From Mycobacteriales bacterium (GTDB taxonomy: Bacteria; Actinomycetota; Actinomycetes; Mycobacteriales; CADCTP01): DNA of 64,000 nt. The DNA lies in the NCBI GenBank assembly GCA_035995165.1, contig DASYKU010000122.1:1-64000 (forward strand), in the 5' to 3' direction. The position numbers and the translations under genes are program-made. The notes below the pieces were generated by a model. The model was not told where the DNA came from. It did not search any database and was given only the letters and a program-made list of their open reading frames with translations. Below, in pieces: positions 1-64,000 of the stretch (positions within the stretch are counted from its first letter, which is position 1; each line of letters begins with the position of its first letter).

Positions 1-2
1 GC

Positions 3-635
3 GACGTCCCGTTCCGGCCCGACTGGGAGGCCGCGCTCACCCCGGTCGTCGACACCCTGGTCGAGCGGTCCGATGTGGACGCTGCCGGGCTGCTGGCGTA
101 CGGGGTCAGCCAGGGCGGCTACTGGCTGCCCCGCGCGCTCGCCTTCGAGCACCGGTTCGTCGCGGCCGCCGCCGACGGCGGCGTCTGGGACGTCAGCCTG
201 ACGTGGACGGACAACCTGCCCGCGCCGCTGCGCACGGTCTTCGAGTCCGGCGATGCCGAGACCTTCGACCGGCTCATGGACACCGGCATGGCCCAGGCCG
301 ACCCGGCGGTGGCGCGGCGGTTCGCGTTCCGGGCCAAGCCGTACGGGCACAGCACCCCGTTCGAGCTCTACACCGAGGTCAACCGGTACCGGATGGCCGA
401 CGTCGTGGACCGGATCACCACGCCGCTGCTGGTCGCCGATCCCGAGGACGAGGCCTTCTTCCCCGGCCAGCCGCAGCAGCTCTACGACGCCCTGCCCGGC
501 CCCAAGGTCCTGGCCCGGTTCACCCGGGCCGACGGCGCCAGCCACCACTGCCAGCCGATGGCCCGTCATGCCTTCGCCCTGCGGATGACCGACTTCCTCG
601 CCGGCCATCTCGCCGCCCGCGCCGGCCGGGGCTGA
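3..635 (+). CDS. alpha/beta hydrolase, C-terminal part (5' end outside window)
   Basis: The reading frame is open to the left edge, so the true start is outside the window; about 210 residues are visible. The segment GVSQGG is a typical nucleophile elbow (G-x-S-x-G) of a serine alpha/beta hydrolase. Downstream, VADPEDEAFFPGQ fits the acid-residue strand and loop, and SHHCQPMARH holds the probable catalytic histidine near the C-terminus. The layout resembles the esterase or dipeptidyl-peptidase-like branch (FrsA/DUF1100 type) in which a helical cap precedes the catalytic domain. The substrate cannot be told. No export signal can be judged because the N-terminus is missing. It is followed by a non-coding stretch of about 370 bases. 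Confidence 0.75.
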   Translation, partial: DVPFRPDWEAALTPVVDTLVERSDVDAAGLLAYGVSQGGYWLPRALAFEHRFVAAAADGGVWDVSLTWTDNLPAPLRTVFESGDAETFDRLMDTGMAQADPAVARRFAFRAKPYGHSTPFELYTEVNRYRMADVVDRITTPLLVADPEDEAFFPGQPQQLYDALPGPKVLARFTRADGASHHCQPMARHAFALRMTDFLAGHLAARAGRG

Positions 636-1003
636 CAGCGCTCCCGAGGCCGACCGCCGCGCCGCCGACCCAACGGCTGGCCGGCATCGCGGACACTGGG
701 ACTTCGACCGCGGCCGGCTCTGTCCTGCATTGGAGGGGCCGGAGCGTCTCCCGGACGCCGGCGAGGAAGCGGCCCAGGTCCGCATTTGCCTGCCCCGCAG
801 CCGCGCCAGCGCCTGCATAGCAGCCCGGCTGGCTGGTTGCAGGTTCGAGTCCTGCCGAGCGCGCGTCAGGTTGAGACAGACCGCAGGGCCCTGACCGCCA
901 GGTCACAGCCCTGTGTGCGGTCCGGAGCGAGTCCGCGGTCGCTACCGGATGCGCCCGGGCCGGCCAGCAGGACGACGCCCGGGGGAGGGCAGTCTGCCCA
1001 GGC
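636..1003. other. non-coding stretch between hydrolase and ROK regulator
   Basis: About 370 bases without a convincing gene on either strand. Long open frames cross it but have no family resemblance and no good ribosome binding site. The only recognisable element is the tRNA-like T-arm fragment at 834-863. No clear terminator hairpin was found after the hydrolase. Confidence 0.5.
834..863 (+). other. tRNA 3'-end fragment (T-arm and acceptor 3' strand)
   Basis: The T stem GCAGG (839-843), loop TTCGAGT (844-850) and closing strand CCTGC (851-855) form a perfect tRNA T-arm. They are followed by CGAGCGC plus G, which reads like a 3' acceptor strand and discriminator. No matching 5' acceptor strand (GCGCTCG), D-arm or 7-base anticodon loop lies upstream at the right distance, and no CCA follows. 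It is therefore a fragment, not a working tRNA. Such 3' ends are typical scars of tRNA-targeted integration, though chance or decay of a tRNA gene cannot be excluded. The isotype is unknown; an Arg-type source is only a guess. Confidence 0.45.
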
Positions 1004-2197
1004 TCAGGCGGTGAGCAGCGTCGTCATGACCGTCTCCCAGGCGCGGTCGAGGCCGGCGGCAAGGCAGCCGTCGACGACGGCGTGGGTGCCGAGCGCGCTC
1101 ACCCGCAGCTCCGGCCGTACGGGCGCGAAGCGGGCCACCTCGGCGGCGACCGCGTCGAGGAACCCGGCGGCCTGGCCGACGCCACCGCCGAGCACGATCA
1201 GCTCCGGGTCCGCGACCGCGATGACCGCGCCGACGGCCTTGGCGACCAGCGCGGCCTCCTCGGCCACGACCGTCACGGCGCGCTCGTCCCCGTCGCCGGC
1301 GGCGGCGAAGACGCGGTGGGCGGTGACCGACCCGCGCATCCCGAGCCGGCGCGCGGCCCGGACGATGCCGGCCGCGGACGCCGCCGCCTCCAGCCGTCCG
1401 CGCCGGCGGGCGTCCCGGGCGTCGCTGCGGTGGCCGCTGTCGAACGGCAGGAAGCCGATCTCGCCGGCCGCGCCATGTGCGCCGCGGTGCAGCCGGCCAC
1501 CGAGCACCAGCCCCATCCCGATGCCGGTGCCGACCGAGATGAACGCGAAGTTGTCGACGCCCTGGCCGTGGCCGTGGGTCCGCTCGGCCAGCGCCGCGGC
1601 GTTCACGTCGTTCTCCAGCATGAGCGACGGGCCGAACGCCGCGCGCAGCGAGGCCAGCACCGCCGGCTCGTCCCAGCCCGGCAGCGAGCCGGCCAGGCCG
1701 AGCGCGTCCCGGCTCGGGTCGTACACGCCGGGACTGCCGAGCACGGTCTGGGTGACGTCGCCGGCCCGTACGCCGGCGTCGGCGAGCAGTGACGTGGCCA
1801 GCTGCCGCAGCTCCCGGACCCGGTCCTGGCCCCGGGAGGCCGAGGATCGCAGGGCCGAGCGGGTCCGGACCGATCCGGACAGGTCGCCGATGGCGCCGCG
1901 GAGGAACTCGCTGCCGGCGTCGAGGGCGAGCACGAACCCGGCCTCGGGCCGGACCTGGTAGAGCAGGGCGGCCGGGCCCGGCACTCCCGTACGTACGCCG
2001 GTGGTGCGGACCAGCCCGGCCCGTTCGAGGTTGGCGAGAGTCAGCGACACCGTCGGCTTGGACAGCCGGGACATCCGCGCCAGGTCGGCCCGGGACGCCT
2101 CGCCCCCGTGCCGGAGGTGGTCGAGCAGGAGCTTCTCGTTCATCGCCCGCATCAGCTGCGGGCCCGCGGGCGAGCCACCCCCGATGGCCACCGTCAC
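1004..2197 (-). CDS. ROK-family transcriptional regulator (NagC/XylR type)
   Basis: A 397-residue protein with an N-terminal winged helix (residues about 10-70, with ASRADLARMSRLSKPTVS as the recognition region) followed by a ROK sugar-binding domain (GTGIGMGLV, HGAAGEIG). ROK repressors bind operators until a sugar or sugar phosphate releases them. The usual ROK zinc site, CxCGxxGC after the GEIG motif, is absent: the segment reads HRSDARDARRRG. The GTG start at 2197 is chosen because GGAGG lies seven bases upstream. It is divergent from a ROK kinase and sugar-uptake operon with a likely operator between them, so it probably controls that operon and itself. The inducer is not known. Confidence 0.85.
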   Translation of the reverse strand: MTVAIGGGSPAGPQLMRAMNEKLLLDHLRHGGEASRADLARMSRLSKPTVSLTLANLERAGLVRTTGVRTGVPGPAALLYQVRPEAGFVLALDAGSEFLRGAIGDLSGSVRTRSALRSSASRGQDRVRELRQLATSLLADAGVRAGDVTQTVLGSPGVYDPSRDALGLAGSLPGWDEPAVLASLRAAFGPSLMLENDVNAAALAERTHGHGQGVDNFAFISVGTGIGMGLVLGGRLHRGAHGAAGEIGFLPFDSGHRSDARDARRRGRLEAAASAAGIVRAARRLGMRGSVTAHRVFAAAGDGDERAVTVVAEEAALVAKAVGAVIAVADPELIVLGGGVGQAAGFLDAVAAEVARFAPVRPELRVSALGTHAVVDGCLAAGLDRAWETVMTTLLTA

Positions 2198-2259
2198 GTC
2201 CGGACCTCCACGGATGCAGGCCGGCACGAGCGGTCGGCAGCCAGGGTCTTGCGCCCCGG

Positions 2260-2284
2260 TTAATTGGAAGTCTAGTTTCCTAAC
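2260..2284. promoter_or_regulatory. candidate ROK operator in divergent promoter region
   Basis: The inverted repeat T-N-GGAA-N7-TTCC-N-A is centred near 2273 in an A/T-richer patch (TTAATTGGAAGTCTAGTTTC) of an otherwise G/C-rich 118-bp divergent intergenic region. Its half-sites resemble operators bound by NagC/XylR-type ROK repressors. It sits about 30 bases before the kinase start and 60 bases before the regulator start, where it could repress both directions. Binding by the neighbouring ROK protein is inferred. Confidence 0.5.
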
Positions 2285-2315
2285 AACCAGGTCGTCCAGG
2301 GACGGGAGGTCGCAG

Positions 2316-3260
2316 ATGCCTCCGCCGGCCGTGCTGGGATTCGACTTCGGTGGCACCAAGATCGCCACGGCGGTGTGTGACGCCGCCGGGACGCGGCTGG
2401 GGTCCGGGACGATCGAGACCCGGCCGGAGGCGGGCGCCCTCGCCAGCCTGGAGCGCGGGATCGAGGCCGGCCGCCGGTTACTGGCCACGGCGGCGTCCGG
2501 CCACCGGCTGGTCGCGGTCGGCGCGTCGACGCTGGGCATCCCGTCCGACGACGGTGTCCACCTCGCCCCGGCCATTCCGGGCTGGGGCGACATCCGGCTC
2601 GGCGCCGAGCTGCGGCAGGCGTTCGACGGGGCCGAGGTCAGGCTGGCGACCGACGTCAAGGCCGCCGCCCGGGCCGAGCTGGAGTGGGGCGCGCTGGCCG
2701 GCTGCGATCCCGGGATCTACGTCAACCTCGGCACCGGGCTGGCGGTCGCGATCGTCGCCAACGGCGCGGTGCTGGCCGGCCGGCACGGCGCCGCCGGGGA
2801 GATCGGCTACAACCTGCGGGGGTGGCCGGACGTCGGGCTGCCGGTGACCGCCCGTGTCCCGCTGGAGGACGCGGTGAGCGGCAAAGCCCTGCTGCGGCGG
2901 GCTTCCCGACTCCGGCCCGACCTGGCCGGCGCGGCGGCGGTGTTCGCCGGCGCGGCCCAGGACCGGGGGATCGCCCGGCTGCTGGCCGACTTCGTCCGGG
3001 AGCTGGCGTACCACCTGGCCAACCTCGCGATCGCGATCGACCCGGTCCGGATCGTGGTCGGCGGCGGGATGGTGCGGGCCTGGGACCAGCTCGTCGGCGG
3101 GCTGCGGGCGGCGCTCGACGCCGCGGTTCCGTACCCGCCGGAGCTGGTCCGCGCCCGTTTCCCGTACGACGCGCCGTTGATGGGCGCGCTCGCGCTCGGC
3201 ACGGCCGCGGCCCGCGATGTGCTCGGGACGACCCAGCTGGAGAAGGGACTGTCAGGATGA
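2316..3260 (+). CDS. ROK-family sugar kinase
   Basis: A 314-residue ROK kinase. The phosphate-binding motif DFGGTK lies at residues 9-14; the sugar-binding and second ATP motifs follow (LGTGLAVAI, HGAAGEIG, and VVGGGM near the C-terminus). Like its divergent regulator it lacks the CxCGxxGC zinc motif (after GEIG it reads YNLRGWPDVG), which is unusual for ROK glucokinases. The ATG at 2316 is preceded by GGGAGG six bases away. It begins a run of tightly packed genes (ATGA overlap with the binding-protein gene). ROK kinases act on glucose, N-acetyl sugars or, as in Klebsiella BglK, intact beta-glucosides; the last would suit the GH4 enzyme downstream. Its substrate here is unproven. Confidence 0.85.
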   Translation: MPPPAVLGFDFGGTKIATAVCDAAGTRLGSGTIETRPEAGALASLERGIEAGRRLLATAASGHRLVAVGASTLGIPSDDGVHLAPAIPGWGDIRLGAELRQAFDGAEVRLATDVKAAARAELEWGALAGCDPGIYVNLGTGLAVAIVANGAVLAGRHGAAGEIGYNLRGWPDVGLPVTARVPLEDAVSGKALLRRASRLRPDLAGAAAVFAGAAQDRGIARLLADFVRELAYHLANLAIAIDPVRIVVGGGMVRAWDQLVGGLRAALDAAVPYPPELVRARFPYDAPLMGALALGTAAARDVLGTTQLEKGLSG

Positions 3261-4969
3261 GGCGCACCATGATCGCGGCTGCGGTCGCCGTGTCGGCGAG
3301 CCTGCTCGCGGCCGGCTGCAGCGGGTCGACGACCACCACCACCACCGACAACGGCACGGGGTCCGGGACCAAGGAGGCCGGCAGCACCGACAAGGCCAGC
3401 CACCAGCAGGGCGGCTCGCTCACCATCGCCAACGTCCAGGGCCAGACCTGGACCTGCCAGTTCAACCCGTTCAACCCCGCGGTGAACTCGGTCGCGCTCG
3501 GCTTCGTCTACGAGCCGCTGGTGTACGTCAACCTGCTGCAGGACCAGAAGGAGACGCCGATGCTGGCGTCCTCGTACCAGTGGGCGGCGGACAAGAAGTC
3601 GATCGTCTTCACCGTCCGCAGCGGCGTGAAGTGGAGCGACGGTCAGCCTTTCACGGCCGAGGACGTCGCCTACACCTTCGACGTCATGAAGCGGGTCCCC
3701 TCGACGGATCTCTACTCGCTGTGGACCGGTGCCGGACTGAAGAGCGTCACCGCCGCCGGCGACAAGGTCACCCTGACCTTCGGTCAGGCCGCCGGGCCGT
3801 ACTTCTTCAACTTCGCCAACCAGGTCGGCATCGTGCCCAAGCACGTCTTCTCGACCGGCCCGGCCGCGGAGCACCCGGACACCTGGGCCGACCCGAAGCC
3901 GGTGGGCACGGGACCGTACACAGTGGACCCCTGCTCGGCCAACAACATCCAGTACGTCGCGAACCCGGGCTACTGGCAGCCGGGCAAGCCGTACCTGAGC
4001 AAGCTGCAGTATCCGGCCTACCTCGACAATGGCCCGGCGAACCTCGACCTCGCCGGGGGGAAGGCCCAGTGGGGCAGCCAGTTCATCCCGAACATCGCGG
4101 CGCTCTACCTGAACAAGTCCAAGGAGAACCACACCTGGTCGCCGCCGGTGACCAACGTCGGGATCGTGCCCAACCTGGATCCGTCCCGCCCGGCCACCAG
4201 CAAGCTCGCGGTACGGCAGGCGATCGCGCTGGCGATCGACCGGCAGCGGATCGCGCTCATCGGGGAGGGCGGGCAGCAGCCGGCCGCCAACCAGACCGGG
4301 ATCGTGGTGCCGACGTTCCAGAAGTACTACGACCGGGCCGCGGTCGCGGCGGCCGGCTACGACAAGCCGAACCCGGACAAGGCCAAGGGCCTGCTCGCCG
4401 GTCTCGGCTACACCGAGGCCAACCCGCTGAAGCTGACGATCATCACGATCACCGGCTACACCGACTGGGACGCCTCGCTGGCGGTGGTCAAGCAGCAGCT
4501 GAAGCCCGTCGGCATCGACCTCACCGTCTCCGACCTGGCCCAGCAGACCTTCGACGACCGGCTCTACAACGGCGACTTCGACCTCGCCTACTACGGCCAG
4601 GCCGGTGGCCCGACGCCGTACTACGAGCTGCGGCAGATGCTCTACTCGAAGAACTCCGCCCCCATCGGCAAGCCGGCCAGCTTCAACTACGGCCGCTACC
4701 TCGATCCCGAGGTCGACGCGCTGTTCGACCAGTACCCGGCGGCGGACGACGCCGGCCAGGTCGACATCGTGAAGAAGGTCGGCGCGGCGATGCTGCGGGA
4801 CATCCCGATCATCCCGACCACCGAGTCGGTCAACTGGTTCCAGTACAACACCGCGGACATCGCGGGCTGGCCGACGGAGAGCGACCCGTACGCGCAGCCG
4901 GCCGCGTTCAACGTCCCGGACGTGGAGCAGCTCCTGCTGCACCTCTACTCGAAGTCCGCGCAGAAGTAG
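3257..4969 (+). CDS. ABC transporter substrate-binding lipoprotein, family 5
   Basis: A 570-residue solute-binding protein of the peptide/nickel/oligosaccharide class (SBP_bac_5). It begins with a lipoprotein signal and lipobox LAAGC, lipidated cysteine at residue 21, then a Thr-rich linker and a large binding domain with the family pattern TVRSGVKWSDGQPFTAEDV. It would be anchored outside the membrane and deliver ligand to the two permeases next door. The ATG at 3257 overlaps the kinase stop by ATGA. Such proteins bind peptides but also cello- and chito-oligosaccharides; the kinase and GH4 genes in the same operon favour a glycoside ligand. Confidence 0.9.
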   Translation: MRRTMIAAAVAVSASLLAAGCSGSTTTTTTDNGTGSGTKEAGSTDKASHQQGGSLTIANVQGQTWTCQFNPFNPAVNSVALGFVYEPLVYVNLLQDQKETPMLASSYQWAADKKSIVFTVRSGVKWSDGQPFTAEDVAYTFDVMKRVPSTDLYSLWTGAGLKSVTAAGDKVTLTFGQAAGPYFFNFANQVGIVPKHVFSTGPAAEHPDTWADPKPVGTGPYTVDPCSANNIQYVANPGYWQPGKPYLSKLQYPAYLDNGPANLDLAGGKAQWGSQFIPNIAALYLNKSKENHTWSPPVTNVGIVPNLDPSRPATSKLAVRQAIALAIDRQRIALIGEGGQQPAANQTGIVVPTFQKYYDRAAVAAAGYDKPNPDKAKGLLAGLGYTEANPLKLTIITITGYTDWDASLAVVKQQLKPVGIDLTVSDLAQQTFDDRLYNGDFDLAYYGQAGGPTPYYELRQMLYSKNSAPIGKPASFNYGRYLDPEVDALFDQYPAADDAGQVDIVKKVGAAMLRDIPIIPTTESVNWFQYNTADIAGWPTESDPYAQPAAFNVPDVEQLLLHLYSKSAQK

Positions 4970-4979
4970 GCGGGGCCTC

Positions 4980-5969
4980 GTGCGGTACGTCCTGCGGCGG
5001 CTGGGGTTCTTCGTGCTCACCCTGTGGGCGGCGCTCACGCTGAACTTCTTCATCCCCCGCTTCATGCCGGGCAGCCCGCTGCAGGCGCTGCGCGACCGTA
5101 CGCACAACAGGCTGTCGCCGGCGGCGCTGGAGCAGATGCTCACCTCGTACGGGTTCAAGCCGGACGAGAACCTCTTCGTGCAGTACCTGGACTACCTGCG
5201 GAACATGGTCACCGGGCGGTGGGGCATCTCCATCGGCGCCACCCTCGGCGAGCCGGTGACCAAGGTGGTCGGTCAGGCGCTGCCGTGGACGCTCGGGCTG
5301 GTCGGGATCACCACGGTCCTGGCCTTCGCCCTCGGCTCCCTGATCGGCGTCGTCGCCGGGTGGCGGCGCGGCGGCCGGCTCGACTCCCTGCTGCCGCCGG
5401 TCTTCGTCGTCACCTCGGCCCTGCCGTACTTCTGGGTCGGGCTGCTGCTCATCCTGACCTTCTCGGTGTGGACGGGCGGGCTGCTGCCCAGCGACTTCAA
5501 CTACGACAGCGGGCTGCAGCCGTCGCTGACGCCCGGGTTCGCGGCCAACGTGCTCGCCCACGCGGTGCTGCCGGCGGCCACGATCCTCATCACCTCGATC
5601 GGCGGCTGGATCCTGACCATGCGGAACAACATGATCACCACGCTGGCCGAGGACTACGTCCGGATGGGACGGGCCAAGGGCCTGTCCAACCGGCGGATCA
5701 TGACCACGTACGCGGCCCGCAACGCGATGCTGCCCAACCTGTCCGGCTTCGCGATGTCGCTGGGCTTCGTGATCTCCGGCGCGATCCTGGTCGAGTACGT
5801 CTTCAACTACCCCGGGCTCGGCTACCTGCTCTACAACGCCGTGCAGAACACCGACTACCCGCTCATGCAGGCGTTGTTCATGTTGTTCACCGTGGCCGTG
5901 CTGGTGTCCGTACTGGTCTGCGACTTCGCGACGGCGTGGCTCGACCCGCGGGCCCGGGCGAAGGGATAG
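4980..5969 (+). CDS. ABC transporter permease, DppB/OppB type
   Basis: A 329-residue membrane protein with six or so transmembrane segments. It opens with the usual N-terminal sequence RRLGFFVLTLWAALTLNFFI and carries the EAA loop (EDYVRMGRAKGLSNRRIM) that docks on the ATPases. The GTG start at 4980 lies 10 bases after the binding-protein stop with only a weak purine-rich site (GGCGGGG), suggesting translation coupled to the gene before. It pairs with the DppC-type permease that follows to form the channel. Confidence 0.9.
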   Translation: MRYVLRRLGFFVLTLWAALTLNFFIPRFMPGSPLQALRDRTHNRLSPAALEQMLTSYGFKPDENLFVQYLDYLRNMVTGRWGISIGATLGEPVTKVVGQALPWTLGLVGITTVLAFALGSLIGVVAGWRRGGRLDSLLPPVFVVTSALPYFWVGLLLILTFSVWTGGLLPSDFNYDSGLQPSLTPGFAANVLAHAVLPAATILITSIGGWILTMRNNMITTLAEDYVRMGRAKGLSNRRIMTTYAARNAMLPNLSGFAMSLGFVISGAILVEYVFNYPGLGYLLYNAVQNTDYPLMQALFMLFTVAVLVSVLVCDFATAWLDPRARAKG

Positions 5970-5975
5970 CCGCCG

Positions 5976-6911
5976 ATGACCGCGCTGCTGCTGGACACCA
6001 GCACGCCGACCGGCCCACGGGCGCCGACCCGGCGCCGCGGCAGTGGCATCTGGGCCGCGCTGCGGGGCAGCCGCAAGGCGATGCTGGGGCTGGCGATCTT
6101 CGCGGTCTTCGCGGTGCTGGCCGCGGTTCCGCAGCTGTTCACCTCGGTCCGGGACCCGAACGAGCTGGCGTTCGCGCCGGGTCTGGGCTCGTCCCGGCAG
6201 CACCTGCTCGGCACCACCACGCTCGGCCAGGACATCTTCGCCCAGCTCGTCTACGGCACCCGGCAGTCGCTCGTGATCGCCCTGGTGGCCGGCTTCTTCG
6301 CGACCGTCCTGTCCGTACTGGTCGGGGTGTCGGCGGCCTACCTCGGCGGGGTGGCGGACGAGGTGCTGTCGCTGGTGACCAACGTGTTCCTGGTCATCCC
6401 GACGTTCCCGCTGATCATCATCCTGGCCACGTACGCCGGGAAGGGCACGCTGCTGGTCGTCCTGATCGTGCTGGTCGTCACCGGCTGGTCGTACGGGGCG
6501 AACCAGCTGCGGGCGCAGACGCTGTCGCTGCGCAACCGGGACTTCCTGGAGGCGGCCCGGGTCCGGGGCGAGCGGCGGTCGTACATCATCGTGGTCGAGG
6601 TGCTGCCGACGATGACGTCGCTGATCGTCGCGAACTTCCTCGGCGCCGCGCTCTACTCCGTGCTGACCGCGGCCGGGCTGCAGTTCCTCGGGCTCGGCGA
6701 CCCCAACTCGATCAGCTGGGGCACGATGCTCTACTGGGCCCAGAGCCAGCAGGCGCTGCAGACCGGCCTGCCGCAGTGGTCGATCGCCCCCGGCCTCTGC
6801 GTCGCCCTGCTCGGCGCGTCCTTCGCCCTGCTGAACTACGCCTTCGACGAGATCAGCAACCCGGCCCTGCGTCCGGTGAGGAGGCAGCGTGCCCGCCGTA
6901 CCCGTGCTTGA
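5976..6911 (+). CDS. ABC transporter permease, DppC/OppC type
   Basis: A 311-residue permease. A short cytoplasmic N-terminus is followed by a first transmembrane segment, the DppC-typical segment LGTTTLGQDIFAQLVYGTRQ, and a BPD-transport core with an EAA loop around RDFLEAARVRGERRSYIIV. It starts with ATG six bases after the previous stop. Its 3' end overlaps the next gene by 23 bases. It forms the transmembrane heterodimer with the gene at 4980-5969. Confidence 0.9.
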   Translation: MTALLLDTSTPTGPRAPTRRRGSGIWAALRGSRKAMLGLAIFAVFAVLAAVPQLFTSVRDPNELAFAPGLGSSRQHLLGTTTLGQDIFAQLVYGTRQSLVIALVAGFFATVLSVLVGVSAAYLGGVADEVLSLVTNVFLVIPTFPLIIILATYAGKGTLLVVLIVLVVTGWSYGANQLRAQTLSLRNRDFLEAARVRGERRSYIIVVEVLPTMTSLIVANFLGAALYSVLTAAGLQFLGLGDPNSISWGTMLYWAQSQQALQTGLPQWSIAPGLCVALLGASFALLNYAFDEISNPALRPVRRQRARRTRA

Positions 6912-7890
6912 GGTCCGCGATCTCCGGGTCGAGTACGCCACCGCCCGGGGCCCGGTCGCCGCGGTCCTGGACGTGGCTCTCGACGTGGCCGAGGGCGAGT
7001 TCGTCGGCGTCGTCGGCGAGTCCGGGTGCGGCAAGTCCACCCTGCTGTTCGCCATCGCCCAGCTGCTGAGCCCGCCGGCGGCGATCACCGCCGGCAGCGT
7101 CGTCTTCCGCGGGCAGAACCTGGTCACCATGACCGACCGGCAGCTGCGGGCGCTGCGCTGGCGGGACTACTCGGTCGTCATGCAGAGCGCGATGAACGCG
7201 CTGAACCCGGTCACCTCGATCGGCGCCCAGTTCGAGGACGCGCTCACGGCGCACTCGGACCTGCCGGCCCGGCAGGTCACCGAGCGCTCGGTCGAGGTGC
7301 TCCGGCTGGTCGGCATCGACCCGGTCCACCTCGGCAGCTACCCGCACCAGCTCTCCGGCGGCATGCGGCAGCGGGCGATGATCGCGATGGCGCTGCTGTT
7401 CACGCCGGACCTGGTCATCATGGACGAGCCGACCTCCGCCCTGGACGTCGTCGCCCAGCGCTCGCTCATGGTCCAGATCAAGGAACTCCAGCAACGGCTG
7501 GGTTTCGCGGTCGTCTTCGTCACCCACGACATGTCGCTGGTCAGCCACTTCTCCGACCGGCTGCTGGTGATGTACGCGGGCGAGGTGGTGGAGTCCGGTC
7601 CGACCCGGACGGTCTTCGACACCCCGGCCCACCCGTACAGCCGGGGGCTGCTGGACGCGTTCCCGTCGATCCGGGGTCCGCGGGTGCCGCTGACCGGCAT
7701 CCCCGGCAGCCCGCCGGACCTGGCCCAGCCGCCGCCGGGGTGCCGGTTCCAGCCCCGCTGCCCGGTCGCGTTCGCCGACTGCGAGCGGATCGAGCCGAAG
7801 CTGTATCCGGTGGGCGCGGCCCGGGCCCGGTGCCTGCTGCACGCGCCGGGCCGCGCGCTGGTCCACAATGGACCGGAGGCCGGTCCGTGA
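6889..7890 (+). CDS. ABC transporter ATPase, DppD/OppD type
   Basis: A 333-residue ATPase with Walker A GESGCGKST (residues about 43-51), signature LSGGMRQR (near 155), Walker B LVIMDEPTSALD and H-loop VTHD. The C-terminal oligopeptide-importer extension has the pattern GCRFQPRCPVAFADC; these cysteines ligate an iron-sulfur cluster in related ATPases. The GTG start at 6889 lies inside the end of the permease gene, four bases after GAGGAGG, so the two are translationally coupled. Confidence 0.9.
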   Translation: MPAVPVLEVRDLRVEYATARGPVAAVLDVALDVAEGEFVGVVGESGCGKSTLLFAIAQLLSPPAAITAGSVVFRGQNLVTMTDRQLRALRWRDYSVVMQSAMNALNPVTSIGAQFEDALTAHSDLPARQVTERSVEVLRLVGIDPVHLGSYPHQLSGGMRQRAMIAMALLFTPDLVIMDEPTSALDVVAQRSLMVQIKELQQRLGFAVVFVTHDMSLVSHFSDRLLVMYAGEVVESGPTRTVFDTPAHPYSRGLLDAFPSIRGPRVPLTGIPGSPPDLAQPPPGCRFQPRCPVAFADCERIEPKLYPVGAARARCLLHAPGRALVHNGPEAGP

Positions 7891-8903
7891 CCGCGCCGCT
7901 GATCGAGGCCACCGGGCTGACCAAGCACTTCAAGGTCGGTGGCGCGCTGTCGCGGCGGCGGCTGCACGCGGTCGACGAGGTGGACCTGGCCATCGAACCG
8001 CGGGAGATCGTCGCCCTGGTCGGCGAGAGCGGCAGCGGCAAGAGCACGATCGCGCGGCTGCTGGCGAAGGTGCACCGGCCGACCGCGGGGGAGATCCGCT
8101 ACCAGGGCACGTCGCTGGCGGCGATGAAGACCCGGCGGCAGACCCTGGCCTACCGCGGCGACGTGCCGATGGTGTTCCAGGACCCGTTCAGCTCGCTCAA
8201 CCCGGCGTACCGGGTGTCGCACGGGATCCTGCGCGGCCTGATCCTGCACCGGCCCGAGCTCGACCGGGCCCAGCGCGCGGCCGAGGCCGAGCGGGTGGTC
8301 GACGCGGTCGGGCTCACCCCGGCGGCGACGGTCCTGGACCGCTACCCGTACGAGCTGTCCGGCGGGCAGCGGCAGCGGATCGGCTTCGCGCAGGCCCTGG
8401 CCTACCGGCCGAAGCTGATCCTCGCCGACGAGCCGGTGTCCATGTTGGACGTGTCCATCCGGATAGGACTGCTGAACCTGATGGCGGGGCTGCGGGAGCG
8501 GGAGGGCGTCTCGTTCCTCTACATCACCCACGACATCGCCAGCGCCCGCTACGTGTCCGACCGGCTGATCGTGATGTACGCCGGCCACGTGGTCGAGTCC
8601 GGGCCTACCGAGACGGTGCTCGCCGACCCGAAACACCCGTACACGCAGCTGTTGCTGTCGGCGGTGCCCGATCCGCGGGCGCCGCTGGACGTCGGCGCGG
8701 AGACCGACCGGGGGGAGCCGCCGCAGGTGATCGACCCGCGGCCGGGCTGCCGGTTCCGGCAACGGTGCCCGCTGGCGGTCGAGGAGTGCGGCCGGGTGAC
8801 GCCGCGGCCGCGGGAGCTCGGGCCCGCGCACCAGGCCGCCTGCCACGTGGCGATGGCGTCACCGGCGTCACCGGCGTCATCGGTGGAAGCGGGGCCGGGG
8901 TGA
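7887..8903 (+). CDS. ABC transporter ATPase, DppF/OppF type
   Basis: A 338-residue ATPase: Walker A GESGSGKST (about 46-54), a Q-loop VFQDPFSSLNP, signature LSGGQRQR, Walker B LILADEPVSMLD, H-loop ITHD, and the C-terminal Cys motif GCRFRQRCPLAVEEC. The GTG start overlaps the previous stop by GTGA, with GGAGG upstream. Together with the DppD-type protein it makes the asymmetric ATPase pair usual for family-5 importers. The next gene also begins with a GTGA overlap. Confidence 0.9.
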   Translation: MTAPLIEATGLTKHFKVGGALSRRRLHAVDEVDLAIEPREIVALVGESGSGKSTIARLLAKVHRPTAGEIRYQGTSLAAMKTRRQTLAYRGDVPMVFQDPFSSLNPAYRVSHGILRGLILHRPELDRAQRAAEAERVVDAVGLTPAATVLDRYPYELSGGQRQRIGFAQALAYRPKLILADEPVSMLDVSIRIGLLNLMAGLREREGVSFLYITHDIASARYVSDRLIVMYAGHVVESGPTETVLADPKHPYTQLLLSAVPDPRAPLDVGAETDRGEPPQVIDPRPGCRFRQRCPLAVEECGRVTPRPRELGPAHQAACHVAMASPASPASSVEAGPG

Positions 8904-10165
8904 AGATCGCGGTGGTCGGGGGCGGGAGTACGTACACGCCCGAGCTGATCGAGGGGTTCGCCCGCCGGGCGGCGGTCCTGCCGGTGGACGAGCTGGTGCT
9001 GCACGACGTGGCGGCGGACCGGCTCGACGTCGTCGGCGGCCTGGCCCGCCGGATCCTGGACCGGCACGGCGTCGGCGGGCTCCGCACCACGACCTCGCTC
9101 GAGTCCGCTGTGGACGGTGCCGCCGCGGTGCTGGTCCAGCTGCGGGTGGGCGGCCAGCGCACCCGGCTGGTGGACGAGACGCTGCCGGGCCGGTTCGGAC
9201 TGCTGGGCCAGGAGACGACCGGGCCGGGCGGGTTCGCCAAGGCGCTGCGGACCGTCCCGGTCGTGCTCGACATCGCCGAGCTGGTGGCGGAGCGGGCGCG
9301 GGCGGGGGCGTGGATCGTCGACTTCACCAATCCCGTCGGCATCGTCACCCGCGCGCTGCTCGACGCCGGGCACCGGGCGGTCGGCCTCTGCAACGTCGCC
9401 ATCGGCTTCCAGCGCCGGCTGGCCGCACGTTTCGGCGTCGAGCCGGACCGGATCCGGCTCGACCACGCCGGCCTCAACCACCTGTCCTGGATCCGCCGGG
9501 TGCTGGTGGACGGGGTGGACCGACTGCCCGAGCTGCTGGCCGGCGCCGCTGCCGCGGACCTGGCCGCCGAGACCGAGATCCCGGCCGAGCTGCTGCGCAC
9601 CCTGGGCGCGATCCCGTCGTACTACCTGCACTACTTCTACTGCACCGACCGCGCGGTCCGGGCCCAGGCCACCGGCCCGCAGCGGGCGGAGGAGGTGCTG
9701 GAGATCGAGCGCACGCTGCTGCGGATGTACGCCGACCCGGCGCTCGACACCAAGCCTGCGCTGCTGGAGCAACGCGGCGGCGCGTACTACAGCGAGGCGG
9801 CCGCGGCCCTGGTGACGTCGCTGCTGACCGGCGACGGCGCCCACCACTACGTGGACGTACGGAACGACGGCACGATCGCCGGCCTGCCCGACGAGGCGGT
9901 GGTCGAGGTGCCCGCGACCGTCGACCAGGACGGCGCCCACCCGGTGGCGGTCCCACCGCTGGCGCCGGAGCTGCTCGGCCTCGTCCAGGCGGTGACCGCG
10001 TACGAGGTCCTCACCATCGAGGCGGCCCGGACCGGCGACCGGGCGGTGGCGCTGCGGGCGTTGCTGGCCAACCCGCTGGTCCGGCAGTGGGACGTCGCGG
10101 TGCCGCTGCTGGACGCGCTGCTGGAGGCGAACCGCGCTCTCCTGCCGAGGTTCTCCCTTGCCTGA
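8900..10165 (+). CDS. glycoside hydrolase family 4 (6-phospho-beta-glucosidase-like)
   Basis: A 421-residue GH4 enzyme. GH4 enzymes cleave glycosides by an oxidation/elimination route that needs NAD and a divalent metal. The N-terminal Rossmann motif GGGSTYTPELI, the Cys of GLCNVA (about residue 163) and the His of GLNHLSW (about 194), which bind the metal, are all present. The CNV signature is that of 6-phospho-beta-glucosidases, although the usual following Pro is Ala. GH4 phospho-glucosidases mostly pair with PTS transporters; here the importer is ABC type, so a kinase in the cluster would have to phosphorylate the disaccharide, or the enzyme takes free glycosides. The GTG start overlaps the ATPase stop. 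Confidence 0.85.
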   Translation: MKIAVVGGGSTYTPELIEGFARRAAVLPVDELVLHDVAADRLDVVGGLARRILDRHGVGGLRTTTSLESAVDGAAAVLVQLRVGGQRTRLVDETLPGRFGLLGQETTGPGGFAKALRTVPVVLDIAELVAERARAGAWIVDFTNPVGIVTRALLDAGHRAVGLCNVAIGFQRRLAARFGVEPDRIRLDHAGLNHLSWIRRVLVDGVDRLPELLAGAAAADLAAETEIPAELLRTLGAIPSYYLHYFYCTDRAVRAQATGPQRAEEVLEIERTLLRMYADPALDTKPALLEQRGGAYYSEAAAALVTSLLTGDGAHHYVDVRNDGTIAGLPDEAVVEVPATVDQDGAHPVAVPPLAPELLGLVQAVTAYEVLTIEAARTGDRAVALRALLANPLVRQWDVAVPLLDALLEANRALLPRFSLA

Positions 10166-11123
10166 CGTCGTCCTCGGCATCGACGGGGGCAACTCCAAGA
10201 CGGACGTGGTGGCCGCGTCCACCTCGGGGCGCGTCCTGGCCCGCCGGCGCGGTGCCGGGGTGGTGTCGCCGCTGGCCGACCCGGCGGCCTGGCGCGAGCA
10301 GCTGGCCGCGCTGGTCGCGGACACGCTGCGGGACGCCGGCGCCGGCCAGGCCCGCTGCGCGGCGTACTACCTGGCCAACGTCGACCTCCCGGTCGAGCTC
10401 CGGATCGCCCGGCGCGAGCTGGAGCGGATGGGGCTGGCCGCGGAGACCGTGGTGTGCAACGACACGCTGGCGGTGCTGCGGGCCGGGGCGTCGCGGCCCT
10501 GGGGCGTCGCGGTGGTGTCCGGCGCCGGCATCAACGCGGTCGGCGTGCACCCGTCCGGGCGTACCGCCGGCTTCCTGGCGCTCGGCGACTACAGCGGCGA
10601 CACCGGCGGCGGGATCAGCATCGGCGTGCAGGGGCTGGCCGCCGCGATGCGGGCCTGGGACGGGCGGGGACCGGCGACCGCGCTGACCGCCACGCTGCCG
10701 GTGAGGCTGGGGATGCGGCGACCGCGGGAGATCGCGGTGGCCGTGCACTCCGGCGCCCTCCGGTACGACGACCTGCACCTGCTCGCCCCGGCCGTGTTCG
10801 CCGCGGCCGGGTCCGACGGGGTCGCGGCCGGGATCGTGGCCGGGTTCGCGGATGAGGTCGCGGTGATGGCGACCACGCTGATCCGGCGGCTGCGCCTGGC
10901 CCGGACCGACGTCGAGGTGGTCCTGGGCGGCGGCACCCTGCAGGCCGGCGACGGCGCGGTGCTGGACCGGATCGGCACCCGGGTCACCGCGGTCGCGCCG
11001 CGGGCCCGGGTCTGCGTGCTGGACGTGGCCCCCGTCTTCGGTGCGCTGGTCGACGCCTGGTCCCGGGCCGGGGCGCCCGCGGCCGCGCTGCGCCGGCTCA
11101 GGGGGCAGTTGCCGGCCCGATGA
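10158..11123 (+). CDS. BadF/BadG-type ATPase, N-acetylglucosamine-kinase-like
   Basis: A 321-residue protein of the ASKHA superfamily: the phosphate-1 motif GIDGGNSKTD lies at residues 7-16, with phosphate-2 and adenosine motifs GVAVVSGAGINAVG and VVLGGGTL. This family contains eukaryotic-type N-acetylglucosamine kinases and many bacterial sugar kinases. A TTG start at 10158 is chosen because GAGG sits seven bases upstream and the frame overlaps the GH4 stop by eight bases, keeping the operon coupled. With the ROK kinase it gives the cluster two candidate kinases; which acts on the disaccharide and which on the released sugar cannot be told. Its 3' end overlaps the convergent lipoprotein gene by 26 bases. 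Confidence 0.8.
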   Translation: MPDVVLGIDGGNSKTDVVAASTSGRVLARRRGAGVVSPLADPAAWREQLAALVADTLRDAGAGQARCAAYYLANVDLPVELRIARRELERMGLAAETVVCNDTLAVLRAGASRPWGVAVVSGAGINAVGVHPSGRTAGFLALGDYSGDTGGGISIGVQGLAAAMRAWDGRGPATALTATLPVRLGMRRPREIAVAVHSGALRYDDLHLLAPAVFAAAGSDGVAAGIVAGFADEVAVMATTLIRRLRLARTDVEVVLGGGTLQAGDGAVLDRIGTRVTAVAPRARVCVLDVAPVFGALVDAWSRAGAPAAALRRLRGQLPAR

Positions 11124-11685
11124 CCAGGCCGATCCGGCCGAGGTGGTTCAGGTCGCCGGACCGGGTGAAGAGGTGGTGCAGGACCGGGTCGGTGAGGATT
11201 GTCCTGCCGTCTCGCAGGACGGTGAGAGTGTTGGCGGCTACCCGGTAGACGAAGGTGTGGCCGTCGACCGTGCGGTGCGCTTCGTAGCCGCCGGGGATCG
11301 GGGTGGCCGGGATGGTGACCGTCTGGGTGGCGGCGGCCTTGCTGGCGCCGTGGTAGTAGAGCGCGCCGGTGGTGGTGCGGCAGTAGTAGACGCGGAAGCG
11401 CTTCGTCTCGTAGCCGGCGACGAGCACCGCGTTCCGGCCATCCGGGAGGGTCGCGGCGACCGGGCACGGGCGGGCGGCCGGCGGCTTCGTGGTGGGGACC
11501 ACGGAGGGCGAGGGCGCAGCCGACGGGGCGGTCTCGCCCGGTACGGGGAGGCCGGAGGCCTGGGCCGGGAGTTGGGCCGGGTCCGGGCTCCCGCGTCCTG
11601 TCGTGGTGTTCGCGCCGCACGCCACCAAACCGGCGAGGAACGGTGCCAGCAGCACCGTCCTGCGGCGACGAGGACCGATGGACAC
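11098..11685 (-). CDS. small lipoprotein of unknown function
   Basis: A 195-residue protein with an arginine-rich N-terminus, hydrophobic stretch and lipobox ending LVAC, then a Ser/Pro/Thr linker (residues about 35-75) and a globular part of about 120 residues containing PCPVAATLPDG and RVYYCRTTTGALYYHG. It should be anchored on the outer face of the membrane. The two cysteines in the folded part may form a disulfide. The GTG at 11685 is chosen because GGGGGAG precedes it by nine bases. It is divergent from aspS and runs tail-to-tail into the kinase gene. I do not recognise the family. Confidence 0.7.
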   Translation of the reverse strand: MSIGPRRRRTVLLAPFLAGLVACGANTTTGRGSPDPAQLPAQASGLPVPGETAPSAAPSPSVVPTTKPPAARPCPVAATLPDGRNAVLVAGYETKRFRVYYCRTTTGALYYHGASKAAATQTVTIPATPIPGGYEAHRTVDGHTFVYRVAANTLTVLRDGRTILTDPVLHHLFTRSGDLNHLGRIGLVIGPATAP

Positions 11686-11772
11686 CGCGTCATACTCCCC
11701 CAGCCCCGCCGGAAATGGGCTCGGACCGTAGGGTGGAGCGGTGCTTGCGCGCCGTACTGAGGAGATGCAGCC

Positions 11773-13560
11773 GTGATCCGCACGCATGAGGCGGGGACGC
11801 TTCGGGCCGGGATGGCCGGGGAGACTGTCACGTTGGCCGGGTGGGTGGCCCGGCGGCGGGACCACGGCGGGGTGATCTTCGTCGATCTCCGGGACGCGTC
11901 CGGGGTGGCGCAGGTCGTCTTCCGCGAGGGCGAGATGGCGGCCGTGGCGCACCAGCTGCGGGCCGAGTTCTGTGTCGCGATCACCGGCACGGTGGGGCGG
12001 CGGCCGGAGGGCAACACCAATCCGGAGCTGCCGACCGGCGAGGTCGAGGTGACCGCGACCCGGCTCGAGGTGCTCAGCGAGGCGGCGCCGCTGCCGTTCC
12101 CGATCGACGACGCGCGCGGGGGCGCCGGCGAGGTCGGCGAGGAGGCGCGGCTCAAGTGGCGCTATCTCGACCTGCGCCGGTCGGGGCCGTCGGCGGCGCT
12201 GCGGATGCGCTCGGAAGCCAGCCGGCTCGCCCGGGAGGTGCTCGCGGATCGCCGGTTCGTCGAGGTGGAGACGCCGGACCTGACCCGGTCGACGCCGGAG
12301 GGGGCGCGCGACTTCCTGGTCCCGGTGCGGCTGCAGCCCGGCAACTGGTACGCGCTGCCCCAGTCCCCGCAGCTGTTCAAGCAGCTGCTCATGGTCGCGG
12401 GCATGGAGCGCTACTACCAGCTCGCCCGCTGTTTCCGGGACGAGGACCTGCGCGCCGACCGGCAGCCGGAGTTCACGCAGCTCGACGTCGAGATGTCGTT
12501 CGTGGACGTCGAGGACATCGTCGAGCTCACCGAAGAGGTGGTGGCGCGGATCTGGTCCGAGCTGGCCGGCTTCGACCTGCCCCGGCCGGTGCGGCGGATG
12601 CCGTACGGAGAGGCGCTGGCCCGGTACGGCTCGGACCGGCCGGACCTGCGCTTCGGCGTCGAGCTGACCGAGCTGACCGGCTACTTCGCCGGCACCGAGT
12701 TCCGGGTCTTCCAGGCGCCGTACGTCGGCGCCGTCGTGATGCCGGGCGGTGCGTCCCAGTCGCGGCGGGAGTTCGACGCCTGGCAGGAATGGGCGCGTTC
12801 CCGCGGCGCCCGCGGGCTGGCGTACGCGGCCTTCGACGCGGAGACCGGCGAGGCGCGCGGGCCGATCGTGCGCAACCTCTCGCCCGAGCATCTCGCCGGG
12901 CTGGCCGAGGCGGCCGGGGCGGGCAACGGCGACGCGGTGTTCTTCGCCGCGGGTGAGCCGGCCGACGCGCGGGCGCTGCTCGGCGCGACCCGGCAGGAGA
13001 TCGGCCGCCGGTGCGGGCTCATCGACGAGTCGCGCTGGGAGTTCGTCTGGGTGGTCGATTTCCCCATGTTCGAGCCGGTACGCGACGACGACGGCCGGCA
13101 GACCGGCTGGACCGCCGTGCACCACCCGTTCACCGCACCCTCCCCGGAGTGGGCCGATCGCTTCGACACCGAGCCGGAGCACGCGCTGGCCCAGGCGTAC
13201 GACATCGTCGTCAACGGCGTCGAGCTCGGCGGCGGGTCGATCCGTATCCACCGGGCCGACCTGCAGCAGCGCGTCTTCGACCGGATCGGGTTGAGCAAGG
13301 ACGAGGCCGAGGGGAAGTTCGGCTTCCTGCTGGAGGCCTTCCAGTACGGGCCGCCGCCGCACGGCGGCATCGCGCTCGGCTGGGACCGGCTCTGCGCGCT
13401 GCTGGCCGGCGTGGACTCGATCCGCGAGGTGATCGCCTTCCCGAAGACGGCCTCCGGTGGGGATCCGCTGACGGGCGCCCCGACCCCGGTGAGCATCGAC
13501 CAGCTGCGCGAGGCCGGCGTGCTCGCCCGCCCCGCCAAGGCCGAACCCGCCTCCGGCTGA
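11773..13560 (+). CDS. aspS: aspartyl-tRNA synthetase
   Basis: A 595-residue class II aminoacyl-tRNA synthetase of the bacterial type. The N-terminal OB fold binds the anticodon ([19 protein letters not shown]); the catalytic domain has motif 2 ([19 protein letters not shown], about 220-238) and motif 3 (GIALGWDRL, about 532-540), and a GAD-type insertion lies between them. Length is normal for bacterial AspRS. The GTG at 11773 follows GAGGAG by eight bases. Many actinobacteria use an AspRS that also charges tRNA-Asn; that cannot be decided here. Confidence 0.97.
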
Positions 13561-13669
13561 ACCGAGGGCCGAGCCGGCCGCTCAGAAGTCGACGCGTTCC
13601 GCCGCACGGCGGTCGCCATGCCGGGTGCCGGCTGGAGGAACGCCGAATGCCGGGTCGTACGGTCGGGGC

Positions 13670-14116
13670 GTGTCGGTCGAGCCGGGGTTGTGTGGGTCGT
13701 GCCGGTTCGCGCGGTGGAATGAGACGCGGCGGGGGACGGTGTATGTGCGCTGCACCCGGCCGGAGCTGGTGAGGTATCCGCGGCTGCCGCGGGTGAGCTG
13801 TGCGGGCTATGAGGAGGAGATCGTGGCGAAGGCGTACTGGATCAACATGGTCATCGCGATCCACGACCAGGCCAAGCTGGACGCGTACGTCGCGCTGGCC
13901 GGGCCGGCGATGGAGGCGGCCGGTGGCCGGTTCCTGGCCCGGGGCGTGCCGGCGGCGGCGTTCGAGCGCGGGACGACCGAGCGGACCACGCTGATCGAGT
14001 TCGGCAGCGTGGACGAGGCGGTGGCGGCGTACCACAGCGCTGCCTACCAGGAAGCGTTGCGCGCGCTCGACGGCGGCGTCGACCGCGAGATCCGCATCAT
14101 CGAGGCGATCGACTGA
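13670..14116 (+). CDS. in-frame fusion of Cys-rich small protein and DUF1330 domain
   Basis: The open frame joins two modules that I would expect as separate genes. Residues 1-50 have the pattern CGSC...RC...SCAGYE, like a small zinc-ribbon-type actinobacterial protein. Residues 52-148 form a complete DUF1330-like ferredoxin-fold domain starting AKAYWINMVI. No stop separates them. A strong GAGGAG (13811-13816) lies six bases before a GTG at 13823, exactly where a free-standing DUF1330 protein of 97 residues would begin. The longer form, its internal product, or both may be made. The upstream GTG at 13670 has a poor binding site; another in-frame GTG lies at 13625. The 3' end overlaps the convergent gene by 20 bases. 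Confidence 0.65.
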   Translation: MSVEPGLCGSCRFARWNETRRGTVYVRCTRPELVRYPRLPRVSCAGYEEEIVAKAYWINMVIAIHDQAKLDAYVALAGPAMEAAGGRFLARGVPAAAFERGTTERTTLIEFGSVDEAVAAYHSAAYQEALRALDGGVDREIRIIEAID

Positions 14117-14894
14117 TCCCCCGCCGCCGCGGCGGGAGGTGGATCACCAGGCCCGCATCGAGCGCCGCGGCCGGCTCGATCCGTACCGCCGGCTCGACTG
14201 GCGGCGCCGGCTCGACCTGTACGACTGGCCCGGTCTCCGCTGCCGGTTCGGGTTGCGGTGCCGGGTCGGTCTTGGTCGGCGGTGGCTCAGCGGGGCTGCC
14301 GTCGGACGCGCGGAGCAGGGGGATTCCGGCGCCGACGTGCACCAGCAGGGGAGGACGGATCTCACCCTTCCGCTCGGCCACCTTCCGCTCCTCCAGAGCG
14401 AGGGTGGCCTTGACCGTGCACGATCCGCCGGTGAGCGCGACCAGCCGGCCGCCGCGTACGGTCGCGGCCAGCCCGCGGACGGTGAACTCGACCGTCAGCT
14501 CGACGTGCAGGGTGGCCAGCCGCATCTCCCGGACCAGCAGGTCGACCGAGGGCTGCTGGCGCACGGTCACCGTGTGCTCGGCCAGGCTGACGACCTCGGA
14601 CGTGCCGGGCTGGTCGCGAGTGCGGCGGGCGGCCGCGGTGAGCACCGTCCACTTGCGCCAGCCGGTCAGCAGCAGCTGACCCAGGTCGAGGTCGAGCAGG
14701 CCCTGGACGGAGCGGGCGAGCTCGGCCCGGACGGCACCGCCGCTGGAGCGGGCCAGTTCGCGGGCGGCGCCGCCGGCCGGGCCGAGGACGCCGTGCTCGT
14801 CGATCGCGCCGGCGAGGTCGGTGATCGCGTCGCGGTTGTCGCCGTACAGGAACGACCATGCGGTGAACCGCTCGTCAACGGCTGTCGCGGCCAT
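14097..14894 (-). CDS. cytosolic protein of unknown function linked to Ig-repeat protein
   Basis: A 265-residue protein without signal peptide or membrane segment. The first 190 residues look folded: an alanine/leucine-rich helical start (FTAWSFLYGDNRDAITDLAG) and later beta-rich stretches (TLHVELTVEFTVRG). The tail from about residue 195 is low in complexity, rich in Pro, Glu and Val (PAEPPPTKTDPAPQPEPA), ending in a basic PPRRRGISRSPR. The ATG at 14894 has a GGAG eight or so bases upstream and overlaps the 3' end of the Ig-repeat gene by 20 bases, so the two are co-translated. That protein has a cytoplasmic tail, so this one may bind its inner side; this is inference. I do not recognise the family. 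Confidence 0.7.
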   Translation of the reverse strand: MAATAVDERFTAWSFLYGDNRDAITDLAGAIDEHGVLGPAGGAARELARSSGGAVRAELARSVQGLLDLDLGQLLLTGWRKWTVLTAAARRTRDQPGTSEVVSLAEHTVTVRQQPSVDLLVREMRLATLHVELTVEFTVRGLAATVRGGRLVALTGGSCTVKATLALEERKVAERKGEIRPPLLVHVGAGIPLLRASDGSPAEPPPTKTDPAPQPEPAAETGPVVQVEPAPPVEPAVRIEPAAALDAGLVIHLPPRRRGISRSPR

Positions 14895-17703
14895 CGAAGG
14901 GCTCCTCTCCGAACGTCGGCGCCGGGTCCGGCTGCGGCCGGATCCGTACGGTCCAGTCGGCGGGGCCGGTCGAGCCGACCTCCGCCTCGGTCGCGGCCGG
15001 GCGGCCGGCGATCCGGATCGGCTCCCCGGCCGGCGTCCGGAGATCCGGGTGACCGGGCGGGCTCGGGATGCGGACCAGGGTCGTGCCGCCGGCCAGCAGC
15101 AGGCCCGCGCCGACGACGATGAGCAGCCACGGCAGCCGGCTCGCCGCCGGGTCGGCTGCGACCACCCGGAAAGGCACGGTCGCGACGAGCGGGGCGCCCT
15201 GCCGGCGGGCCAGGCTCACGGAGACGGTGTGGTCGCCCGGGATCCGGGCCACGCAGACCGCGTCGGTGCAGGTGCCGCTGTTCTCCGGTCGCAGCGTGAA
15301 CGTCGCCCGCACGGTCACGTCGCCGAGGTCGTTGCCGTTCGCGTCCAGGCCACGGACCTGGAACGGCTGCCGTGTGCCGGCGGCGACCGCGGGAGCGGCC
15401 GGGTCCACCATCAGCGCGGTCGGCTCCTCGGGCACGACGTGCAGGGTCGACCGGCCGTTGACGCCGGACAGCGTCGCGGCGACCTGGAGATCGGCCGGCC
15501 GGTCGGCGCTGCAGCGGTCGTCGCACCGGCCGGGAGCGCCGACCGAGAGCGCGACCTGGTCGGTCACGTCGCCGAGGTCGGCATTGTGAGCGTCGACGGC
15601 CCGGACCTCGTACGCCTGCTCGGCGCCGACCGAGATGGTCGCCTCACCGGGGTCGAGCACCAGCGCGGCGATCTCCGCCCGGGGTCGAACGTCCACATGC
15701 GACTGTGCGCGCCGGCCGGCATGGACCGCGACGACCTCGTGCGGGCCGCCGCGGACCGTCGAGCAGAGGGCCGCGGGGCAGGAACCGTCCGGGGCCATCG
15801 AGAACACGGTCCTCGCGGTGACGTCGCCGAGGTCCGTACCGGTGCGGTCGTAGGCGTGCACGGTGAAGCGCTGTCCCGCACCGACGCCGACCGTCACCGA
15901 GGACGGCGTCAGCTCGATACGTTCGACGGTCGGCTCGGCGGGCGGTCGTGGACCGGGTTGCAGACCCGGCACCGGCGGCGGGCTCGGCGGTAGCGGGAAC
16001 GGCGGCGGCGTCGGGGATGTGGTCGGGGGCGTGGTCGGAGGTGTGGTGGAAGGCGTGGTCGGAGGCGTGGTGAGAGACGGCGTCGGGGGTGTGGTGGGGG
16101 GTGTCGTGGGAGGCGTTGTCGAGTGTGCGGTGGGTGCAGGCGTCGGGGTCGCGCTCCGACGTGTGGTTGACGGGTGTGTGGTGGGTGGCGTCGTCGTGGA
16201 CGGGGTCGGGGTGGGCGGCGTCGGTGGGGAGGTCGTCCCGCCGGGATCGGACGGGTCCTCCGGCGGCGCCAGCACGTGCAGGGTGACCGAATCCGTGCTC
16301 TCGGTCCCGGCCAGCCGTCCGATGACCTGGTGATCCCCGGGCTCTTGCGGCGTGCAGCGCGCGTCCTCACACGGCCCGGGCGGCTCCATCGTGAACTCGG
16401 TCTTCGCGGTCATCTCGCCGAGCGGTCGGCGTTGCGGGCCGTAGCCCATGGCTGTGTACGGCTGGGTCGCCCCGAGCTGGATCGTCGCGTCGTCCGGGCT
16501 GATCTCGATCGACTCGATCGGATCCGGATAGACGTGCAGCTGTGCGGTCGCCGGCGTCACTGTCGTCCCGGGCAGGGAGGCCGTGACGGTGTAGTCGCCG
16601 GCCTCGCGCCGCGAGCAGACCCGCCGCGGGCACACCGTGCCGCCGTCGATCGAGACCTCCGCGTTGGTGAGATCGCCCAGCGGACGCTCATCCCGGTCGA
16701 AGCCCTGGACCTGGTACTCGACCTCGACGCCGATCCCCACGCTCACGAACTCCGGGCTGAGCGTGATCGAGGCCGGATCGCCGGCCACCACGGTGAGCGT
16801 CACCGGCTTGCTCACGATCAGGGGCGGGTCGCCGGGCAGCTCGGCCGTGATCGGGTACCTGCCGGGCACCATCGACAGGCAACCGTCGGCATTGCACAGG
16901 GCTTCGGGCCGGAGCTGGACCAACCCGGTCACGTCGCCGAGCTCGCCGCCGTCCGCATCCAGTCCGATGACCGTGTACGGCTGCCGCGTACCGGCGACCA
17001 CGCGGGCGTCGTCGGGCCCGAGCCGCAGGCCGGCGATCGGCGTGTCGACGACCTCCAGCGTGACCGGCTCGGCGGTCAGATCCCAGCGATCGACGGCTGC
17101 GGTGACCGTGTACTCGCCCGGGAGGTCAGCGGAGCAGTCGGCCTCGCGACACGACCCGCCGGGATGGATGCGCAGCTCGCCGGCAGCGGCGGTGACGTCG
17201 CCGAGGTCGACGGCCTTGGCGGACGCGTCCGGGACCGCGAGGACCCGGTAGGTCTGCACCGCCCGGATGGCGACGCCGGCCCGGGGCGGGTCGAGGACGA
17301 TTGCGGCCGGGCGCTGGTCGGTGACCTCGAGGCTCGCCTCACCGGTCAGCTGTTTCCCGGTCCCGCGCGGATCCGGGGCATGCGCGGCGACGTGGTAGGC
17401 GCCGGCCTTGTCGGCCGTGCAGGCAGCGACCACGCAGCCGCCCGGCGACTCGATGTCGAACGTGGTCGAGGGCGTGACCTCCGGTCCCGGTCGGTCCCCG
17501 ACGACCAGGTAAGCGCGGTAGTGGCGGACCGCACCGACGACGATCGTCGAGGTGTCCGGATCCAGGAACAGATGAGCATCAGCGTCCACACTGGACGGTG
17601 CCGCCGAGGCGCTGCCCGCACCGGCAACAACGGTCAGCAGCGTCAGCAGCACCGCGGCGAGGGCCGAGCCGTGGCGGCGAGCGCGCAGGGTGGTCTGAAG
17701 CAT
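14875..17703 (-). CDS. secreted, membrane-anchored protein with eight Ig-like repeats
   Basis: A 942-residue protein. Residues 1-35 are a signal peptide ending SASA. Eight repeats of about 85 residues follow, five before and three after a Pro/Thr-rich linker (about 480-580). Each starts with a strand like LxLxPxxATVxVGxxQxY, has a central LGDVT motif, then a pair of cysteines four or five residues apart and a final GxYxVxA strand; this matches bacterial Big-type Ig domains. One transmembrane helix (LPWLLIVVGAGLLLAG) near 857-877 is followed by a 65-residue cytoplasmic tail. There is no LPxTG sorting signal. A role in adhesion or envelope structure is likely but unproven. It is upstream of, and overlaps, the gene at 14097-14894. 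Confidence 0.85.
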   Translation of the reverse strand: MLQTTLRARRHGSALAAVLLTLLTVVAGAGSASAAPSSVDADAHLFLDPDTSTIVVGAVRHYRAYLVVGDRPGPEVTPSTTFDIESPGGCVVAACTADKAGAYHVAAHAPDPRGTGKQLTGEASLEVTDQRPAAIVLDPPRAGVAIRAVQTYRVLAVPDASAKAVDLGDVTAAAGELRIHPGGSCREADCSADLPGEYTVTAAVDRWDLTAEPVTLEVVDTPIAGLRLGPDDARVVAGTRQPYTVIGLDADGGELGDVTGLVQLRPEALCNADGCLSMVPGRYPITAELPGDPPLIVSKPVTLTVVAGDPASITLSPEFVSVGIGVEVEYQVQGFDRDERPLGDLTNAEVSIDGGTVCPRRVCSRREAGDYTVTASLPGTTVTPATAQLHVYPDPIESIEISPDDATIQLGATQPYTAMGYGPQRRPLGEMTAKTEFTMEPPGPCEDARCTPQEPGDHQVIGRLAGTESTDSVTLHVLAPPEDPSDPGGTTSPPTPPTPTPSTTTPPTTHPSTTRRSATPTPAPTAHSTTPPTTPPTTPPTPSLTTPPTTPSTTPPTTPPTTSPTPPPFPLPPSPPPVPGLQPGPRPPAEPTVERIELTPSSVTVGVGAGQRFTVHAYDRTGTDLGDVTARTVFSMAPDGSCPAALCSTVRGGPHEVVAVHAGRRAQSHVDVRPRAEIAALVLDPGEATISVGAEQAYEVRAVDAHNADLGDVTDQVALSVGAPGRCDDRCSADRPADLQVAATLSGVNGRSTLHVVPEEPTALMVDPAAPAVAAGTRQPFQVRGLDANGNDLGDVTVRATFTLRPENSGTCTDAVCVARIPGDHTVSVSLARRQGAPLVATVPFRVVAADPAASRLPWLLIVVGAGLLLAGGTTLVRIPSPPGHPDLRTPAGEPIRIAGRPAATEAEVGSTGPADWTVRIRPQPDPAPTFGEEPFDGRDSR

Positions 17704-17819
17704 GCCCGGAGCCTGCGGCCGATCCGGCTTCCGGACCGTGCGGCGGGTGACGCACGGAGTGTGCTCGCGCGGACACTTCCGTGCTGTTCGCGAGGTGCCT
17801 GGGCGGTCAGACTGGGGCG

Positions 17820-18488
17820 GTGGAGTTCCCCTTCCTCGCCGGTACGGACGAGGACCTGCGTCGCGGCGTGCTGCGCGCGACCCGGAGCCGGCGTTTCCGG
17901 CGCAACGAGGTGCTCTTCCACGCCGGCGACCCGGCCAACGGCCTGCACCTGCTGGTCTCCGGGCACATCAGCATCGCCACGACCACGCCGATGGGCGACA
18001 TCGCGATCCTGGCCGTGCTCGGGCCCGGGGCGACGTTCGGGGAGATGTCGCTGCTGACCGACGGGCTGGAACGCTCCGCCACGGCGACGGCGCTGGATCC
18101 GGTGGAGACACGGGTGCTGGTCCGGGACGACTTCGCCCGGCTGCGCCGGACGTACCCGCAGGTCGACCGGTTCCTCGTCGACCTGCTCGCCGGCTACGTC
18201 CGTCGGCAGGACTCGCGGCTGCTGGAGGCGCTCTACCTGCCGGTGGAGAAGCGGGTGCTGCGGCGGCTGCTGGAGCTGGCCGACATCTACGGGGGACGGG
18301 CGTCCGGGGCGCCCATCCCCCTCACCCAGGAGATCGTCGCGGAGATGTCCGGCACGACCCGGCCGACCGCGAACCATATCCTGCGGTCGGCCGAGGCAGC
18401 CGGGCTGATCGTCGTCGAGCGTGGCCGGCTCCGGGTCACCGACGCCGACGGGCTGGCCCGGCGGGCCGGGCTCCCGCTCAGGCCGTGA
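17820..18488 (+). CDS. Crp/Fnr-family transcriptional regulator
   Basis: A 222-residue regulator. The N-terminal cyclic-nucleotide-binding jelly roll (residues about 10-120) contains FGEMSLLTDGLERSATATA, which keeps the Glu and the Arg-Ser pair of the phosphate-binding cassette, so cAMP or a similar ligand is plausible. A dimerisation helix and a C-terminal winged helix follow (TQEIVAEMSGTTRPTANHIL as turn and recognition helix). GTG at 17820 is preferred over an in-frame GTG at 17781 because it starts just before the conserved domain; neither has a strong binding site. It converges on the subtilase gene with an 11-base overlap. The nearby cyclase-homology gene makes cyclic-nucleotide signalling within this locus possible. 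Confidence 0.85.
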   Translation: MEFPFLAGTDEDLRRGVLRATRSRRFRRNEVLFHAGDPANGLHLLVSGHISIATTTPMGDIAILAVLGPGATFGEMSLLTDGLERSATATALDPVETRVLVRDDFARLRRTYPQVDRFLVDLLAGYVRRQDSRLLEALYLPVEKRVLRRLLELADIYGGRASGAPIPLTQEIVAEMSGTTRPTANHILRSAEAAGLIVVERGRLRVTDADGLARRAGLPLRP

Positions 18489-19935
18489 CGATCGTCCCCA
18501 GCCAGGGCAGCCCGGCCAGCCCCGGCGCGGAGAGCAGCACCGGCACCGCCTCCTTCGGCGCGAGCCCCTCGTTCACCACCAGCTTGGCCAGTCGCGCCGC
18601 CACCAGTGGGGTCGCGAACGACGTACCGCTCCACCTCGCCCGCCCGGTGAACAGGTCCGGATCCTCGACCGGATTCCGCGGCTCCGTCCCGTTGGCCCAG
18701 TTGAAGAACGTGCTCTCCACGTCGACGCCGGCCGCGCAGGCCCGGACCCAGGGGCCGCGGTTGGTGAAGGGCGCCGGCCCGTCAGGCCCCAGGGCGGCCA
18801 CGCTGATCACCCGGGGTAGGGCCGCGGGATAGGGCGCGACCCAGGAACCGTCGTTGCCGGCCGAGCAGACGACGACCCCACCGCCGGTCAGCCGCGGGTG
18901 CTCGCTTCGTCGTGGTCCGTGCTGGAAGCGGCGGACTGCCTTGGCCAGGCAGCCCATGTGGTGCATCGCGTAGCCGCTGAAGGACAGGCTCAGGATCTCG
19001 GTCTCGCCGGCGAGCGCCGAGATCTGTTTCGCCACCTCCGATTCCGGGACGTCACCGAGATTGCTCATCGCGTCGATGACCCTCGCCTGGCAGGCCGGAT
19101 ACGTCTGCGCGACGACCCCGGCGATGAACAGGCCATGCCCGGCCACCCGGTCGAGGAAGCCGTCGACGTCCCGGTCCGGGTCGCCCGGCGCCGGAACACC
19201 GGCAACGCCCAGCCCGGGGAGTGGCGCCATCGTGTTGTCGAGGATCTGCGGCAACGGACCGGAGGGCAGCGGAACGTCCAGGATGGTCACAACCGCGTTG
19301 CCGCCGACGCGGTTCTTGAGCTGACCGTCCCAGTGGTAGTCGACCGGGCGGGCGCCGCTGCGGCCCCGGCCCGATCGCGCGTACTCACGCCCGTGCGGTC
19401 CGGCGAGCGACGGCGTGGGCAGCGGGTAGTCCAACGCCACCAACTCTGCGAAGAGGTTCCCGTGCAGGAGCCCCTCGAGATAGGGATTGCCCCACAGGGG
19501 ATTCCCGGCGAGCGGGTTACCCCAGAGCGGGTCTCCCGCGAGACCGTTGCCCCAGAGCGGGTCACCCGACAGGGAGTCCCCGTAGAGGCGGCTGGCCGGA
19601 AGCGCGTCGGCGAACAGGACATGGTCGGGCTGGGCGTCGAAGTCCGCGGCGATCAGCGCGTCGACCAACTCCGGTATGTCGGTGTCCGAGGTGACCTCGA
19701 TGACGCCGTAGCCGACGGCCTCCTCGACGGCGCTCGCCGTGTCGAGCCCGATCAGCTCGTCGTCGACGAAATTGTTCAGGCGCGTGAGGGTCTCGCTGCC
19801 GGGTACGGCGTCGCGGACGAGGATGCGGTGCGGGACGTAGGCGAAGTGGCCGTCGGTCGAGTAGGCGACACGGTCCTCCCACGTCTGGAACGGCCTCAGC
19901 ACGGACGGTTCGGGAGGCTCCACAGGATCCGACAT
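18478..19935 (-). CDS. intracellular subtilase (S8) with PLWGN decapeptide repeats
   Basis: A 485-residue serine peptidase. The catalytic triad is visible: Asp220 in VTILDVPLPSG, His267 in GHGLFIAGVV and Ser439 in SGTSFATPLVAA, with the oxyanion Asn361 in CSAGND. Residues about 35-110 resemble an I9-like pro-domain (TDIPELVDALIAADFD). Residues about 116-160 hold an odd run of decapeptide repeats built on PLWGN. There is no signal peptide, Tat motif or membrane anchor, so it should act inside the cell. ATG 19935 begins 23 bases after the stop of the cyclase/NB-ARC gene, so the two form an operon in which the sensor-like ATPase precedes the protease. The target is unknown. Confidence 0.85.
   Translation of the reverse strand: MSDPVEPPEPSVLRPFQTWEDRVAYSTDGHFAYVPHRILVRDAVPGSETLTRLNNFVDDELIGLDTASAVEEAVGYGVIEVTSDTDIPELVDALIAADFDAQPDHVLFADALPASRLYGDSLSGDPLWGNGLAGDPLWGNPLAGNPLWGNPYLEGLLHGNLFAELVALDYPLPTPSLAGPHGREYARSGRGRSGARPVDYHWDGQLKNRVGGNAVVTILDVPLPSGPLPQILDNTMAPLPGLGVAGVPAPGDPDRDVDGFLDRVAGHGLFIAGVVAQTYPACQARVIDAMSNLGDVPESEVAKQISALAGETEILSLSFSGYAMHHMGCLAKAVRRFQHGPRRSEHPRLTGGGVVVCSAGNDGSWVAPYPAALPRVISVAALGPDGPAPFTNRGPWVRACAAGVDVESTFFNWANGTEPRNPVEDPDLFTGRARWSGTSFATPLVAARLAKLVVNEGLAPKEAVPVLLSAPGLAGLPWLGTIVTA
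19486..19575. repeat. three tandem 30-bp repeats inside the subtilase gene
   Basis: Units start at 19486, 19516 and 19546 and share a core such as GCCCCAGAGCGGGT. They encode the decapeptides ending in PLWGN. Degenerate units flank them on both sides (roughly 19456-19485 and 19576-19595), giving about five decapeptides. The near-identity of the central units at DNA level points to recent duplication. Confidence 0.85.
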
Positions 19936-19958
19936 CGGCGTGGCTCCACTTCGGACGG

Positions 19959-22562
19959 TCAGTTCCGGGTGCCGGCCGGCACCCGGGTATCGCGGAGGAG
20001 CTGCTCCGCGGCGGCGGCGATCGCGGCCTCGATGGTCAGCGACCGCCCGGCCACCAGTTGGGTCGCGTAGCCGGCCGGCCCGAGCCGGGTCCGGGCCGCG
20101 ACCAGGACGTCCTCGGCGAGGCGGACGTCGGCGTCGTACGGCGTCATCCCGCTCTCCGACAACAGCTGCTCGGCCTTGGCGGTGAGCCGGATCGCGGTCT
20201 CCCAGTCACCGTCGGCATCGGCGGCCAGCCGGGCGGTGGCCAGCAGGCTGAACGCGACCATGCCGGTCTGGCCGAGCGCGGCGGCCAGCTCCAGACAGGC
20301 CCGCTGATGCCGGGCCGCGACCACCGGCGTGCCGAGCCGCAGCGCCATCTCGGCCAGGTTGCCGTGGGCCTGGACCAGCAGCAGCTCGTCGTCCAGCTCG
20401 GACGCGGCCCGCAGCTCGTCCTGGAACGCCCGTTCGGCCTGCTCGTCCGCGCCCTCGGTGGCGAGGGCGAGGCCGAGCAGGTTGCTCATCCGGGCCCGCC
20501 CCCGCGCAGTGAGCCGGCCCCGCAGAGCGGTCTCGGCGATCGCGACCGAGCGCCCGGCCTCGCCGCGCCGGATCGCGACCTCGCCGAGGACCTTCTCCAC
20601 CCCGACCTCGTCCCAGTCGGGCGCGCCGGTCTCGGCCCGCAACTCCGCGGCCTCCCGCGCTTCGGTCTCCGCCGCCGCGAGGTCCCCGGACCGGACGTAC
20701 AACAGGCCGAGCAGACTCAGCAGCCCGACCCGGGCCGAGGTCCGCGCCGGCAGCGCGGCGGCGAGCCGGCCCACCTCGCCGATCCCGGCGTGGAAGGACT
20801 GGACGGCGTCGTGGTGCCGGGCGATCGTCGCGGCGACCTGCTGGGCCCGTTCCTGTACGTCCTCCGTCCCGCCGGTAGCGGCCCAGACCACCGCGCGCAG
20901 GTTGTCCAGCTCGGCCGAGACCGCGTGCACCCAGGGCCGCCCGGTGTGCACGCCCCCGAAGCGGTCGACGTAGTGACGGGCGAGCCGGGCGGCACAGGCC
21001 AGGGTCTCGCCGTGCTCGGCCAGCAGCTCGCCCGCGTACGCCCGGACGGTCTCCATCGACCGGTACCGGGTTCCACCGGCGGCGGGATCCGCGAGCAGCA
21101 GCGACTTGTCCACCAGCGACCACACCAGCTCCGGCACGAGGTCCCGGTCGACGTCGTCGGCGGCGACCGCGGCCACCGCGGTGTCGAGGTCGAAGCCGGC
21201 CGCGAGCAGCGCCAGCCGTCGGAACGCGGCCGCCTCGGCCGCGCTCAGCATCCGTACGCTCCAGTCCAGCAGGGTTTCCAGCCCCCGGTGCCGGGGCGGC
21301 CGGGTGCGGTCGGAGGTCCGCAGCATCCGGGACTGCCGGTCCAGCCCCGCCAGGATCTCGTCCGGTTCGAGGACGGTCATCCGGGCGGCCGCGATCTCCA
21401 GTGCCAGCGGCAGCCCGTCCAGCCGGCGGCAGAGTGCGGCCACCACGGTGGCGACGGCGCCCTCGGGGCGGAAGCCGGGCCGGACCGCGCGGGCCCGCTC
21501 GACGAACAGGCGGGCGGCACCGGATCCGGCTCCCTGCGCGGTCGACAGCGGGTGCAGCCGTCGCAGCGACTCCTCCGGAAGATGCAGCGGCTCCCGGCTG
21601 GTGCAGAGGATTCGCACCTGAGGGCACTCGGCCAGCACGGTCACGACGAGGTCGGACACCGCGGCGACGTGCCGTTCGCAGCTGTCGAGCACCAACAGCA
21701 GCTGCCGGGTCCGCAACGCGGCCGCCACGTCTCGCGATCCGACCGTCGGGCCGCCGGGGATGCCGAGTGCGGCGGCGACGAGCCCGGGCAGCATGGCCGG
21801 CTCCTCCAGCGGGGCGCAGTCGGCCAGCCAGGCGCCGTCGCCCAGTCCGGCCGCGAGCCGGATGCTCACCTCGGTGGCCAGGCGCGTCTTTCCGACGCCA
21901 CCGGTGCCGAGCACGGTGACCAGCCGGTTCTCGGCCAGCGCGGTCTCGAGCTCGGCCACCTCGCGGTTCCGGTCGATCAGCGCGGTGGCCGGAACGGCGA
22001 GGTTGTGCCCGTCGGCCGGCAGCGCCCGGACGGCCGGGAACCGGCCCGGGTGCGGCAGCTCGAAGAGCCGGACCGGCCGGTCGAAGTTCCGGATCCGGAA
22101 GCTGCCCAGCGGGATCGGGCCGGCGGCGCCGAGATCGTCGACCGCCTGCTGGGACAGCACGACCTGCCCGCCGTGGGCCACGTCGGCGATCCGGGCGGCC
22201 TGGTGGACGGCGACCGCGACATACCGGGACCCGAGCGGGCTGGCCAGCCCGGCGTGCACGCCCATCCGGACCCGGACGTCCGCGCCTGCCGGCCAGGGCT
22301 CGGCGGCCAGCGCGCGCTGGGCAGCGGTGCAGGCCGCCACCGCGTCGGCCACCGACCAGAAAGCGATGAAGAACGAGTCGCCGAAGCAGTCGACCTCGTG
22401 GCCGCCGTACTCGAGCCAGGCCTCCCGGAGGAGGGCGCGATGCCGCTCCAGCACCCCGGCGTACGAGTCGCCGAGCGTTCGCAGCAGCCGGGTCGAGCCC
22501 TCGATGTCGGTGAAGACGAACACAACGGTCCCGGTCGGGAGCTTGTGATCGTCTCTGCGCAC
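19959..22562 (-). CDS. cyclase-homology/NB-ARC/TPR regulatory ATPase
   Basis: An 867-residue STAND-type protein. Residues about 10-165 are a class III nucleotidyl-cyclase homology domain: TDIEGST and FGDSFF keep both metal-binding aspartates, but the substrate-lysine position is Asp (EVDCF) and the transition-state Asn is His (VHQAARI), so activity is doubtful or altered. An NB-ARC ATPase follows with P-loop GTGGVGKTR (near 220) and Walker B LLLVLDSCER (near 290). The C-terminal half is helical with TPR-like repeats. No DNA-binding domain is present. The GTG at 22562 has no Shine-Dalgarno; a palindrome lies four bases upstream. It precedes the subtilase gene by 23 bases and probably controls or activates it; that is inference. 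Confidence 0.85.
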   Translation of the reverse strand: MRRDDHKLPTGTVVFVFTDIEGSTRLLRTLGDSYAGVLERHRALLREAWLEYGGHEVDCFGDSFFIAFWSVADAVAACTAAQRALAAEPWPAGADVRVRMGVHAGLASPLGSRYVAVAVHQAARIADVAHGGQVVLSQQAVDDLGAAGPIPLGSFRIRNFDRPVRLFELPHPGRFPAVRALPADGHNLAVPATALIDRNREVAELETALAENRLVTVLGTGGVGKTRLATEVSIRLAAGLGDGAWLADCAPLEEPAMLPGLVAAALGIPGGPTVGSRDVAAALRTRQLLLVLDSCERHVAAVSDLVVTVLAECPQVRILCTSREPLHLPEESLRRLHPLSTAQGAGSGAARLFVERARAVRPGFRPEGAVATVVAALCRRLDGLPLALEIAAARMTVLEPDEILAGLDRQSRMLRTSDRTRPPRHRGLETLLDWSVRMLSAAEAAAFRRLALLAAGFDLDTAVAAVAADDVDRDLVPELVWSLVDKSLLLADPAAGGTRYRSMETVRAYAGELLAEHGETLACAARLARHYVDRFGGVHTGRPWVHAVSAELDNLRAVVWAATGGTEDVQERAQQVAATIARHHDAVQSFHAGIGEVGRLAAALPARTSARVGLLSLLGLLYVRSGDLAAAETEAREAAELRAETGAPDWDEVGVEKVLGEVAIRRGEAGRSVAIAETALRGRLTARGRARMSNLLGLALATEGADEQAERAFQDELRAASELDDELLLVQAHGNLAEMALRLGTPVVAARHQRACLELAAALGQTGMVAFSLLATARLAADADGDWETAIRLTAKAEQLLSESGMTPYDADVRLAEDVLVAARTRLGPAGYATQLVAGRSLTIEAAIAAAAEQLLRDTRVPAGTRN

Positions 22563-22565
22563 AGA

Positions 22566-22577
22566 GTCAATGTTGAC
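22566..22577. promoter_or_regulatory. inverted repeat just upstream of the cyclase/NB-ARC gene
   Basis: GTCAA-TG-TTGAC is a 5-bp inverted repeat ending four bases before the GTG start at 22562 on the minus strand, in one of the few A/T-rich spots here. No ribosome binding site exists at that start, so the message may be leaderless and this element may overlap the promoter or be an operator. The binding protein is unknown; it does not match a typical Crp site (TGTGA-N6-TCACA). Confidence 0.35.
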
Positions 22578-22722
22578 AGCACTGAGACACCCGGTCGAGT
22601 GAATACCGACTCCGGGCCAGATCTCCTCGTCCGGATCCCGGCCGTCGCCGGGCGCCGAGGTGAGGGCGGTGGACGGGACGGCGGTCCGGTCACCGTTGCC
22701 GGGGCGGGGTCGAAGGGCGGGG

Positions 22723-22990
22723 ATGAGCGGAGTCGTGCTGCGGCGGCGGTCGGAGGAGTTGGCCGCGGTCGTCTCGGTGCTGCGTCAGGTCGTCCGGACC
22801 GGTCAGGGTGCGATCGTGCTGATCACCGCGAAGGCCGCCCTGTTTCGCGCGGCGGCCGAGCCGGCGTCGCGGACCGGGTGGCGGGTCGGGGTCGGGGTCG
22901 GCAAGGCCGACGAGGCCGACCAGATCGTTCCTCGGGGTGCTGGCCGAGGCACCGAGGATCTTCCAGTGTCGCTTGTGGACGGTGTCGGCG
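22723..22990 (+). pseudogene. decayed N-terminus of an AAA/LuxR-type regulator
   Basis: From ATG 22723 the frame reads LRRRSEELAAVVSVLRQV, GAIVLITAKAALFRAAAE and KADEADQIVP, which follow the order of the N-terminal ATPase of LuxR-type AAA regulators. The Walker A motif is gone: where GxxGxGK is expected the sequence is ITAKAALF, as if about five codons were lost. After QIVP the frame shifts; a neighbouring frame continues with GVLAEAPRIF. Beyond about 22990 no resemblance remains, and the stretch to 23178 holds nothing else. The rest of the gene, including the HTH, is missing. Confidence 0.55.
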
Positions 22991-23178
22991 GCTGCGGACG
23001 CTGTCACCGGAGGCGGCCGGGCTGCTGCGGCCGGCCGCGGTGGGGCCGGGAGCCTCCGGTCGCGGATGCGGCAGCCCCGCCGCCAGGCGGCCGTCCAGGA
23101 CGTGTGCGCCCCGGGCCCGGGGCGCGCCGGCAGCCGGCCTCACCTGTTCTGTCGGAGGGTGTCGCTAGGGTCCGCGCC

Positions 23179-23730
23179 ATGATCGGCAGCGACCTGCGGC
23201 ACTACCTGCAGCAGTCCCGAGACTCGCTGCTGCGCGCCCTCGACGGCCTGAGCGAGTACGACGCCCGGAGGCCGCTCACGCCGACCGGCACCAACCTGCT
23301 CGGCCTGGTCAAGCACCTGGCCGGGATCGAGGCCGGCTACCTCGGTGCGTGCGCCGGCCGGCCGATGCCGGTCTCCCTGCCCTGGTACGACGACGGTTCG
23401 GTCTGGGCGGGCGGCGACATGTGGGCCGCGGCCGGGCAGTCCCGGGACGGGATCGTGGCGCTCTACCGGGAGGTCTGGGCGTACGCGGACCGGGCGATCG
23501 AGGAACTGCCGCTGGACCACCCGGCGGTCGTGGAGTGGTGGGCGCCGGAGAGGCGGCACACGACGTTCGGGCACCTGCTCTGCCGGGTGGTGGCGGAGAC
23601 CGCGCAGCACGCCGGGCACGCGGACATCCTGCGGGAGACGCTCGACGGGCGGGGCGGGAACGAGCGGGACGAGGCCGGGTGGGCCGCGTTCGTGGCGGAG
23701 ATCCAGGCCGCGGCGGACGCCTACCGCTGA
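23179..23730 (+). CDS. DinB-superfamily protein (DUF664-like)
   Basis: A 183-residue four-helix-bundle protein. Helix starts such as DLRHYLQQSRDSLLRALDGL and the histidines in LVKHLAGIEAGYLG and QHAGHADILRETL fit the metal-binding triad of the DinB/YfiT fold. Members include mycothiol- or bacillithiol-dependent transferases, and many are uncharacterised. ATG 23179 follows a relic region with no good binding site; GTG 23158 is an alternative start. The 3' end overlaps the convergent phosphotransferase gene by 10 bases. Confidence 0.8.
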   Translation: MIGSDLRHYLQQSRDSLLRALDGLSEYDARRPLTPTGTNLLGLVKHLAGIEAGYLGACAGRPMPVSLPWYDDGSVWAGGDMWAAAGQSRDGIVALYREVWAYADRAIEELPLDHPAVVEWWAPERRHTTFGHLLCRVVAETAQHAGHADILRETLDGRGGNERDEAGWAAFVAEIQAAADAYR

Positions 23731-24545
23731 ACGCCGAGAATCGCCAGGACCCGGGAGTCGGCGGTGATCAGGGCCTTCCAGAGGGCCCAGCCGCGGGCCC
23801 GGGCCCAGGTGTCCTCGTCCAGGCCGACGGCCTCGCGGTACGCGTCCCGGGCCGGACCGGACAGCAGGGTCCAGGCGATGACCAGGTCGCAGGCCGGATC
23901 GCCGACCCCGGACGTGCCGAAGTCGATCACGGCGGCCAGCCGGCCGTCCCGGAGCAGCAGGTTGCCGGGGGCGATGTCCCCGTGGAACCACACCGGCGGC
24001 CGGGTCCAGGCCGACCCGAGCGCCTCCGCCCACATCGCGGTGGCGGTGTCGCCGACGCCCAGCGTCACGATCGCCCGCCGCGTCTCCTCGTCGTACGAGG
24101 CGAGCGGGCCGCCGCGCCAGAAGCTGTGCTCGCCCGCGATCGGGCCGCCGTTCGCGTCGATCCCGCGCAGCGTGACCAGGAAGCCGGCCAGCGCGCGGGC
24201 GAAGCCGACCGGGTCGTCGATCCGGTCCGGCGTGGTGGGGTCACCGTCGAGCCAGCCGTACACCGACCACGGGAACGGGTAGCCGGACCCGGGCCGGCCG
24301 AGCCCGAGCGGGACCGGGATCGGCAGCGGCAGCCGCGGAGCGAGGTACGGCAGCCAGCGCTGCTCCTTCTCCACCGCGGGGACGTACCCGGCCGCGCTGG
24401 GGAGGCGGACCGTCATCGACGGCCCGAGCCGGAACGTGCGGTTGTCCCAGCCGCTCATCCCGACCGGCCGGACCTCCAGATCGGCCCACTGCGGGAACTG
24501 CGCCGCCACCAGCGCCCGGACCAGCGGCACGTCGATCCCGATCAT
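23721..24545 (-). CDS. APH-family phosphotransferase
   Basis: A 274-residue kinase-fold protein of the aminoglycoside/choline phosphotransferase superfamily: the catalytic loop HGDIAPGNLLL (near 186) and the metal-binding VIDFGTSGVGDPACD (near 206) are intact. The N-terminal lobe has MSGWDNRTFRLG. These enzymes phosphorylate hydroxyl groups of antibiotics or small metabolites; nothing shows that this one gives resistance. ATG 24545 overlaps the nadK stop by ATGA, so it is co-translated with NAD kinase, which suggests a housekeeping metabolite role. Confidence 0.85.
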   Translation of the reverse strand: MIGIDVPLVRALVAAQFPQWADLEVRPVGMSGWDNRTFRLGPSMTVRLPSAAGYVPAVEKEQRWLPYLAPRLPLPIPVPLGLGRPGSGYPFPWSVYGWLDGDPTTPDRIDDPVGFARALAGFLVTLRGIDANGGPIAGEHSFWRGGPLASYDEETRRAIVTLGVGDTATAMWAEALGSAWTRPPVWFHGDIAPGNLLLRDGRLAAVIDFGTSGVGDPACDLVIAWTLLSGPARDAYREAVGLDEDTWARARGWALWKALITADSRVLAILGVQR

Positions 24546-25474
24546 TCGACCGCGCGGTGGTCGTCGGCCAGGCCGGGGTCCCGGGCGGTCCGGAGCTGGT
24601 CGCGCAGCCGGCTCGGGATCAGCTCCAGCAGCTGGTCCGGCTTGAGCGGCAGGTCCAGCAGGCTGAGCTTGACCCGGCTGCGGCGGGCGTGCGAGTCGGC
24701 GTCGAGGCGGACCACGTTGACCGCGTCCGGTCGCAGCCGCAGGGTCAGCTCCGCGTGCGGGGCGAGCGTGCCGGTGACGGCGCCGTCCACGACGTACCGC
24801 AGCTCCTCGTCGCCGCCGCGCAACGTCACCACGTCCGAGCCGCCGAGCACGACCGGCCGGCTCACGCCGGCCATCGGGGCGACCGGGGTCAGCGTGATCG
24901 AGGGCGCCGACGGCGAGACGACCGGACCGCCGGCCGCGTAGTTGTAGGCCGTGGATCCCGTCGGCGTGCACGCGATCACCCCGTCGCCGCGGTAGTAGCC
25001 GTGTGCGGAGTCGTTGACGAGCAGGTCCAGGCTGACCGACGTCCAGGGCTGCGCCGCGGTCACCACCACGTCGTTGAACGCGACGTCGGCGTCGCCCAGC
25101 CCCAGGTCGAGACAGCTGTGCGGCTCCAGCGTGAAGCGGTCGGCGACCAGCCGGTCCAGCGCGTCCGGCAGCTCGTCCGGGGTGATCTCGACCAGGAAGC
25201 CGACGTTGCCGTGGTTGACGCCGAGCACCGGGGTCGGCCGCCCGACCACCAGCCGCATCGCGCCGAGCATGGTGCCGTCGCCGCCCAGCGCGACCACCGC
25301 CTCGACCCGCTCGGCGAACCCGTCGGCCGGCACCAGCGTCACGCCGGGGCCGACCCGGTCGGCGTCGGCCTGCCGGGCGACCACGGTCACGCCGTACCGG
25401 GCGGCGAAGTCGGTGATCACCCGGACCGAGCCGGCGACGGGCTTGCGCGGGTGGACGACCAGGCCGAGCTCCAT
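24542..25474 (-). CDS. nadK: NAD kinase
   Basis: A 310-residue enzyme that phosphorylates NAD to NADP. The motifs GGDGTML (about 62-68), NDVVVT and TPTGSTAYNYAAGGP (near 166) are all present, including the catalytic Asp of GGDG. Length and order match bacterial NadK. ATG 25474 has GGGAG nine bases upstream. It is divergent from the response regulator and leads into the APH-type gene with a four-base overlap. In other actinobacteria nadK usually lies beside recN and a TlyA-type gene; that context is missing here, so this may be a second copy. Confidence 0.92.
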   Translation of the reverse strand: MELGLVVHPRKPVAGSVRVITDFAARYGVTVVARQADADRVGPGVTLVPADGFAERVEAVVALGGDGTMLGAMRLVVGRPTPVLGVNHGNVGFLVEITPDELPDALDRLVADRFTLEPHSCLDLGLGDADVAFNDVVVTAAQPWTSVSLDLLVNDSAHGYYRGDGVIACTPTGSTAYNYAAGGPVVSPSAPSITLTPVAPMAGVSRPVVLGGSDVVTLRGGDEELRYVVDGAVTGTLAPHAELTLRLRPDAVNVVRLDADSHARRSRVKLSLLDLPLKPDQLLELIPSRLRDQLRTARDPGLADDHRAVE

Positions 25475-25558
25475 GAGCACAGTCTCCCGTTCCCGGGGAT
25501 CGCATCCAGTTGCTGTGAGTGAACGCCGATCCCACCCCGCCGGGGGCAGGATGGGCGG

Positions 25559-26233
25559 GTGGCCGACCGCCTGCTCCTCGTCGAGGACGACCCGCGCATC
25601 CGGGGCGCGCTCGTGCTCGGCCTGACCGACCAGGGGTACGAGGTCGTCGAGGCCGGCTCGGGGGAGTCCGCGCTGGGGCTGATCCGGTCCGACCGGTTCG
25701 ACGTCGTGCTGCTGGACCTGATGCTGCCGGGGATGGACGGCTTCGCCGTCTGCCGGACCGTACGGACCCAGGGCGACCTGCCGATCATCATGATCACCGC
25801 GCGCTCGGGCTCGGACGACGTGATCCGCGGCCTGGAGGCCGGCGCCGACGACTACGTGACCAAGCCGGTGGTGGCCAGCGAGCTGGCGGCCCGGATCCGG
25901 GCCCTGCTGCGCCGGGCCCGCCCGCCGGAGCCGGCCGTGCTCGCGGCCGGGGACGTGCGCATCCATCCCGACCGCGGGGTGGCGTTGCGCCGGGGCGAGG
26001 ACGTGCACCTGACCCTGACCGAGCTGCGGTTGCTCACTGAACTGGCCGCGGCCGCGGGCAGCGTGGTCACCCGCGAGCAGCTGCTGGAACGGGTCTGGGG
26101 CTACGACTACTTCGGCGACACCCGGCTGCTCGACGTGCACGTACGGCGGCTGCGCCGCAAGGTCGAGGACGACCCGAGCACGCCGACGCTGGTGCTCACC
26201 GTGCGCGGCGTCGGCTACCGGGTCGCGTCGTGA
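25559..26233 (+). CDS. OmpR/PhoB-type response regulator
   Basis: A 224-residue regulator. The receiver domain has the acidic pair in VEDDPRI, the phosphorylated Asp in VVLLDLMLPGMDG (near residue 52) and the Lys of VTKPV (near 101). The C-terminal winged helix includes LTLTELRLLTELA and DVHVRRLRRKVEDDP. It starts with GTG 25559; the nearby ATG at 25551 is out of frame. The next gene is its sensor kinase, separated by a short duplicated segment. MtrA/PhoB-like systems sense envelope or phosphate stress, but the signal here is unknown. Confidence 0.92.
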   Translation: MADRLLLVEDDPRIRGALVLGLTDQGYEVVEAGSGESALGLIRSDRFDVVLLDLMLPGMDGFAVCRTVRTQGDLPIIMITARSGSDDVIRGLEAGADDYVTKPVVASELAARIRALLRRARPPEPAVLAAGDVRIHPDRGVALRRGEDVHLTLTELRLLTELAAAAGSVVTREQLLERVWGYDYFGDTRLLDVHVRRLRRKVEDDPSTPTLVLTVRGVGYRVAS

Positions 26234-26257
26234 GCGGACGCGGGGTCGCGTCGTGAG
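26221..26257. repeat. 14-bp direct repeat at the regulator-sensor junction
   Basis: GGTCGCGTCGTGAG occurs at 26221-26234 and again at 26244-26257, a 23-bp duplication period. Copy one carries the response-regulator stop and an overlapping GTGA start; that start opens a mini-ORF that ends at the TGA in copy two. Copy two also supplies the GTG (26253) of the sensor kinase. The ancestral arrangement was probably a simple GTGA overlap. Confidence 0.8.
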
Positions 26258-27650
26258 GGGTGGCGCCCGGATGCGGGGCGTCGGCCGGGAGCTGGGCCGG
26301 ATCCCGGTCCGCAACCGGGTCATCGCCGCGTTCACGCTCGGGTCGGTCGCGGTGTCGGTGATCGTCGCCGTGGTGACCTGGAACCTCACGACCGGCTACA
26401 TGATGCAGCAGCGCGAGCAGAGCGTGGACCGGCAGGCCATCCTCAACGCCCGCCTCGTCGACGGCGCCCTGGCCCGCAACGCGACCGACCTGGCGGCCCT
26501 GCTCACCGGTCTGGCCTCCTCGCCGGAGGCGGCGATCTTCGTCCGGCAGCCGGACGGCTGGATCTCCGGCGGCACGGTCTCGGACAACATCGGCCCGCAG
26601 GACATGCCGGCCGCGCTGCTGGCCGCGGCCGCCCGCGGCGACACCGCCCGGCAGCGGCTGCGGGTCGCCGGCACCCCGGTGGTCGCGGTGGCGATGACGC
26701 TGCCCCGGACCGGGGTCGCGTACGTCGAGGTGTTCCCGTTGCGGGACCTGGACCGGGCCTTCCGGTTCATCAGCCTGATGCTGCTCGGCGGGGTGCTGGC
26801 GACCGCGCTGCTCGGCGCCTCGACCGGCTGGTGGGCCAGCCGGCGGGCGTTGCGGCCGCTGACCGACCTGACCGCGGCCGCGGCCAGGATCGCGCACGGC
26901 GACCTGTCCACCCGGCTGCCGATCCGCGACGACAAGGACCTCGGCCCGCTGGCCGCGGCGTTCAACGAGACCGCCGGCGACCTGGAGGCGCGGGTGGCCC
27001 GGGACGCCCGGTTCGCCTCCGACGTCAGCCACGAGCTGCGCTCGCCGGTGACCACGATGGCCGCCGCGATGGAGGTGCTGGTCCGGCGCCGGGACGAGGT
27101 CTCGCCGGCCGCCCGGCACGCGATCGACCTGCTCGACACCGACCTGCGCCGGTTCCGCCGGCTGGTCGGCGACCTGCTGGAGATCTCCCGCATCGACCAG
27201 GGTGCGTTCCGGCTCTCGGCCGAGCGGCTGGACCTGGGCGAGCTGGTCGCGAACGTGGTCGCCCGGTCCTCGCCGGTGCCGGTCGAGGCGGCCGGCCCGG
27301 TGCCGGTGCTGGGCGACCGGCGCCGGCTGGAGCAGGTCGTGTCGAACCTGGTCGACAACGCCGAACGGCACGGGCGCGGGCTGGTCCGGATCGCGGTCTG
27401 CCGGGTCGACGGGCGGGCCCGGCTGGAGGTCGACGACGCCGGACCGGGCGTACCGGTGGTGGAGCGGGACCGGATCTTCGAGCGGTTCGCCCGGGTCTCG
27501 GACCGCGACCGGCACGTCGACGACACCGGCAGCGGGCTCGGGCTCGCCCTCGTCGCCCAGCACGTACGGCTGCACTCGGGCACGGTCGCGGTGACCGACC
27601 GGCCCGGCGGTGGAGCCCGGTTCGTGCTGGAGCTGGGCGGGCTCCCTTGA
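26253..27650 (+). CDS. two-component sensor histidine kinase
   Basis: A 465-residue membrane kinase. Transmembrane segments lie at about 24-46 and 167-190 with an extracytoplasmic sensor of about 120 residues between. A HAMP linker, a HisKA domain (SDVSHELRSPVTTM, phosphorylated His near 260) and an HATPase domain (NLVDNAERHG, TGSGLGLALV) follow. Architecture resembles MtrB-type kinases, though shorter. GTG 26253 overlaps the end of the mini-ORF created by the direct repeat; ATG 26271 is an alternative start. It phosphorylates the regulator encoded just upstream. The next small lipoprotein gene overlaps its stop. Confidence 0.92.
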   Translation: MRGGARMRGVGRELGRIPVRNRVIAAFTLGSVAVSVIVAVVTWNLTTGYMMQQREQSVDRQAILNARLVDGALARNATDLAALLTGLASSPEAAIFVRQPDGWISGGTVSDNIGPQDMPAALLAAAARGDTARQRLRVAGTPVVAVAMTLPRTGVAYVEVFPLRDLDRAFRFISLMLLGGVLATALLGASTGWWASRRALRPLTDLTAAAARIAHGDLSTRLPIRDDKDLGPLAAAFNETAGDLEARVARDARFASDVSHELRSPVTTMAAAMEVLVRRRDEVSPAARHAIDLLDTDLRRFRRLVGDLLEISRIDQGAFRLSAERLDLGELVANVVARSSPVPVEAAGPVPVLGDRRRLEQVVSNLVDNAERHGRGLVRIAVCRVDGRARLEVDDAGPGVPVVERDRIFERFARVSDRDRHVDDTGSGLGLALVAQHVRLHSGTVAVTDRPGGGARFVLELGGLP

Positions 27651-27865
27651 CCGGCGCCCCCGCGCGCAAGCGGGCGCTGGTGGCCGTGCTGGTCGGTGCG
27701 GCGCTGGCCGGGTGCGGGGTGAAGGCGCAGGGGGAGCCGGAGATCCTGCGGTCGCCGCCGGCTGCTCCGACCGCCACGCCGTCGGCGACCGAGCGGCCGA
27801 CCGCGACGGACCGGCCGACCCCGACCTCTTCCAGCGTGCTCAGACCGGCCCCGGCGACGCCCTGA
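27647..27865 (+). CDS. small lipoprotein following the sensor kinase
   Basis: A 72-residue protein: a short basic start, hydrophobic stretch and lipobox ending LAGC, then a Pro/Thr/Ala-rich tail (PTATPSATERPTATDRP) with no folded domain. The TTG at 27647 overlaps the kinase stop TGA (TTGA), with GGGCGGG upstream. It would be tethered outside the membrane beside the sensor and may modulate it; this is inferred from position only. The short length and composition make the call moderate. Confidence 0.6.
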   Translation: MTGAPARKRALVAVLVGAALAGCGVKAQGEPEILRSPPAAPTATPSATERPTATDRPTPTSSSVLRPAPATP

Positions 27866-27963
27866 CTCGTTGTCAGGCAACCGTCAGGCGAATACGGTCC
27901 GGAGCCCGGCTGTCCGGGAGATCGTGGTCTGGTCAGTTACCGCTCCCCGAGGAGGCTGACACG

Positions 27964-28326
27964 GTGACCCCCGCCGCCCCCGCAGCGCCGCAGTTCGTCG
28001 TCGACACCCACCGCGAGGGCACGACCGAGATCGTGGTCGTGCAGGGTGAGGTGGACATCGCGACCGCGCCGCTGCTGCGGGCCGTGCTGGACACGGTGGT
28101 GGCGCGGCGGCCGAGCCGGGTCGAGGTCGACCTGTCCGGTGCGACCTTCCTCGACGCGCACGCGCTGACCACGCTGGCCGCGGTCCGCCGCCGGCTGTTC
28201 TCCCGGCACGCCGTGCTGGTGCTGCGGGATCCCAGCCCGGTCGTGGTCCGGCTGCTGGAGCTGACCCGGATGACGCTGGCCTTCGAGATCGTGCCCGGGC
28301 CGGCCGAGGTCCGGCGTGCCGGGTAG
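27964..28326 (+). CDS. STAS-domain protein lacking the phospho-acceptor serine
   Basis: A 120-residue single STAS domain of the anti-sigma-factor-antagonist fold (EIVVVQGEVDIATAPLLRAVL, VEVDLSGATFLDAHALTTL). In SpoIIAA/RsbV antagonists the helix start reads D-S/T-S-G with a serine phosphorylated by the anti-sigma kinase; here it reads DAHA, so that switch is missing. It could be a constitutively active antagonist or bind something else. GTG 27964 follows GAGGAG by about nine bases. No anti-sigma kinase or sigma factor lies nearby. Confidence 0.8.
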   Translation: MTPAAPAAPQFVVDTHREGTTEIVVVQGEVDIATAPLLRAVLDTVVARRPSRVEVDLSGATFLDAHALTTLAAVRRRLFSRHAVLVLRDPSPVVVRLLELTRMTLAFEIVPGPAEVRRAG

Positions 28327-28332
28327 GGCGGA

Positions 28333-29046
28333 CTAGTAGTCCTCGGTGTCCTCGGTCCGGACCTCGACCACTCCGTCGACGTCGTTCAGCTCGGCCAGCA
28401 GCGCGGTGTTCGGCCCGGTGCCGCGCAGCTCCAGCCCCACCCGGACCAGCGGCGGGCCGGACTCGCCGCCCGGGCCGACGGAGGTGCCGGCCGGGGCCGT
28501 CTCGACCCGGGTCACGGCCCAGCCCGCGTTCGTACAGGTGGCCAGGACGTCCCGCAGGACACCCCGGCCGTCGACGTACGTGCAGGACAGCGCCGCGGTG
28601 GCGGGTTGCCGTCCGGACAGCCGCTGGGCCAGCGGGGTCAGGCCGTAGAGCACGCCGAAGTGCCCGGCCGTGCACAGCAGCGCCAGCAGCGGCAGGCCGG
28701 CGGCGGCCGCGGTGCCGATGGCGGCGGTGAGCCAGATCGTGGCGGCGGTCGTCAGCCCGCGGACCGCGCCGCGCTGGACGAAGATCAGCCCGGCGCCGAT
28801 GAACCCGAGCCCGGACACGATCTGGGCCGCGACCCGGGACGGGTCGAACACCACCTGGCCGGGGACCACGACGTCCTGGAAGCCGTACTTGCTGACGAGC
28901 AGGAACAGCGCCGAGCCGAGCCCGACGATCGTGTGCGTGCGCAGCCCGGCCGACTTCTGCCGCAGCTGCCGTTCGAGGCCGATGACCGCCGACAACGCGA
29001 ACGCGAGCGCCAGCTCGCCCACCTGAGCCCAACCCTGGCCGTTCAT
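28333..29046 (-). CDS. MgtC/SapB-family membrane protein
   Basis: A 237-residue protein with about five transmembrane helices. The segments ALSAVIGLERQLRQKSAGLR and HTIVGLGSALFLLVS, then QIVSGLGFIGAGLIF, are the MgtC/SapB signature. A soluble C-terminal domain of about 90 residues resembles an ACT-like fold and ends in an acidic RTEDTEDY. MgtC proteins help survival at low magnesium and modulate the F-ATPase in some bacteria; the role here is unknown. ATG 29046 has no clear binding site, so the message may be leaderless. It is divergent from the CtaG-like gene and converges on the STAS gene. Confidence 0.88.
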   Translation of the reverse strand: MNGQGWAQVGELALAFALSAVIGLERQLRQKSAGLRTHTIVGLGSALFLLVSKYGFQDVVVPGQVVFDPSRVAAQIVSGLGFIGAGLIFVQRGAVRGLTTAATIWLTAAIGTAAAAGLPLLALLCTAGHFGVLYGLTPLAQRLSGRQPATAALSCTYVDGRGVLRDVLATCTNAGWAVTRVETAPAGTSVGPGGESGPPLVRVGLELRGTGPNTALLAELNDVDGVVEVRTEDTEDY

Positions 29047-29125
29047 CGGCGGGAGACTAGTACCCGGACCCGGACGGACCACCCCGGGCGGGAACCGTCC
29101 GGGGTTCGCGTGCGACCGTGGGGTT

Positions 29126-30088
29126 GTGAACCTCCCTCCGCTCGAGCTCGGGCAGCTGGCCGGGCAGGCGCAGGGCCGCCCCGGCGTGCTCGTCGCGGTG
29201 GGCCTGGCGGCGGTGGCATACCTGATCGGGGCCGCCCGGGTCCGGGGCTGGCCGATCGGCCGGACCGCGGCGTTCCTCGGCGGTCTCTTGGTCGTCGTGG
29301 TGGCCACCTGCAGCGGCATCGAGCCGTACGGGCAGGTGCTGGAGTGGATGCACATGATCGAGCACCTGCTGCTCATCATGGTCGCGCCGGTGCTGCTGGC
29401 GATCGGCTCGCCGCTGCAGCTGGTCTCGGACGCGCTGCCGGCCCGCGGCTCGGCGGCCTGGCAGGCGTTCCTCAACCGGCCGGTGGTCGGCTGGCTGACC
29501 TCGCCCGCGTTCGCCGCCGGGGTGTACGCGGTCGCGGTCATCGGCGTGCACCTCACCGGGATCATGGACCGGGCGATGGCCGACCAGAACGTGCACGTGC
29601 TGGAGGAGCTGGCCTACCTCGTCGCCGGGATGCTGCTGTTCCAGCTCGTCTTCGGTCGCCGGCCCGGACCCTGGCAGCTGTCCGGCGGCGCCCGGATGGC
29701 GCTGCTCGCCCTGGTCACGCCGGTGGACACGGTGGTCGGCGTGGTGCTGCTGCAGACCGGCACCGTCGAGGGCGGCCTCGGCGACGCCGGCCACCTGCAC
29801 GCCCGGCCGGACTGGGCGCTGTCGGCGGCCTCGGACACGGTCGCGGCCGGCACCACCATGTGGATCGGCGGCACCGGCCTGATGGCGCTGCTCATGCTCG
29901 TGGTGGGGCTGGTCTGGCTGCACGGCCGGGCGCCGGCGGCCCTCCAGCCGGGCTGGACCGAGCGGGCCCGGATGTCGACGATGGCCGAGCGGACCGGCCA
30001 GCCGGAGTCGGCCGACCTGGACGACGACGATGCCGCGCTGGCGGCGTACAACCGGTGGCTGGCGAAGATGGCCGAGCGGGAGCACTAG
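29126..30088 (+). CDS. CtaG-like cytochrome c oxidase assembly membrane protein
   Basis: A 320-residue protein with seven or so transmembrane segments of the caa3_CtaG family. Conserved histidines lie in WMHMIEHLLLIMVAPVLLA and in VIGVHLTGIMD and NVHVLEELAYLVAG, as expected for a copper-delivery role in oxidase assembly. The C-terminal tail is acidic and soluble (ADLDDDDAALAAYNRWL). GTG 29126 is chosen as the earliest good start. It stands alone, away from oxidase genes. The last four bases overlap the convergent SDR gene. Confidence 0.85.
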   Translation: MNLPPLELGQLAGQAQGRPGVLVAVGLAAVAYLIGAARVRGWPIGRTAAFLGGLLVVVVATCSGIEPYGQVLEWMHMIEHLLLIMVAPVLLAIGSPLQLVSDALPARGSAAWQAFLNRPVVGWLTSPAFAAGVYAVAVIGVHLTGIMDRAMADQNVHVLEELAYLVAGMLLFQLVFGRRPGPWQLSGGARMALLALVTPVDTVVGVVLLQTGTVEGGLGDAGHLHARPDWALSAASDTVAAGTTMWIGGTGLMALLMLVVGLVWLHGRAPAALQPGWTERARMSTMAERTGQPESADLDDDDAALAAYNRWLAKMAEREH

Positions 30089-30834
30089 CCCGAGATCGTC
30101 GGGCGGCCGCCGTCGACGGAGATCCGCTGGCCGTTGACGTACGAGGCCGCGTCCGAGACCAGGAAGCCGACCACGTCGGCGACGTCCTCGGGCCGGCACA
30201 CCCGGCCGTACGGGAACCGCGGATCCAGTGCGGCCGCCGCCTCGACCCCGGCGACCGCGCGGGCCAGCCGGTCGCCCATGTCGGTCACGACCAGCCCGGG
30301 CGCGACGACGTTGGTGTGGATGCCGTGCCGCAGCTCCTCCAGCGCGAGCGTCGCGGCCAGCCCCTCCAGCGCCAGCTTCCCCATCATGTACGGCGACCCG
30401 CCCGGCATCGCGTGCGCCGCGTTCACGCTGGAGATCAGCACGACGTCGCCGCGCTCGAGCGCCCGCATCTGCGGCACCAGCGCCTGACAGAGCCAGTACG
30501 GCCCGTACGCCAGGGTCCGCAGGACCCGCTCCAGCTCGGCCGGGTCGGTGTCGACGACGGTGTTGCCGCGGGACGCGATCCCGGCGTTGCAGACCAGCAC
30601 GTCGACCTGCCCGAAGTCGGCGACCACGGCCGCGGCCAGCGCCGCGCACTCGTCCCGGTCGGCGACGTCGGCCTGGTACGCGCGGCCGCCGATCCCGGCC
30701 GCGGTGGCCTCGGCCGCCTCGCGGTCCCGCCGGTAGTTGACCGCGACCGTGCACCCGTCCGCGGCCAGCCGCCGGCTGATCGCCCGCCCGATCCCGCGCC
30801 CACCCCCGGTCACCAACGCCACCCGTCCGGCCAT
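30085..30834 (-). CDS. SDR-family oxidoreductase (FabG-like)
   Basis: A 249-residue classical short-chain dehydrogenase: TGGGRGIG (9-16) for NAD(P), NAG in VLVCNAGIAS, the catalytic Ser in VVLISSVNAA and YxxxK as YMMGK (near 150-154). The C-terminus VNGQRISVDGG is FabG-like. ATG 30834 is 22 bases after the stop of a second SDR gene in the same direction, so they form an operon and may act on successive steps of one substrate. Substrate unknown. Confidence 0.87.
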   Translation of the reverse strand: MAGRVALVTGGGRGIGRAISRRLAADGCTVAVNYRRDREAAEATAAGIGGRAYQADVADRDECAALAAAVVADFGQVDVLVCNAGIASRGNTVVDTDPAELERVLRTLAYGPYWLCQALVPQMRALERGDVVLISSVNAAHAMPGGSPYMMGKLALEGLAATLALEELRHGIHTNVVAPGLVVTDMGDRLARAVAGVEAAAALDPRFPYGRVCRPEDVADVVGFLVSDAASYVNGQRISVDGGRPTISG

Positions 30835-30856
30835 CCGGCGCCTCCGTTCAATCGGT

Positions 30857-31618
30857 TCAGTCGTGAGCGCCGGGCACGGTCTGGTCCCAGTCCAGGACGG
30901 AGCCTGTCACGACCCCGCTGCGGTCCGACAGCAGGAAGACGACCATCTCGGCGATCTCGTCCGGCTGGCCGAGGCGGCCCATCGGCAGCTCGGCCGCGGC
31001 CTTCGCGGCCCAGTCGCCGGACGCGCCGTGGGCGGCCCGCTGCACCGCCGCCTCGCCCTCGGTCTCGGTCCAGCCGATGTCCAGGCCGTTGATCCGGATC
31101 CGGTCGAACCGGTGCGCGTACGCGGCGTTGCGGGTCAGCCCGGCCAGCCCCGCCTTGGCCGCCACGTACGCGGCCAGGTACGGCTGCCCGCCGAGCTCCG
31201 ACGCCGAGATCACGTTGACGATCGAGCCCGGCGCGGCGCGGCGGACCATGTCCGCCACGGCCGCCTGCATGAGGAAGAACGGGCCGCGCAGGTTCACCGC
31301 CAGGTGCGCGTCGAACAGCTCCGGCGTGGTCTCCAGCAGCGTTCCCCGGGTGACCAGCCCGGCGGCGTTGACCAGGCAGTCGAGCCGGCCGTTGGCGGCC
31401 ACGGTGGTCGCGACGGCGGCCCGGACCTGCGCCACGTCGGTCACGTCGCAGGGGACGTACGTGGCGCCCAGCCGGTCGGCCACCGCCGCCCCGAGTGACT
31501 CCCGGCGCCCGGTGATCACCACCCGGGCACCCTCGCGCACGGCTGCGGCCGCGACGGCCGCGCCGACCCCCTGCGTACCGCCGCTGACCAGCACGACCCG
31601 GTCGTGGAGCAGGCTCAC
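30857..31618 (-). CDS. SDR-family oxidoreductase
   Basis: A 253-residue short-chain dehydrogenase: SGGTQGVG binds the cofactor, VNAAGLV replaces NAG, and the catalytic Ser and YVAAK (ISASELGGQPYLAAYVAAK) are in place. It is more distant from FabG than its neighbour and has an insertion near EGEAAVQRAAHGASGDW. The GTG at 31618 has no Shine-Dalgarno but overlaps (GTGA) the stop of an eight-codon open frame, MTNDLYLT, beginning at 31641, which could couple translation. It precedes the second SDR gene. Confidence 0.85.
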   Translation of the reverse strand: MSLLHDRVVLVSGGTQGVGAAVAAAAVREGARVVITGRRESLGAAVADRLGATYVPCDVTDVAQVRAAVATTVAANGRLDCLVNAAGLVTRGTLLETTPELFDAHLAVNLRGPFFLMQAAVADMVRRAAPGSIVNVISASELGGQPYLAAYVAAKAGLAGLTRNAAYAHRFDRIRINGLDIGWTETEGEAAVQRAAHGASGDWAAKAAAELPMGRLGQPDEIAEMVVFLLSDRSGVVTGSVLDWDQTVPGAHD

Positions 31619-31807
31619 GTCAGGTACAGATCGTTCGTCATGGTGTCAGCGTCGGAGCACTGCGCCACCGGGTCAACGCTCTGCTGGGCCAGTAGCCCGT
31701 CGGAGACGGTGAGATGCAGCACCCCGGCCGGTGACCAGGCGTGTCGGCGCTGTGATGCCTTGCCCGGAGACCGTGCGGAATCGGTTCCGAAGAGGGAAAA
31801 TTCCCGC

Positions 31808-32647
31808 GTGAGCGACGGTGTGCTGCCCGACGAGAGGCGGGGCGACGCGCCGGAGGAGCGTGGCCGCGGCGAGGACCGCGCCGCGATCGGGCGGCGGGAC
31901 GCACCGGAGAGCCGGCGGGCGGTGCGGGCCACCGTGGCCGCCGCCTCGGCGCTGCGGCACTCGCTGCGGCGCGACCCGGCTCCGGTCCTGGTCGACCTGA
32001 CCGAGCTGGCCAAGGAGCTGCACAAGGTCCGGACCATGCCCGAGACGCTGGACCGGATCGCCCGGCTGGCGCTGCGGGCAGTGCCCGCGGCCGAGCGCGC
32101 CAGCGTCACGCTGCCGGGGCTGATCACGGCGGCCGCGACCGACGGCCTGGCCCGCCGGCTCGACGGCCTGCAGTACGGCGCGGGCGCCGGCCCCACGCTC
32201 GACGCGCTCGCGGCGGTCCCGGCCGAGCCGGTGGCGGACCTGGCCGGGCTCCCCGGCCCGCGCTGGCGCGACTTCCCGGCCGCCGCGGTCCGGGCCGGCG
32301 CGCACAGCGTGCTGTCCTGCCCGCTGGTGCTCGGCGGCGAGACGCTCGGCGCGCTGACCCTCTACGCCGGGCCGGCCGGGGCGTTCGGGCCGCGGACGAG
32401 GACGCTCGCGGCGGCGTACGCGACCCATGCGGGGGCCGCGCTGGCCCGCGCGGCCGAGCACGAACAGGCCGTCCAGCTGCGGCAGGCGGTCGCCTCGAAC
32501 CCGGTCATCGGCGCGGCGATCGGCATCCTCGTGGGCACCGAGCGGATCACCGAGGCCGAGGCGTTCGACCGGCTGCGGGTGGCCAGCCAGCACAGCAACC
32601 GCAAGCTCCGCGACATCGCGGCCGAGATCGTCGCCCGCGGCCGCTAG
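31808..32647 (+). CDS. GAF-ANTAR RNA-binding regulator
   Basis: A 279-residue protein. After a basic, probably unstructured start of 50 residues, a GAF sensor domain lies at about 75-215 (YGAGAGPTLDALA, SVLSCPLVLGGETLGALTLY). An ANTAR domain ends the protein (QAVASNPVIGAAIGILVG, FDRLRVASQHSNRKLRDIA); ANTAR binds paired RNA hairpins to prevent termination. It differs from receiver-ANTAR proteins in sensing a small ligand or stress through GAF. GTG 31808 is preceded by a purine run and by the inverted repeat GGGAA-AA-TTCCC (31794-31805), a possible operator. RNA targets are not evident in this window. Confidence 0.87.
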   Translation: MSDGVLPDERRGDAPEERGRGEDRAAIGRRDAPESRRAVRATVAAASALRHSLRRDPAPVLVDLTELAKELHKVRTMPETLDRIARLALRAVPAAERASVTLPGLITAAATDGLARRLDGLQYGAGAGPTLDALAAVPAEPVADLAGLPGPRWRDFPAAAVRAGAHSVLSCPLVLGGETLGALTLYAGPAGAFGPRTRTLAAAYATHAGAALARAAEHEQAVQLRQAVASNPVIGAAIGILVGTERITEAEAFDRLRVASQHSNRKLRDIAAEIVARGR

Positions 32648-32657
32648 CGTGGCCGGT

Positions 32658-32999
32658 ATGGGCGAGTTGTGGCACCTGGCCGACCGGGCGGAGTGGGAGG
32701 CGGCGCGGCCGACGGGCCGGTACGAGCGGTCGACGCGGGGGTTGAGCCTGGCCGAGGTGGGATTCGTGCACACCTCCCGGCCGGAGCAGCTGGCCGGGGT
32801 GGCGGAGGCGTTCTACGCGGACGCCGAGGACCTCGTGCTACTGCGCATCGACCCGGCGAGGATCCCGGCCCAGATCCGGGTCGAGGACGGCTTCCCGCAC
32901 GTGTACGGGCCGATCCCGGTCGAGGCGGTCACCGCGGCCGAGCCGGTGAGCCGGAACGCCGCCGGGCAGCTGGTGCTGCCCGGCGACGCGACCAGTTAG
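32658..32999 (+). CDS. DUF952-family protein
   Basis: A 113-residue protein with the family landmarks LWHLADRAEWEAA, GFVHTSRPEQLAGVA (usually FIHLS), DLVLLRIDP and FPHVYGPIPVEAV. The fold resembles ADP-ribosyltransferase-like proteins, but activity is not established. ATG 32658 lies 10 bases after the ANTAR gene, so they may be co-transcribed. Its stop overlaps the stop of the convergent MetE-like gene by four bases. Confidence 0.85.
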   Translation: MGELWHLADRAEWEAARPTGRYERSTRGLSLAEVGFVHTSRPEQLAGVAEAFYADAEDLVLLRIDPARIPAQIRVEDGFPHVYGPIPVEAVTAAEPVSRNAAGQLVLPGDATS

Positions 33000-34153
33000 A
33001 GGCCGAGCTTCTCGGCCGCCGCCCGGGTGCCCTCGATCCGGTTCGAGATCTTCTCGAACGCGACGTCGCGGGCGTAGTCCGGCGACCCGTGCGACGGCTT
33101 CTCGTCGATCGAGAACGGCGAGAACCCGCAGTCGTCGGTGGAGCCCAGCCGCTCCTTGGGGATGAAGTTCGCGGCCCGGATCAGCTGGTCGCGGACCTCC
33201 TCGGGCTTCTCCGCCCGCGGCATGACCGGCGAGATCACGCCGATGAAGCACATCTGGTCGTCCCGGCTGTGCTGTCCGACCAGCTGGTAGACCGAGTCCC
33301 GGTCCCGCTCGCTGGCCAGCTGCATGAGGAAGTAGCCGGCGTCGAGCTGGAACATGCTCGGCAGCAGGTCGCTGTACGGCACGTCCGCGCTGTGCACCGA
33401 GTCCCGGTCGCCGCCGGGGCAGGTGTGCACGCCGATGTTGCGGCGCTCCTCCGCGCTGAACCGGGCGAAGACCCGGTTGTCCAGCTCGATGAAGTGCGAC
33501 AGCATCCCGCGCCCGGTCCAGGGGTTGCGCGGGTCGGCCCGGGTGGCGAGCCGGCCCTCGGTGAAGTCCATCGAGACCCGCACCGCGCCGGCCTCGAACG
33601 CGTGCCGGATGTCCTTCTCGCACTCGTCGACCAGGTCGTCCTCGAACTGCTGGCGCGAGTAGCCGTCGATCTCCTCGTCCAGCGGGTAGAGCAGCAGCAG
33701 CATCGAGGGCGCGATGACCGCCTGCTTCATCGGCTTGTGCGCGTACCCGATGGACTTGGCCAGGGTGTCGCCGGCGAAGTTCTTGTAGCGGAACGGTCCG
33801 CCGGTGAGCTTGGGCAGCTGCCGGTTGTGGCCGTCGGCGAAGATCGCGAAGAACTGCCCGCCGGTCCCGGCCAGGTGGTCGGCCAGCCCGGTACCGCCGA
33901 GGGTATCGGTCACCGGGTACGTGGCGAAGCTGGACCAGCGTTGCTCGCCGTCGGAGATGATCGGCGACCCGGTCGCCTCGAACCGCTCGATGGAGTCCTT
34001 GACCGCGGCATCCTGCTCGGACTCGAGCTGGTCCTTGCCGATCTTGCCCGCGTCGTAGTCCGCGTACGCGGCCTGCAGCGAGGACGGCCGGGGGAGCGAG
34101 CCGACCGGTTCGGTCGGGATCCCGGTGTCGGCTCGCGGGTCGTAGTCAGCCAT
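32996..34153 (-). CDS. MetE-core methyltransferase (cobalamin-independent methionine synthase-like)
   Basis: A 385-residue protein matching only the C-terminal catalytic barrel of MetE; the N-terminal folate-binding half of the 750-residue enzyme is absent. Probable zinc ligands are the His and Cys of GVHTCPGGD and the Cys of STDDCGFSPF, with Glu in LASERDRD. Such core enzymes take methyl groups from donors other than folate, for example methylcobalamin or corrinoid proteins in archaea; the donor here is unknown. ATG 34153 follows AGGGAG by eight bases. A near-perfect palindrome upstream (34180-34195) suggests regulation. Confidence 0.85.
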   Translation of the reverse strand: MADYDPRADTGIPTEPVGSLPRPSSLQAAYADYDAGKIGKDQLESEQDAAVKDSIERFEATGSPIISDGEQRWSSFATYPVTDTLGGTGLADHLAGTGGQFFAIFADGHNRQLPKLTGGPFRYKNFAGDTLAKSIGYAHKPMKQAVIAPSMLLLLYPLDEEIDGYSRQQFEDDLVDECEKDIRHAFEAGAVRVSMDFTEGRLATRADPRNPWTGRGMLSHFIELDNRVFARFSAEERRNIGVHTCPGGDRDSVHSADVPYSDLLPSMFQLDAGYFLMQLASERDRDSVYQLVGQHSRDDQMCFIGVISPVMPRAEKPEEVRDQLIRAANFIPKERLGSTDDCGFSPFSIDEKPSHGSPDYARDVAFEKISNRIEGTRAAAEKLGL

Positions 34154-34179
34154 GCCGTCGTCTCCCTCGTGATCGAGTA

Positions 34180-34195
34180 TGTGACGCGCGACACA
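34180..34195. promoter_or_regulatory. palindromic operator candidate upstream of MetE-like gene
   Basis: TGTGACGC and GCGACACA form an almost perfect 16-bp palindrome (seven of eight pairs), 27 bases before the MetE-like start on the minus strand. The TGTG/CACA ends are like those of GntR- or Crp-type sites, but the spacing is not Crp-like. No regulator gene is next to it. Confidence 0.45.
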
Positions 34196-34227
34196 ACGTA
34201 GCCGGGCCGGAGCGGGGGCGACAACGG

Positions 34228-34265
34228 CGGAGGCCGCCGGTCCCGGCTGGGATCGGCGGCCTCCG
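34228..34265 (-). terminator. strong hairpin after the quaternary-amine ABC operon
   Basis: CGGAGGCCGCCG (34228-34239) and CGGCGGCCTCCG (34254-34265) form a perfect 12-bp stem with a 14-base loop, 12 bases beyond the stop of the binding-protein gene. There is no clear U run, as is common in actinobacteria. It lies between that operon's end and the promoter side of the MetE-like gene, so it can insulate the two. Confidence 0.75.
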
Positions 34266-34277
34266 GGGCAGTGCGGG

Positions 34278-35198
34278 CTAGCCGAGACCGTTGCTGGTCA
34301 GGAAGGCCTTGGCCACCACCGACGGGTCCTTCTTGTCGGTGATGATCTGCTTGTCGAGGTCGAGCAGCACCGCGGTGGTGAGCTTGGCCGAGACCGCGTT
34401 GAGCGCGTCCGAGACCGTCTGCGTCGCCTTGGCCTTGTTGATCAGCGGCAGCACGTTCTGGGCCGCGAACAGGTTCTTCGGGTCCTCCAGCGCGAGCCAG
34501 CCGTTGGCGATGATGTTCGGGTCGGTGGTGAACACGTCACCGGCCTGGATGCTGCCGTTCTTCAGCGCGTTGATCGTGAGCGGGCCGCCCGCGTCCAGCG
34601 CCTTGAAGTCCTTGAACGTGATGCCGTAGATCCGCTTGAGGCCGGGCTCGCCGGTCTGGCGGGTCTTCCACTCCGGCGGTCCGCCCAGCGTGATCTGGTT
34701 GCCGACCGCGGCGAGGTCGGCGATCGACTTGAGGTTGTACTTGGCCGCGGTCTCCTTGGTGACGGTGACCGAGTCCTTGTCCTCCGCCGTCGATTGGGTC
34801 AGCACGGTCAGCTTCGCCGGCAGCTTGGACTGCAGCGCCGAGTACACGTCCGCGGAGCTGACCTGGGCCGCGGTCTTGTCGAAGTACTGCAGCAGCACGC
34901 CGCTGTACTCCGGGATCAGGTCGATCGACCCGTCCTGCAGACCGGGGATGTAGGTCTCCCGGCTGCCGATGTTGAGCTTGGTCGACACCTTCACGCCCTT
35001 GGACTGCAGAGCGCCGGCGTAGATCTGGGCGAGCAGCGCGCTCTCCGGGAAGTTCGCGGAGCCGACCACGATCGTGCCGGACGCCGCCGGGGAGGCGGCG
35101 CCGGTGCTGAGCGGGTCGCTGCCGCCGCCGCCGCAGGCGGTCAGGGCCAGCGCCGCGACGGAGGCGAGGGCGGCCAGGGTGACTCTGGTCCGTTTCAT
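34278..35198 (-). CDS. ABC transporter binding lipoprotein, glycine betaine/choline type
   Basis: A 306-residue lipoprotein (lipobox LTAC in the segment LASVAALALTAC) with an OpuAC/ProX-type binding domain: VVGSANFPESALLAQIYA, GSRETYIPGLQDGSIDLIPEY and QAGDVFTTDPNI. It would sit outside the membrane and hand quaternary amines (betaine, choline, carnitine) to the two permeases encoded upstream. ATG 35198 has AGGAG nine bases upstream, and a strong hairpin follows the gene. Related proteins bind ergothioneine (EgtU); the ligand cannot be settled from sequence. Confidence 0.9.
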   Translation of the reverse strand: MKRTRVTLAALASVAALALTACGGGGSDPLSTGAASPAASGTIVVGSANFPESALLAQIYAGALQSKGVKVSTKLNIGSRETYIPGLQDGSIDLIPEYSGVLLQYFDKTAAQVSSADVYSALQSKLPAKLTVLTQSTAEDKDSVTVTKETAAKYNLKSIADLAAVGNQITLGGPPEWKTRQTGEPGLKRIYGITFKDFKALDAGGPLTINALKNGSIQAGDVFTTDPNIIANGWLALEDPKNLFAAQNVLPLINKAKATQTVSDALNAVSAKLTTAVLLDLDKQIITDKKDPSVVAKAFLTSNGLG

Positions 35199-35255
35199 GT
35201 CGACTGTCTCCTGTAGTGGTACGCGGCCCCCGACGGGCCCGGTCACATTCTCTAC

Positions 35256-36008
35256 CTAACTGGTGGGAACCACGGACCCTTCCTGACCCGACGCGATCAG
35301 CGCGGGCCGTCGGCGCGCCGCCGACGTACGGAACCGGCCGGTCACGCCGGGTGAGACGACCAGCCGCTGGATCGCGGTGCTGATCAGGTCGAGCAGGATG
35401 GCCAGCACGCCGACCAGTACGGCGCCGGCGGCCATCTGCGAGTAGTCCCGCTGGGACTGGCCGTCGAGGATGAACCGGCCCAGCCCGCCGAGCGACACGT
35501 ACGCGGCGATCGTCGCGGTCGCCACGATCTGCAGCATCGAGCTGCGGATCCCGGAGATGATCAGCGGCAGCGCGTTGGGCACCTCCACCCGCCAGAGCAC
35601 CTGGCCGCCGGTCATGCCCATGCCCTTGGCCGCGTCCCGCGCCGCCCGGTCGACGTTCTGAATCCCCGCGTACGTCGCCGAGAGGGTCGCCGGGATGCCG
35701 AGGACGACCAGCACGATGGTCGTCGGCAGCGTGTAGGCGAGATCTGCCGGGAGGCTGCCGGAGATCAGCAGCACGACGTACACGAGCAGGCCGAAGTCGG
35801 GCAGCGCGCGCAGCGCGTTCGCGGTGCCGGCGATCGCGACCGAGCCGCGGCCGGTGTGTCCCACGTACAGGCCGAGCGGGAGGGCGATCGCGCAGACGAA
35901 CAGCAGCGCGACGAACGTGTACTCGAGGTGCTCGACGATCCGGAGCGGGATGCCGTCCGAGCCCGACCAGTTGGCCCCGTTGCCGAGGAAGTCGACGATC
36001 ACGCCCAT
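35256..36008 (-). CDS. ABC transporter permease, OpuAB/ProW type (second)
   Basis: A 250-residue permease with five or six transmembrane segments. The docking loop is AARDAAKGMGMTGGQVLWRV and the core has NALRALPDFGLLVYVV and TIAAYVSLGGLGRFI, typical of OpuC/OsmW-type permeases. The C-terminal tail is basic (RFRTSAARRRP). ATG 36008 lies one base after the stop of the other permease. It works as heterodimer with that protein. Confidence 0.9.
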   Translation of the reverse strand: MGVIVDFLGNGANWSGSDGIPLRIVEHLEYTFVALLFVCAIALPLGLYVGHTGRGSVAIAGTANALRALPDFGLLVYVVLLISGSLPADLAYTLPTTIVLVVLGIPATLSATYAGIQNVDRAARDAAKGMGMTGGQVLWRVEVPNALPLIISGIRSSMLQIVATATIAAYVSLGGLGRFILDGQSQRDYSQMAAGAVLVGVLAILLDLISTAIQRLVVSPGVTGRFRTSAARRRPALIASGQEGSVVPTS

Positions 36009-36009
36009 C

Positions 36010-36651
36010 TCAGGCCCCCACCCGCTGCCAGGCGGTCAGCCGCCGGCCGGTCAGCACGATGATCGCGTCGAGGATGAGCGCGAGGATCACGCACAGGATG
36101 ATCCCGAGCAGCACCACGCTGCCGATGTCCCGGGTGAACCCGTCGGTGAACAGCGATCCGAGCTGGTTGACGCCGATCAGCGCGCCGACCGAGACCAGCC
36201 CGACGTTCGACGCGGCGGCGACCCGCAGCCCCGCGACGATCACCGGCACCGCGATCGGCAGGTCGACCCGCAGGAACCGGCCGAGCCCGGTGAAGCCCAT
36301 CGCCACCGCGGCCGCCCGGACCTCGTCCGGGACCGCGATCAACGCGTCCGCGATCACCCGGACCAGCAGCGCGACCGTGTAGATCGTCAGCGCCACGACC
36401 ACGTTGACCGGCGACAGGATCTTGGTGTGGATGATCGAGGGCATGATCACGAACAGCGCCACCGAGGGCAGCGTGTAGAGCAGCCCGGCCAGGTTGATCA
36501 CCCCGGGGTAGAGCCAGCGGTAGCGGCTGGCCAGCCAGCCCAGCGGGATCGCCAGCGCCAGCCCGATCGCCAGCGGCAGCAGCGCCAGCCAGGCGTGGGT
36601 GAGGAACCGGTCGGCGACCTCCTGGGTGTGATCCCGCAGGTAGGTGATCAC
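36010..36651 (-). CDS. ABC transporter permease, OpuAB/ProW type (first)
   Basis: A 213-residue permease of the betaine/choline class: LAIGLALAIPLGWLASRYRW, LLYTLPSVALFVIMP and docking loop VRAAAVAMGFTGLGRFLRV. It starts with GTG 36651 overlapping the ATPase stop by GTGA, so the order ATPase, permease, permease, binding protein is one operon. Several transmembrane segments are visible along the protein. Confidence 0.9.
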   Translation of the reverse strand: MITYLRDHTQEVADRFLTHAWLALLPLAIGLALAIPLGWLASRYRWLYPGVINLAGLLYTLPSVALFVIMPSIIHTKILSPVNVVVALTIYTVALLVRVIADALIAVPDEVRAAAVAMGFTGLGRFLRVDLPIAVPVIVAGLRVAAASNVGLVSVGALIGVNQLGSLFTDGFTRDIGSVVLLGIILCVILALILDAIIVLTGRRLTAWQRVGA

Positions 36652-37787
36652 TCGCCGCCCCCGGCAGTGGCGTCCTCGAGCTGGGCCTGGCGGCGCTCCC
36701 GCTCGGCCTCGATGCGCGCGACCACGTCCCCGGTCGAGATCGTGCCGAGCAGCCGGCCGTCGCCGTCCACGATCACGCCCCGGCCGGACGGGGCCGACAG
36801 CGCGGCGTCCAGCGCGGCCCGCAGCGAGTCGTCCGCCCGGGCGGTGGTGCCGCCGCGGTGCAGCAGGTCCGGCCCGACCGGGGTGCCGGCCCGCAGCTCG
36901 CGCGCGTCCAGCCAGCCCTGCGGCTGCCCGTCCGCGTCGACGGCGAGCAGCCAGTCGTCCTGGGCCACCCGCGCGGCCTCGCCGCCGTCGGTCCCGATCC
37001 GGACCGTCGGCTCCTCGGTCAGCGACAGCTCGCCGGCGGCCCGGAAGCCGAGCGAGCGGTAGCCCCGGTCGCGGCCGACGAAGCCGGCCACGAAGTCGTC
37101 CACCGGTTCGGCCAGCAGCGTCGCCGGGCTGGCCAGCTGGGCCAGCTTCCCCCCGACCCGCATGACGCCGACCTCGTCGCCGAGCTTGACCGCCTCATCG
37201 ATGTCGTGGGTGACGAACAGGATCGTCTTGCCGATCTCACTCTGCAGCCGGAGGAACTCGTCCTGCAGCTCATGCCGGACGACCGGGTCGACCGCGCTGA
37301 ACGGCTCGTCCATGAGCATCACCGGCGGGTCCGCGGCCAGCGCCCGGGCCACCCCGACCCGTTGCTGCTGGCCGCCGGAGAGCTGCGCCGGGTAGCGGCG
37401 GGCGAGGTCGGCCGGCAGCCCGACCCGCTCCATCAGCTCCAGCGCCCGCTGCCGGGCCCTGCGCCTGTCCCAGCCGAGCAGCAGCGGCACGGTGGCCACG
37501 TTGTCGGCGATAGTGCGGTGCGGGAACAGGCCGGCCTGCTGGATCACGTACCCGATGCCGCGGCGGAGCGCGGCCGGGTCGACCTTCCCGGTGTCCCGGT
37601 CGTCCAGCCAGACCGTCCCCGAGCTCGGCTCGACCATCCGGTTGACCATGCGCAGCGAGGTCGTCTTGCCGCAGCCGGACGGGCCGACGAGCACGGTGAT
37701 CCGGCCCGAGGGCGCCACCAGGTCGAGGCCATCCACCGCGGTGGTCCCGCTCGGGTACCGCTTGCCCACCGAATCGAACTTGATCAT
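36648..37787 (-). CDS. ABC transporter ATPase with CBS domains, OpuAA/ProV type
   Basis: A 379-residue ATPase: Walker A GPSGCGKTT (35-43), signature LSGGQQQRVGVARAL, Walker B VMLMDEPFSAVD, H-loop VTHD. The C-terminal third (about 255-365) holds a CBS pair (GVIVDGDGRLLGTISTGDVV); in OpuA-type importers these sense ionic strength or cyclic-di-AMP and gate uptake, which supports an osmoprotectant role. ATG 37787 has only a distant binding site (AGAGGG). It is the first gene of the four-gene operon, so its promoter should lie in 37788-37960. Confidence 0.92.
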   Translation of the reverse strand: MIKFDSVGKRYPSGTTAVDGLDLVAPSGRITVLVGPSGCGKTTSLRMVNRMVEPSSGTVWLDDRDTGKVDPAALRRGIGYVIQQAGLFPHRTIADNVATVPLLLGWDRRRARQRALELMERVGLPADLARRYPAQLSGGQQQRVGVARALAADPPVMLMDEPFSAVDPVVRHELQDEFLRLQSEIGKTILFVTHDIDEAVKLGDEVGVMRVGGKLAQLASPATLLAEPVDDFVAGFVGRDRGYRSLGFRAAGELSLTEEPTVRIGTDGGEAARVAQDDWLLAVDADGQPQGWLDARELRAGTPVGPDLLHRGGTTARADDSLRAALDAALSAPSGRGVIVDGDGRLLGTISTGDVVARIEAERERRQAQLEDATAGGGE

Positions 37788-37960
37788 CGGGTATCACGGC
37801 CCTCTGGTGGGGAGCGACAGGTGGACTCGGCGGACTCATGTCTACCAAGGACCTCCGACATTTTCCCGTCGGCGCGTCATTGCGCACCGGGGCTTCGCCG
37901 GAAGGTGCACCATCATGCCTCCTGTGTCGTACGTCCCGATCCGGACCCTGTCCGTAGGGG

Positions 37961-39328
37961 TCAGGACGGCCCCGGGGTCGTCCGCACGCGCACCCGCAAC
38001 GTGAGCACGACGGCTGCCATCGAGGCCAGCACGCACAGGGTGAGGATGAGCAGCCGGATCGTGAGGGATCCGTTGATGCGCCCCTCCGAGTACTGCTCGA
38101 CGCTGACGGCGTTCGAGACCAGGCTGAGGGCCGTGAACAGGTAGACCATCAGGGTGATGCGGGTGTTGCGGGCCTGGTTGAGCCGGGCGACAACGGTGCG
38201 GTAGCTGGCCTGCAGGAGCTCCAGCTTGTGATCGACCGTGCCGATGCGGAAGTCGAGATCCCACGCCTTCGCCAGCGTCTGCCACACGGCGATGTCCCGC
38301 GCTCCGGAGCTCACCAGCACGCTGTCCACCCGGCTGCGGTACAGCCGGGTGCGTTCGGCGATGTCCTGGATCGCCACCGCCTGCGCGGCCAGCCGGCTCA
38401 TGGGCAGGTCGGCGGTCGTCCGGCCCAGGTCGATGAGGAGGGCCAGCAACACTCGGTCCAGCATCCAGAACAGCGTCCACCAGGCGTCCTGCACCGGTGT
38501 CGTGCGCGCCAGCGTCATGCCGTCCGCCTCGCACCCGAGCGCTGAGCAGGTGACCGACGTGAACACGCCGGCCGCGTACGTGTGATCGCGGTGCTGGAGG
38601 ATTTCGAAGTCGTTGGGGCAGAGGTGGCTCGCGAGCGCGCGGGCGGCGACCGCCTGCTGGCGGTCCGGCGCCGAGGCGCGGCAGTGGTTCCAGGCCCAGA
38701 GGATCTCGCCGGGCCGCGGAAGCTGCTTCGCGCGGGCCTCCTGAAGCGGATCGTGCGGGGTCAGCAACAGCTCCTGACCCTCGAAGGCCTCCTGTACGGC
38801 CGCGGCCACGTCGGCCGCGACGCCGGCGGTCAACTCCGGTGCCGACTCGTTCAGGTCGGCCACGGCGGTCCGGAGGTCCGCGATGTCCGCTCGCGTCTCC
38901 TCCGCCGGAACCCAGCCGAGCACCGCCGTCGCCACGCCGAAGTCCAGGACGTCCAACCGGACGTCCGCGACGGTCCAGCCCGCGACCGTGACGTCGCCGC
39001 AGCGTTCGGCCAACCAGGCCGGATCCGCGCGCAGGAGCGCCGTCGAGATGACCTCGCTGCCGTGGTCGTCGGCGTCCACCGTGTAGAAGCGCTGGGACGG
39101 GCGCGCCTTCGGCGTCGCCGGGCTCAGCGGAACCGCGGTGCTGCTCACGATCGCGGCCAGGCGATCGTGGAACTCGGGACGGTACGCGCGGGGGTCGACG
39201 TCCGCGCCGGTGAGGAAGGCGACCCCGGTCTCGATCCGCCAGACGGCGACGGGACCGGTCGACGAGGTGTCGTCCGTGACGTGCCACGCGACCGTCGCGT
39301 CGTTCTGCGTCACATCCGTCATCACCAT
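37961..39328 (-). CDS. membrane protein of unknown function with C-terminal TM pair
   Basis: A 455-residue protein. The first 380 residues are predicted soluble, with a mixed start (VAWHVTDDTSSTGPVAVWRI), a Cys-containing middle (CPNDFEILQHRDHTYAAG, SVTCSALGCEADG) and long helices (LAAQAVAIQDIAERTRLYR, KLELLQASYRTVVARLNQAR). Two transmembrane helices near the C-terminus (ITLMVYLFTALSLVSNAV and LLILTLCVLASMAAVVL) are separated by a short loop, a layout recalling CorA- or RMD1-like proteins, without the CorA GMN motif. ATG 39328 is chosen; ATG 39322 is an alternative. It is divergent from the YcaQ-like gene. Family not recognised. Confidence 0.7.
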   Translation of the reverse strand: MVMTDVTQNDATVAWHVTDDTSSTGPVAVWRIETGVAFLTGADVDPRAYRPEFHDRLAAIVSSTAVPLSPATPKARPSQRFYTVDADDHGSEVISTALLRADPAWLAERCGDVTVAGWTVADVRLDVLDFGVATAVLGWVPAEETRADIADLRTAVADLNESAPELTAGVAADVAAAVQEAFEGQELLLTPHDPLQEARAKQLPRPGEILWAWNHCRASAPDRQQAVAARALASHLCPNDFEILQHRDHTYAAGVFTSVTCSALGCEADGMTLARTTPVQDAWWTLFWMLDRVLLALLIDLGRTTADLPMSRLAAQAVAIQDIAERTRLYRSRVDSVLVSSGARDIAVWQTLAKAWDLDFRIGTVDHKLELLQASYRTVVARLNQARNTRITLMVYLFTALSLVSNAVSVEQYSEGRINGSLTIRLLILTLCVLASMAAVVLTLRVRVRTTPGPS

Positions 39329-39427
39329 GGGTCGGACCCTAACCGTGGGGAGCCATCGCATCCATGGCACGGCGCCGGCCGCGGACTGCGGTCAGGATCC
39401 GTCCGGTTCAGTGCCTAGGGTCGGGAC

Positions 39428-40492
39428 GTGCTCACCGATCGGGCCCTGAACCGGGCGTTGCTGGCGCGGCAGCTGCTGCTCACCCGGGTCGACCGGCCCG
39501 CGCTCGAGGTGGTCGAGCACCTCGTCGGCCTGCAGGCCCAGGAGCCGCAGGACCCGTACGTGGGCCTGTGGGCCAGGCTCGACCCGTACGACCCGCAGGA
39601 GCTGGCCCGGGCTGTCGCCGAGGGCGCCGCCGTCCGGATCGCACTGCAGCGCTCCACCATCCATCTGGTCACCGCGGCCGACGGCGTGGCGCTGCGGCCG
39701 GTGCTTCAGCCCGCGCTGCACCGGATGGCGCGCTCGGCGTTCGGGACCCGGCTGGCCGGGGTCGACCTCGGTGAGCTGGCCGCCGCCGCGCGGGAGCTGG
39801 TCGGGGCCGAGCCGCGGACGTTCGGGGAGCTGGGCCGGCTGCTGCGGGAGCGCTGGCCGGACCGGGAGGAGATCGCGCTGGCCCAGACCGCCCGGGCGCT
39901 GCTGCCGCTGGTCCAGCTGCCACCGCGCGGGGTCTGGGGCCGCAGCGGCCGGGCCAGGCACGCGGTCTTCGAGCGGGCGCTGGGCACCGACGAGGCCCCG
40001 GACCGGCTGGTGCTGCGGTATCTGGCCGCGTTCGGCCCGGCGACCACGGCCGACGTGCAGAACTGGTCCGGGCTGACCCGGCTGGCCGAGGTGGTGGACC
40101 GGCTGCGGCCGTCGCTGCGGACGTTCCGGGCCGAGGACGGGCGCGAGCTGGTCGACCTGCCGGACGCGCCCCGGCCGGACCCGGACCTCCCGGCCCCGGC
40201 CCGGTTCCTGCCCCAGTACGACAACGTGCTGCTCGGGCACGCCGACCGGAGCCGGATCGTGCCGGCCGGTGCGGACGCCCTGTTCGACGAGCAGTTCCAC
40301 TGGTCGCCGCTGCTGGTCGACGGCCGGCTGCGCGGGACCTGGCGGGTCGACCGCAAGGCCGGCCGGCTGCTCGTCCGGGCGCCGCGGCTGTCCCGGGGCG
40401 AGCGGGCCGAGGTCGTCGCCGAAGCCGGCGCGCTGCTCGGCCTGCTCGTCCCGAAGGCCGCGGAGCCGGACGTGGTGATCACCGCTGAGTGA
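39428..40492 (+). CDS. winged-helix protein of the YcaQ/AlkX family
   Basis: A 354-residue protein of the HTH_42 family, whose member YcaQ is a DNA glycosylase that unhooks interstrand crosslinks. Landmarks: LLARQLLLTRVDRPALEVVEHL and LVGLQAQEPQDPYVGLW at the N-terminus, IALQRSTIHLVTAADG, and LPLVQLPPRGVWGRSG, which matches the QxPP-type motif of the family. Winged-helix units follow (PRTFGELGRLLRERW). GTG 39428 is taken as start. Repair activity is inferred from family only; the 3' end overlaps the YceI gene by 14 bases. Confidence 0.85.
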   Translation: MLTDRALNRALLARQLLLTRVDRPALEVVEHLVGLQAQEPQDPYVGLWARLDPYDPQELARAVAEGAAVRIALQRSTIHLVTAADGVALRPVLQPALHRMARSAFGTRLAGVDLGELAAAARELVGAEPRTFGELGRLLRERWPDREEIALAQTARALLPLVQLPPRGVWGRSGRARHAVFERALGTDEAPDRLVLRYLAAFGPATTADVQNWSGLTRLAEVVDRLRPSLRTFRAEDGRELVDLPDAPRPDPDLPAPARFLPQYDNVLLGHADRSRIVPAGADALFDEQFHWSPLLVDGRLRGTWRVDRKAGRLLVRAPRLSRGERAEVVAEAGALLGLLVPKAAEPDVVITAE

Positions 40493-40988
40493 AGCTCAGC
40501 TCCGCCTCGACCGCGACGCGGTGCCCGACCATGAAGCGCGGAGCGCGGATGCCGACCGTGGTGCGGTCGAACTCGCCGGTGATCCGGACCCGTACGGCAC
40601 CGGGCCCGTCGTCCGGGAGGCGCCGCGCGTGCAGCGTGATCGGTGCCTCGGCCCCGGCCACGGTGATCGTCGCGGGCACGGTCCAGCCGTCCTCGGCCGG
40701 CTCGAACCGCAGCGCCCGCAGGCTCACGGCCGGGTGCGCGGCGATGTCGAGGAACTGCGCGCTGCACAGGTGCTCGTCCCGCTTGGCCGTGCCGGTGTTC
40801 ACGCTGGCCGAGCGCAGCGTGCCCTCGGCCACGACCGGCCGGCCACCGGCGACGGTGACGCTGCCGCGCTCGAGCGCCAGGGTGCCGCGGACGGTGCGGA
40901 TGCCGAAGTTGCGGGCGGCGAAGGTGGCGGTGCCGGCCGGGACGGTCCAGGTGCCGTCGCGCAGCTCGGTCGCGGTCGTGCTGGTCAT
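40479..40988 (-). CDS. YceI-family lipocalin-like protein
   Basis: A 169-residue beta-barrel protein of the YceI family, which bind isoprenoid-like lipids. It has the expected order: DGTWTVPAGTATFAARNFGIRT, GTLRSASVNTG, KRDEHLCSAQFLDIAAHPAV and a final RVAVEAELSFTQR. No signal peptide is present, unlike the periplasmic E. coli protein. ATG 40988 has AAGGAG eight bases upstream. It converges on the YcaQ-like gene. Confidence 0.9.
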   Translation of the reverse strand: MTSTTATELRDGTWTVPAGTATFAARNFGIRTVRGTLALERGSVTVAGGRPVVAEGTLRSASVNTGTAKRDEHLCSAQFLDIAAHPAVSLRALRFEPAEDGWTVPATITVAGAEAPITLHARRLPDDGPGAVRVRITGEFDRTTVGIRAPRFMVGHRVAVEAELSFTQR

Positions 40989-41115
40989 CGTCGTTTCTCC
41001 TTGCGTCGTCGGTGTTCCTGACACTCCGCCGGATCGAAGGCGGCCGCGTCGGGGGAGGGGATGAGCTGAGGTCCTACGTCCGGCTCTCGTGGTGTCCGCC
41101 GGAAGACGGAGGGGG

Positions 41116-41697
41116 TCAGCGGGTCGCCCCGGCCGGCACGTCGGCGTGCACCAGCCGCAGGATCGCCAGCTGCTCCGGGCCGGTGAGGTGGGCCGGGTCC
41201 TCCCACGGCAGCAGCTCGGTCGACAGGATCGCGGCGGCGCCGGCCTCCAGGGCCTCGACCGAGTCGGCCAGCGTGACCGCCACCCGGGCGCCGGGCGCGG
41301 CGCCGACGAGCACGCCGACCAGGCCGGGCACGTCCTTCACGGCCGGCCAGACCCGCTCCTGTCCGGAGCGGTCGAATGCCGCGCACCACTCGTCGCCGCG
41401 GCCGCCGAACGTGGTCAGCTGCAGGTAGCGGGCCGGCCCGGCCGAGGTCCCGGCCTGGTGGGAGGCGATCTCGTACGGGACCCCCGGGCCGACCGTGACC
41501 GGTCCGGCGGTGCAGCCCGCGACCGGGGCGTCGTCGGTCCAGAACGCGACCACGGCGCCGGGCCCGACGCCGAGCGGGCGGGCGATCAGCGCGCCGGCCG
41601 GGATCGCCTCGGCGCCCAGCGCGGTGAGCACGGCGTCGACCCAGCTGTTGTCCTGCGGGCCGGGTACGCCGTCGACGGGATGAACGGTGGCCTTCAT
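41116..41697 (-). CDS. conserved protein of unknown function
   Basis: A 193-residue protein without signal or membrane segments. The sequence looks alpha/beta (DNSWVDAVLTALGAEAIPAG, GARVAVTLADSVEALEAGAA) with aromatic patches (YLQLTTFGGRGDEWCAAFD). ATG 41697 has GAGAGG seven bases upstream. It is divergent from the AAA-type LuxR regulator with about 100 bases between, so it may be that regulator's target. I do not recognise the family. Confidence 0.65.
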   Translation of the reverse strand: MKATVHPVDGVPGPQDNSWVDAVLTALGAEAIPAGALIARPLGVGPGAVVAFWTDDAPVAGCTAGPVTVGPGVPYEIASHQAGTSAGPARYLQLTTFGGRGDEWCAAFDRSGQERVWPAVKDVPGLVGVLVGAAPGARVAVTLADSVEALEAGAAAILSTELLPWEDPAHLTGPEQLAILRLVHADVPAGATR

Positions 41698-41799
41698 CGG
41701 AAGTCCTCTCCTCGGGTGTGCTCCCGACGATGTCGCCGTCCGCGTCCCGGGGAATCCGTACTGGCACTGAACCGGGTGCGGAACCGCGATACTCGCCCC

Positions 41800-44457
41800 G
41801 TGCACGCCAGCCACCCGTTCGTGGGCCGGGGCGCCGAGATGGGCCTGCTGCTGGACCGGCTGGCCGCCGCGGAGGCCGGCCGGGGCGGCGTGCTGCTCGT
41901 CTCCGGACCGGCCGGGATCGGCAAGACCCGGCTGGTCGAGGAGGCCCTGTCCCGGTCCGGGGGCGGCGCGGCCGTCGGGCGCGGACGGTGCACCGACGAC
42001 CGGGGCGCGCCGCCGTTCTGGGCCTGGTCCCGGGCGCTGCGGGCGCTGGACCGGGCCGCGGCCACCGGGCTGGCGGGCACGCTCCCGGGCGGGGTCGGCG
42101 CGGTGGAGCCGTCCGCGGTGGCGGCCGAGCGGTTCCGGGCGCTGACCACGGTCACCGACGCGCTGCTGCGGTCGGCGGCGCAGCGCCCGGTCGTGCTGGT
42201 CCTGGAGGATCTGCACTGGGCCGACGCCGAGTCGCTCGCCCTGCTCCGCCGGGTCGCGGCCGACGCCGGCGACGCCGCGCTGCTGGTGCTCGGCACCCAC
42301 CGGGACGGGCTCGCCGGTGAGACCGCGGCCGCGATCGCCGACACCCGCCGCAACCCCGGTACGGAGGCGCTCGCGCTGCCGCCGCTGACCGCCCGCGAGG
42401 TCGGGCAGTACCTCGGCGGTGACGGCACCGAGGCGTTCCGGCGGACCGGCGGGTTGCCGCTGCTGCTGGCGGCCGGGGACGACCTGCCGGTGGTGGCGGC
42501 CGGCATGCTGGCCGGGCTGAGCGAGGCCGACCGGGCGGTGGTGGAGGCGCTGGCGCTGCTCGGCGACGGTGCCGGCCCCGCGACGCTGGCCGAGGTGACC
42601 GGTGCCGACCCCGGCCCGGCGCTGGCCGCCGCCCGGCGGGCCGGCCTGCTCGGGGGCCACGGCCTGGTCTTCGCGCACGCCCTGCTCCAGGACGCCGTCC
42701 GGGCGACGATCCCGGCCGGGACCGCCCGCGGCCTGCACCAGCGGGCCGCCCGGGCGCTGACCGACGCGGAACCGGGCCGGGCCGCCGCGCACTGGCTCGC
42801 CGCCGGCGACCACGCCGCCGCGGCCGGCTGCTCGGCCCGGGCCGCCGAGCAGGCCGGGCAGGCGCTGGCCCTGGACGCCGCGGTCGCCCACCGATCGGAC
42901 GCGGTGACCGCGCTGCGAGCGGCCGGGGCCGCACCGGCGGTGCTGGGGGCCGCGCTCGTCCGGCAGGCCACGGCCGAGTTCCTGGCCGGCCGGCTGCCGG
43001 CCAGCCTGGCCCACTGTGAGCAGGCGGCCGCGATCGGTCCGCCCGGCCTGCTGGCCGAGGCCGCGCTGGTGATCCGCGGGGTGACGTACCCGGAGGTGGC
43101 CGACGTGGTCGGGCGGCTCTGCGCGCGGGCGCTGGACACGGACCCGCCGGCCGCGACCCGGGTCCGGCTGCTGGCCCAGGCCGCCGCGATGGCGGCCGAG
43201 CGCGGCCTTCCGAAGGAGGCCGAGGAGCAGGCGATCGAGGCGCTGCGGATGGCCGAGCGGGACGGCGACCCGGCCGCGGTGCTGGACGCCGCCCGGGCCC
43301 GCGAGCTCACCCTGCTCGCCGCCGCCGACGCGCCCGAGCGGCTGCGGCTCGGCCGGCTCGCGGTCGACCGCGCGACCGAGCTGGGCCAGCCGCTGGCCGG
43401 CGCGACCGGGGCCGGCTGGATGCTGCGGGCCGGCTACGAGCTGGCCCGGCTCGACGTGGTGAGCGAGGCGTTCGGGCTGCTGGAGCGGGTGGCCGGGCGC
43501 AGCGGGCAGCCGCTGGCCCGCTGGCACCTGCTGCGGGCGCAGGCGGCCCGGGCGACGCTGGAGGGCCGGTTCGAGGCGGCCCGGGAGTTCAACCGGCAGG
43601 CGACCGAGGTGGCGGTGGCGACCGGCGACCCGACCGCGGTCGGGCTGTCGCAGGCGTACGCGTCCCACCTGACCCGGCTGCGGGGTGACCCGGGCGAGCT
43701 GCCGCCGGAGTTCTGGACGGCGCTGGCGAACTTCCCGACGATGCCGCTGATCCGGGCCAACGAGGCCAACCTGCTGCTCCTGCACGGCCGCCGGGACGAG
43801 GCCGCCGCGATCTGGGCCGAGCTGAAGTCCGGGCTGGCCGGCATGGTCGCGGACTTCCGCTGGGGCGGCGCGGTGCTGGAGTTCGCCGAACTGGCGATCG
43901 CCTTCGCCGACCGGGAGACGGCCGAGGTCCTGTACGGCCGGATCGTCGAGTACGCCGACTGCCCCGGCACGGTCGGTGTCCCCACGGTGTACTTCTCCGG
44001 CTCGCCGCTGCGGGAGCTCGGGCTGCTGGCGGCCACCGCGGGCCGGCCGGCGGAGGGGATCGCGCTGCTGCGCCGGGCGGTCGCCGCCAACCTGGCCGTC
44101 CGGGGCCGGCCGATGGCGGCGGTCGGCCGGCTCGACCTGGCCGGGCTGCTCGGCCCGACGGCCGAGGCGGAGGGCCTGGTCCGGCAGGCCGCGGACGAGT
44201 TCCGGCGGCTGGACATGCCGGGCCCGCTGGCCCGGGCCGGCCGGCTCGCGGGCGAGCTCGCGGCCGCCCGGCGGCACTCCGATCCGCTCACCGCGCGGGA
44301 GCGGGAGGTCGCCGACCTCGTCGTCCGGGCGCTGTCGAACCGGGAGATCGCCGAGTCACTGGTGCTCTCGGAGCGGACCGTGGAGAGCCACGTCCGCAGC
44401 ATCCTGGGCAAGCTCGGCCTCGCCAACCGCACCGAGCTCATCGCCCGCCGGCGCTAG
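41800..44457 (+). CDS. AAA-type LuxR-family transcriptional regulator (LAL/MalT-like)
   Basis: An 885-residue regulator. An N-terminal ATPase has Walker A SGPAGIGKTRL (near 37-47) and Walker B VVLVLEDLHWAD (near 133). A long alpha-helical middle with TPR-like repeats follows. The C-terminal LuxR HTH occupies about 828-885 (DPLTAREREVADLVVRALS, NREIAESLVLSERTVESHV). GTG 41800 is used because it lies directly before HPFVGRGAEMGLLLDRL, the usual start of the domain. Such proteins are ATP-driven activators of sugar or secondary-metabolite genes; no such cluster is adjacent. The relic at 22723-22990 belongs to the same family. Confidence 0.9.
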   Translation: MHASHPFVGRGAEMGLLLDRLAAAEAGRGGVLLVSGPAGIGKTRLVEEALSRSGGGAAVGRGRCTDDRGAPPFWAWSRALRALDRAAATGLAGTLPGGVGAVEPSAVAAERFRALTTVTDALLRSAAQRPVVLVLEDLHWADAESLALLRRVAADAGDAALLVLGTHRDGLAGETAAAIADTRRNPGTEALALPPLTAREVGQYLGGDGTEAFRRTGGLPLLLAAGDDLPVVAAGMLAGLSEADRAVVEALALLGDGAGPATLAEVTGADPGPALAAARRAGLLGGHGLVFAHALLQDAVRATIPAGTARGLHQRAARALTDAEPGRAAAHWLAAGDHAAAAGCSARAAEQAGQALALDAAVAHRSDAVTALRAAGAAPAVLGAALVRQATAEFLAGRLPASLAHCEQAAAIGPPGLLAEAALVIRGVTYPEVADVVGRLCARALDTDPPAATRVRLLAQAAAMAAERGLPKEAEEQAIEALRMAERDGDPAAVLDAARARELTLLAAADAPERLRLGRLAVDRATELGQPLAGATGAGWMLRAGYELARLDVVSEAFGLLERVAGRSGQPLARWHLLRAQAARATLEGRFEAAREFNRQATEVAVATGDPTAVGLSQAYASHLTRLRGDPGELPPEFWTALANFPTMPLIRANEANLLLLHGRRDEAAAIWAELKSGLAGMVADFRWGGAVLEFAELAIAFADRETAEVLYGRIVEYADCPGTVGVPTVYFSGSPLRELGLLAATAGRPAEGIALLRRAVAANLAVRGRPMAAVGRLDLAGLLGPTAEAEGLVRQAADEFRRLDMPGPLARAGRLAGELAAARRHSDPLTAREREVADLVVRALSNREIAESLVLSERTVESHVRSILGKLGLANRTELIARRR

Positions 44458-44484
44458 CCGCCGCTCCCGGGTGGGGAGGCCGGG

Positions 44485-44547
44485 GCGGGTGGGGAGTCGG
44501 CGCCTGCGGGTCAGGGGTCGGCGCTCGCGGGTGGGGAGTCGCCGAGG
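44485..44547. repeat. three tandem 21-bp repeats at the MarR gene 3' end
   Basis: Units begin at 44485, 44506 and 44527 and share GCGGGT...GGGGTCGGCGC or close variants; an imperfect 18-bp unit precedes them from about 44467. They span the region between the LuxR and MarR genes and the last codons of the MarR gene (DSPPASADP), so copy changes would alter that tail. The pattern looks like a minisatellite that arose by slippage. Confidence 0.75.
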
Positions 44548-44954
44548 CGGGCGAGAAGGTCGCCGGCCTCGGCCAGCACCGCCCGCTCCGCCGGGCTGAG
44601 CTCCCGCGCCAGCGCCCCGGCCAACCACTCGTCCCGCTGCCGCATGTCCGCGCCCAGCGCCGCCCGCCCGGACACCGTGATCCGCAGCCGACGGGTCCGC
44701 CGGTCGGCCGGGTCGGCGTACCGCTGGACCAGGCCGTCGCGTTCCAGCTCGGCCAGCACCCGGGTCACCGACTGCGGCTGCAGCCGGTCGGCGGCGGCCA
44801 GCTCGCCCGGGGACTGCGGCCCGCGCCGGACCAGGTGCCCGAGCATGCTGATCTTGGTCAGGCTGAGCCCGGAGGTGGACCGCTCGCCCTGCAGGCGGCG
44901 GGACAGCCGCAGCACCCCGTCCCGCAGCGCGGCGGCCTCGGCGATCGGGTCCAC
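44511..44954 (-). CDS. MarR-family transcriptional regulator
   Basis: A 147-residue winged-helix repressor: SLTKISMLGHLVRRGPQSPG, ELAAADRLQPQSVTRVLAEL as recognition helix, and wing DPADRRTRRLRITVSGRAAL. GTG 44954 is selected as the last start before the domain; it lacks a good binding site. The short divergent region to the FUSC-type gene holds stacked palindromes (44981-45018) that fit a MarR dimer. Repression of the exporter gene and of itself, released by a small aromatic ligand, would be typical. The tail is built from the 21-bp repeat. Confidence 0.88.
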   Translation of the reverse strand: MDPIAEAAALRDGVLRLSRRLQGERSTSGLSLTKISMLGHLVRRGPQSPGELAAADRLQPQSVTRVLAELERDGLVQRYADPADRRTRRLRITVSGRAALGADMRQRDEWLAGALARELSPAERAVLAEAGDLLARLGDSPPASADP

Positions 44955-44980
44955 GGCGGCACAGTACGTCCTCGAGAAAC

Positions 44981-45018
44981 TACGTACCTGCGTACCGTAT
45001 GGTACGCACATGCGTACC
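44981..45018. promoter_or_regulatory. stacked palindromic MarR operators over the FUSC gene start
   Basis: TGCGTACC (44989-44996) pairs with GGTACGCA (45001-45008) around a GTAT spacer, and that same GGTACGCA pairs with TGCGTACC (45011-45018) around CA. The half-site therefore occurs three times in alternating orientation, with a further TACGTACC at 44981-44988. The ATG of the exporter gene (45010) lies within the array. The divergent gap is only 55 bases, so a bound MarR dimer could block both promoters and translation start. Confidence 0.8.
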
Positions 45019-46503
45019 GTCGGGGTGGCGTTCGTTCCGCTGGCCGGGACCGTGGGCACGCTGGCCGCGCTGAACGCGGTCGGCTTCGGCGAGCCCGGCC
45101 TGCTCGTGCTGGGCGGCGCGCTCTGCCTGACCCAGGCCCGGCACGCGCACCGCCGGTCCGCGCTGCCGGCCGCGCTGGCCCGGCTGCCGCTGGTGGTGCT
45201 GGCCACGGCCGGGCTCGGCCTGGTCTTCGCCCACTCGACCGTCGCCGCGGACCTGCTCTACCTGGTCGTGTTCGCCGGTGCGCGGATGGCCTGGCGGCTC
45301 GGGCCGGCCTGGGCCACGGTCGGCCGGGCGCTGCTGCTGCCGCTGGTCGCGTTGTTCATCGCGCCGCAGGTCGAGCTGGCCCGGCGGCCGCTGGTCGGCA
45401 TCATCCAGGTCGCCGTCGCCTGCGTGGTCGCCACCCTCTGGACCACCCTCGTCCCACGCCTCTGGCCCGAGAACCCGCCGTCCGTCGCCCCACTCGCCAC
45501 CGCCGCCCGCCACGCCGCAAGGAGGCCCCGCGCGGTCCGGGCCGTGCACGCGGCCGGGCTCGCGCTCGACGGCCGGCTTCCGCCGGACGCGACCGAGGCC
45601 CGGCTGGCCGTGCTCGCCGTCGAGCACGCCGCCGAGCAGGGCCGCGACGTCGAGGAGCCGCTGACCGAGGCCCGCGCCGCGCTCGCCACGCTCCCGCCGT
45701 ACGAGCCGGTGCAGGAGGTGCAGCCGGACAGCGCGGTCCGGGCCCAGGTCCGGACCCGGCTGTCGCTGCAGGGCACGACCGCCGTCGCGCTCGCCTTCCT
45801 GGTCGGGCAGCAGCTGTTCGGCCACCACTGGCCCTGGACGGTGATCACCGTGCTCACGGTCAGCCTGCGGGCCACGTCCCGGGGCGAGGTCGCGGTCACC
45901 GCGACCGAACGCCTGCTCGGCGCGCTCGCCGGCACGGTCGTGGCGACCGCGGTCGGCGCGGTCGCGATGCCGGCCCCGCTGCCCGGGACGGTGCTGATCC
46001 TGGCCGTGCTCGGCGCCGGGATCGCCCTGCGCCCGTACGGCTATGCCTGGTGGGCCGCCGCCATGACCGCCTCCCTCAGCCTCCTGTACGGCCTGCTCGG
46101 CGAGCCGTTCGGCCTGCACCTGCTGGGCGAGCGGCTGCTGGCGATCCTGGTCGGCGGCGCCTGCGCGGTGCTGCCGGCGGCCCTGCTGGCGCCGGTGAAG
46201 ACGCGGGCCGCGGTCCGCCGCCGGGTCGGCGCGACCCTGCGGCTGCTCGGCGCCGGCCTGCGCGAGGGCCCGACCGTGCAGAACACCCGGGCCGCCGACC
46301 GGGCCCTGGACCTGCTGCGACTGCGGTCGAGGCCGCTGCGGCTGACCGCCCGGCTGCGGCCGACCGCCGAGGACCGCTGGGCCCGTACGCTGCTGGGCTG
46401 CGGACCGGCCCTGCACACCGCGCTGCTCGACCCGGCGGCCGGAACCAGGGCCCGACTCGGCGCCACGGTCCGTACGGTGGCGGCCGACGTGAAGGCACCC
46501 TGA
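45010..46503 (+). CDS. FUSC-family (aromatic acid exporter-like) membrane protein
   Basis: A 497-residue membrane protein with two clusters of transmembrane helices (about residues 5-145 and 255-400) separated by a soluble helical part, as in the FUSC/AaeB/YccS family of putative aromatic-acid exporters. The second cluster has WPWTVITVLTVSLRATSRG and RLLGALAGTVVATAVG. ATG 45010 is inside the operator array and lacks a ribosome binding site, so the mRNA is probably leaderless. Control by the divergent MarR gene is likely. Exporter function is family-based. Confidence 0.82.
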   Translation: MRTVGVAFVPLAGTVGTLAALNAVGFGEPGLLVLGGALCLTQARHAHRRSALPAALARLPLVVLATAGLGLVFAHSTVAADLLYLVVFAGARMAWRLGPAWATVGRALLLPLVALFIAPQVELARRPLVGIIQVAVACVVATLWTTLVPRLWPENPPSVAPLATAARHAARRPRAVRAVHAAGLALDGRLPPDATEARLAVLAVEHAAEQGRDVEEPLTEARAALATLPPYEPVQEVQPDSAVRAQVRTRLSLQGTTAVALAFLVGQQLFGHHWPWTVITVLTVSLRATSRGEVAVTATERLLGALAGTVVATAVGAVAMPAPLPGTVLILAVLGAGIALRPYGYAWWAAAMTASLSLLYGLLGEPFGLHLLGERLLAILVGGACAVLPAALLAPVKTRAAVRRRVGATLRLLGAGLREGPTVQNTRAADRALDLLRLRSRPLRLTARLRPTAEDRWARTLLGCGPALHTALLDPAAGTRARLGATVRTVAADVKAP

Positions 46504-46524
46504 CGACCGGGGAATGGTGACCGC

Positions 46525-47319
46525 GTGGGCGGACGGCTGGACGACCTGGACCTGACGCTGCGACTCGGCCGGTCCGAGGAGGCGGAACGACTGGCCGCCG
46601 CCCAGACCCGGCTGGTCTGGCTGCGCCTCTCGCTCGGCGGCCAGCTCGGCACCGCGCCCCGGCTCGGCCCGCCGCTGTGCATCGTGTTCGAGGGCTGGGA
46701 CGCCGCCGGCAAGGGCGGCTGCATCCGCCGGCTGGTCGCCCCGCTGGACCCGCGGCACGTCCGCGTCGCCTCCTTCGCCGCCCCCACGTACGACGAGAAG
46801 CGGCACCACTTCCTCTGGCGGTTCTGGCCGACGCTGCCGGGCTGGGGCGGCATGGCCGTGCTGGACCGGTCCTGGTACGGGCGGGTGCTGGTGGAGCGGG
46901 TCGAGGGCTTCGCCTCCGAGCACCAGTGGCGGCGGGCGTACCAGGAGATCTGCGAGTTCGAGCGGACCCTGGTCGACGACGGCACGATCCTGATCAAGTT
47001 CTGGCTGCACCTGTCCGAGGAGGAGCAGCTGCGCCGGTTCGAGCGGCGGCAGACCGACCCGCTCAAGCAGTGGAAGCTGACCGACGAGGACTGGCGCAAC
47101 CGGGACAAGCGCGGGGCGTACGAGGCCGCGGTCGAGGAGATGCTGAACCGGACCGACACGCCGTACGCGCCCTGGGCGCTGGTGGAGGGCGACAACAAGC
47201 GCTGGGCCCGGGTCAAGGTGGTCGAGACCGCGATCCGCGCGATCGAGGACGGGCTGCGCTCCCGCGGTGTCGAGGTGCCGCCGCAGCCCCCGGAGCTGGA
47301 TCCGAAGCTGCACGTCTGA
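46525..47319 (+). CDS. ppk2: polyphosphate kinase 2 family protein
   Basis: A 264-residue PPK2. Walker A is FEGWDAAGKGG (near 55-65), the lid region holds VLDRSWYGRVLVERVEG and the basic substrate-binding part EEQLRRFERRQTDPLKQWK. PPK2 enzymes phosphorylate nucleoside mono- or diphosphates with polyphosphate. A complete acidic N-terminus precedes the core (GRLDDLDLTLRL). GTG 46525 lies 22 bases after the FUSC stop; co-transcription is likely but a functional link is unclear. The exact nucleotide class cannot be fixed. Confidence 0.9.
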   Translation: MGGRLDDLDLTLRLGRSEEAERLAAAQTRLVWLRLSLGGQLGTAPRLGPPLCIVFEGWDAAGKGGCIRRLVAPLDPRHVRVASFAAPTYDEKRHHFLWRFWPTLPGWGGMAVLDRSWYGRVLVERVEGFASEHQWRRAYQEICEFERTLVDDGTILIKFWLHLSEEEQLRRFERRQTDPLKQWKLTDEDWRNRDKRGAYEAAVEEMLNRTDTPYAPWALVEGDNKRWARVKVVETAIRAIEDGLRSRGVEVPPQPPELDPKLHV

Positions 47320-47363
47320 GACCGACCGAGGCACCCGCGGCCCGGGCTGCCTAGTCTGGGTGC

Positions 47364-48587
47364 GTGGACGAGCAGTGGATCCCGGTCGCGCGCTCCGCCG
47401 ATGTCACGACGGTGCCCCGGCCGGTCGACGTGGCCGGCCGCCCGTACGTGGCGGTCCGGCTCAGCGACGACGCCCCGGCCGGCCTGGTCGCGCCGCTCTG
47501 CCCGCACCGGCTGGTGCCGCTGGCAGCGGCCACTGTGGACGGTGGCCGGCTGCGGTGTGCCTACCACGGCTGGGAGTTCGACGCCGCCGGCGCCTGCGTG
47601 GTGCTGCCGTCGCTGGGCGAGGAGGCGAACATCCCGCCGCGGGCGCACCTGTCCGCGGCGCCGCGCTCCCGCGAGGCCGACGGCCGGCTCTGGGCCTGCG
47701 TCAGCGACCTGCCGGCCGACGGCGCCGGGCCGGACGGCCTGCGCAACACCGACCCGCGGCTGCGCCGGACCTGGCACCCGGTGGCGCTGTCCACCGAGGT
47801 CGGCCCGGACCCGTACGAGGCGACGGTCGTGGGGCAGGCCTTCTCGCTGCGCCGCGGTCCCGAGCTGGTCGCGGAACCCGCGCCGGCCGGGCTGACCGAG
47901 CGCTGGGGCATGGTCTGGCTGGCGCCGGAGCCGCCGCTGACCGAGGTCTTCGACGAGCCCGACGCGGAGGACGAGGCGTACGTCGGGGCCTGGCTGCCGC
48001 CGGCCCGGACGACCGTGAACGCCGGCTTCGTCGCGGACAACTTCCTCGACGTGGCGCACTTCCCGTTCGTCCACATCGGAACGTTCGGCGCCGACTCCGA
48101 CCGGGTGGTCGAGCCGGCCGAGGTCGTCACCGAGCCGGCCGGCTTCCGCAGCGTGCAGGAGCAGTGGTTCGACAACCCGGAGGACCCGGGGGTGGTGGCC
48201 GGGATCCGGCCGCTGCGCCAGCGCCGCCGGGCCACGTACGTCTACCGGGCCCCGTTCCAGCTGCTGCTGCGGCTGGAGGAGCTCGACGCCGGGTCGGTGA
48301 AGACGATCCTGTTCCTGATCCTGCCGGAGGCCGACGACAGCACCCGCATCTACACCAAGATGCTGCTGCACAACATCGGCGGCGAGCTGCGGCCGGGACC
48401 GGAGGCGGTCGATCGCGAGGTCGCCTTCGAGGAGGCGGTGCTGGCCGAGGACCTGGCCCTGCAGGCGGTCGTCACGGTCGGCGGCCTGCCGCTGGACCTG
48501 CGCACCGAGCTCCACGTCCGCGCCGACCGCCTCGGCGTGGCCCTCCGCCGCGAACTGACCCGCTTCCTCACGACCGCCGCGGGGTAG
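47364..48587 (+). CDS. Rieske non-heme iron oxygenase
   Basis: A 407-residue oxygenase. The N-terminal Rieske [2Fe-2S] centre is formed by CPH (Cys47, His49) and CAYH (Cys65, His68). The C-terminal catalytic domain has the mononuclear-iron motif NFLDVAHFPFVHIG (near 226-239), of the vanillate-demethylase/PaO-like group. These enzymes demethylate or hydroxylate aromatic or terpenoid compounds using electrons from a separate reductase; none is encoded nearby. GTG 47364 starts the frame 44 bases after PPK2, and the GCS2-type ligase follows after about 46 bases. Confidence 0.88.
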   Translation: MDEQWIPVARSADVTTVPRPVDVAGRPYVAVRLSDDAPAGLVAPLCPHRLVPLAAATVDGGRLRCAYHGWEFDAAGACVVLPSLGEEANIPPRAHLSAAPRSREADGRLWACVSDLPADGAGPDGLRNTDPRLRRTWHPVALSTEVGPDPYEATVVGQAFSLRRGPELVAEPAPAGLTERWGMVWLAPEPPLTEVFDEPDAEDEAYVGAWLPPARTTVNAGFVADNFLDVAHFPFVHIGTFGADSDRVVEPAEVVTEPAGFRSVQEQWFDNPEDPGVVAGIRPLRQRRRATYVYRAPFQLLLRLEELDAGSVKTILFLILPEADDSTRIYTKMLLHNIGGELRPGPEAVDREVAFEEAVLAEDLALQAVVTVGGLPLDLRTELHVRADRLGVALRRELTRFLTTAAG

Positions 48588-48633
48588 GCAGCGGGGTGGG
48601 ACACTCGCCGCAGCGACCCGTACGGGAGGCCTG

Positions 48634-50106
48634 ATGGGCAGGGACGTCGCCGCGACGCAGTTCAGTCGCGAGGACCGGACGCGCTACCGGCAGAAGGTCC
48701 GGCGCTGTCTGGACACCTTCGAGCGGATGCTGGCGCAGTCCCAGTTCGACTTCGAGAAGCCGCTGACCGGCGTCGAGATCGAGCTCAACCTGGTCGACGA
48801 GAACGGCGACCCGGCGCTGCGCAACGCCGAGGTGCTCGACGCGGTCAGCCACGCCGACTTCCAGACCGAGCTCGGCCAGTTCAACATCGAGATCAACGTC
48901 CAGCCGCGGTCGCTGGCCGGCGACTCGGTCACCGAGCTCGAGCAGAGCATCCGGGACACCCTCAACCACGCCGAGGACAAGGCCAACCCGACCGGCAGCC
49001 GGATGGTGATGGTCGGCATCCTGCCCACCCTCACCGAGCAGCAGCTGCAGGAGAGCAGCCTGTCGGCCAACCCGCGGTACGCGTTGCTCAACGAGCAGAT
49101 CTTCGCCGCCCGCGGTGAGGACCTGGAGATCACCATCGACGGCGTGCAGCGGCTGTCCACCACCGCGGACACGATCGCGCCCGAGGCCGCCTGCACCAGC
49201 GTCCAGTTCCACCTGCAGGTGAGCCCGGCCAACTTCCCGCGCTACTGGAACGCGGCCCAGGCCATCGCCGGCGTCCAGGTCGCGCTCGGCGCGAACTCGC
49301 CGTTCTTCCTGGGCAAGGAGCTCTGGCGGGAGACCCGCATCCCGCTGTTCGAGCAGGCCACCGACACCCGCAGCGCCGAGCTGGAAGCCCAGGGCGTCCG
49401 CCCCCGGGTCTGGTTCGGCGAGCGCTGGATCAACTCGATCTTCGACCTGTTCGAGGAGAACGTGCGCTACTTCCCGGCGCTGCTCCCGCTGGTCGAGGAC
49501 GAGGACCCGGCGGCGGTGCTGGAGCGCGGCGACGTGCCGAAGCTGTCCGAGCTGATGCTGCACAACGGCACGATCTACCGCTGGAACCGCCCCGTGTACG
49601 ACGTGGTCCGGGGCAAGCCGCACCTGCGGGTGGAGAACCGGGTGCTGCCGGCCGGCCCGACCGTGGCCGACATCCTGGCCAACGGCGCCTTCTACTACGG
49701 CGTCGTCCGGGCGCTGGCCGACGACGACCGTCCACTGTGGAGCCGGATGTCGTTCGCCGCGGCCGAGGAGAACTTCCACACCTGCGCCCGGTACGGCCTG
49801 GACGCGCAGGTCTACTGGCCCGGCGCCGGCCAGGTGCCGGTGACCGAGCTGGTGCTGCGCCGGCTGCTGCCGATGGCGGCGGAGGGCCTGGACCGGTGGG
49901 AGGTCGACCCGGCCGTCCGGGACCGGCTGCTGGGCATCATCGAGCAGCGCTGCCTGACCGGCCGGAACGGCGCGTCCTGGCAGGCCGCCACCTTCCACCG
50001 GTTGTACGACGAGACCAGCCTGGACCGGCAGGACGTGCTGCGCCGGATGACCCAGGAGTACATCGACAACATGCACTCCAACCAGCCCGTCCACACCTGG
50101 AAGTAG
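48634..50106 (+). CDS. glutamate-cysteine ligase family (GCS2) protein
   Basis: A 490-residue ligase-fold protein: TGVEIELNLVDENGDPALR and FQTELGQFNIEINVQPR provide the conserved acidic metal-binding residues, with VQFHLQVSPANFPRYWNAA and LRVENRVLPAGPTVADI downstream. GCS2 (YbdK-type) enzymes join glutamate and cysteine or related amines. The organism probably uses mycothiol, so a standard glutathione role is doubtful; ergothioneine precursor or an unknown gamma-glutamyl product is possible, but no other ergothioneine genes are seen. ATG 48634 follows GGGAGG closely. A perfect palindrome begins at the stop codon. Confidence 0.87.
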   Translation: MGRDVAATQFSREDRTRYRQKVRRCLDTFERMLAQSQFDFEKPLTGVEIELNLVDENGDPALRNAEVLDAVSHADFQTELGQFNIEINVQPRSLAGDSVTELEQSIRDTLNHAEDKANPTGSRMVMVGILPTLTEQQLQESSLSANPRYALLNEQIFAARGEDLEITIDGVQRLSTTADTIAPEAACTSVQFHLQVSPANFPRYWNAAQAIAGVQVALGANSPFFLGKELWRETRIPLFEQATDTRSAELEAQGVRPRVWFGERWINSIFDLFEENVRYFPALLPLVEDEDPAAVLERGDVPKLSELMLHNGTIYRWNRPVYDVVRGKPHLRVENRVLPAGPTVADILANGAFYYGVVRALADDDRPLWSRMSFAAAEENFHTCARYGLDAQVYWPGAGQVPVTELVLRRLLPMAAEGLDRWEVDPAVRDRLLGIIEQRCLTGRNGASWQAATFHRLYDETSLDRQDVLRRMTQEYIDNMHSNQPVHTWK

Positions 50107-50135
50107 CGGGCCGGTCCCCGCGGGGACCGGCCCGC
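50106..50135. terminator. bidirectional terminator palindrome
   Basis: GCGGGCCGGTCCCCG followed directly by CGGGGACCGGCCCGC is a perfect 30-bp palindrome starting at the last base of the GCS2-type gene stop and ending five bases before the convergent DoxX-like gene stop. It can form a long G/C stem on either transcript and so end both. No U run is present. Confidence 0.8.
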
Positions 50136-50140
50136 GGGCC

Positions 50141-50566
50141 TCACTTCCTACGGTTGGCGATCGCGTCGGCGACGAAGCCGATCCCGATGCCGAGCATCCA
50201 GACGTCCTTGGCGATCGCGAGCCCCTGCGGGCTCGGCGCCAGGCTGCCGTCCTTGCGCATGCCCGGCGTCTTCAGGTACATCCCGATCAGGCCGCCGGCG
50301 AACGCGGTCAGCGCGGCCCCGGCCAGCGCGGTCGGCACCACCGGCGCGAGCAGCGCGGCGCCGAGGGTGATCTCGCCGGCCGACAGCAGCTTCGCGAACT
50401 GCGCCGGCTCCAGCTTGCCCAGGAACGGGTACGTCCCGCTCGCCATGCCGTGCAGATTCTTGGCGTGCTCGGCGTCCACGTTCCGTTTGCCGAGGCCGGA
50501 GTTCAGGATGAACGCGCCGGTGGCGACGCGGGGCGCGATGTCGGCGATCTTGAGCGGCAGACCCAC
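50141..50566 (-). CDS. DoxX-like membrane protein
   Basis: A 141-residue protein with four transmembrane segments and the DoxX-like start APRVATGAFILNSGLGKRN, then KLLSAGEITLGAALLAPVV, ALTAFAGGLIGMYLK and DVWMLGIGIGFVADA. DoxX relatives take part in thiol/oxidant stress or quinone-linked reactions; function here is unknown. GTG 50566 has AGAGGG nine bases upstream. A 13-bp perfect inverted repeat sits just upstream (50589-50620), so it is probably repressed by a MarR-type protein encoded elsewhere. Confidence 0.78.
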   Translation of the reverse strand: MGLPLKIADIAPRVATGAFILNSGLGKRNVDAEHAKNLHGMASGTYPFLGKLEPAQFAKLLSAGEITLGAALLAPVVPTALAGAALTAFAGGLIGMYLKTPGMRKDGSLAPSPQGLAIAKDVWMLGIGIGFVADAIANRRK

Positions 50567-50588
50567 AGTGCATATCCCTCTCGGACGT

Positions 50589-50620
50589 AGCGAGATAGTT
50601 GCCTTGTCAACTATCTCGCT
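50589..50620. promoter_or_regulatory. 13-bp perfect inverted repeat upstream of DoxX-like gene
   Basis: AGCGAGATAGTTG (50589-50601) and CAACTATCTCGCT (50608-50620) are perfectly complementary around a six-base spacer. The inner ATAGTTG-N6-CAACTAT is like many MarR/OhrR operators. It lies 22 bases before the GTG start, in an A/T-rich patch that could hold the promoter. The MarR protein of this window has different half-sites (GGTACGCA), so another regulator is expected. Confidence 0.65.
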
Positions 50621-50657
50621 CGACCCGATGGTATGCCCAGAGCCTGCCGGTCGAACC

Positions 50658-51935
50658 CTACGGCAGCAGCGCGACCCGCTCCCGCGCCTCGTGCCCGATG
50701 TGATTCGTGTCGCTGGCGACCCAGAGCCCGCGCGCGGTGACCAGCAGGTCCCTGCCGCCCACGCCGCGGTCCTTGGTCGGGTTCCACGTGGGCAGGGCCA
50801 GGCCCGAGGTCGGGTCGATCGCGCCGATGCCGGGCCGATCGAGCGCACCCGGGCCGGCCGAGTCGCGGCCCTGCGGGTTGTTCAGCCAGCGTTGGTGGCC
50901 CTGCACGTACACGGCCTGGTCGGAGACGGCGACGGAGTGCAGGGTGTCGCCGCCGGTGTAGTTGATCCAGGTCGGCCGGACCGGGGCCAGCGTCGCGGTC
51001 TCGAACCGGGCCGCCGCGTCACAGAGCGCGATGCCGATCTGGCCGTTGTTCGGCACGAAGCCGGTGGAGACCGTCACGAAGTACGAGCCGTCGGGGGAGA
51101 AGTCGACGTCGCGCATGTAGTCCGGGATCGAGGCGGCCGCGCACATCTGCGCCGACGGCGGGTAGTTCCAGGTGCTCACCGAGGCCGCTGTCGCGTCCAG
51201 GTTCAGCATGAACACGCGCGAGTGGGCGGCGCCGCCGACCGTGGTGAAGTTGCCGACCCCGACGAGCCGGGTGCCGCCCGGGTTGACCGCGAACCGGTAG
51301 ACCTCGACCGCGCCGGCGTTGGCGGCCACGCTGCCCGCGATCGGGACGTTGATGTAGCCGGTGTCCGCCCCGGTGGCGGGGTTCAGCGCCAGGATCCGCT
51401 TGGTGAAGATGCCGGAGACGATCAGCCGGCCGTTGACCAGCGCGGCCTCGCTGACGTTGTTGTTCAGGTTGGCGTTGAAGGTCGGGTCGACCGCGCCGGT
51501 GGTGGCGTCGATCTTGACCAGCGCGCGCCGGGCCACGCCGTTGACGGTGCTGAAGTTGCCGCCGACGATCAGCGAGGCGCCGCTGGCGACGATCGCCCAG
51601 ACGTCACCGTTGAAGACCGGCGCGAACGTGGTCGAGATGTTCCCGTTGGCCGCGTTGAACGCGACGATCTTGTTCCGGGTGACCGTCCCCTGCGGGGTGG
51701 TGCCCGCCGCCGCGGTGACCGTGCTGAACGAGCCGCCCGCGTAGAGCGTGCCGTTCACCTCGGCCAGCTTGAAGACCGCGCCCTGGTTGATGTTCGGCGT
51801 GTAGTTGACCGGGTTGGTCGACACGACCCGGCCGATGGCCGGCATGGCCGTCGCCGTCCCGCTGCCGACCACGGCCAGGCTCACCGCGACCGTCCCGATC
51901 GCGAACCCGCGCAGCATCGTTGCCCGCATGTGCAT
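50658..51935 (-). CDS. secreted beta-propeller-like repeat protein, copy A
   Basis: A 425-residue exported protein. The signal peptide covers about residues 1-32 (ending TATA). The rest is made of about 45-residue blade-like repeats with motifs GTLYAGGSFSTV, VWAIVASGASLIVGGNFSTV and ATTGAVDPTFNANL, as in delta-60-repeat or PQQ-like propellers. A conserved segment DYMRDVDFSPDGSYFVTVST and a C-terminal RDLLVTARGLWVASDTNHIG follow. Start ATG 51935 is chosen over 51941 because MHMRATMLRG aligns with MHKRASVLRG of the paralog and has GGGGGA upstream. It follows the paralog gene in the same direction. Extracellular role unknown. Confidence 0.8.
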   Translation of the reverse strand: MHMRATMLRGFAIGTVAVSLAVVGSGTATAMPAIGRVVSTNPVNYTPNINQGAVFKLAEVNGTLYAGGSFSTVTAAAGTTPQGTVTRNKIVAFNAANGNISTTFAPVFNGDVWAIVASGASLIVGGNFSTVNGVARRALVKIDATTGAVDPTFNANLNNNVSEAALVNGRLIVSGIFTKRILALNPATGADTGYINVPIAGSVAANAGAVEVYRFAVNPGGTRLVGVGNFTTVGGAAHSRVFMLNLDATAASVSTWNYPPSAQMCAAASIPDYMRDVDFSPDGSYFVTVSTGFVPNNGQIGIALCDAAARFETATLAPVRPTWINYTGGDTLHSVAVSDQAVYVQGHQRWLNNPQGRDSAGPGALDRPGIGAIDPTSGLALPTWNPTKDRGVGGRDLLVTARGLWVASDTNHIGHEARERVALLP

Positions 51936-52054
51936 GACCATCCCCCAGAACGCTTTTCTCGTGCGGCAGTCCCCCGACGGACTCCTGCGGGCAGCGTACG
52001 ACGAGGTCAGGCTCGGTCTTCAGGACTTTCCCGAACTGTTGCCCGATGAGGGTG

Positions 52055-53353
52055 TTACGGCAGGAGCGCGATCCGGCCGTGGACCTCGCCGCCGATGTGC
52101 GTGGTGTCACTGGACACCCACAGACCGTGACCGGTGACCAGCAGGTCCTTGCCGCCCACGCCGCGGTCCTTGGTCGGGTTCCAGGTCGACAGGGCCAGGC
52201 CGGTGGACGGGCTCAGGGCGCCGATGCCGGGCCGCTCGACCGCACCCGGGCCGGCCGAGTCGCGGCCCTGCGGGTTGTTCAGCCAGCGCTGGTGCCCCTG
52301 GACGTACACGGCCTGGTCGGTGACGGCGACGGAGTGCAGGGTGTCGCCGCCGGTGTAGTTGATCCAGGTCGGCCTGGACGGCGCGAGGTTGGTGGTCTCG
52401 AACCGGGCCGCCGCGTCGCAGAGCGCCAGGCCGGTCTGCCCCGGGTTCGCCACGAAGCCGGTGGAGACGGTCACGAAGTACGCGCTGTCCGGGGAGAAGT
52501 CCACGTCCCGCATGTAGTCCGGCAGGCCGGCGTCGGCGCACATCTGCGCGGTCGGCGCGTAGTGCCAGGTGCTCACCGTCGCGTTGGCGGCCAGGTTGAG
52601 CATCACCACCCGCGCGTGCCGCAGGCCGTTGACCCCGACGAAGTTGCCGACGGCCACCAGCCGGTTGCCGGCCGGGCTGACCGCGAACCGGTAGACCTGG
52701 GACGCTCCCGCGTTCGGCGCGACGGTGCCGCTGAACGCCACGTTGATGTACCCGGTGTCCCCGCCGCTGGCGAGGCTCAGCCCCATCATCTTCTTGGCCG
52801 AGGTGCCGGCGATGAGCAGGCGCCCGGCGGCGATCACGGCGTCGGTGACGTTGCCGGTGAGCCGGGCGTCGAAGCGGGTGTCGACCGCGCCGGTGATCCG
52901 GTCGAGCTTGACCAGGCCGCGGCGGGCGATGCCGTTCACGGTGCTGAACGTGCCGCCCGCGTACAGCGAGTTGCCGCTGATGGCGATGGCCCAGACCTCG
53001 CCGTTGAAGACCGGCGCGAAGGTGCCGGAGACCAGGCCGTTGCCGGTGCTGAACGCGACCATGCGCAGGCGCTTGACGGTGCCGGCCGTGGTCCCCGGCG
53101 GCGGGGGTGTGCCCGGAGGAATGGTGACCGAGGTGAACGAGCCGCCCGCGTAGAGGACGCCGCCGGTCTCGGCGGTCTTGAACACCGCGCCGTCGTTGAT
53201 GTTCGGCGTGAAGTCGGCCGGGTTGGTCGAGACGACGTGACCGATCGCGGGCGACGCGTCGGACCTCGTGGTGACGGCCACGACGCCCGTCGTGAGCCCG
53301 ATCGCGACCGTGCCGGCCACGATTCCGCGCAGCACCGATGCGCGCTTGTGCAT
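52055..53353 (-). CDS. secreted beta-propeller-like repeat protein, copy B
   Basis: A 432-residue paralog of the gene at 50658-51935, very similar along its whole length (for example AIGHVVSTNPADFTPNIN, RPTWINYTGGDTLHSVAV and VYVQGHQRWLNNPQGRDS match almost residue for residue). It has a signal peptide of about 35 residues and the same blade-like repeats. A short Pro-rich insertion (PPGTPPPPGTTAG) is present only here. ATG 53353 is preceded by GGGGGA in a leader (TTCTGGGGGA) shared with copy A. The two come from a tandem duplication; 119 bases separate them. Confidence 0.8.
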   Translation of the reverse strand: MHKRASVLRGIVAGTVAIGLTTGVVAVTTRSDASPAIGHVVSTNPADFTPNINDGAVFKTAETGGVLYAGGSFTSVTIPPGTPPPPGTTAGTVKRLRMVAFSTGNGLVSGTFAPVFNGEVWAIAISGNSLYAGGTFSTVNGIARRGLVKLDRITGAVDTRFDARLTGNVTDAVIAAGRLLIAGTSAKKMMGLSLASGGDTGYINVAFSGTVAPNAGASQVYRFAVSPAGNRLVAVGNFVGVNGLRHARVVMLNLAANATVSTWHYAPTAQMCADAGLPDYMRDVDFSPDSAYFVTVSTGFVANPGQTGLALCDAAARFETTNLAPSRPTWINYTGGDTLHSVAVTDQAVYVQGHQRWLNNPQGRDSAGPGAVERPGIGALSPSTGLALSTWNPTKDRGVGGKDLLVTGHGLWVSSDTTHIGGEVHGRIALLP

Positions 53354-53489
53354 GAGTCCCCCAGAAGACGGGTGTATTACCCCTGTCCCCCGGCAGGCGC
53401 TTCCGGGAAGCATAGGACCCTGCCGTGCGTATCCGTACCTCCCCCCGGCATTTGTCCGTATGGGTTCGGTCCGTTACGTCGCGTAGTCG

Positions 53490-54575
53490 TCAGAAGAGGA
53501 CGACCGACCGCAGCACGTCGCCACGGTGCATCGCGGCGAACGCGTCCTCCACCTCGTCGATCGTGATGGTCGCCGACACGAACCGGTCCAGGTCGAGCTT
53601 CCCCTGCTGGTAGAGGTCGATGAGCATCGGGAAGTCGCGCGAGGGCAGGCAGTCGCCGTACCAGGACGACTTGAGGGCGCCGCCGTGGCTGAAGAAGTCC
53701 AGCAGCGGCATCTCCAGCCGCATGTCCGGCGTCGGTACGCCGACCAGCACCACGGTGCCGGCCAGGTCCCGGGCATGGAAGGCCTGCTGGTACGTCTCCG
53801 GCCGCCCGACCGCGTCGATCACCACGTCCGCGCCGAAGCCTCCGGTGGCCGCGCGGATCGCCTCGACCGGGTCCTCCTCGCGGGAGTTGACCGCGTGCGT
53901 CGCGCCGAGATGGCGGGCCGTCCCGAGCTTGCGGGCGTCCACGTCGACGGCGACGATCGTGCTCGCGCCGGCCAGCACGGCCCCGGCGATCGCCGCCGCG
54001 CCGACGCCGCCGCAGCCGATCACCGCGACCGTGTCGCCGCGGGTGATCCCGCCGGTGTTGATCGCGGCGCCGATGCCCGCCATCACGCCGCAGCCGAGCA
54101 GGCCGGCCACCCGGGCCGGTGCCTCCGGGTCGACCTTGGTGCACTGACCGGCCGCGACCAGCGTCTTCTCCGCCAGCGAGCCGATGCCGAGCGCCGGGCT
54201 GAGCACGGTGCCGTCGGTCAGCCTCATCTTCTGGGTGGCGTTGTGGGTGTTGAAGCAATACCACGGGCGGCCGCGGGCGCAGGCCCGGCAGACGCCGCAG
54301 ACCGCGCGCCAGTTGAGGATCACGTAGTCCCCCACGGCGAGGCCGGTGACGCCCTCGCCGATCGCGGAGACCGTCCCGGCCGACTCGTGGCCGAGCAGGA
54401 ACGGGTAGTCGTCGGAGATCCCGCCCTCGCGATAGTGCAGGTCGGTGTGGCAGACACCGCAGGCCAGCACGTCGACGACGGCCTCGCCCGGGCCGGGATC
54501 CGGAACCAGCACGGTCTCCACCGTCACCGGCTCGCCCTTGCCCCGGGACACCACGCCCCGCACCTCTGTCGCCAC
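53490..54575 (-). CDS. mscR: S-(hydroxymethyl)mycothiol dehydrogenase
   Basis: A 361-residue zinc-dependent medium-chain dehydrogenase that oxidises the formaldehyde-mycothiol adduct, and can reduce S-nitrosomycothiol. The catalytic-zinc motif [13 protein letters not shown] (Cys near 39) and GHESAGTV, the structural-zinc cysteines ([17 protein letters not shown]), the NAD fold [12 protein letters not shown] and the C-terminal [13 protein letters not shown] agree closely with the mycobacterial enzyme as I know it. GTG 54575 follows GAGGAGG by five bases. It is the best evidence that the host makes mycothiol. It is divergent from a small hydrophilic gene. Confidence 0.93.
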
Positions 54576-54638
54576 GGCCGCCTCCTCGCAACGTCGTCCA
54601 CTGGTGACCTTAGGGGTGCGGCTGGGTAGGCCGCTGCC

Positions 54639-54920
54639 ATGAGCAACTTGAACAACCCGCACGAGCTCGAGCAGCAGGCCGACGAGATCACGATCCCGGA
54701 GGGGGCCGACACCGGCGGGGTGGACCGCCCGTCGCACGGCGAGATCGACCCGGCCGTCCGCGGCTCGGAGACGGCGGCCGAGCCGCTGCCGGAGGACGAC
54801 GCCGAGCAGCTGGAGTCCGCCCTGCGCGAGGGCGCCGGGTTCCTGCGCATCGCCGACGAGCAGTCGGTGGCCCGGGCCCAGCAACCGACCGAGGAGGGTC
54901 CCGGCACCTCGCTGAACTAG
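54639..54920 (+). CDS. small acidic hydrophilic protein of unknown function
   Basis: A 93-residue, strongly acidic, polar protein ([36 protein letters not shown]) without cysteine, signal or membrane segment; it is probably largely disordered or helical. ATG 54639 begins 64 bases from the mscR start on the other strand. The patatin gene follows after nine bases, so they may be one transcript. No family recognised. Confidence 0.6.
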
Positions 54921-54929
54921 GTTCGGGCC

Positions 54930-55754
54930 GTGGTCGGGAAGGTCGCGTTCGTGCTCGGCGGCGGCGGGCTGCTGGGCGCGCACGAGGTCGGCATGCTGCG
55001 CGCGCTGCTGGAGGCCGGCATCGTGCCGGACCTGGTCGTCGGCACGTCCGTCGGCGCGATCAACGGCGTCGTGGTGGCCGAGGACCCGTCCGCCGCCGCG
55101 GCCCGGCGGCTGGCCGACCTCTGGCTCGACCTCGACTCCAGCGACCTGTTCGGCGGCTCGGTGTTCGGCCGGCTGTCCACCCTGGCCCGGACCCGGACGT
55201 CCCTGCACACCGACCGGCCGCTGCGGGACGCGCTCACCTCGCACCTGACCGCCCGGACGTTCGAGGAGCTGAGCGTCCCGTTCCAGTGCGTGGCGGCGAA
55301 CGTGGAGCGGGCGGCCGAGCACTGGTTCCACCGCGGGCCGCTGATCGACGCGGTGATCGCGTCCTGCGCGGTGCCCGGGCTGCTCCCGCCGGCGGAGGTG
55401 GACGGGCAGACGTACCTGGACGGCGGGCTGGTGCACAGCATCCCGGTCGGCCGGGCCGTGGCCCTCGGCGCCACCACCCTGTACGTGCTGCAGGTCGGCC
55501 GGATCGAGCAGCCGCTCACGGCCCCGCAGCGTCCCTGGGAGGTCGGCCTGGTCGCCTTCGAGGTCGCCCGCCGGCACCGGTTCGCATCCGACATGGCCGC
55601 GCTGCCGACCGGGGTGAGCGTGCACGTGCTGCCGACCGGGGCGCCGGAGAAGACGCCCGACCTGCGCAGCCAGCTGCGCTACCGGGACCGGTCCGCGATC
55701 GGCCGCCGGATCGACAGCGCGTACGCGGCGACCCGCTCCTACCTGTCCGGCTGA
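54930..55754 (+). CDS. patatin-like phospholipase
   Basis: A 274-residue serine lipase-fold protein. The oxyanion motif [12 protein letters not shown], nucleophile motif GTSVG (Ser near 40) and catalytic Asp in [11 protein letters not shown] (near 163) give the Ser-Asp dyad of patatins. No signal peptide is seen, so it acts on cytosolic or membrane-facing lipids. GTG 54930 lies nine bases after the small acidic gene. Patatins hydrolyse phospholipid or other acyl esters; the substrate is unknown. Confidence 0.88.
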
Positions 55755-55919
55755 CTTCCCCCCAAATTTAGGCATGGGTGCTGCACTGTCTGATTCCTAG
55801 GCTACTTCTGGGGTGGTTACCTACCCTCTGGGGTATTTGCACGGACAACCGGATGACCGGCCGCCAGTCGGGTCCGAACCCGCGCGGAACTCCAGCCCGA
55901 CGCCCACGGGAGCTCTGCC
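55755..55919 (+). promoter_or_regulatory. A/T-richer leader region before the Tat-exported protein gene
   Basis: This 165-bp intergenic region is much less G/C-rich than its surroundings (CCCCAAATTTAGGCATGG). It holds two CTGGGGT repeats and an imperfect palindrome GGGTGGTTACCTACCC (55811-55826). A promoter, perhaps for an alternative sigma factor, is likely, but no consensus boxes can be assigned with confidence. Confidence 0.4.
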
Positions 55920-57398
55920 ATGGAATTCCGTCCCCCCGATGTCAGCCGCCGCACCCTGCTCAAGGCGGGCGCGGCGCTGGCCCTCTTCGACGGCCTCACC
56001 TGGATCCCGGCCCGCCCGGCCCTGGCCGCCACGACCCTGCCCGACGTCCAGTTCGACATCGGTGCCTTCATCGCGCCGGCCACCTCGGTCGACGGCGTGC
56101 AGGTCCAGTTCGGGCCGGTGCACACGCACTTCCTGACCGCGAACCTCAAGCGGGTGCCGACCGCGGCCGACCAGGCCGCCTTCGCGAACGCGCTCGACAC
56201 CATCGAGAGCGCGTACGAGTTCAGCCCGGCCGGCGTCTTCGTCTTCGTCAGCTACGGCCTGAGCTACTTCAGCCGGCTGCCCGGCGGCCTCAACGGCGGC
56301 TCGGTGTCGGCCAACCACATCCCGCGGCTGATCTTCGACAGCAACCGGTTCGCGCTGGAGGAGGCGAAGGCGGCGCCGACCGACGCGGGCCAGCCCGGGA
56401 TCGTGAAGCGGAAGTTCGACATCGCCCCGCAGATCGGCGGCACCGACGTGCTGTTCACGATCCGCAGCGACGACCCGGTCATCGTGCAGGCCGTGTCCCA
56501 GTTCCTGCGCTCGACCCTGAGCACGCTGAACGGCCAGCCGGTCACGCCGCCGAAGCTGCCCCTGACCTGGACGACCATCCGGGCAATGGTCTCGCAGCGC
56601 GGCTACCCCCGGACGCTGGCCGCGCGGGAAGCGCTCTACTACGCCGACCGCATCAACGACGACTCCCCGATGTGGATGGGGTTCGCCGACCAGCACACCG
56701 CCGGCAGCGGGCCGGCGGCGGCGGTCACCTTCGCCGGCAACGCGTCGTCCCGGCTGTCCAATGCGCGGGCCGGGGACTACTTCGACAACGGCTCGATCCA
56801 GCACCTCTCGCATCTCATCCTCGACCTGGAGGCGTTCTACGCGCGGGTGGGCGAGGCCGGGGCGGCCGAGGACGAGACGTACCTGGAGCGGGTGCAGTAC
56901 ATGTTCCGGTCCGACCCGCCGCCCTCCTTCGGCGGTGGCGGGGACCCGTTCGAGAACGGCGGCGGGCCGGCGTACCTGCCCAACACGTTCCAGGGGATCG
57001 GGGACGCGGCGCTGGCCGCGCAGGGTGTGAACACCCCGGGCAACGTGCACCGGATCGGGCACGTCTCGGCGCTGCAGCAGTCGTCCCGGGCCGCGGACGG
57101 GACCCCGCTGCACATCCGGATGGACGGCATCGGCTACGACACGATGGACGTGCCGGACATCATCGTGCGGCCGGGCAAGAGCGGGAACGTGCCGAAACTG
57201 CAGTTCACCGCGTTCGTGCCGACGGCCGACTTCTTCGACCAGATGCGGCGCAGCCAGGCGGCGCTGAACCTGCAGACCCAGTTCGTGGTCGACCCGCTGG
57301 ACAACGGGCTGGAGCGGTTCCTCACCGCGACCCGGCGGCAGAACTTCCTCGTGCCGCCGCGCCGGCACCGCGCCTTCCCCCTCGTCGAGCTCGCCTAG
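55920..57398 (+). CDS. Tat-exported protein, DyP-like (family uncertain)
   Basis: A 492-residue protein. The N-terminus has a twin-arginine signal (SRRTLLKAGAALALFDGL, cleavage near ALAA), so it is exported folded, perhaps with a cofactor. Two internal regions, PMWMGFADQHTAGSG and GNVHRIGHVSALQQSSRAAD, recall the GF-x-D and histidine regions of dye-decolorising peroxidase-like proteins, and a DUF7405-like relation is possible; neither is certain. The C-terminal NFLVPPRRHRAFPLVELA is basic. Start ATG 55920 is chosen for the correct signal position. It stands alone with its own promoter region and is followed by a hairpin. Confidence 0.7.
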   Translation: MEFRPPDVSRRTLLKAGAALALFDGLTWIPARPALAATTLPDVQFDIGAFIAPATSVDGVQVQFGPVHTHFLTANLKRVPTAADQAAFANALDTIESAYEFSPAGVFVFVSYGLSYFSRLPGGLNGGSVSANHIPRLIFDSNRFALEEAKAAPTDAGQPGIVKRKFDIAPQIGGTDVLFTIRSDDPVIVQAVSQFLRSTLSTLNGQPVTPPKLPLTWTTIRAMVSQRGYPRTLAAREALYYADRINDDSPMWMGFADQHTAGSGPAAAVTFAGNASSRLSNARAGDYFDNGSIQHLSHLILDLEAFYARVGEAGAAEDETYLERVQYMFRSDPPPSFGGGGDPFENGGGPAYLPNTFQGIGDAALAAQGVNTPGNVHRIGHVSALQQSSRAADGTPLHIRMDGIGYDTMDVPDIIVRPGKSGNVPKLQFTAFVPTADFFDQMRRSQAALNLQTQFVVDPLDNGLERFLTATRRQNFLVPPRRHRAFPLVELA

Positions 57399-57408
57399 AC
57401 CGGCCGGT

Positions 57409-57440
57409 CCCGGTCCCGGGGTGCGCCCGGCGGGACCGGG
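57409..57440 (+). terminator. hairpin after the Tat-exported protein gene
   Basis: CCCGGTCCC (57409-57417) pairs perfectly with GGGACCGGG (57432-57440) around a 14-base loop, starting 11 bases after the stop. It lies before the PlsC-like gene, in the same direction, so it could limit read-through. There is no U run. Confidence 0.5.
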
Positions 57441-57521
57441 TCCGGGCCGGCGGCAGTCGTCTCGGGTGCCCGGGCGGCGTGCGGTGCCGGGGGCGCGGGA
57501 TGATCAGGGGGTGACCGCCTC

Positions 57522-58547
57522 GTGAGCCGGCCGCTCCCGCCGCCGCTGGTCCGGCGCGTCCTCACCGTCCCGCTCGCCCTCGCCGCGCTGCCGGTGCTGG
57601 TCGCGACGCTGCCGATCTGGGTGCTGACCGGCGCGGTGACCTCGCCGTTCCTGCCGGGGAAGTGGCGCGGCCTGCGGCTGCTCTGGTTCGGCATCGTCTG
57701 GTTCGCCTGCGAGTGGGCTGCACTCGGGGCGCTCGGCTGGATGTGGCTGCGGTCCGGCTTCGGCCGGAAGCTCGCCGAGGAGCGCTGGCAGCAGGCCCAC
57801 TACCGGCTGCTCGGCTGGATCCTGGACCGGATCTACCGCACCGCGCGCTGGACGTTCCGGCTGCGGGTGGTCGGCTCGGGCGACGGGCGGCCGATCCGCC
57901 GCGACCGGCCCCAGCTCGTGCTCTGCCGGCACGCGGGCCCGGGGGACTCGGTGCTGCTGGTCCGGGAGCTCGTCACGCTGGCCCACCTGCGGCCCCGGAT
58001 CGTGCTCAAGGACGCGCTGCAGCTGGACCCGACCGTGGACCTGCTGCTCAACCGGCTCCCGAACCGCTTCATCACCCCGCACCCGGACGTCGCCGACGAC
58101 GTCACCGCGGCGATCGCGACGCTCGCGGCCGACGCCGGCCCGGGCGACGCGGTGGTGATCTTCCCGGAGGGTGGCAACTTCTCCGAGCGGCGCCGGTCCC
58201 GCGCGATCGAGCGGCTGCGCGGCATGGGGCACGCGGACGAGGCGGCCAAGGCCGAGCGGATGCACAACCTGATGGCGCCCAGGCCCGGCGGGACGCTGGC
58301 CGCGATGGCGGCCGCCCCGGAGGCGGACGTGCTGCTGGTCGCGCACGAGGGGCTGGAGGACCTGTCCTCGGTCGCCGACCTCTGGCGCGGGCTGCCGATG
58401 GACGACGTCGTCGAGGTCAAGTGGTGGCACGTCCAGTCGGACGACCTACCGCGCGCCGAGCCCGTCGACACCCAGGTCGACTGGCTCTTCGACTGGTGGA
58501 GCCGCCTCGACACCTGGATCACCGACCAACGCCCCACCCCCGGCTGA
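57522..58547 (+). CDS. PlsC-like acyltransferase
   Basis: A 341-residue membrane-bound acyltransferase. One or two transmembrane segments at the N-terminus (VPLALAALPVLVATLPIWVL and LWFGIVWFACEWAALGALG) precede the catalytic domain. Block I is HAGPGD (HX4D, near 137-142) and block III is IFPEGGNFS (near 212). Such enzymes acylate lysophosphatidate or related lipids. It is longer than standard PlsC and the FPEG block reads FPEGGN, so the acceptor may differ. GTG 57522 has no strong binding site. Confidence 0.82.
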   Translation: MSRPLPPPLVRRVLTVPLALAALPVLVATLPIWVLTGAVTSPFLPGKWRGLRLLWFGIVWFACEWAALGALGWMWLRSGFGRKLAEERWQQAHYRLLGWILDRIYRTARWTFRLRVVGSGDGRPIRRDRPQLVLCRHAGPGDSVLLVRELVTLAHLRPRIVLKDALQLDPTVDLLLNRLPNRFITPHPDVADDVTAAIATLAADAGPGDAVVIFPEGGNFSERRRSRAIERLRGMGHADEAAKAERMHNLMAPRPGGTLAAMAAAPEADVLLVAHEGLEDLSSVADLWRGLPMDDVVEVKWWHVQSDDLPRAEPVDTQVDWLFDWWSRLDTWITDQRPTPG

Positions 58548-58638
58548 GGGTCAGGCCGGGATCGGCAGCCGATCGACCTCGGCGTGCTCGATGTCCGGCG
58601 GGTCCGCGGTTCCCGCCGCGGCCGAGGTGGGTGCAGGG

Positions 58639-59538
58639 TCAGACGTTGCCGGTGAAGGTGTCGCAGTTGTTGGGGTTGCCGGTCTGGTTGCCGGTGGTGA
58701 ACCACTTCTGCCGCTGGGCGGACGTGCCGTGGGTGAAGGACTCGGGCGTGACCCGGCCCTGCGCCTTGGACTGGATCCGGTCGTCGCCGACCGAGGCCGC
58801 CGCGTCCAGGGCGGTGTTGATGTCGTTCTGCGTGATCGAGGCGAACAGCGGCTCCCCGTTCGCGCCGGTGGTGTCGGTGGCGTTCTTGGCCCAGACCCCG
58901 GCGTAGCAGTCGGCCTGCAGCTCGAGCCGGACGGACCCGCTCTCCGGCCCGGTCCCGCCGCTGACCCGGTCGGACGTGCCGAGCAGGTTCTGGATGTGGT
59001 GCCCGTACTCGTGGGCGACCACGTAGCCCTGCGCGAACGACCCGCCCTTGGCCCCGAACCGGGTCGTCAGCTCGTCGAAGAAGCCGAGGTCGAAGTACGC
59101 CTTCCCGTCCGCCGGGCAGTAGAACGGCCCGACGTCGGTGGTCGCGTTTCCGCAGCCGGTCGAGACCTGGCCGGAGAAGATGATCGTCTCGGCCGGCGTG
59201 TACTTCGACCCCATCGCCTTCGACCAGTACGCCTGCACGCTGTTCGTGTACGCCACGATCCGGCAGTCGTCCCGCGCGTTCGCGTCCGCGCCGGTCCTGC
59301 AGACGCTGGACAGGTCCTGCTGTGAGACCGCCCCGGTCTGCCCCGGCTGGAACGGGCTCTGGATCCCGTTGCTGCTGGTGCTGGACGGGTCACCGCCGCC
59401 GAGCACCTGCACCAGGATGTAGATGATCACGCCGACGACCCCGAGGCCGCCGCCGCCGATCGCCAGCCCGCCGCCGCCGAGCCCGCGGCGGTCGCCGACC
59501 TGGGAGGTGTCGAGACTCGCGTTGTCGTTGAACGTCAC
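58639..59538 (-). CDS. neutral zinc metallopeptidase (YpfJ family)
   Basis: A 299-residue protein. A Gly-rich cytoplasmic N-terminus (RRGLGGGGLAIGGGGLG) leads into one transmembrane helix (VVGVIIYILVQVLGG), and the catalytic part is outside. HEYGHH (HExxH, near 174-178) is the zinc site, with the later acidic ligand in ELQADCYAGVW. Paired cysteines (CRTGADANARDDC, CGN) suggest disulfides. GTG 59538 follows GGAAGG by eight bases and overlaps the tyrA stop by GTGA. Peptidase activity is not proven for this family. Confidence 0.87.
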   Translation of the reverse strand: MTFNDNASLDTSQVGDRRGLGGGGLAIGGGGLGVVGVIIYILVQVLGGGDPSSTSSNGIQSPFQPGQTGAVSQQDLSSVCRTGADANARDDCRIVAYTNSVQAYWSKAMGSKYTPAETIIFSGQVSTGCGNATTDVGPFYCPADGKAYFDLGFFDELTTRFGAKGGSFAQGYVVAHEYGHHIQNLLGTSDRVSGGTGPESGSVRLELQADCYAGVWAKNATDTTGANGEPLFASITQNDINTALDAAASVGDDRIQSKAQGRVTPESFTHGTSAQRQKWFTTGNQTGNPNNCDTFTGNV

Positions 59539-60491
59539 GGGCGGAACCTTCCCGTACGGGGACCCGGCGACACGTCCGGTCGCGTTCCGTGCACCTCACG
59601 GTCGGTGACCGACTCCACGGTCCCCCCGGCGGCGCCGAGCGCGAGCAGGTCGGCGCGCAGGGTCTGAGCAGCGCGGTCGAGGGCGACCGGAGCGGCCGGG
59701 GCGTCCTCGGCCCAGGCCTGGCGGGCGGCGTACCCGGCGACGGCGAGTGGGAGCACGGTGTCCCCTTTCCGCATCGCGTCGCGGGCAGCGGTGAGTCCGG
59801 CCAGCGTCTCCTCCAGGACGCCGGCCAGCGCCTCCCGGTTGCCGTCGCAGAGCGCGGCGACGAACTCGGGCCGGCTGCCGGCGACCCGGGTCCCGTCCCG
59901 GAACGAGCCCGCCCCCAGCGCCAGAGCGAGCGGACCACCGACCCCGCCGGCCACCGCCAGCGCGGACGCGAGCAGGTGCGGCAGCCCGCTGATCCGGGCC
60001 TGGGCCTCGTCGTGCGCGGCCGCGGTCGTCGGCACCACCCGGCAGCCGGCCGCGGTCACCAGCCCGGCGACGGTCAGCCAGCGCTCCAGGTCGGTGTCGT
60101 CCTCCAGGCAGAGCACCCAGACGGCGTCGTCCAGCAGCGCCGGGTCGGCGGCGCCGAAGCCGGACTGTTCGACGCCGGTCATCGGGTGCCCGCCGACGTA
60201 CCGGTCGGCGACGCCGGCGGCGCGGGCGGCGGCCAGCACCGGCGCCTTGACCGACCCCACGTCGGTCACGATCGCGCCGCCCGCCGCGGCCAGCGCCGCC
60301 GGCAGCACGTCCATCGGTACGGCCAGGATCACGACCTCGTCGTCCCGCTCGGCCGCGACGGCCAGCCCCGCGCCGGTGGCGAGCTCCCGGGTGCCGGGAT
60401 CGGTGTCCCAGACCCGGACGTCGTGTCGCGACGCCAGCCGCCGTGCCACCGATCCGCCGATCAGTCCCAGACCCACCACGCCGACGCGCAC
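59535..60491 (-). CDS. tyrA: prephenate dehydrogenase
   Basis: A 318-residue enzyme of tyrosine synthesis, converting prephenate to 4-hydroxyphenylpyruvate with NAD(P). The Rossmann motif GLGLIGGS (residues 7-14), acidic end of strand two (VWDTD) and catalytic GHPMTGVEQSG are present; the second domain has FRDGTRVAGSRPEF. GTG 60491 is at the expected distance from the motif. Its stop overlaps the metallopeptidase start (GTGA), an unexpected partner. No chorismate mutase or ACT domain is fused. Confidence 0.92.
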   Translation of the reverse strand: MRVGVVGLGLIGGSVARRLASRHDVRVWDTDPGTRELATGAGLAVAAERDDEVVILAVPMDVLPAALAAAGGAIVTDVGSVKAPVLAAARAAGVADRYVGGHPMTGVEQSGFGAADPALLDDAVWVLCLEDDTDLERWLTVAGLVTAAGCRVVPTTAAAHDEAQARISGLPHLLASALAVAGGVGGPLALALGAGSFRDGTRVAGSRPEFVAALCDGNREALAGVLEETLAGLTAARDAMRKGDTVLPLAVAGYAARQAWAEDAPAAPVALDRAAQTLRADLLALGAAGGTVESVTDREVHGTRPDVSPGPRTGRFRP

Positions 60492-60513
60492 CGGACCATC
60501 GTGCCGTACGGGG

Positions 60514-60843
60514 TCAGCCGGTGGCCGAGTCCGGCCCGGCCAGGATGTCCAGCCCGCTCGAAGGCGGACCCCAGATCTCCCGCAGGTCGGCCTCGGTGGG
60601 AGGAGGCGGCGGCGCCGCCGGCGGTCGGAGGACCGGCGGCCGCAGCCCGACGCGGAGCGCCTCGATCAGGGTGGGTACCTCGGCGGCCGCGATCCGTACG
60701 GTGCCGGTGCAGCGGGGACCGTCCCACAACGACAGCACGACGAGCCCGTCGTCGTTGTGCCAGCTCACCCGCAGCGCCCGGCCGGCCCCCCGGACGTCCT
60801 GGACGACACCGCCAAGCCTCGGGATCGGTCGCACCTCACCCAT
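60514..60843 (-). CDS. small conserved actinobacterial protein
   Basis: A 109-residue protein with a beta-rich first part (ALRVSWHNDDGLVVLSLWDG) and a helix (EVPTLIEALRVGL), then a Pro-rich C-terminal tail (PPAAPPPPPTEADLREIW). It resembles small uncharacterised actinobacterial proteins but I cannot name the family. ATG 60843 is used; it runs 22 bases ahead of tyrA in the same direction, so co-transcription with tyrA is likely. Confidence 0.72.
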   Translation of the reverse strand: MGEVRPIPRLGGVVQDVRGAGRALRVSWHNDDGLVVLSLWDGPRCTGTVRIAAAEVPTLIEALRVGLRPPVLRPPAAPPPPPTEADLREIWGPPSSGLDILAGPDSATG

Positions 60844-60892
60844 GAAGGGACTATGCGCTGAATGTCCATGTGTGTAAACAGCGCCCGCTGTG

Positions 60893-61681
60893 TCAGCGCC
60901 GAGCGATGGCGTCCCGGCGGAGGTGGACCAGGACCACGGTCGCGGCGACCCACCAGCCGGCCGCGGTGAGCAGCCCGAGCCGGGTCAGGTCGGCCCCCTC
61001 GAAGAGCGGGCTGGCGTAGCCACCGCCGACCGCGTTGTTGGTCGCATGCAGCAGCATCGCGATGAACACGCTGTCCCGGGCGCTGTGGAACACGCCCGCG
61101 GTGACGACGCTGGCGGCGACGATCGTCAGCACGTCGGTCCAGAGGATCTGCCCGGCCAGGAACAGCGGCAGGTGCCAGCCGACCCAGAACACCCCGAGCA
61201 GCAGCGGCGCGGCGAGGCGGCCGACGCGGCGCTCGATCCGGCCCAGCGCGTACCCGCGGAAGCCCGGCTCCTCCCACGCACCACCCACCCCCGGTACGAG
61301 CAGGACCAGCACCAGGGTGACCGGGATGGCGGTCCAGGTCGCCAGGTCCGCGGCCGAGGCGCCGAGCGCGAGGTTGAGGACGATCGCCGTGCCGCTGATG
61401 AGCACCGGCAGCCCGATCGCGAGGGCGTACGAGCGGGCCGGCACCCGCCAGCGCACCATCGCCCGCAGCAGCCGCCCGATCCCGGCCCGGCCCTCGGTGA
61501 CCCCGAGCACGATGACCGCGGCCAGGAACGGCCCGAAGCCGGCCACCGGGACCGGCGAGGCGCCGAAGGCGTAGAGCACCCCGGGCCACCAGGACAGCAG
61601 GCAGGCTAGGACGAAGAAGCTCAGCAGCGGGGCCCGCCGGATCACTCCGGTCCGGAGTGGACGGTCGAGGGCGAGGGACAT
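60893..61681 (-). CDS. CPBP-family intramembrane metalloprotease
   Basis: A 262-residue membrane protein with about eight hydrophobic segments. The CPBP/CAAX motifs are present: EEPGFRGYAL (near 133), FWVGWHLPLFL and LLHATNNAVGG, giving the Glu/His active site. These proteins act in prenyl processing, bacteriocin immunity or stress signalling; the role here is unknown. ATG 61681 has AGGAGA upstream. It is divergent from the sensor kinase gene, with about 190 bases between, so it may be regulated by that system. Confidence 0.87.
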   Translation of the reverse strand: MSLALDRPLRTGVIRRAPLLSFFVLACLLSWWPGVLYAFGASPVPVAGFGPFLAAVIVLGVTEGRAGIGRLLRAMVRWRVPARSYALAIGLPVLISGTAIVLNLALGASAADLATWTAIPVTLVLVLLVPGVGGAWEEPGFRGYALGRIERRVGRLAAPLLLGVFWVGWHLPLFLAGQILWTDVLTIVAASVVTAGVFHSARDSVFIAMLLHATNNAVGGGYASPLFEGADLTRLGLLTAAGWWVAATVVLVHLRRDAIARR

Positions 61682-61869
61682 GGCGGGTCTCCTGACACCG
61701 GCGGATGAACGACGTCACCGTCGCCCTCGCCGCCCGGTCTCCGCGTCGGTCCGCGGACCGGGATCGGCGCGATCACCGGCACCCCGGATGTCGGTCTGCA
61801 GACCGATGCCGGCCGCGCCGCCCGGCTCTACGCTCGACCTCCCGTGGTCCTCTCCGAGGCAGGTACCCG

Positions 61870-63045
61870 ATGAGACGCTGGCTCCCCGACCAGCTCCTCG
61901 CGCTGACGGTGACGGCCGTGGCGGTCGTGCTGCACCTGGCCAAGGTCGAATCGATCCCGGCCAACCGTGACCCCGACGCGTGGTCGGTGCTGTTCACGAT
62001 CGCCGCCCTCGCGCCGCTCGTGGTCCGCCGCCGGTATCCGCTGGCCGCGTTCGCCGCCTGTTTCCCCGGCCTGATCGCCCTGATGGTCGGCCACTACGCG
62101 GTCGGCATGGCGCCGCTGGGCGCCCTCATCGCCTTCTACACGGTCGCCGCCTGGGGCACCGCGACCGACGCGCGCCGGGCCGTCGGCGTCCTCGCCCTCG
62201 GTCTGGTCGCGACCGCCCTCGCCCGCCCGATCGACCTCAGCGTCGAGGGGGCGGCGGTCAACGGGCTGCTGCTGCTCTGCGGCTGGGTCCTCGGCACCGG
62301 TACGCGGAAGCGCCGGGCCCTGCACGCGGCCCAGGTCGCCGACGCCGCCCGCCGGCTGGAGCTGGAACGCGAGCGCGCCTCCCGGGCCGCGGCCGAGGAA
62401 CGGCTGCGGATCACCCGCGAGCTGCACGACGTGCTCGGGCACGCGATGAGCGTCATGGTCGTCCAGGCCGGCGTCGCGCAGACGCTGCTCGCATCCCGGC
62501 CCGAGGAGGCCGCCATCGCGCTCGGTCGGATCGCCGAGACCGGGCGCTCGTCGCTGGAGGAGATGCGGCGGCTGCTGACCGTGATCCGGGACGGAACCGA
62601 GCCGGCCGGGGCGGCCACCCAGCCCGGGCTGGCCGACCTGCCGGCGCTGGTCGCGGACGTGGTCGCGGCCGGGCTGCCGGTCACCCTCGACCCGGTGCCG
62701 ACGGGTCCGCGGCTGCCGCCCGGGGTGGAGCTGGCCGCGTACCGGATCGTGCAGGAGGCGCTGACCAACACGCTGCGGCACGCCGGCCCGGCCCGCGCGG
62801 TCGTGCGGCTCCGGCGGACCGCCGCCGCGGTCGAGGTCGACGTTCGCGACGACGGGCGCGGACCGTCCGACGCGGCTCCCGGGCGCGGGTTGTCGGGGAT
62901 GCGCGAGCGGGTCGCCGTGTACGGCGGCGAGTTGGTCACCGGGCCGGACGGCGAGCGCGGGTTCCGGGTCCGGGCCCGGCTGCCGCTCGACGGTCTCCCG
63001 GCCGGCTCGCTCGCCCGCGCCGTCCCCGTCGGGGAGCTCACGTGA
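61870..63045 (+). CDS. NarL-type sensor histidine kinase
   Basis: A 391-residue kinase. The N-terminal half has four or five transmembrane segments with almost no extracytoplasmic domain (residues about 10-150), like DesK-type sensors. The HisKA_3 domain reads ITRELHDVLGHAMSVM (His near 186); the HATPase domain includes IVQEALTNTLRHAGP and GRGLSGMRERVAVYGGEL. ATG 61870 follows GAGG/AGG motifs. The response regulator overlaps its stop by GTGA. Confidence 0.9.
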   Translation: MRRWLPDQLLALTVTAVAVVLHLAKVESIPANRDPDAWSVLFTIAALAPLVVRRRYPLAAFAACFPGLIALMVGHYAVGMAPLGALIAFYTVAAWGTATDARRAVGVLALGLVATALARPIDLSVEGAAVNGLLLLCGWVLGTGTRKRRALHAAQVADAARRLELERERASRAAAEERLRITRELHDVLGHAMSVMVVQAGVAQTLLASRPEEAAIALGRIAETGRSSLEEMRRLLTVIRDGTEPAGAATQPGLADLPALVADVVAAGLPVTLDPVPTGPRLPPGVELAAYRIVQEALTNTLRHAGPARAVVRLRRTAAAVEVDVRDDGRGPSDAAPGRGLSGMRERVAVYGGELVTGPDGERGFRVRARLPLDGLPAGSLARAVPVGELT

Positions 63046-63689
63046 TCAGCGTCGTGATCGCCGACGACCAGCTCCTGGTCCGCAGCGGGTTCGCGCTCAT
63101 CCTCGCGTCGGATTCCGGAATCGACGTCGTGGCCGAGGCCGGCGACGGCGTCGAGGCGCTCGCCGCCGTCCGGGCCCACCACCCGGACGTGGTCCTCATG
63201 GACATCCGGATGCCGCGCATGGACGGCATCGAGGCGACCCGGCACCTGGCCACCGCGGCCGAGACCCGCGACGTCCGGGTCCTGGTGCTCACGACGTTCG
63301 ACACCGACGCGGACGTACGGGCGGCGCTGCGGGCCGGGGCCTGTGGCTTCCTGCTCAAGGACACCACCCCGGCCGACCTGCTCGCCGCGGTCCGCGCGGT
63401 CGCCCGTGGCGACGCCCCGCTCGGCCCGTCGATCACCCGCCGCCTCATCGACCAGTACGTCGCCGGCGCCCCGGCCCCGGCGATCACCCTGCCCGCCCTG
63501 ACCCCGCGGGAGCAGGACATCCTCCGGGCCGTCGCGAGTGGACTGTCCAACCAGGAGATCGCCGGAACGCTGCACCTGAGCTACTCGACGGTGAAGACGC
63601 ACGTGAGTCACCTGCTGACCAAGCTCGAGGTCCGTGATCGGGCCCAGCTCGTCGCGCTCGCCCACCGCGCCGGTCTCGTCCCCTCCTAG
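63042..63689 (+). CDS. NarL/LuxR-type response regulator
   Basis: A 215-residue regulator: receiver domain with IADDQLLVRSG, phosphorylated Asp in VVLMDIRMPRMDG (near 53) and Lys in FLLKDTTP; LuxR-type HTH at about 150-210 (LTPREQDILRAVASGLS, NQEIAGTLHLSYSTVKTHV). GTG 63042 overlaps the kinase stop. It is the partner of the DesK-like kinase. A likely target is the divergent CPBP gene, as such pairs often act on a neighbour; that is inference. Confidence 0.92.
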   Translation: MISVVIADDQLLVRSGFALILASDSGIDVVAEAGDGVEALAAVRAHHPDVVLMDIRMPRMDGIEATRHLATAAETRDVRVLVLTTFDTDADVRAALRAGACGFLLKDTTPADLLAAVRAVARGDAPLGPSITRRLIDQYVAGAPAPAITLPALTPREQDILRAVASGLSNQEIAGTLHLSYSTVKTHVSHLLTKLEVRDRAQLVALAHRAGLVPS

Positions 63690-63908
63690 GGCCGGCCGCG
63701 GTGCTGCGCCGGTTGTCGGACGTGGACGAGGTGGTCGCGCAGGAACGGCCAGCACCGCCCGGGATTCCACCAGCAGCACCGGCTGATCCGGTTCGTCCAG
63801 GCAGCTCGGTCCCGGCTGGTCGCCGAACAGCCACCGCCGCATCCCGGGCTACCCGCGGCGGGGTGGGTTCTGCGACCATCACCGGAAGCACGCGGCAAGG
63901 AGGCCGGA

Positions 63909-64000
63909 GTGGCGGACGACGGCTTCGCGGTGGCGGTCTACCGCGACGGCGGGCGCTGGGACTGCGCCCTGCTCCCGCCCGCCGTGCTGGATGATCTGGA
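63909..64000 (+). CDS. N-terminus of a probable tRNA adenosine deaminase-associated protein (3' end outside window)
   Basis: From GTG 63909, eight or so bases after AAGGAGG, about 30 residues are visible before the edge: FAVAVYRDGGRWDCALLPP and AVLDDL. This resembles the start of actinobacterial proteins encoded before the tRNA-adenosine deaminase gene tadA. That family often lies divergent from tyrA, which is encoded 3.4 kb to the left here. The identification rests on a short stretch and on context. The 219 bases before it (63690-63908) hold no convincing gene. Confidence 0.5.
   Translation, partial: MADDGFAVAVYRDGGRWDCALLPPAVLDDL

Follow-up and report, generated by a model that had tools for sequence, protein, structure and literature searches.

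The Craspase (CASP) system of type III-E CRISPR brings together Csx29, a TPR-CHAT protease, the proteins Csx30 and Csx31, and the ECF-type sigma factor CASP-sigma. In the published account, Csx29 cleaves Csx30, which acts as an inhibitor of the sigma factor (PMC10028731). STAND-based conflict systems of multicellular prokaryotes were described by Kaur et al. in 2020; they are modular in their sensors and include NTPase switches, peptidases and cNMP-cyclase domains that are often inactive (PMC7159879). In AVAST and other nuclease-protease pairs, a STAND sensor is coupled to the proteolytic unlocking of a proenzyme, in likeness to the arrangement proposed below; however, a nuclease is activated there, by a trypsin-like protease that forms one protein with the sensor, whereas the present locus encodes a separate subtilase with its own propeptide-like domain (PMC12799240). 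Intracellular subtilisins and pro-subtilisins (2wv7, 7y6m; Tk-subtilisin 2e1p; 3afg) resemble this subtilase in their catalytic domain, their cytoplasmic location and, as predicted for it, an activity controlled by a propeptide. To our knowledge, the intracellular subtilisins of Bacillus have neither a partner ATPase nor a tandem-repeat linker.

The locus described here lies in a window of 64,000 nucleotides (the whole stretch of DNA analysed) from a Mycobacteriales bacterium, and holds the following features:

17781-18488, forward strand: Crp/Fnr-family regulator gene, with cNMP_binding and HTH_Crp_2 domains; overlaps the stop of the subtilase gene by 11 bp, tail to tail
18478-19935, reverse strand: S8 subtilase gene, 485 aa, ATG start; N-terminal propeptide-like domain, repeat linker and catalytic domain
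18481-19296, reverse strand: S8 catalytic domain, residues 214-485; Asp220 (19276-19278), His267 (19135-19137), Ser439 (18619-18621)
19450-19584, reverse strand: predicted disordered linker with degenerate 5-residue repeats of the [W/A]G[N/D]PL type, residues 118-162
19600-19890, reverse strand: N-terminal beta-alpha-beta-beta-alpha-beta domain, residues 16-112; candidate intramolecular propeptide/inhibitor
19936-19958, no strand: 23-bp spacer between the STAND and subtilase genes
19959-22562, reverse strand: gene for a protein with cyclase-homology, NB-ARC-type STAND ATPase and TPR regions, 867 aa, GTG start
19962-20807, reverse strand: TPR region, about residues 586-867; profile homology to the N-terminal TPR of TPR-CHAT partners
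21198-21980, reverse strand: STAND NTPase core, about residues 195-455; P-loop GTGGVGKT, Walker B LLLVLDSCE and GLPLALE motif
22047-22541, reverse strand: class III cyclase-homology domain, about residues 8-172; Asp19, Asp62 and Arg124 kept, D58, R113 and H120 altered

The coordinates confirm that the STAND and subtilase genes are co-directional and 23 bp apart, as the first-pass annotation of this DNA had reported, and both show the G+C content by codon position of real high-G+C genes. Ahead of the STAND start codon, some 600 bp (22563-23178) look like part of a protein-coding frame that continues into a DinB-like gene (23179-23730), and are possibly a decayed gene. Elsewhere in the window, positions 14875-17703 of the reverse strand encode a 942-aa protein with a signal-like N-terminal segment, repeated Big/Ig-like domains with paired Cys residues, a Thr/Pro-rich spacer and a membrane-like segment at the C-terminus, which by these features is likely a surface protein.

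The pair has been recovered in 10 loci of Actinomycetota and Chloroflexota, although the phylum labels of MAG contigs are those deposited and any single locus could be a mis-binned contig. The STAND gene always precedes the subtilase gene on the same strand. These loci are the window, Kineococcus indalonis (L019), a Mycobacteriales MAG (L022, the same locus as L011), Acidimicrobiia and Ilumatobacteraceae MAGs (L021, L023, L025, L028 and L031), a Chloroflexi MAG (L048) and L172. Intergenic gaps in the nine other pairs measure -4, -4, 14, 24, 36, 41, 42, 50 and 56 bp; the 4-bp start/stop overlap (ATGA) found at two loci suggests translational coupling. The STAND proteins of these loci are 41-53% identical to that of the window.

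Scanning genome contigs with the window subtilase as a single sequence gave no match, and an alignment-based profile search was needed. As most pair loci were reached via the subtilase, with a possible bias towards adjacency, a search from the STAND side was run as a counter-check. With the STAND alignment, 396 genomes of the phylum and 198 Acidimicrobiia genomes yielded three in-clade proteins (G000; G1257, which is L021; and G1177, which is L172), and a subtilase gene lies downstream in 3/3. The possibility that homologs are rarely adjacent, raised beforehand as a refuting outcome, was thus not borne out from this side. The four next-best STAND matches are without a subtilase and fall outside the paired clade, and the paired STANDs are monophyletic with support of 100/100 against these next-best matches and ten paralogues from the same genome. 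The pair is rare (1 of the 396 phylum genomes in the STAND-side search), which limits the statistics. No third gene conserved at the pair loci was found, nor was plasmid or phage carriage of the pair detected at the cut-offs used.

The 867-residue protein can be assigned to the STAND NTPases by the invariant G219, K225 and D293, the GLPLA motif and a TPR region recognized by profile. Its score against the Pfam model Guanylate_cyc lies exactly at the cut-off (21.9 bits), and NB-ARC and TPR score too low in this protein to pass their cut-offs; TPR_12 passes in its relative from L048. Among eight paired STANDs, the P-loop, the Walker-B Asp and both metal-binding Asp residues (D19 and D62) are invariant, while positions 58, 113 and 120 of the cyclase-homology domain, which correspond to substrate residues, vary; the substrate Lys is lost in 7/8 and the Asp/Asn positions are variable. 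The initial description of an intact P-loop and of a cyclase domain with kept metal-binding aspartates and altered substrate residues was right on both counts. An active class III nucleotide cyclase is not supported, the Lys, Asp and Asn positions being D58, R113 and H120 in the window. Because the metal-binding Asp residues and one Arg are kept and the substrate-selecting residues are not, nucleotide binding appears likelier than nucleotide synthesis. The Chloroflexi locus has a second cyclase-homology stretch immediately ahead of its STAND gene (L048:3723-4112, 37% identity).

Assignment of this protein to AVAST/Avs was discarded, with no PADLOC match and 10.8 bits against a cut-off of 1500 for NCBIfam Avs4, and so was its assignment as the TPR protein of the FxSxx-COOH system (NF040586; 29.4 bits against 300). 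Neither the STAND protein nor the subtilase of the window matches a PADLOC model. The genome holds ten other NB-ARC-type paralogues, none with an adjoining subtilase gene. Searches with Pfam and NCBIfam revealed no DNA-binding domain in the STAND protein; this, together with the lack of a third conserved gene, makes the subtilase the natural output of the STAND.

The subtilase matches Peptidase_S8 of Pfam (E 5.7e-13). In an alignment of 24 members, D220, H267, S439 and the oxyanion residue N361 are present in 24/24, and S8 membership follows from the fold and the triad, the structure matches being subtilisins. The window copy is the sole exception among the 24 to the D-[T/S]-G and H-G-T signatures: its Asp motif is D-V-P, versus D-[T/S]-G in all 23 relatives, and its His motif is GHGL, versus GH[G/S]T in all 23. 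Its S8 membership stands, since these signatures are usual in the family and not strictly required. The complete triad of the first-pass annotation is thus present in Asp220, His267 and Ser439, but the residues flanking Asp and His are changed in this copy only (1/24). Changes next to two of the triad residues, together with frayed repeats, leave the activity of this copy uncertain; its terminal branch in the subtilase tree is long (0.96). The N-terminus is not hydrophobic, in keeping with the absence of an export signal noted earlier. Sequence matches to intracellular subtilisins cover the catalytic domain only, and the same holds for nearly all of the distant subtilases that 27 further genomes of the class yielded at E<1e-60, which were left out of the membership.

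Ahead of the catalytic domain, the 24 aligned subtilases carry an N-terminal domain that ends in a conserved A-x-x-N/D-H-V-L-F stretch. AlphaFold models it confidently (pLDDT 82) as beta-alpha-beta-beta-alpha-beta, an order fitting the ferredoxin-like I9 type, and on this model it is likely a propeptide. Structure matches to the whole model are subtilisins, including the pro-subtilisin chains 3afg and 8pol over about 500 columns. With the isolated domain, chains of the PCSK9 prodomain rank near the top by TM-score (TM 0.52), at E-values of just 0.1-0.3, and no match is significant; a sequence profile search with this domain returned no propeptide match. The initial view of a triad protease without an export signal holds, but it had missed both this domain and the repeat linker that follows it.

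In every aligned member, the linker repeats in tandem a unit of 5 or 6 residues that is built around [N/S/H/T]-Pro. Depending on the protein, the unit is NPLYG (13 copies), SPVYG (12), TPYPGG (10), NPAYQG (8), NPFYA (7), NPVWA (7), NPAEI (7) or NPAIHV (5), along with HPTLWA, NPFSS, SPFFA and others. Units are the same within one protein, with silently different codons (the 13 identical units of L048 are encoded by 12 DNA versions), while from locus to locus both the unit and its number of copies change freely. Summed over 25 proteins, adjacent units show 224 silent versus 26 amino-acid-changing differences, with pS 0.36 and a pN of 0.014 that is biased downward by the choice of stretches for their repetitiveness. 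The silent divergence between units shows that they were not copied recently, and at the sequence level the repeats are under strong purifying selection. AlphaFold places the linker at very low confidence, as expected for disorder. The window linker is a frayed version, YGDSLSGDPLWGNGLAGDPLWGNPLAGNPLWGNPYL, whose [N/D]PLWGN motif has no other occurrence in the genome, which rules out another genomic carrier such as a substrate. The linker is a candidate docking or processing element. In the open-access accounts of related systems that were covered, no subtilase with such a linker is described.

Relatives of the subtilase with the same N-terminal domain and repeat linker adjoin a gene for a TPR-CHAT (caspase-like) protein, usually together with an ECF sigma factor. 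This alternative partner had been missed by the first-pass annotation, which had correctly placed the subtilase with a STAND gene. A CHAT-type locus without evident CRISPR genes comprises the repeat-linker subtilase, a divergent TPR-CHAT protease, an ECF sigma factor and a small protein (L014-L017, L020, L024, L027, L029, L030, L032-L040 and L100); the short contigs L035 and L036 among them hold the sigma factor and the small protein only. That protein of about 150 aa (L016:6970-7428, forward strand, and homologues) has no Pfam or NCBIfam match and is a candidate regulator of the sigma factor it adjoins. His757 and Cys797 of the CHAT proteins are invariant.

The nine subtilases paired with a STAND group in their tree as one clade (support 82/90) nested within the CHAT-paired family, and the sister of this clade consists of three CHAT-paired members that show the 5-residue period as well. 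By this phylogeny there was one partner change, in which the STAND-paired proteases arose once from inside the CHAT-paired ones. No TPR-CHAT protein was found at STAND-paired loci, and one is present at the sister CHAT-paired loci; neither were the ECF sigma factor and the small protein found at STAND-paired loci. With hhalign, the C-terminus of the STAND protein aligns with the N-terminal TPR of the CHAT protein at 95.5% probability, though similarity between TPRs is generic.

The likeness to Craspase lies in this alternative partner, likewise a TPR-CHAT protein whose gene accompanies that of an ECF sigma factor, and, as proposed here, in a signal-gated protease acting on its neighbour (PMC10028731). 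However, the gene lists, drawn up without a dedicated CRISPR search, contain no CRISPR effector, and the neighbour is a subtilase with repeats; in the window, moreover, a cyclase-STAND-TPR protein stands in place of the CHAT protein and the sigma factor. The swap of CHAT for cyclase-STAND has a parallel in System 4 of Kaur et al., in which a caspase is displaced by a cyclase; a text search of that paper, however, returned a single mention of subtilisin, in a NucA-centred system, and none of CHAT or subtilase, so that neither the present pair nor its linker is among the systems it describes (PMC7159879). No described subtilase/STAND or subtilase/CHAT/sigma system was found in the open-access literature, subscription journals being outside the scope.

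As read from sequence and phylogeny, the two genes are paired and have descended together, their domain content is that given above, the protease family has swapped partners and its repeats are under selection. We consider it rather probable that they form a two-gene module in which a STAND sensor gates a cytoplasmic subtilase zymogen. The subtilase would be made inactive, held by its propeptide-like N-terminal domain. The STAND protein may use its cyclase-homology region, its TPR region or both to sense a cue, then switch with ATP and assemble, and its TPR surface would gather subtilase molecules, possibly by gripping the repeat linker. Once gathered, the subtilases would cleave themselves or one another into the mature form and then attack substrates in the cytoplasm. 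In loci of the CHAT type, a caspase-like protease would replace the STAND switch and the output would include transcription via the sigma factor, with the TPR as the presumed contact surface common to both partner types. Candidate outcomes are a stress response or infection-triggered cell suicide. The sensor-activated protease suggested by the first-pass annotation is retained here, as a conserved co-directional unit whose most likely role is control of a cytoplasmic protease by a STAND sensor, but without the nucleotide signal shared with Crp.

That signal was proposed from the convergent Crp/Fnr gene, which does carry an intact cyclic-nucleotide domain, and the kept metal-binding Asp and Arg124 of the cyclase domain also speak for a circuit in which the product of this domain controls the adjacent Crp. 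However, a Crp homologue was searched for at the other pair loci and not found, the Crp gene lies on the opposite strand, and the substrate residues are poorly kept. The absence of Crp from the other loci led us to drop the link; with no third conserved gene, Crp was rejected as a component, and such a circuit is very improbable. That a stray protease came to lie beside a common STAND paralogue by mere chance, for which the ten further paralogues in the genome might speak, has next to no probability: it is refuted by the conserved neighbourhood, with ten same-order loci in two phyla, tight spacing, joint clades and no subtilase beside those paralogues. It is possible, if doubtful, that the window copy is drifting and partly inactive, its STAND functional and its protease activity lost or changed, as D-V-P and GHGL, the frayed repeats and the long end branch would indicate; against this, the triad and oxyanion residues are kept, the frame is intact, codon bias is normal and STAND spacing is conserved.

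Other readings concern the linker. It may be simply a flexible or spring-like spacer built of tandem Asn-Pro turns, its repetition due to slippage and biophysical constraint, in which case the pair would still be a sensor and a protease. The modelled disorder and the free variation of units between loci fit this idea, to which we give a minor but appreciable probability; however, amino-acid drift between units should then be tolerated, and the units stay identical despite heavy silent divergence, as in L048. Somewhat more tentatively, the NP-repeat linker may be a locus-specific barcode, with many identical copies of a private 5-6-residue motif read by the TPR superhelix of the cognate STAND or CHAT partner. 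If true, this would provide multivalent, crosstalk-free recruitment and activation, with a motif uniform in each protein and changed wholesale between loci. Cleavage of the linker by the subtilase or a partner protease into many copies of a short signal or product peptide, as in repeat-containing precursors, is quite improbable: tandem identical 5-6-mers do lie beside a protease domain in the same chain and their substitutions are mostly silent, but no exporter or receptor gene is conserved beside the pair, there is no signal peptide and the units share no conserved cut-site residue.

Under the favoured reading of a STAND sensor gating a subtilase zymogen, the subtilase joins the short list of effectors apparently run by bacterial STAND (NLR-like) sensors. 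This one protease family also shows a natural swap of partners, a TPR-CHAT protein of caspase-like type against a STAND protein with cyclase homology. The swap allows a test of whether one executioner can be switched interchangeably by NLR-like and by caspase-like modules, and likewise opens to test the selection behind identical, locus-private short repeats inside a zymogen.
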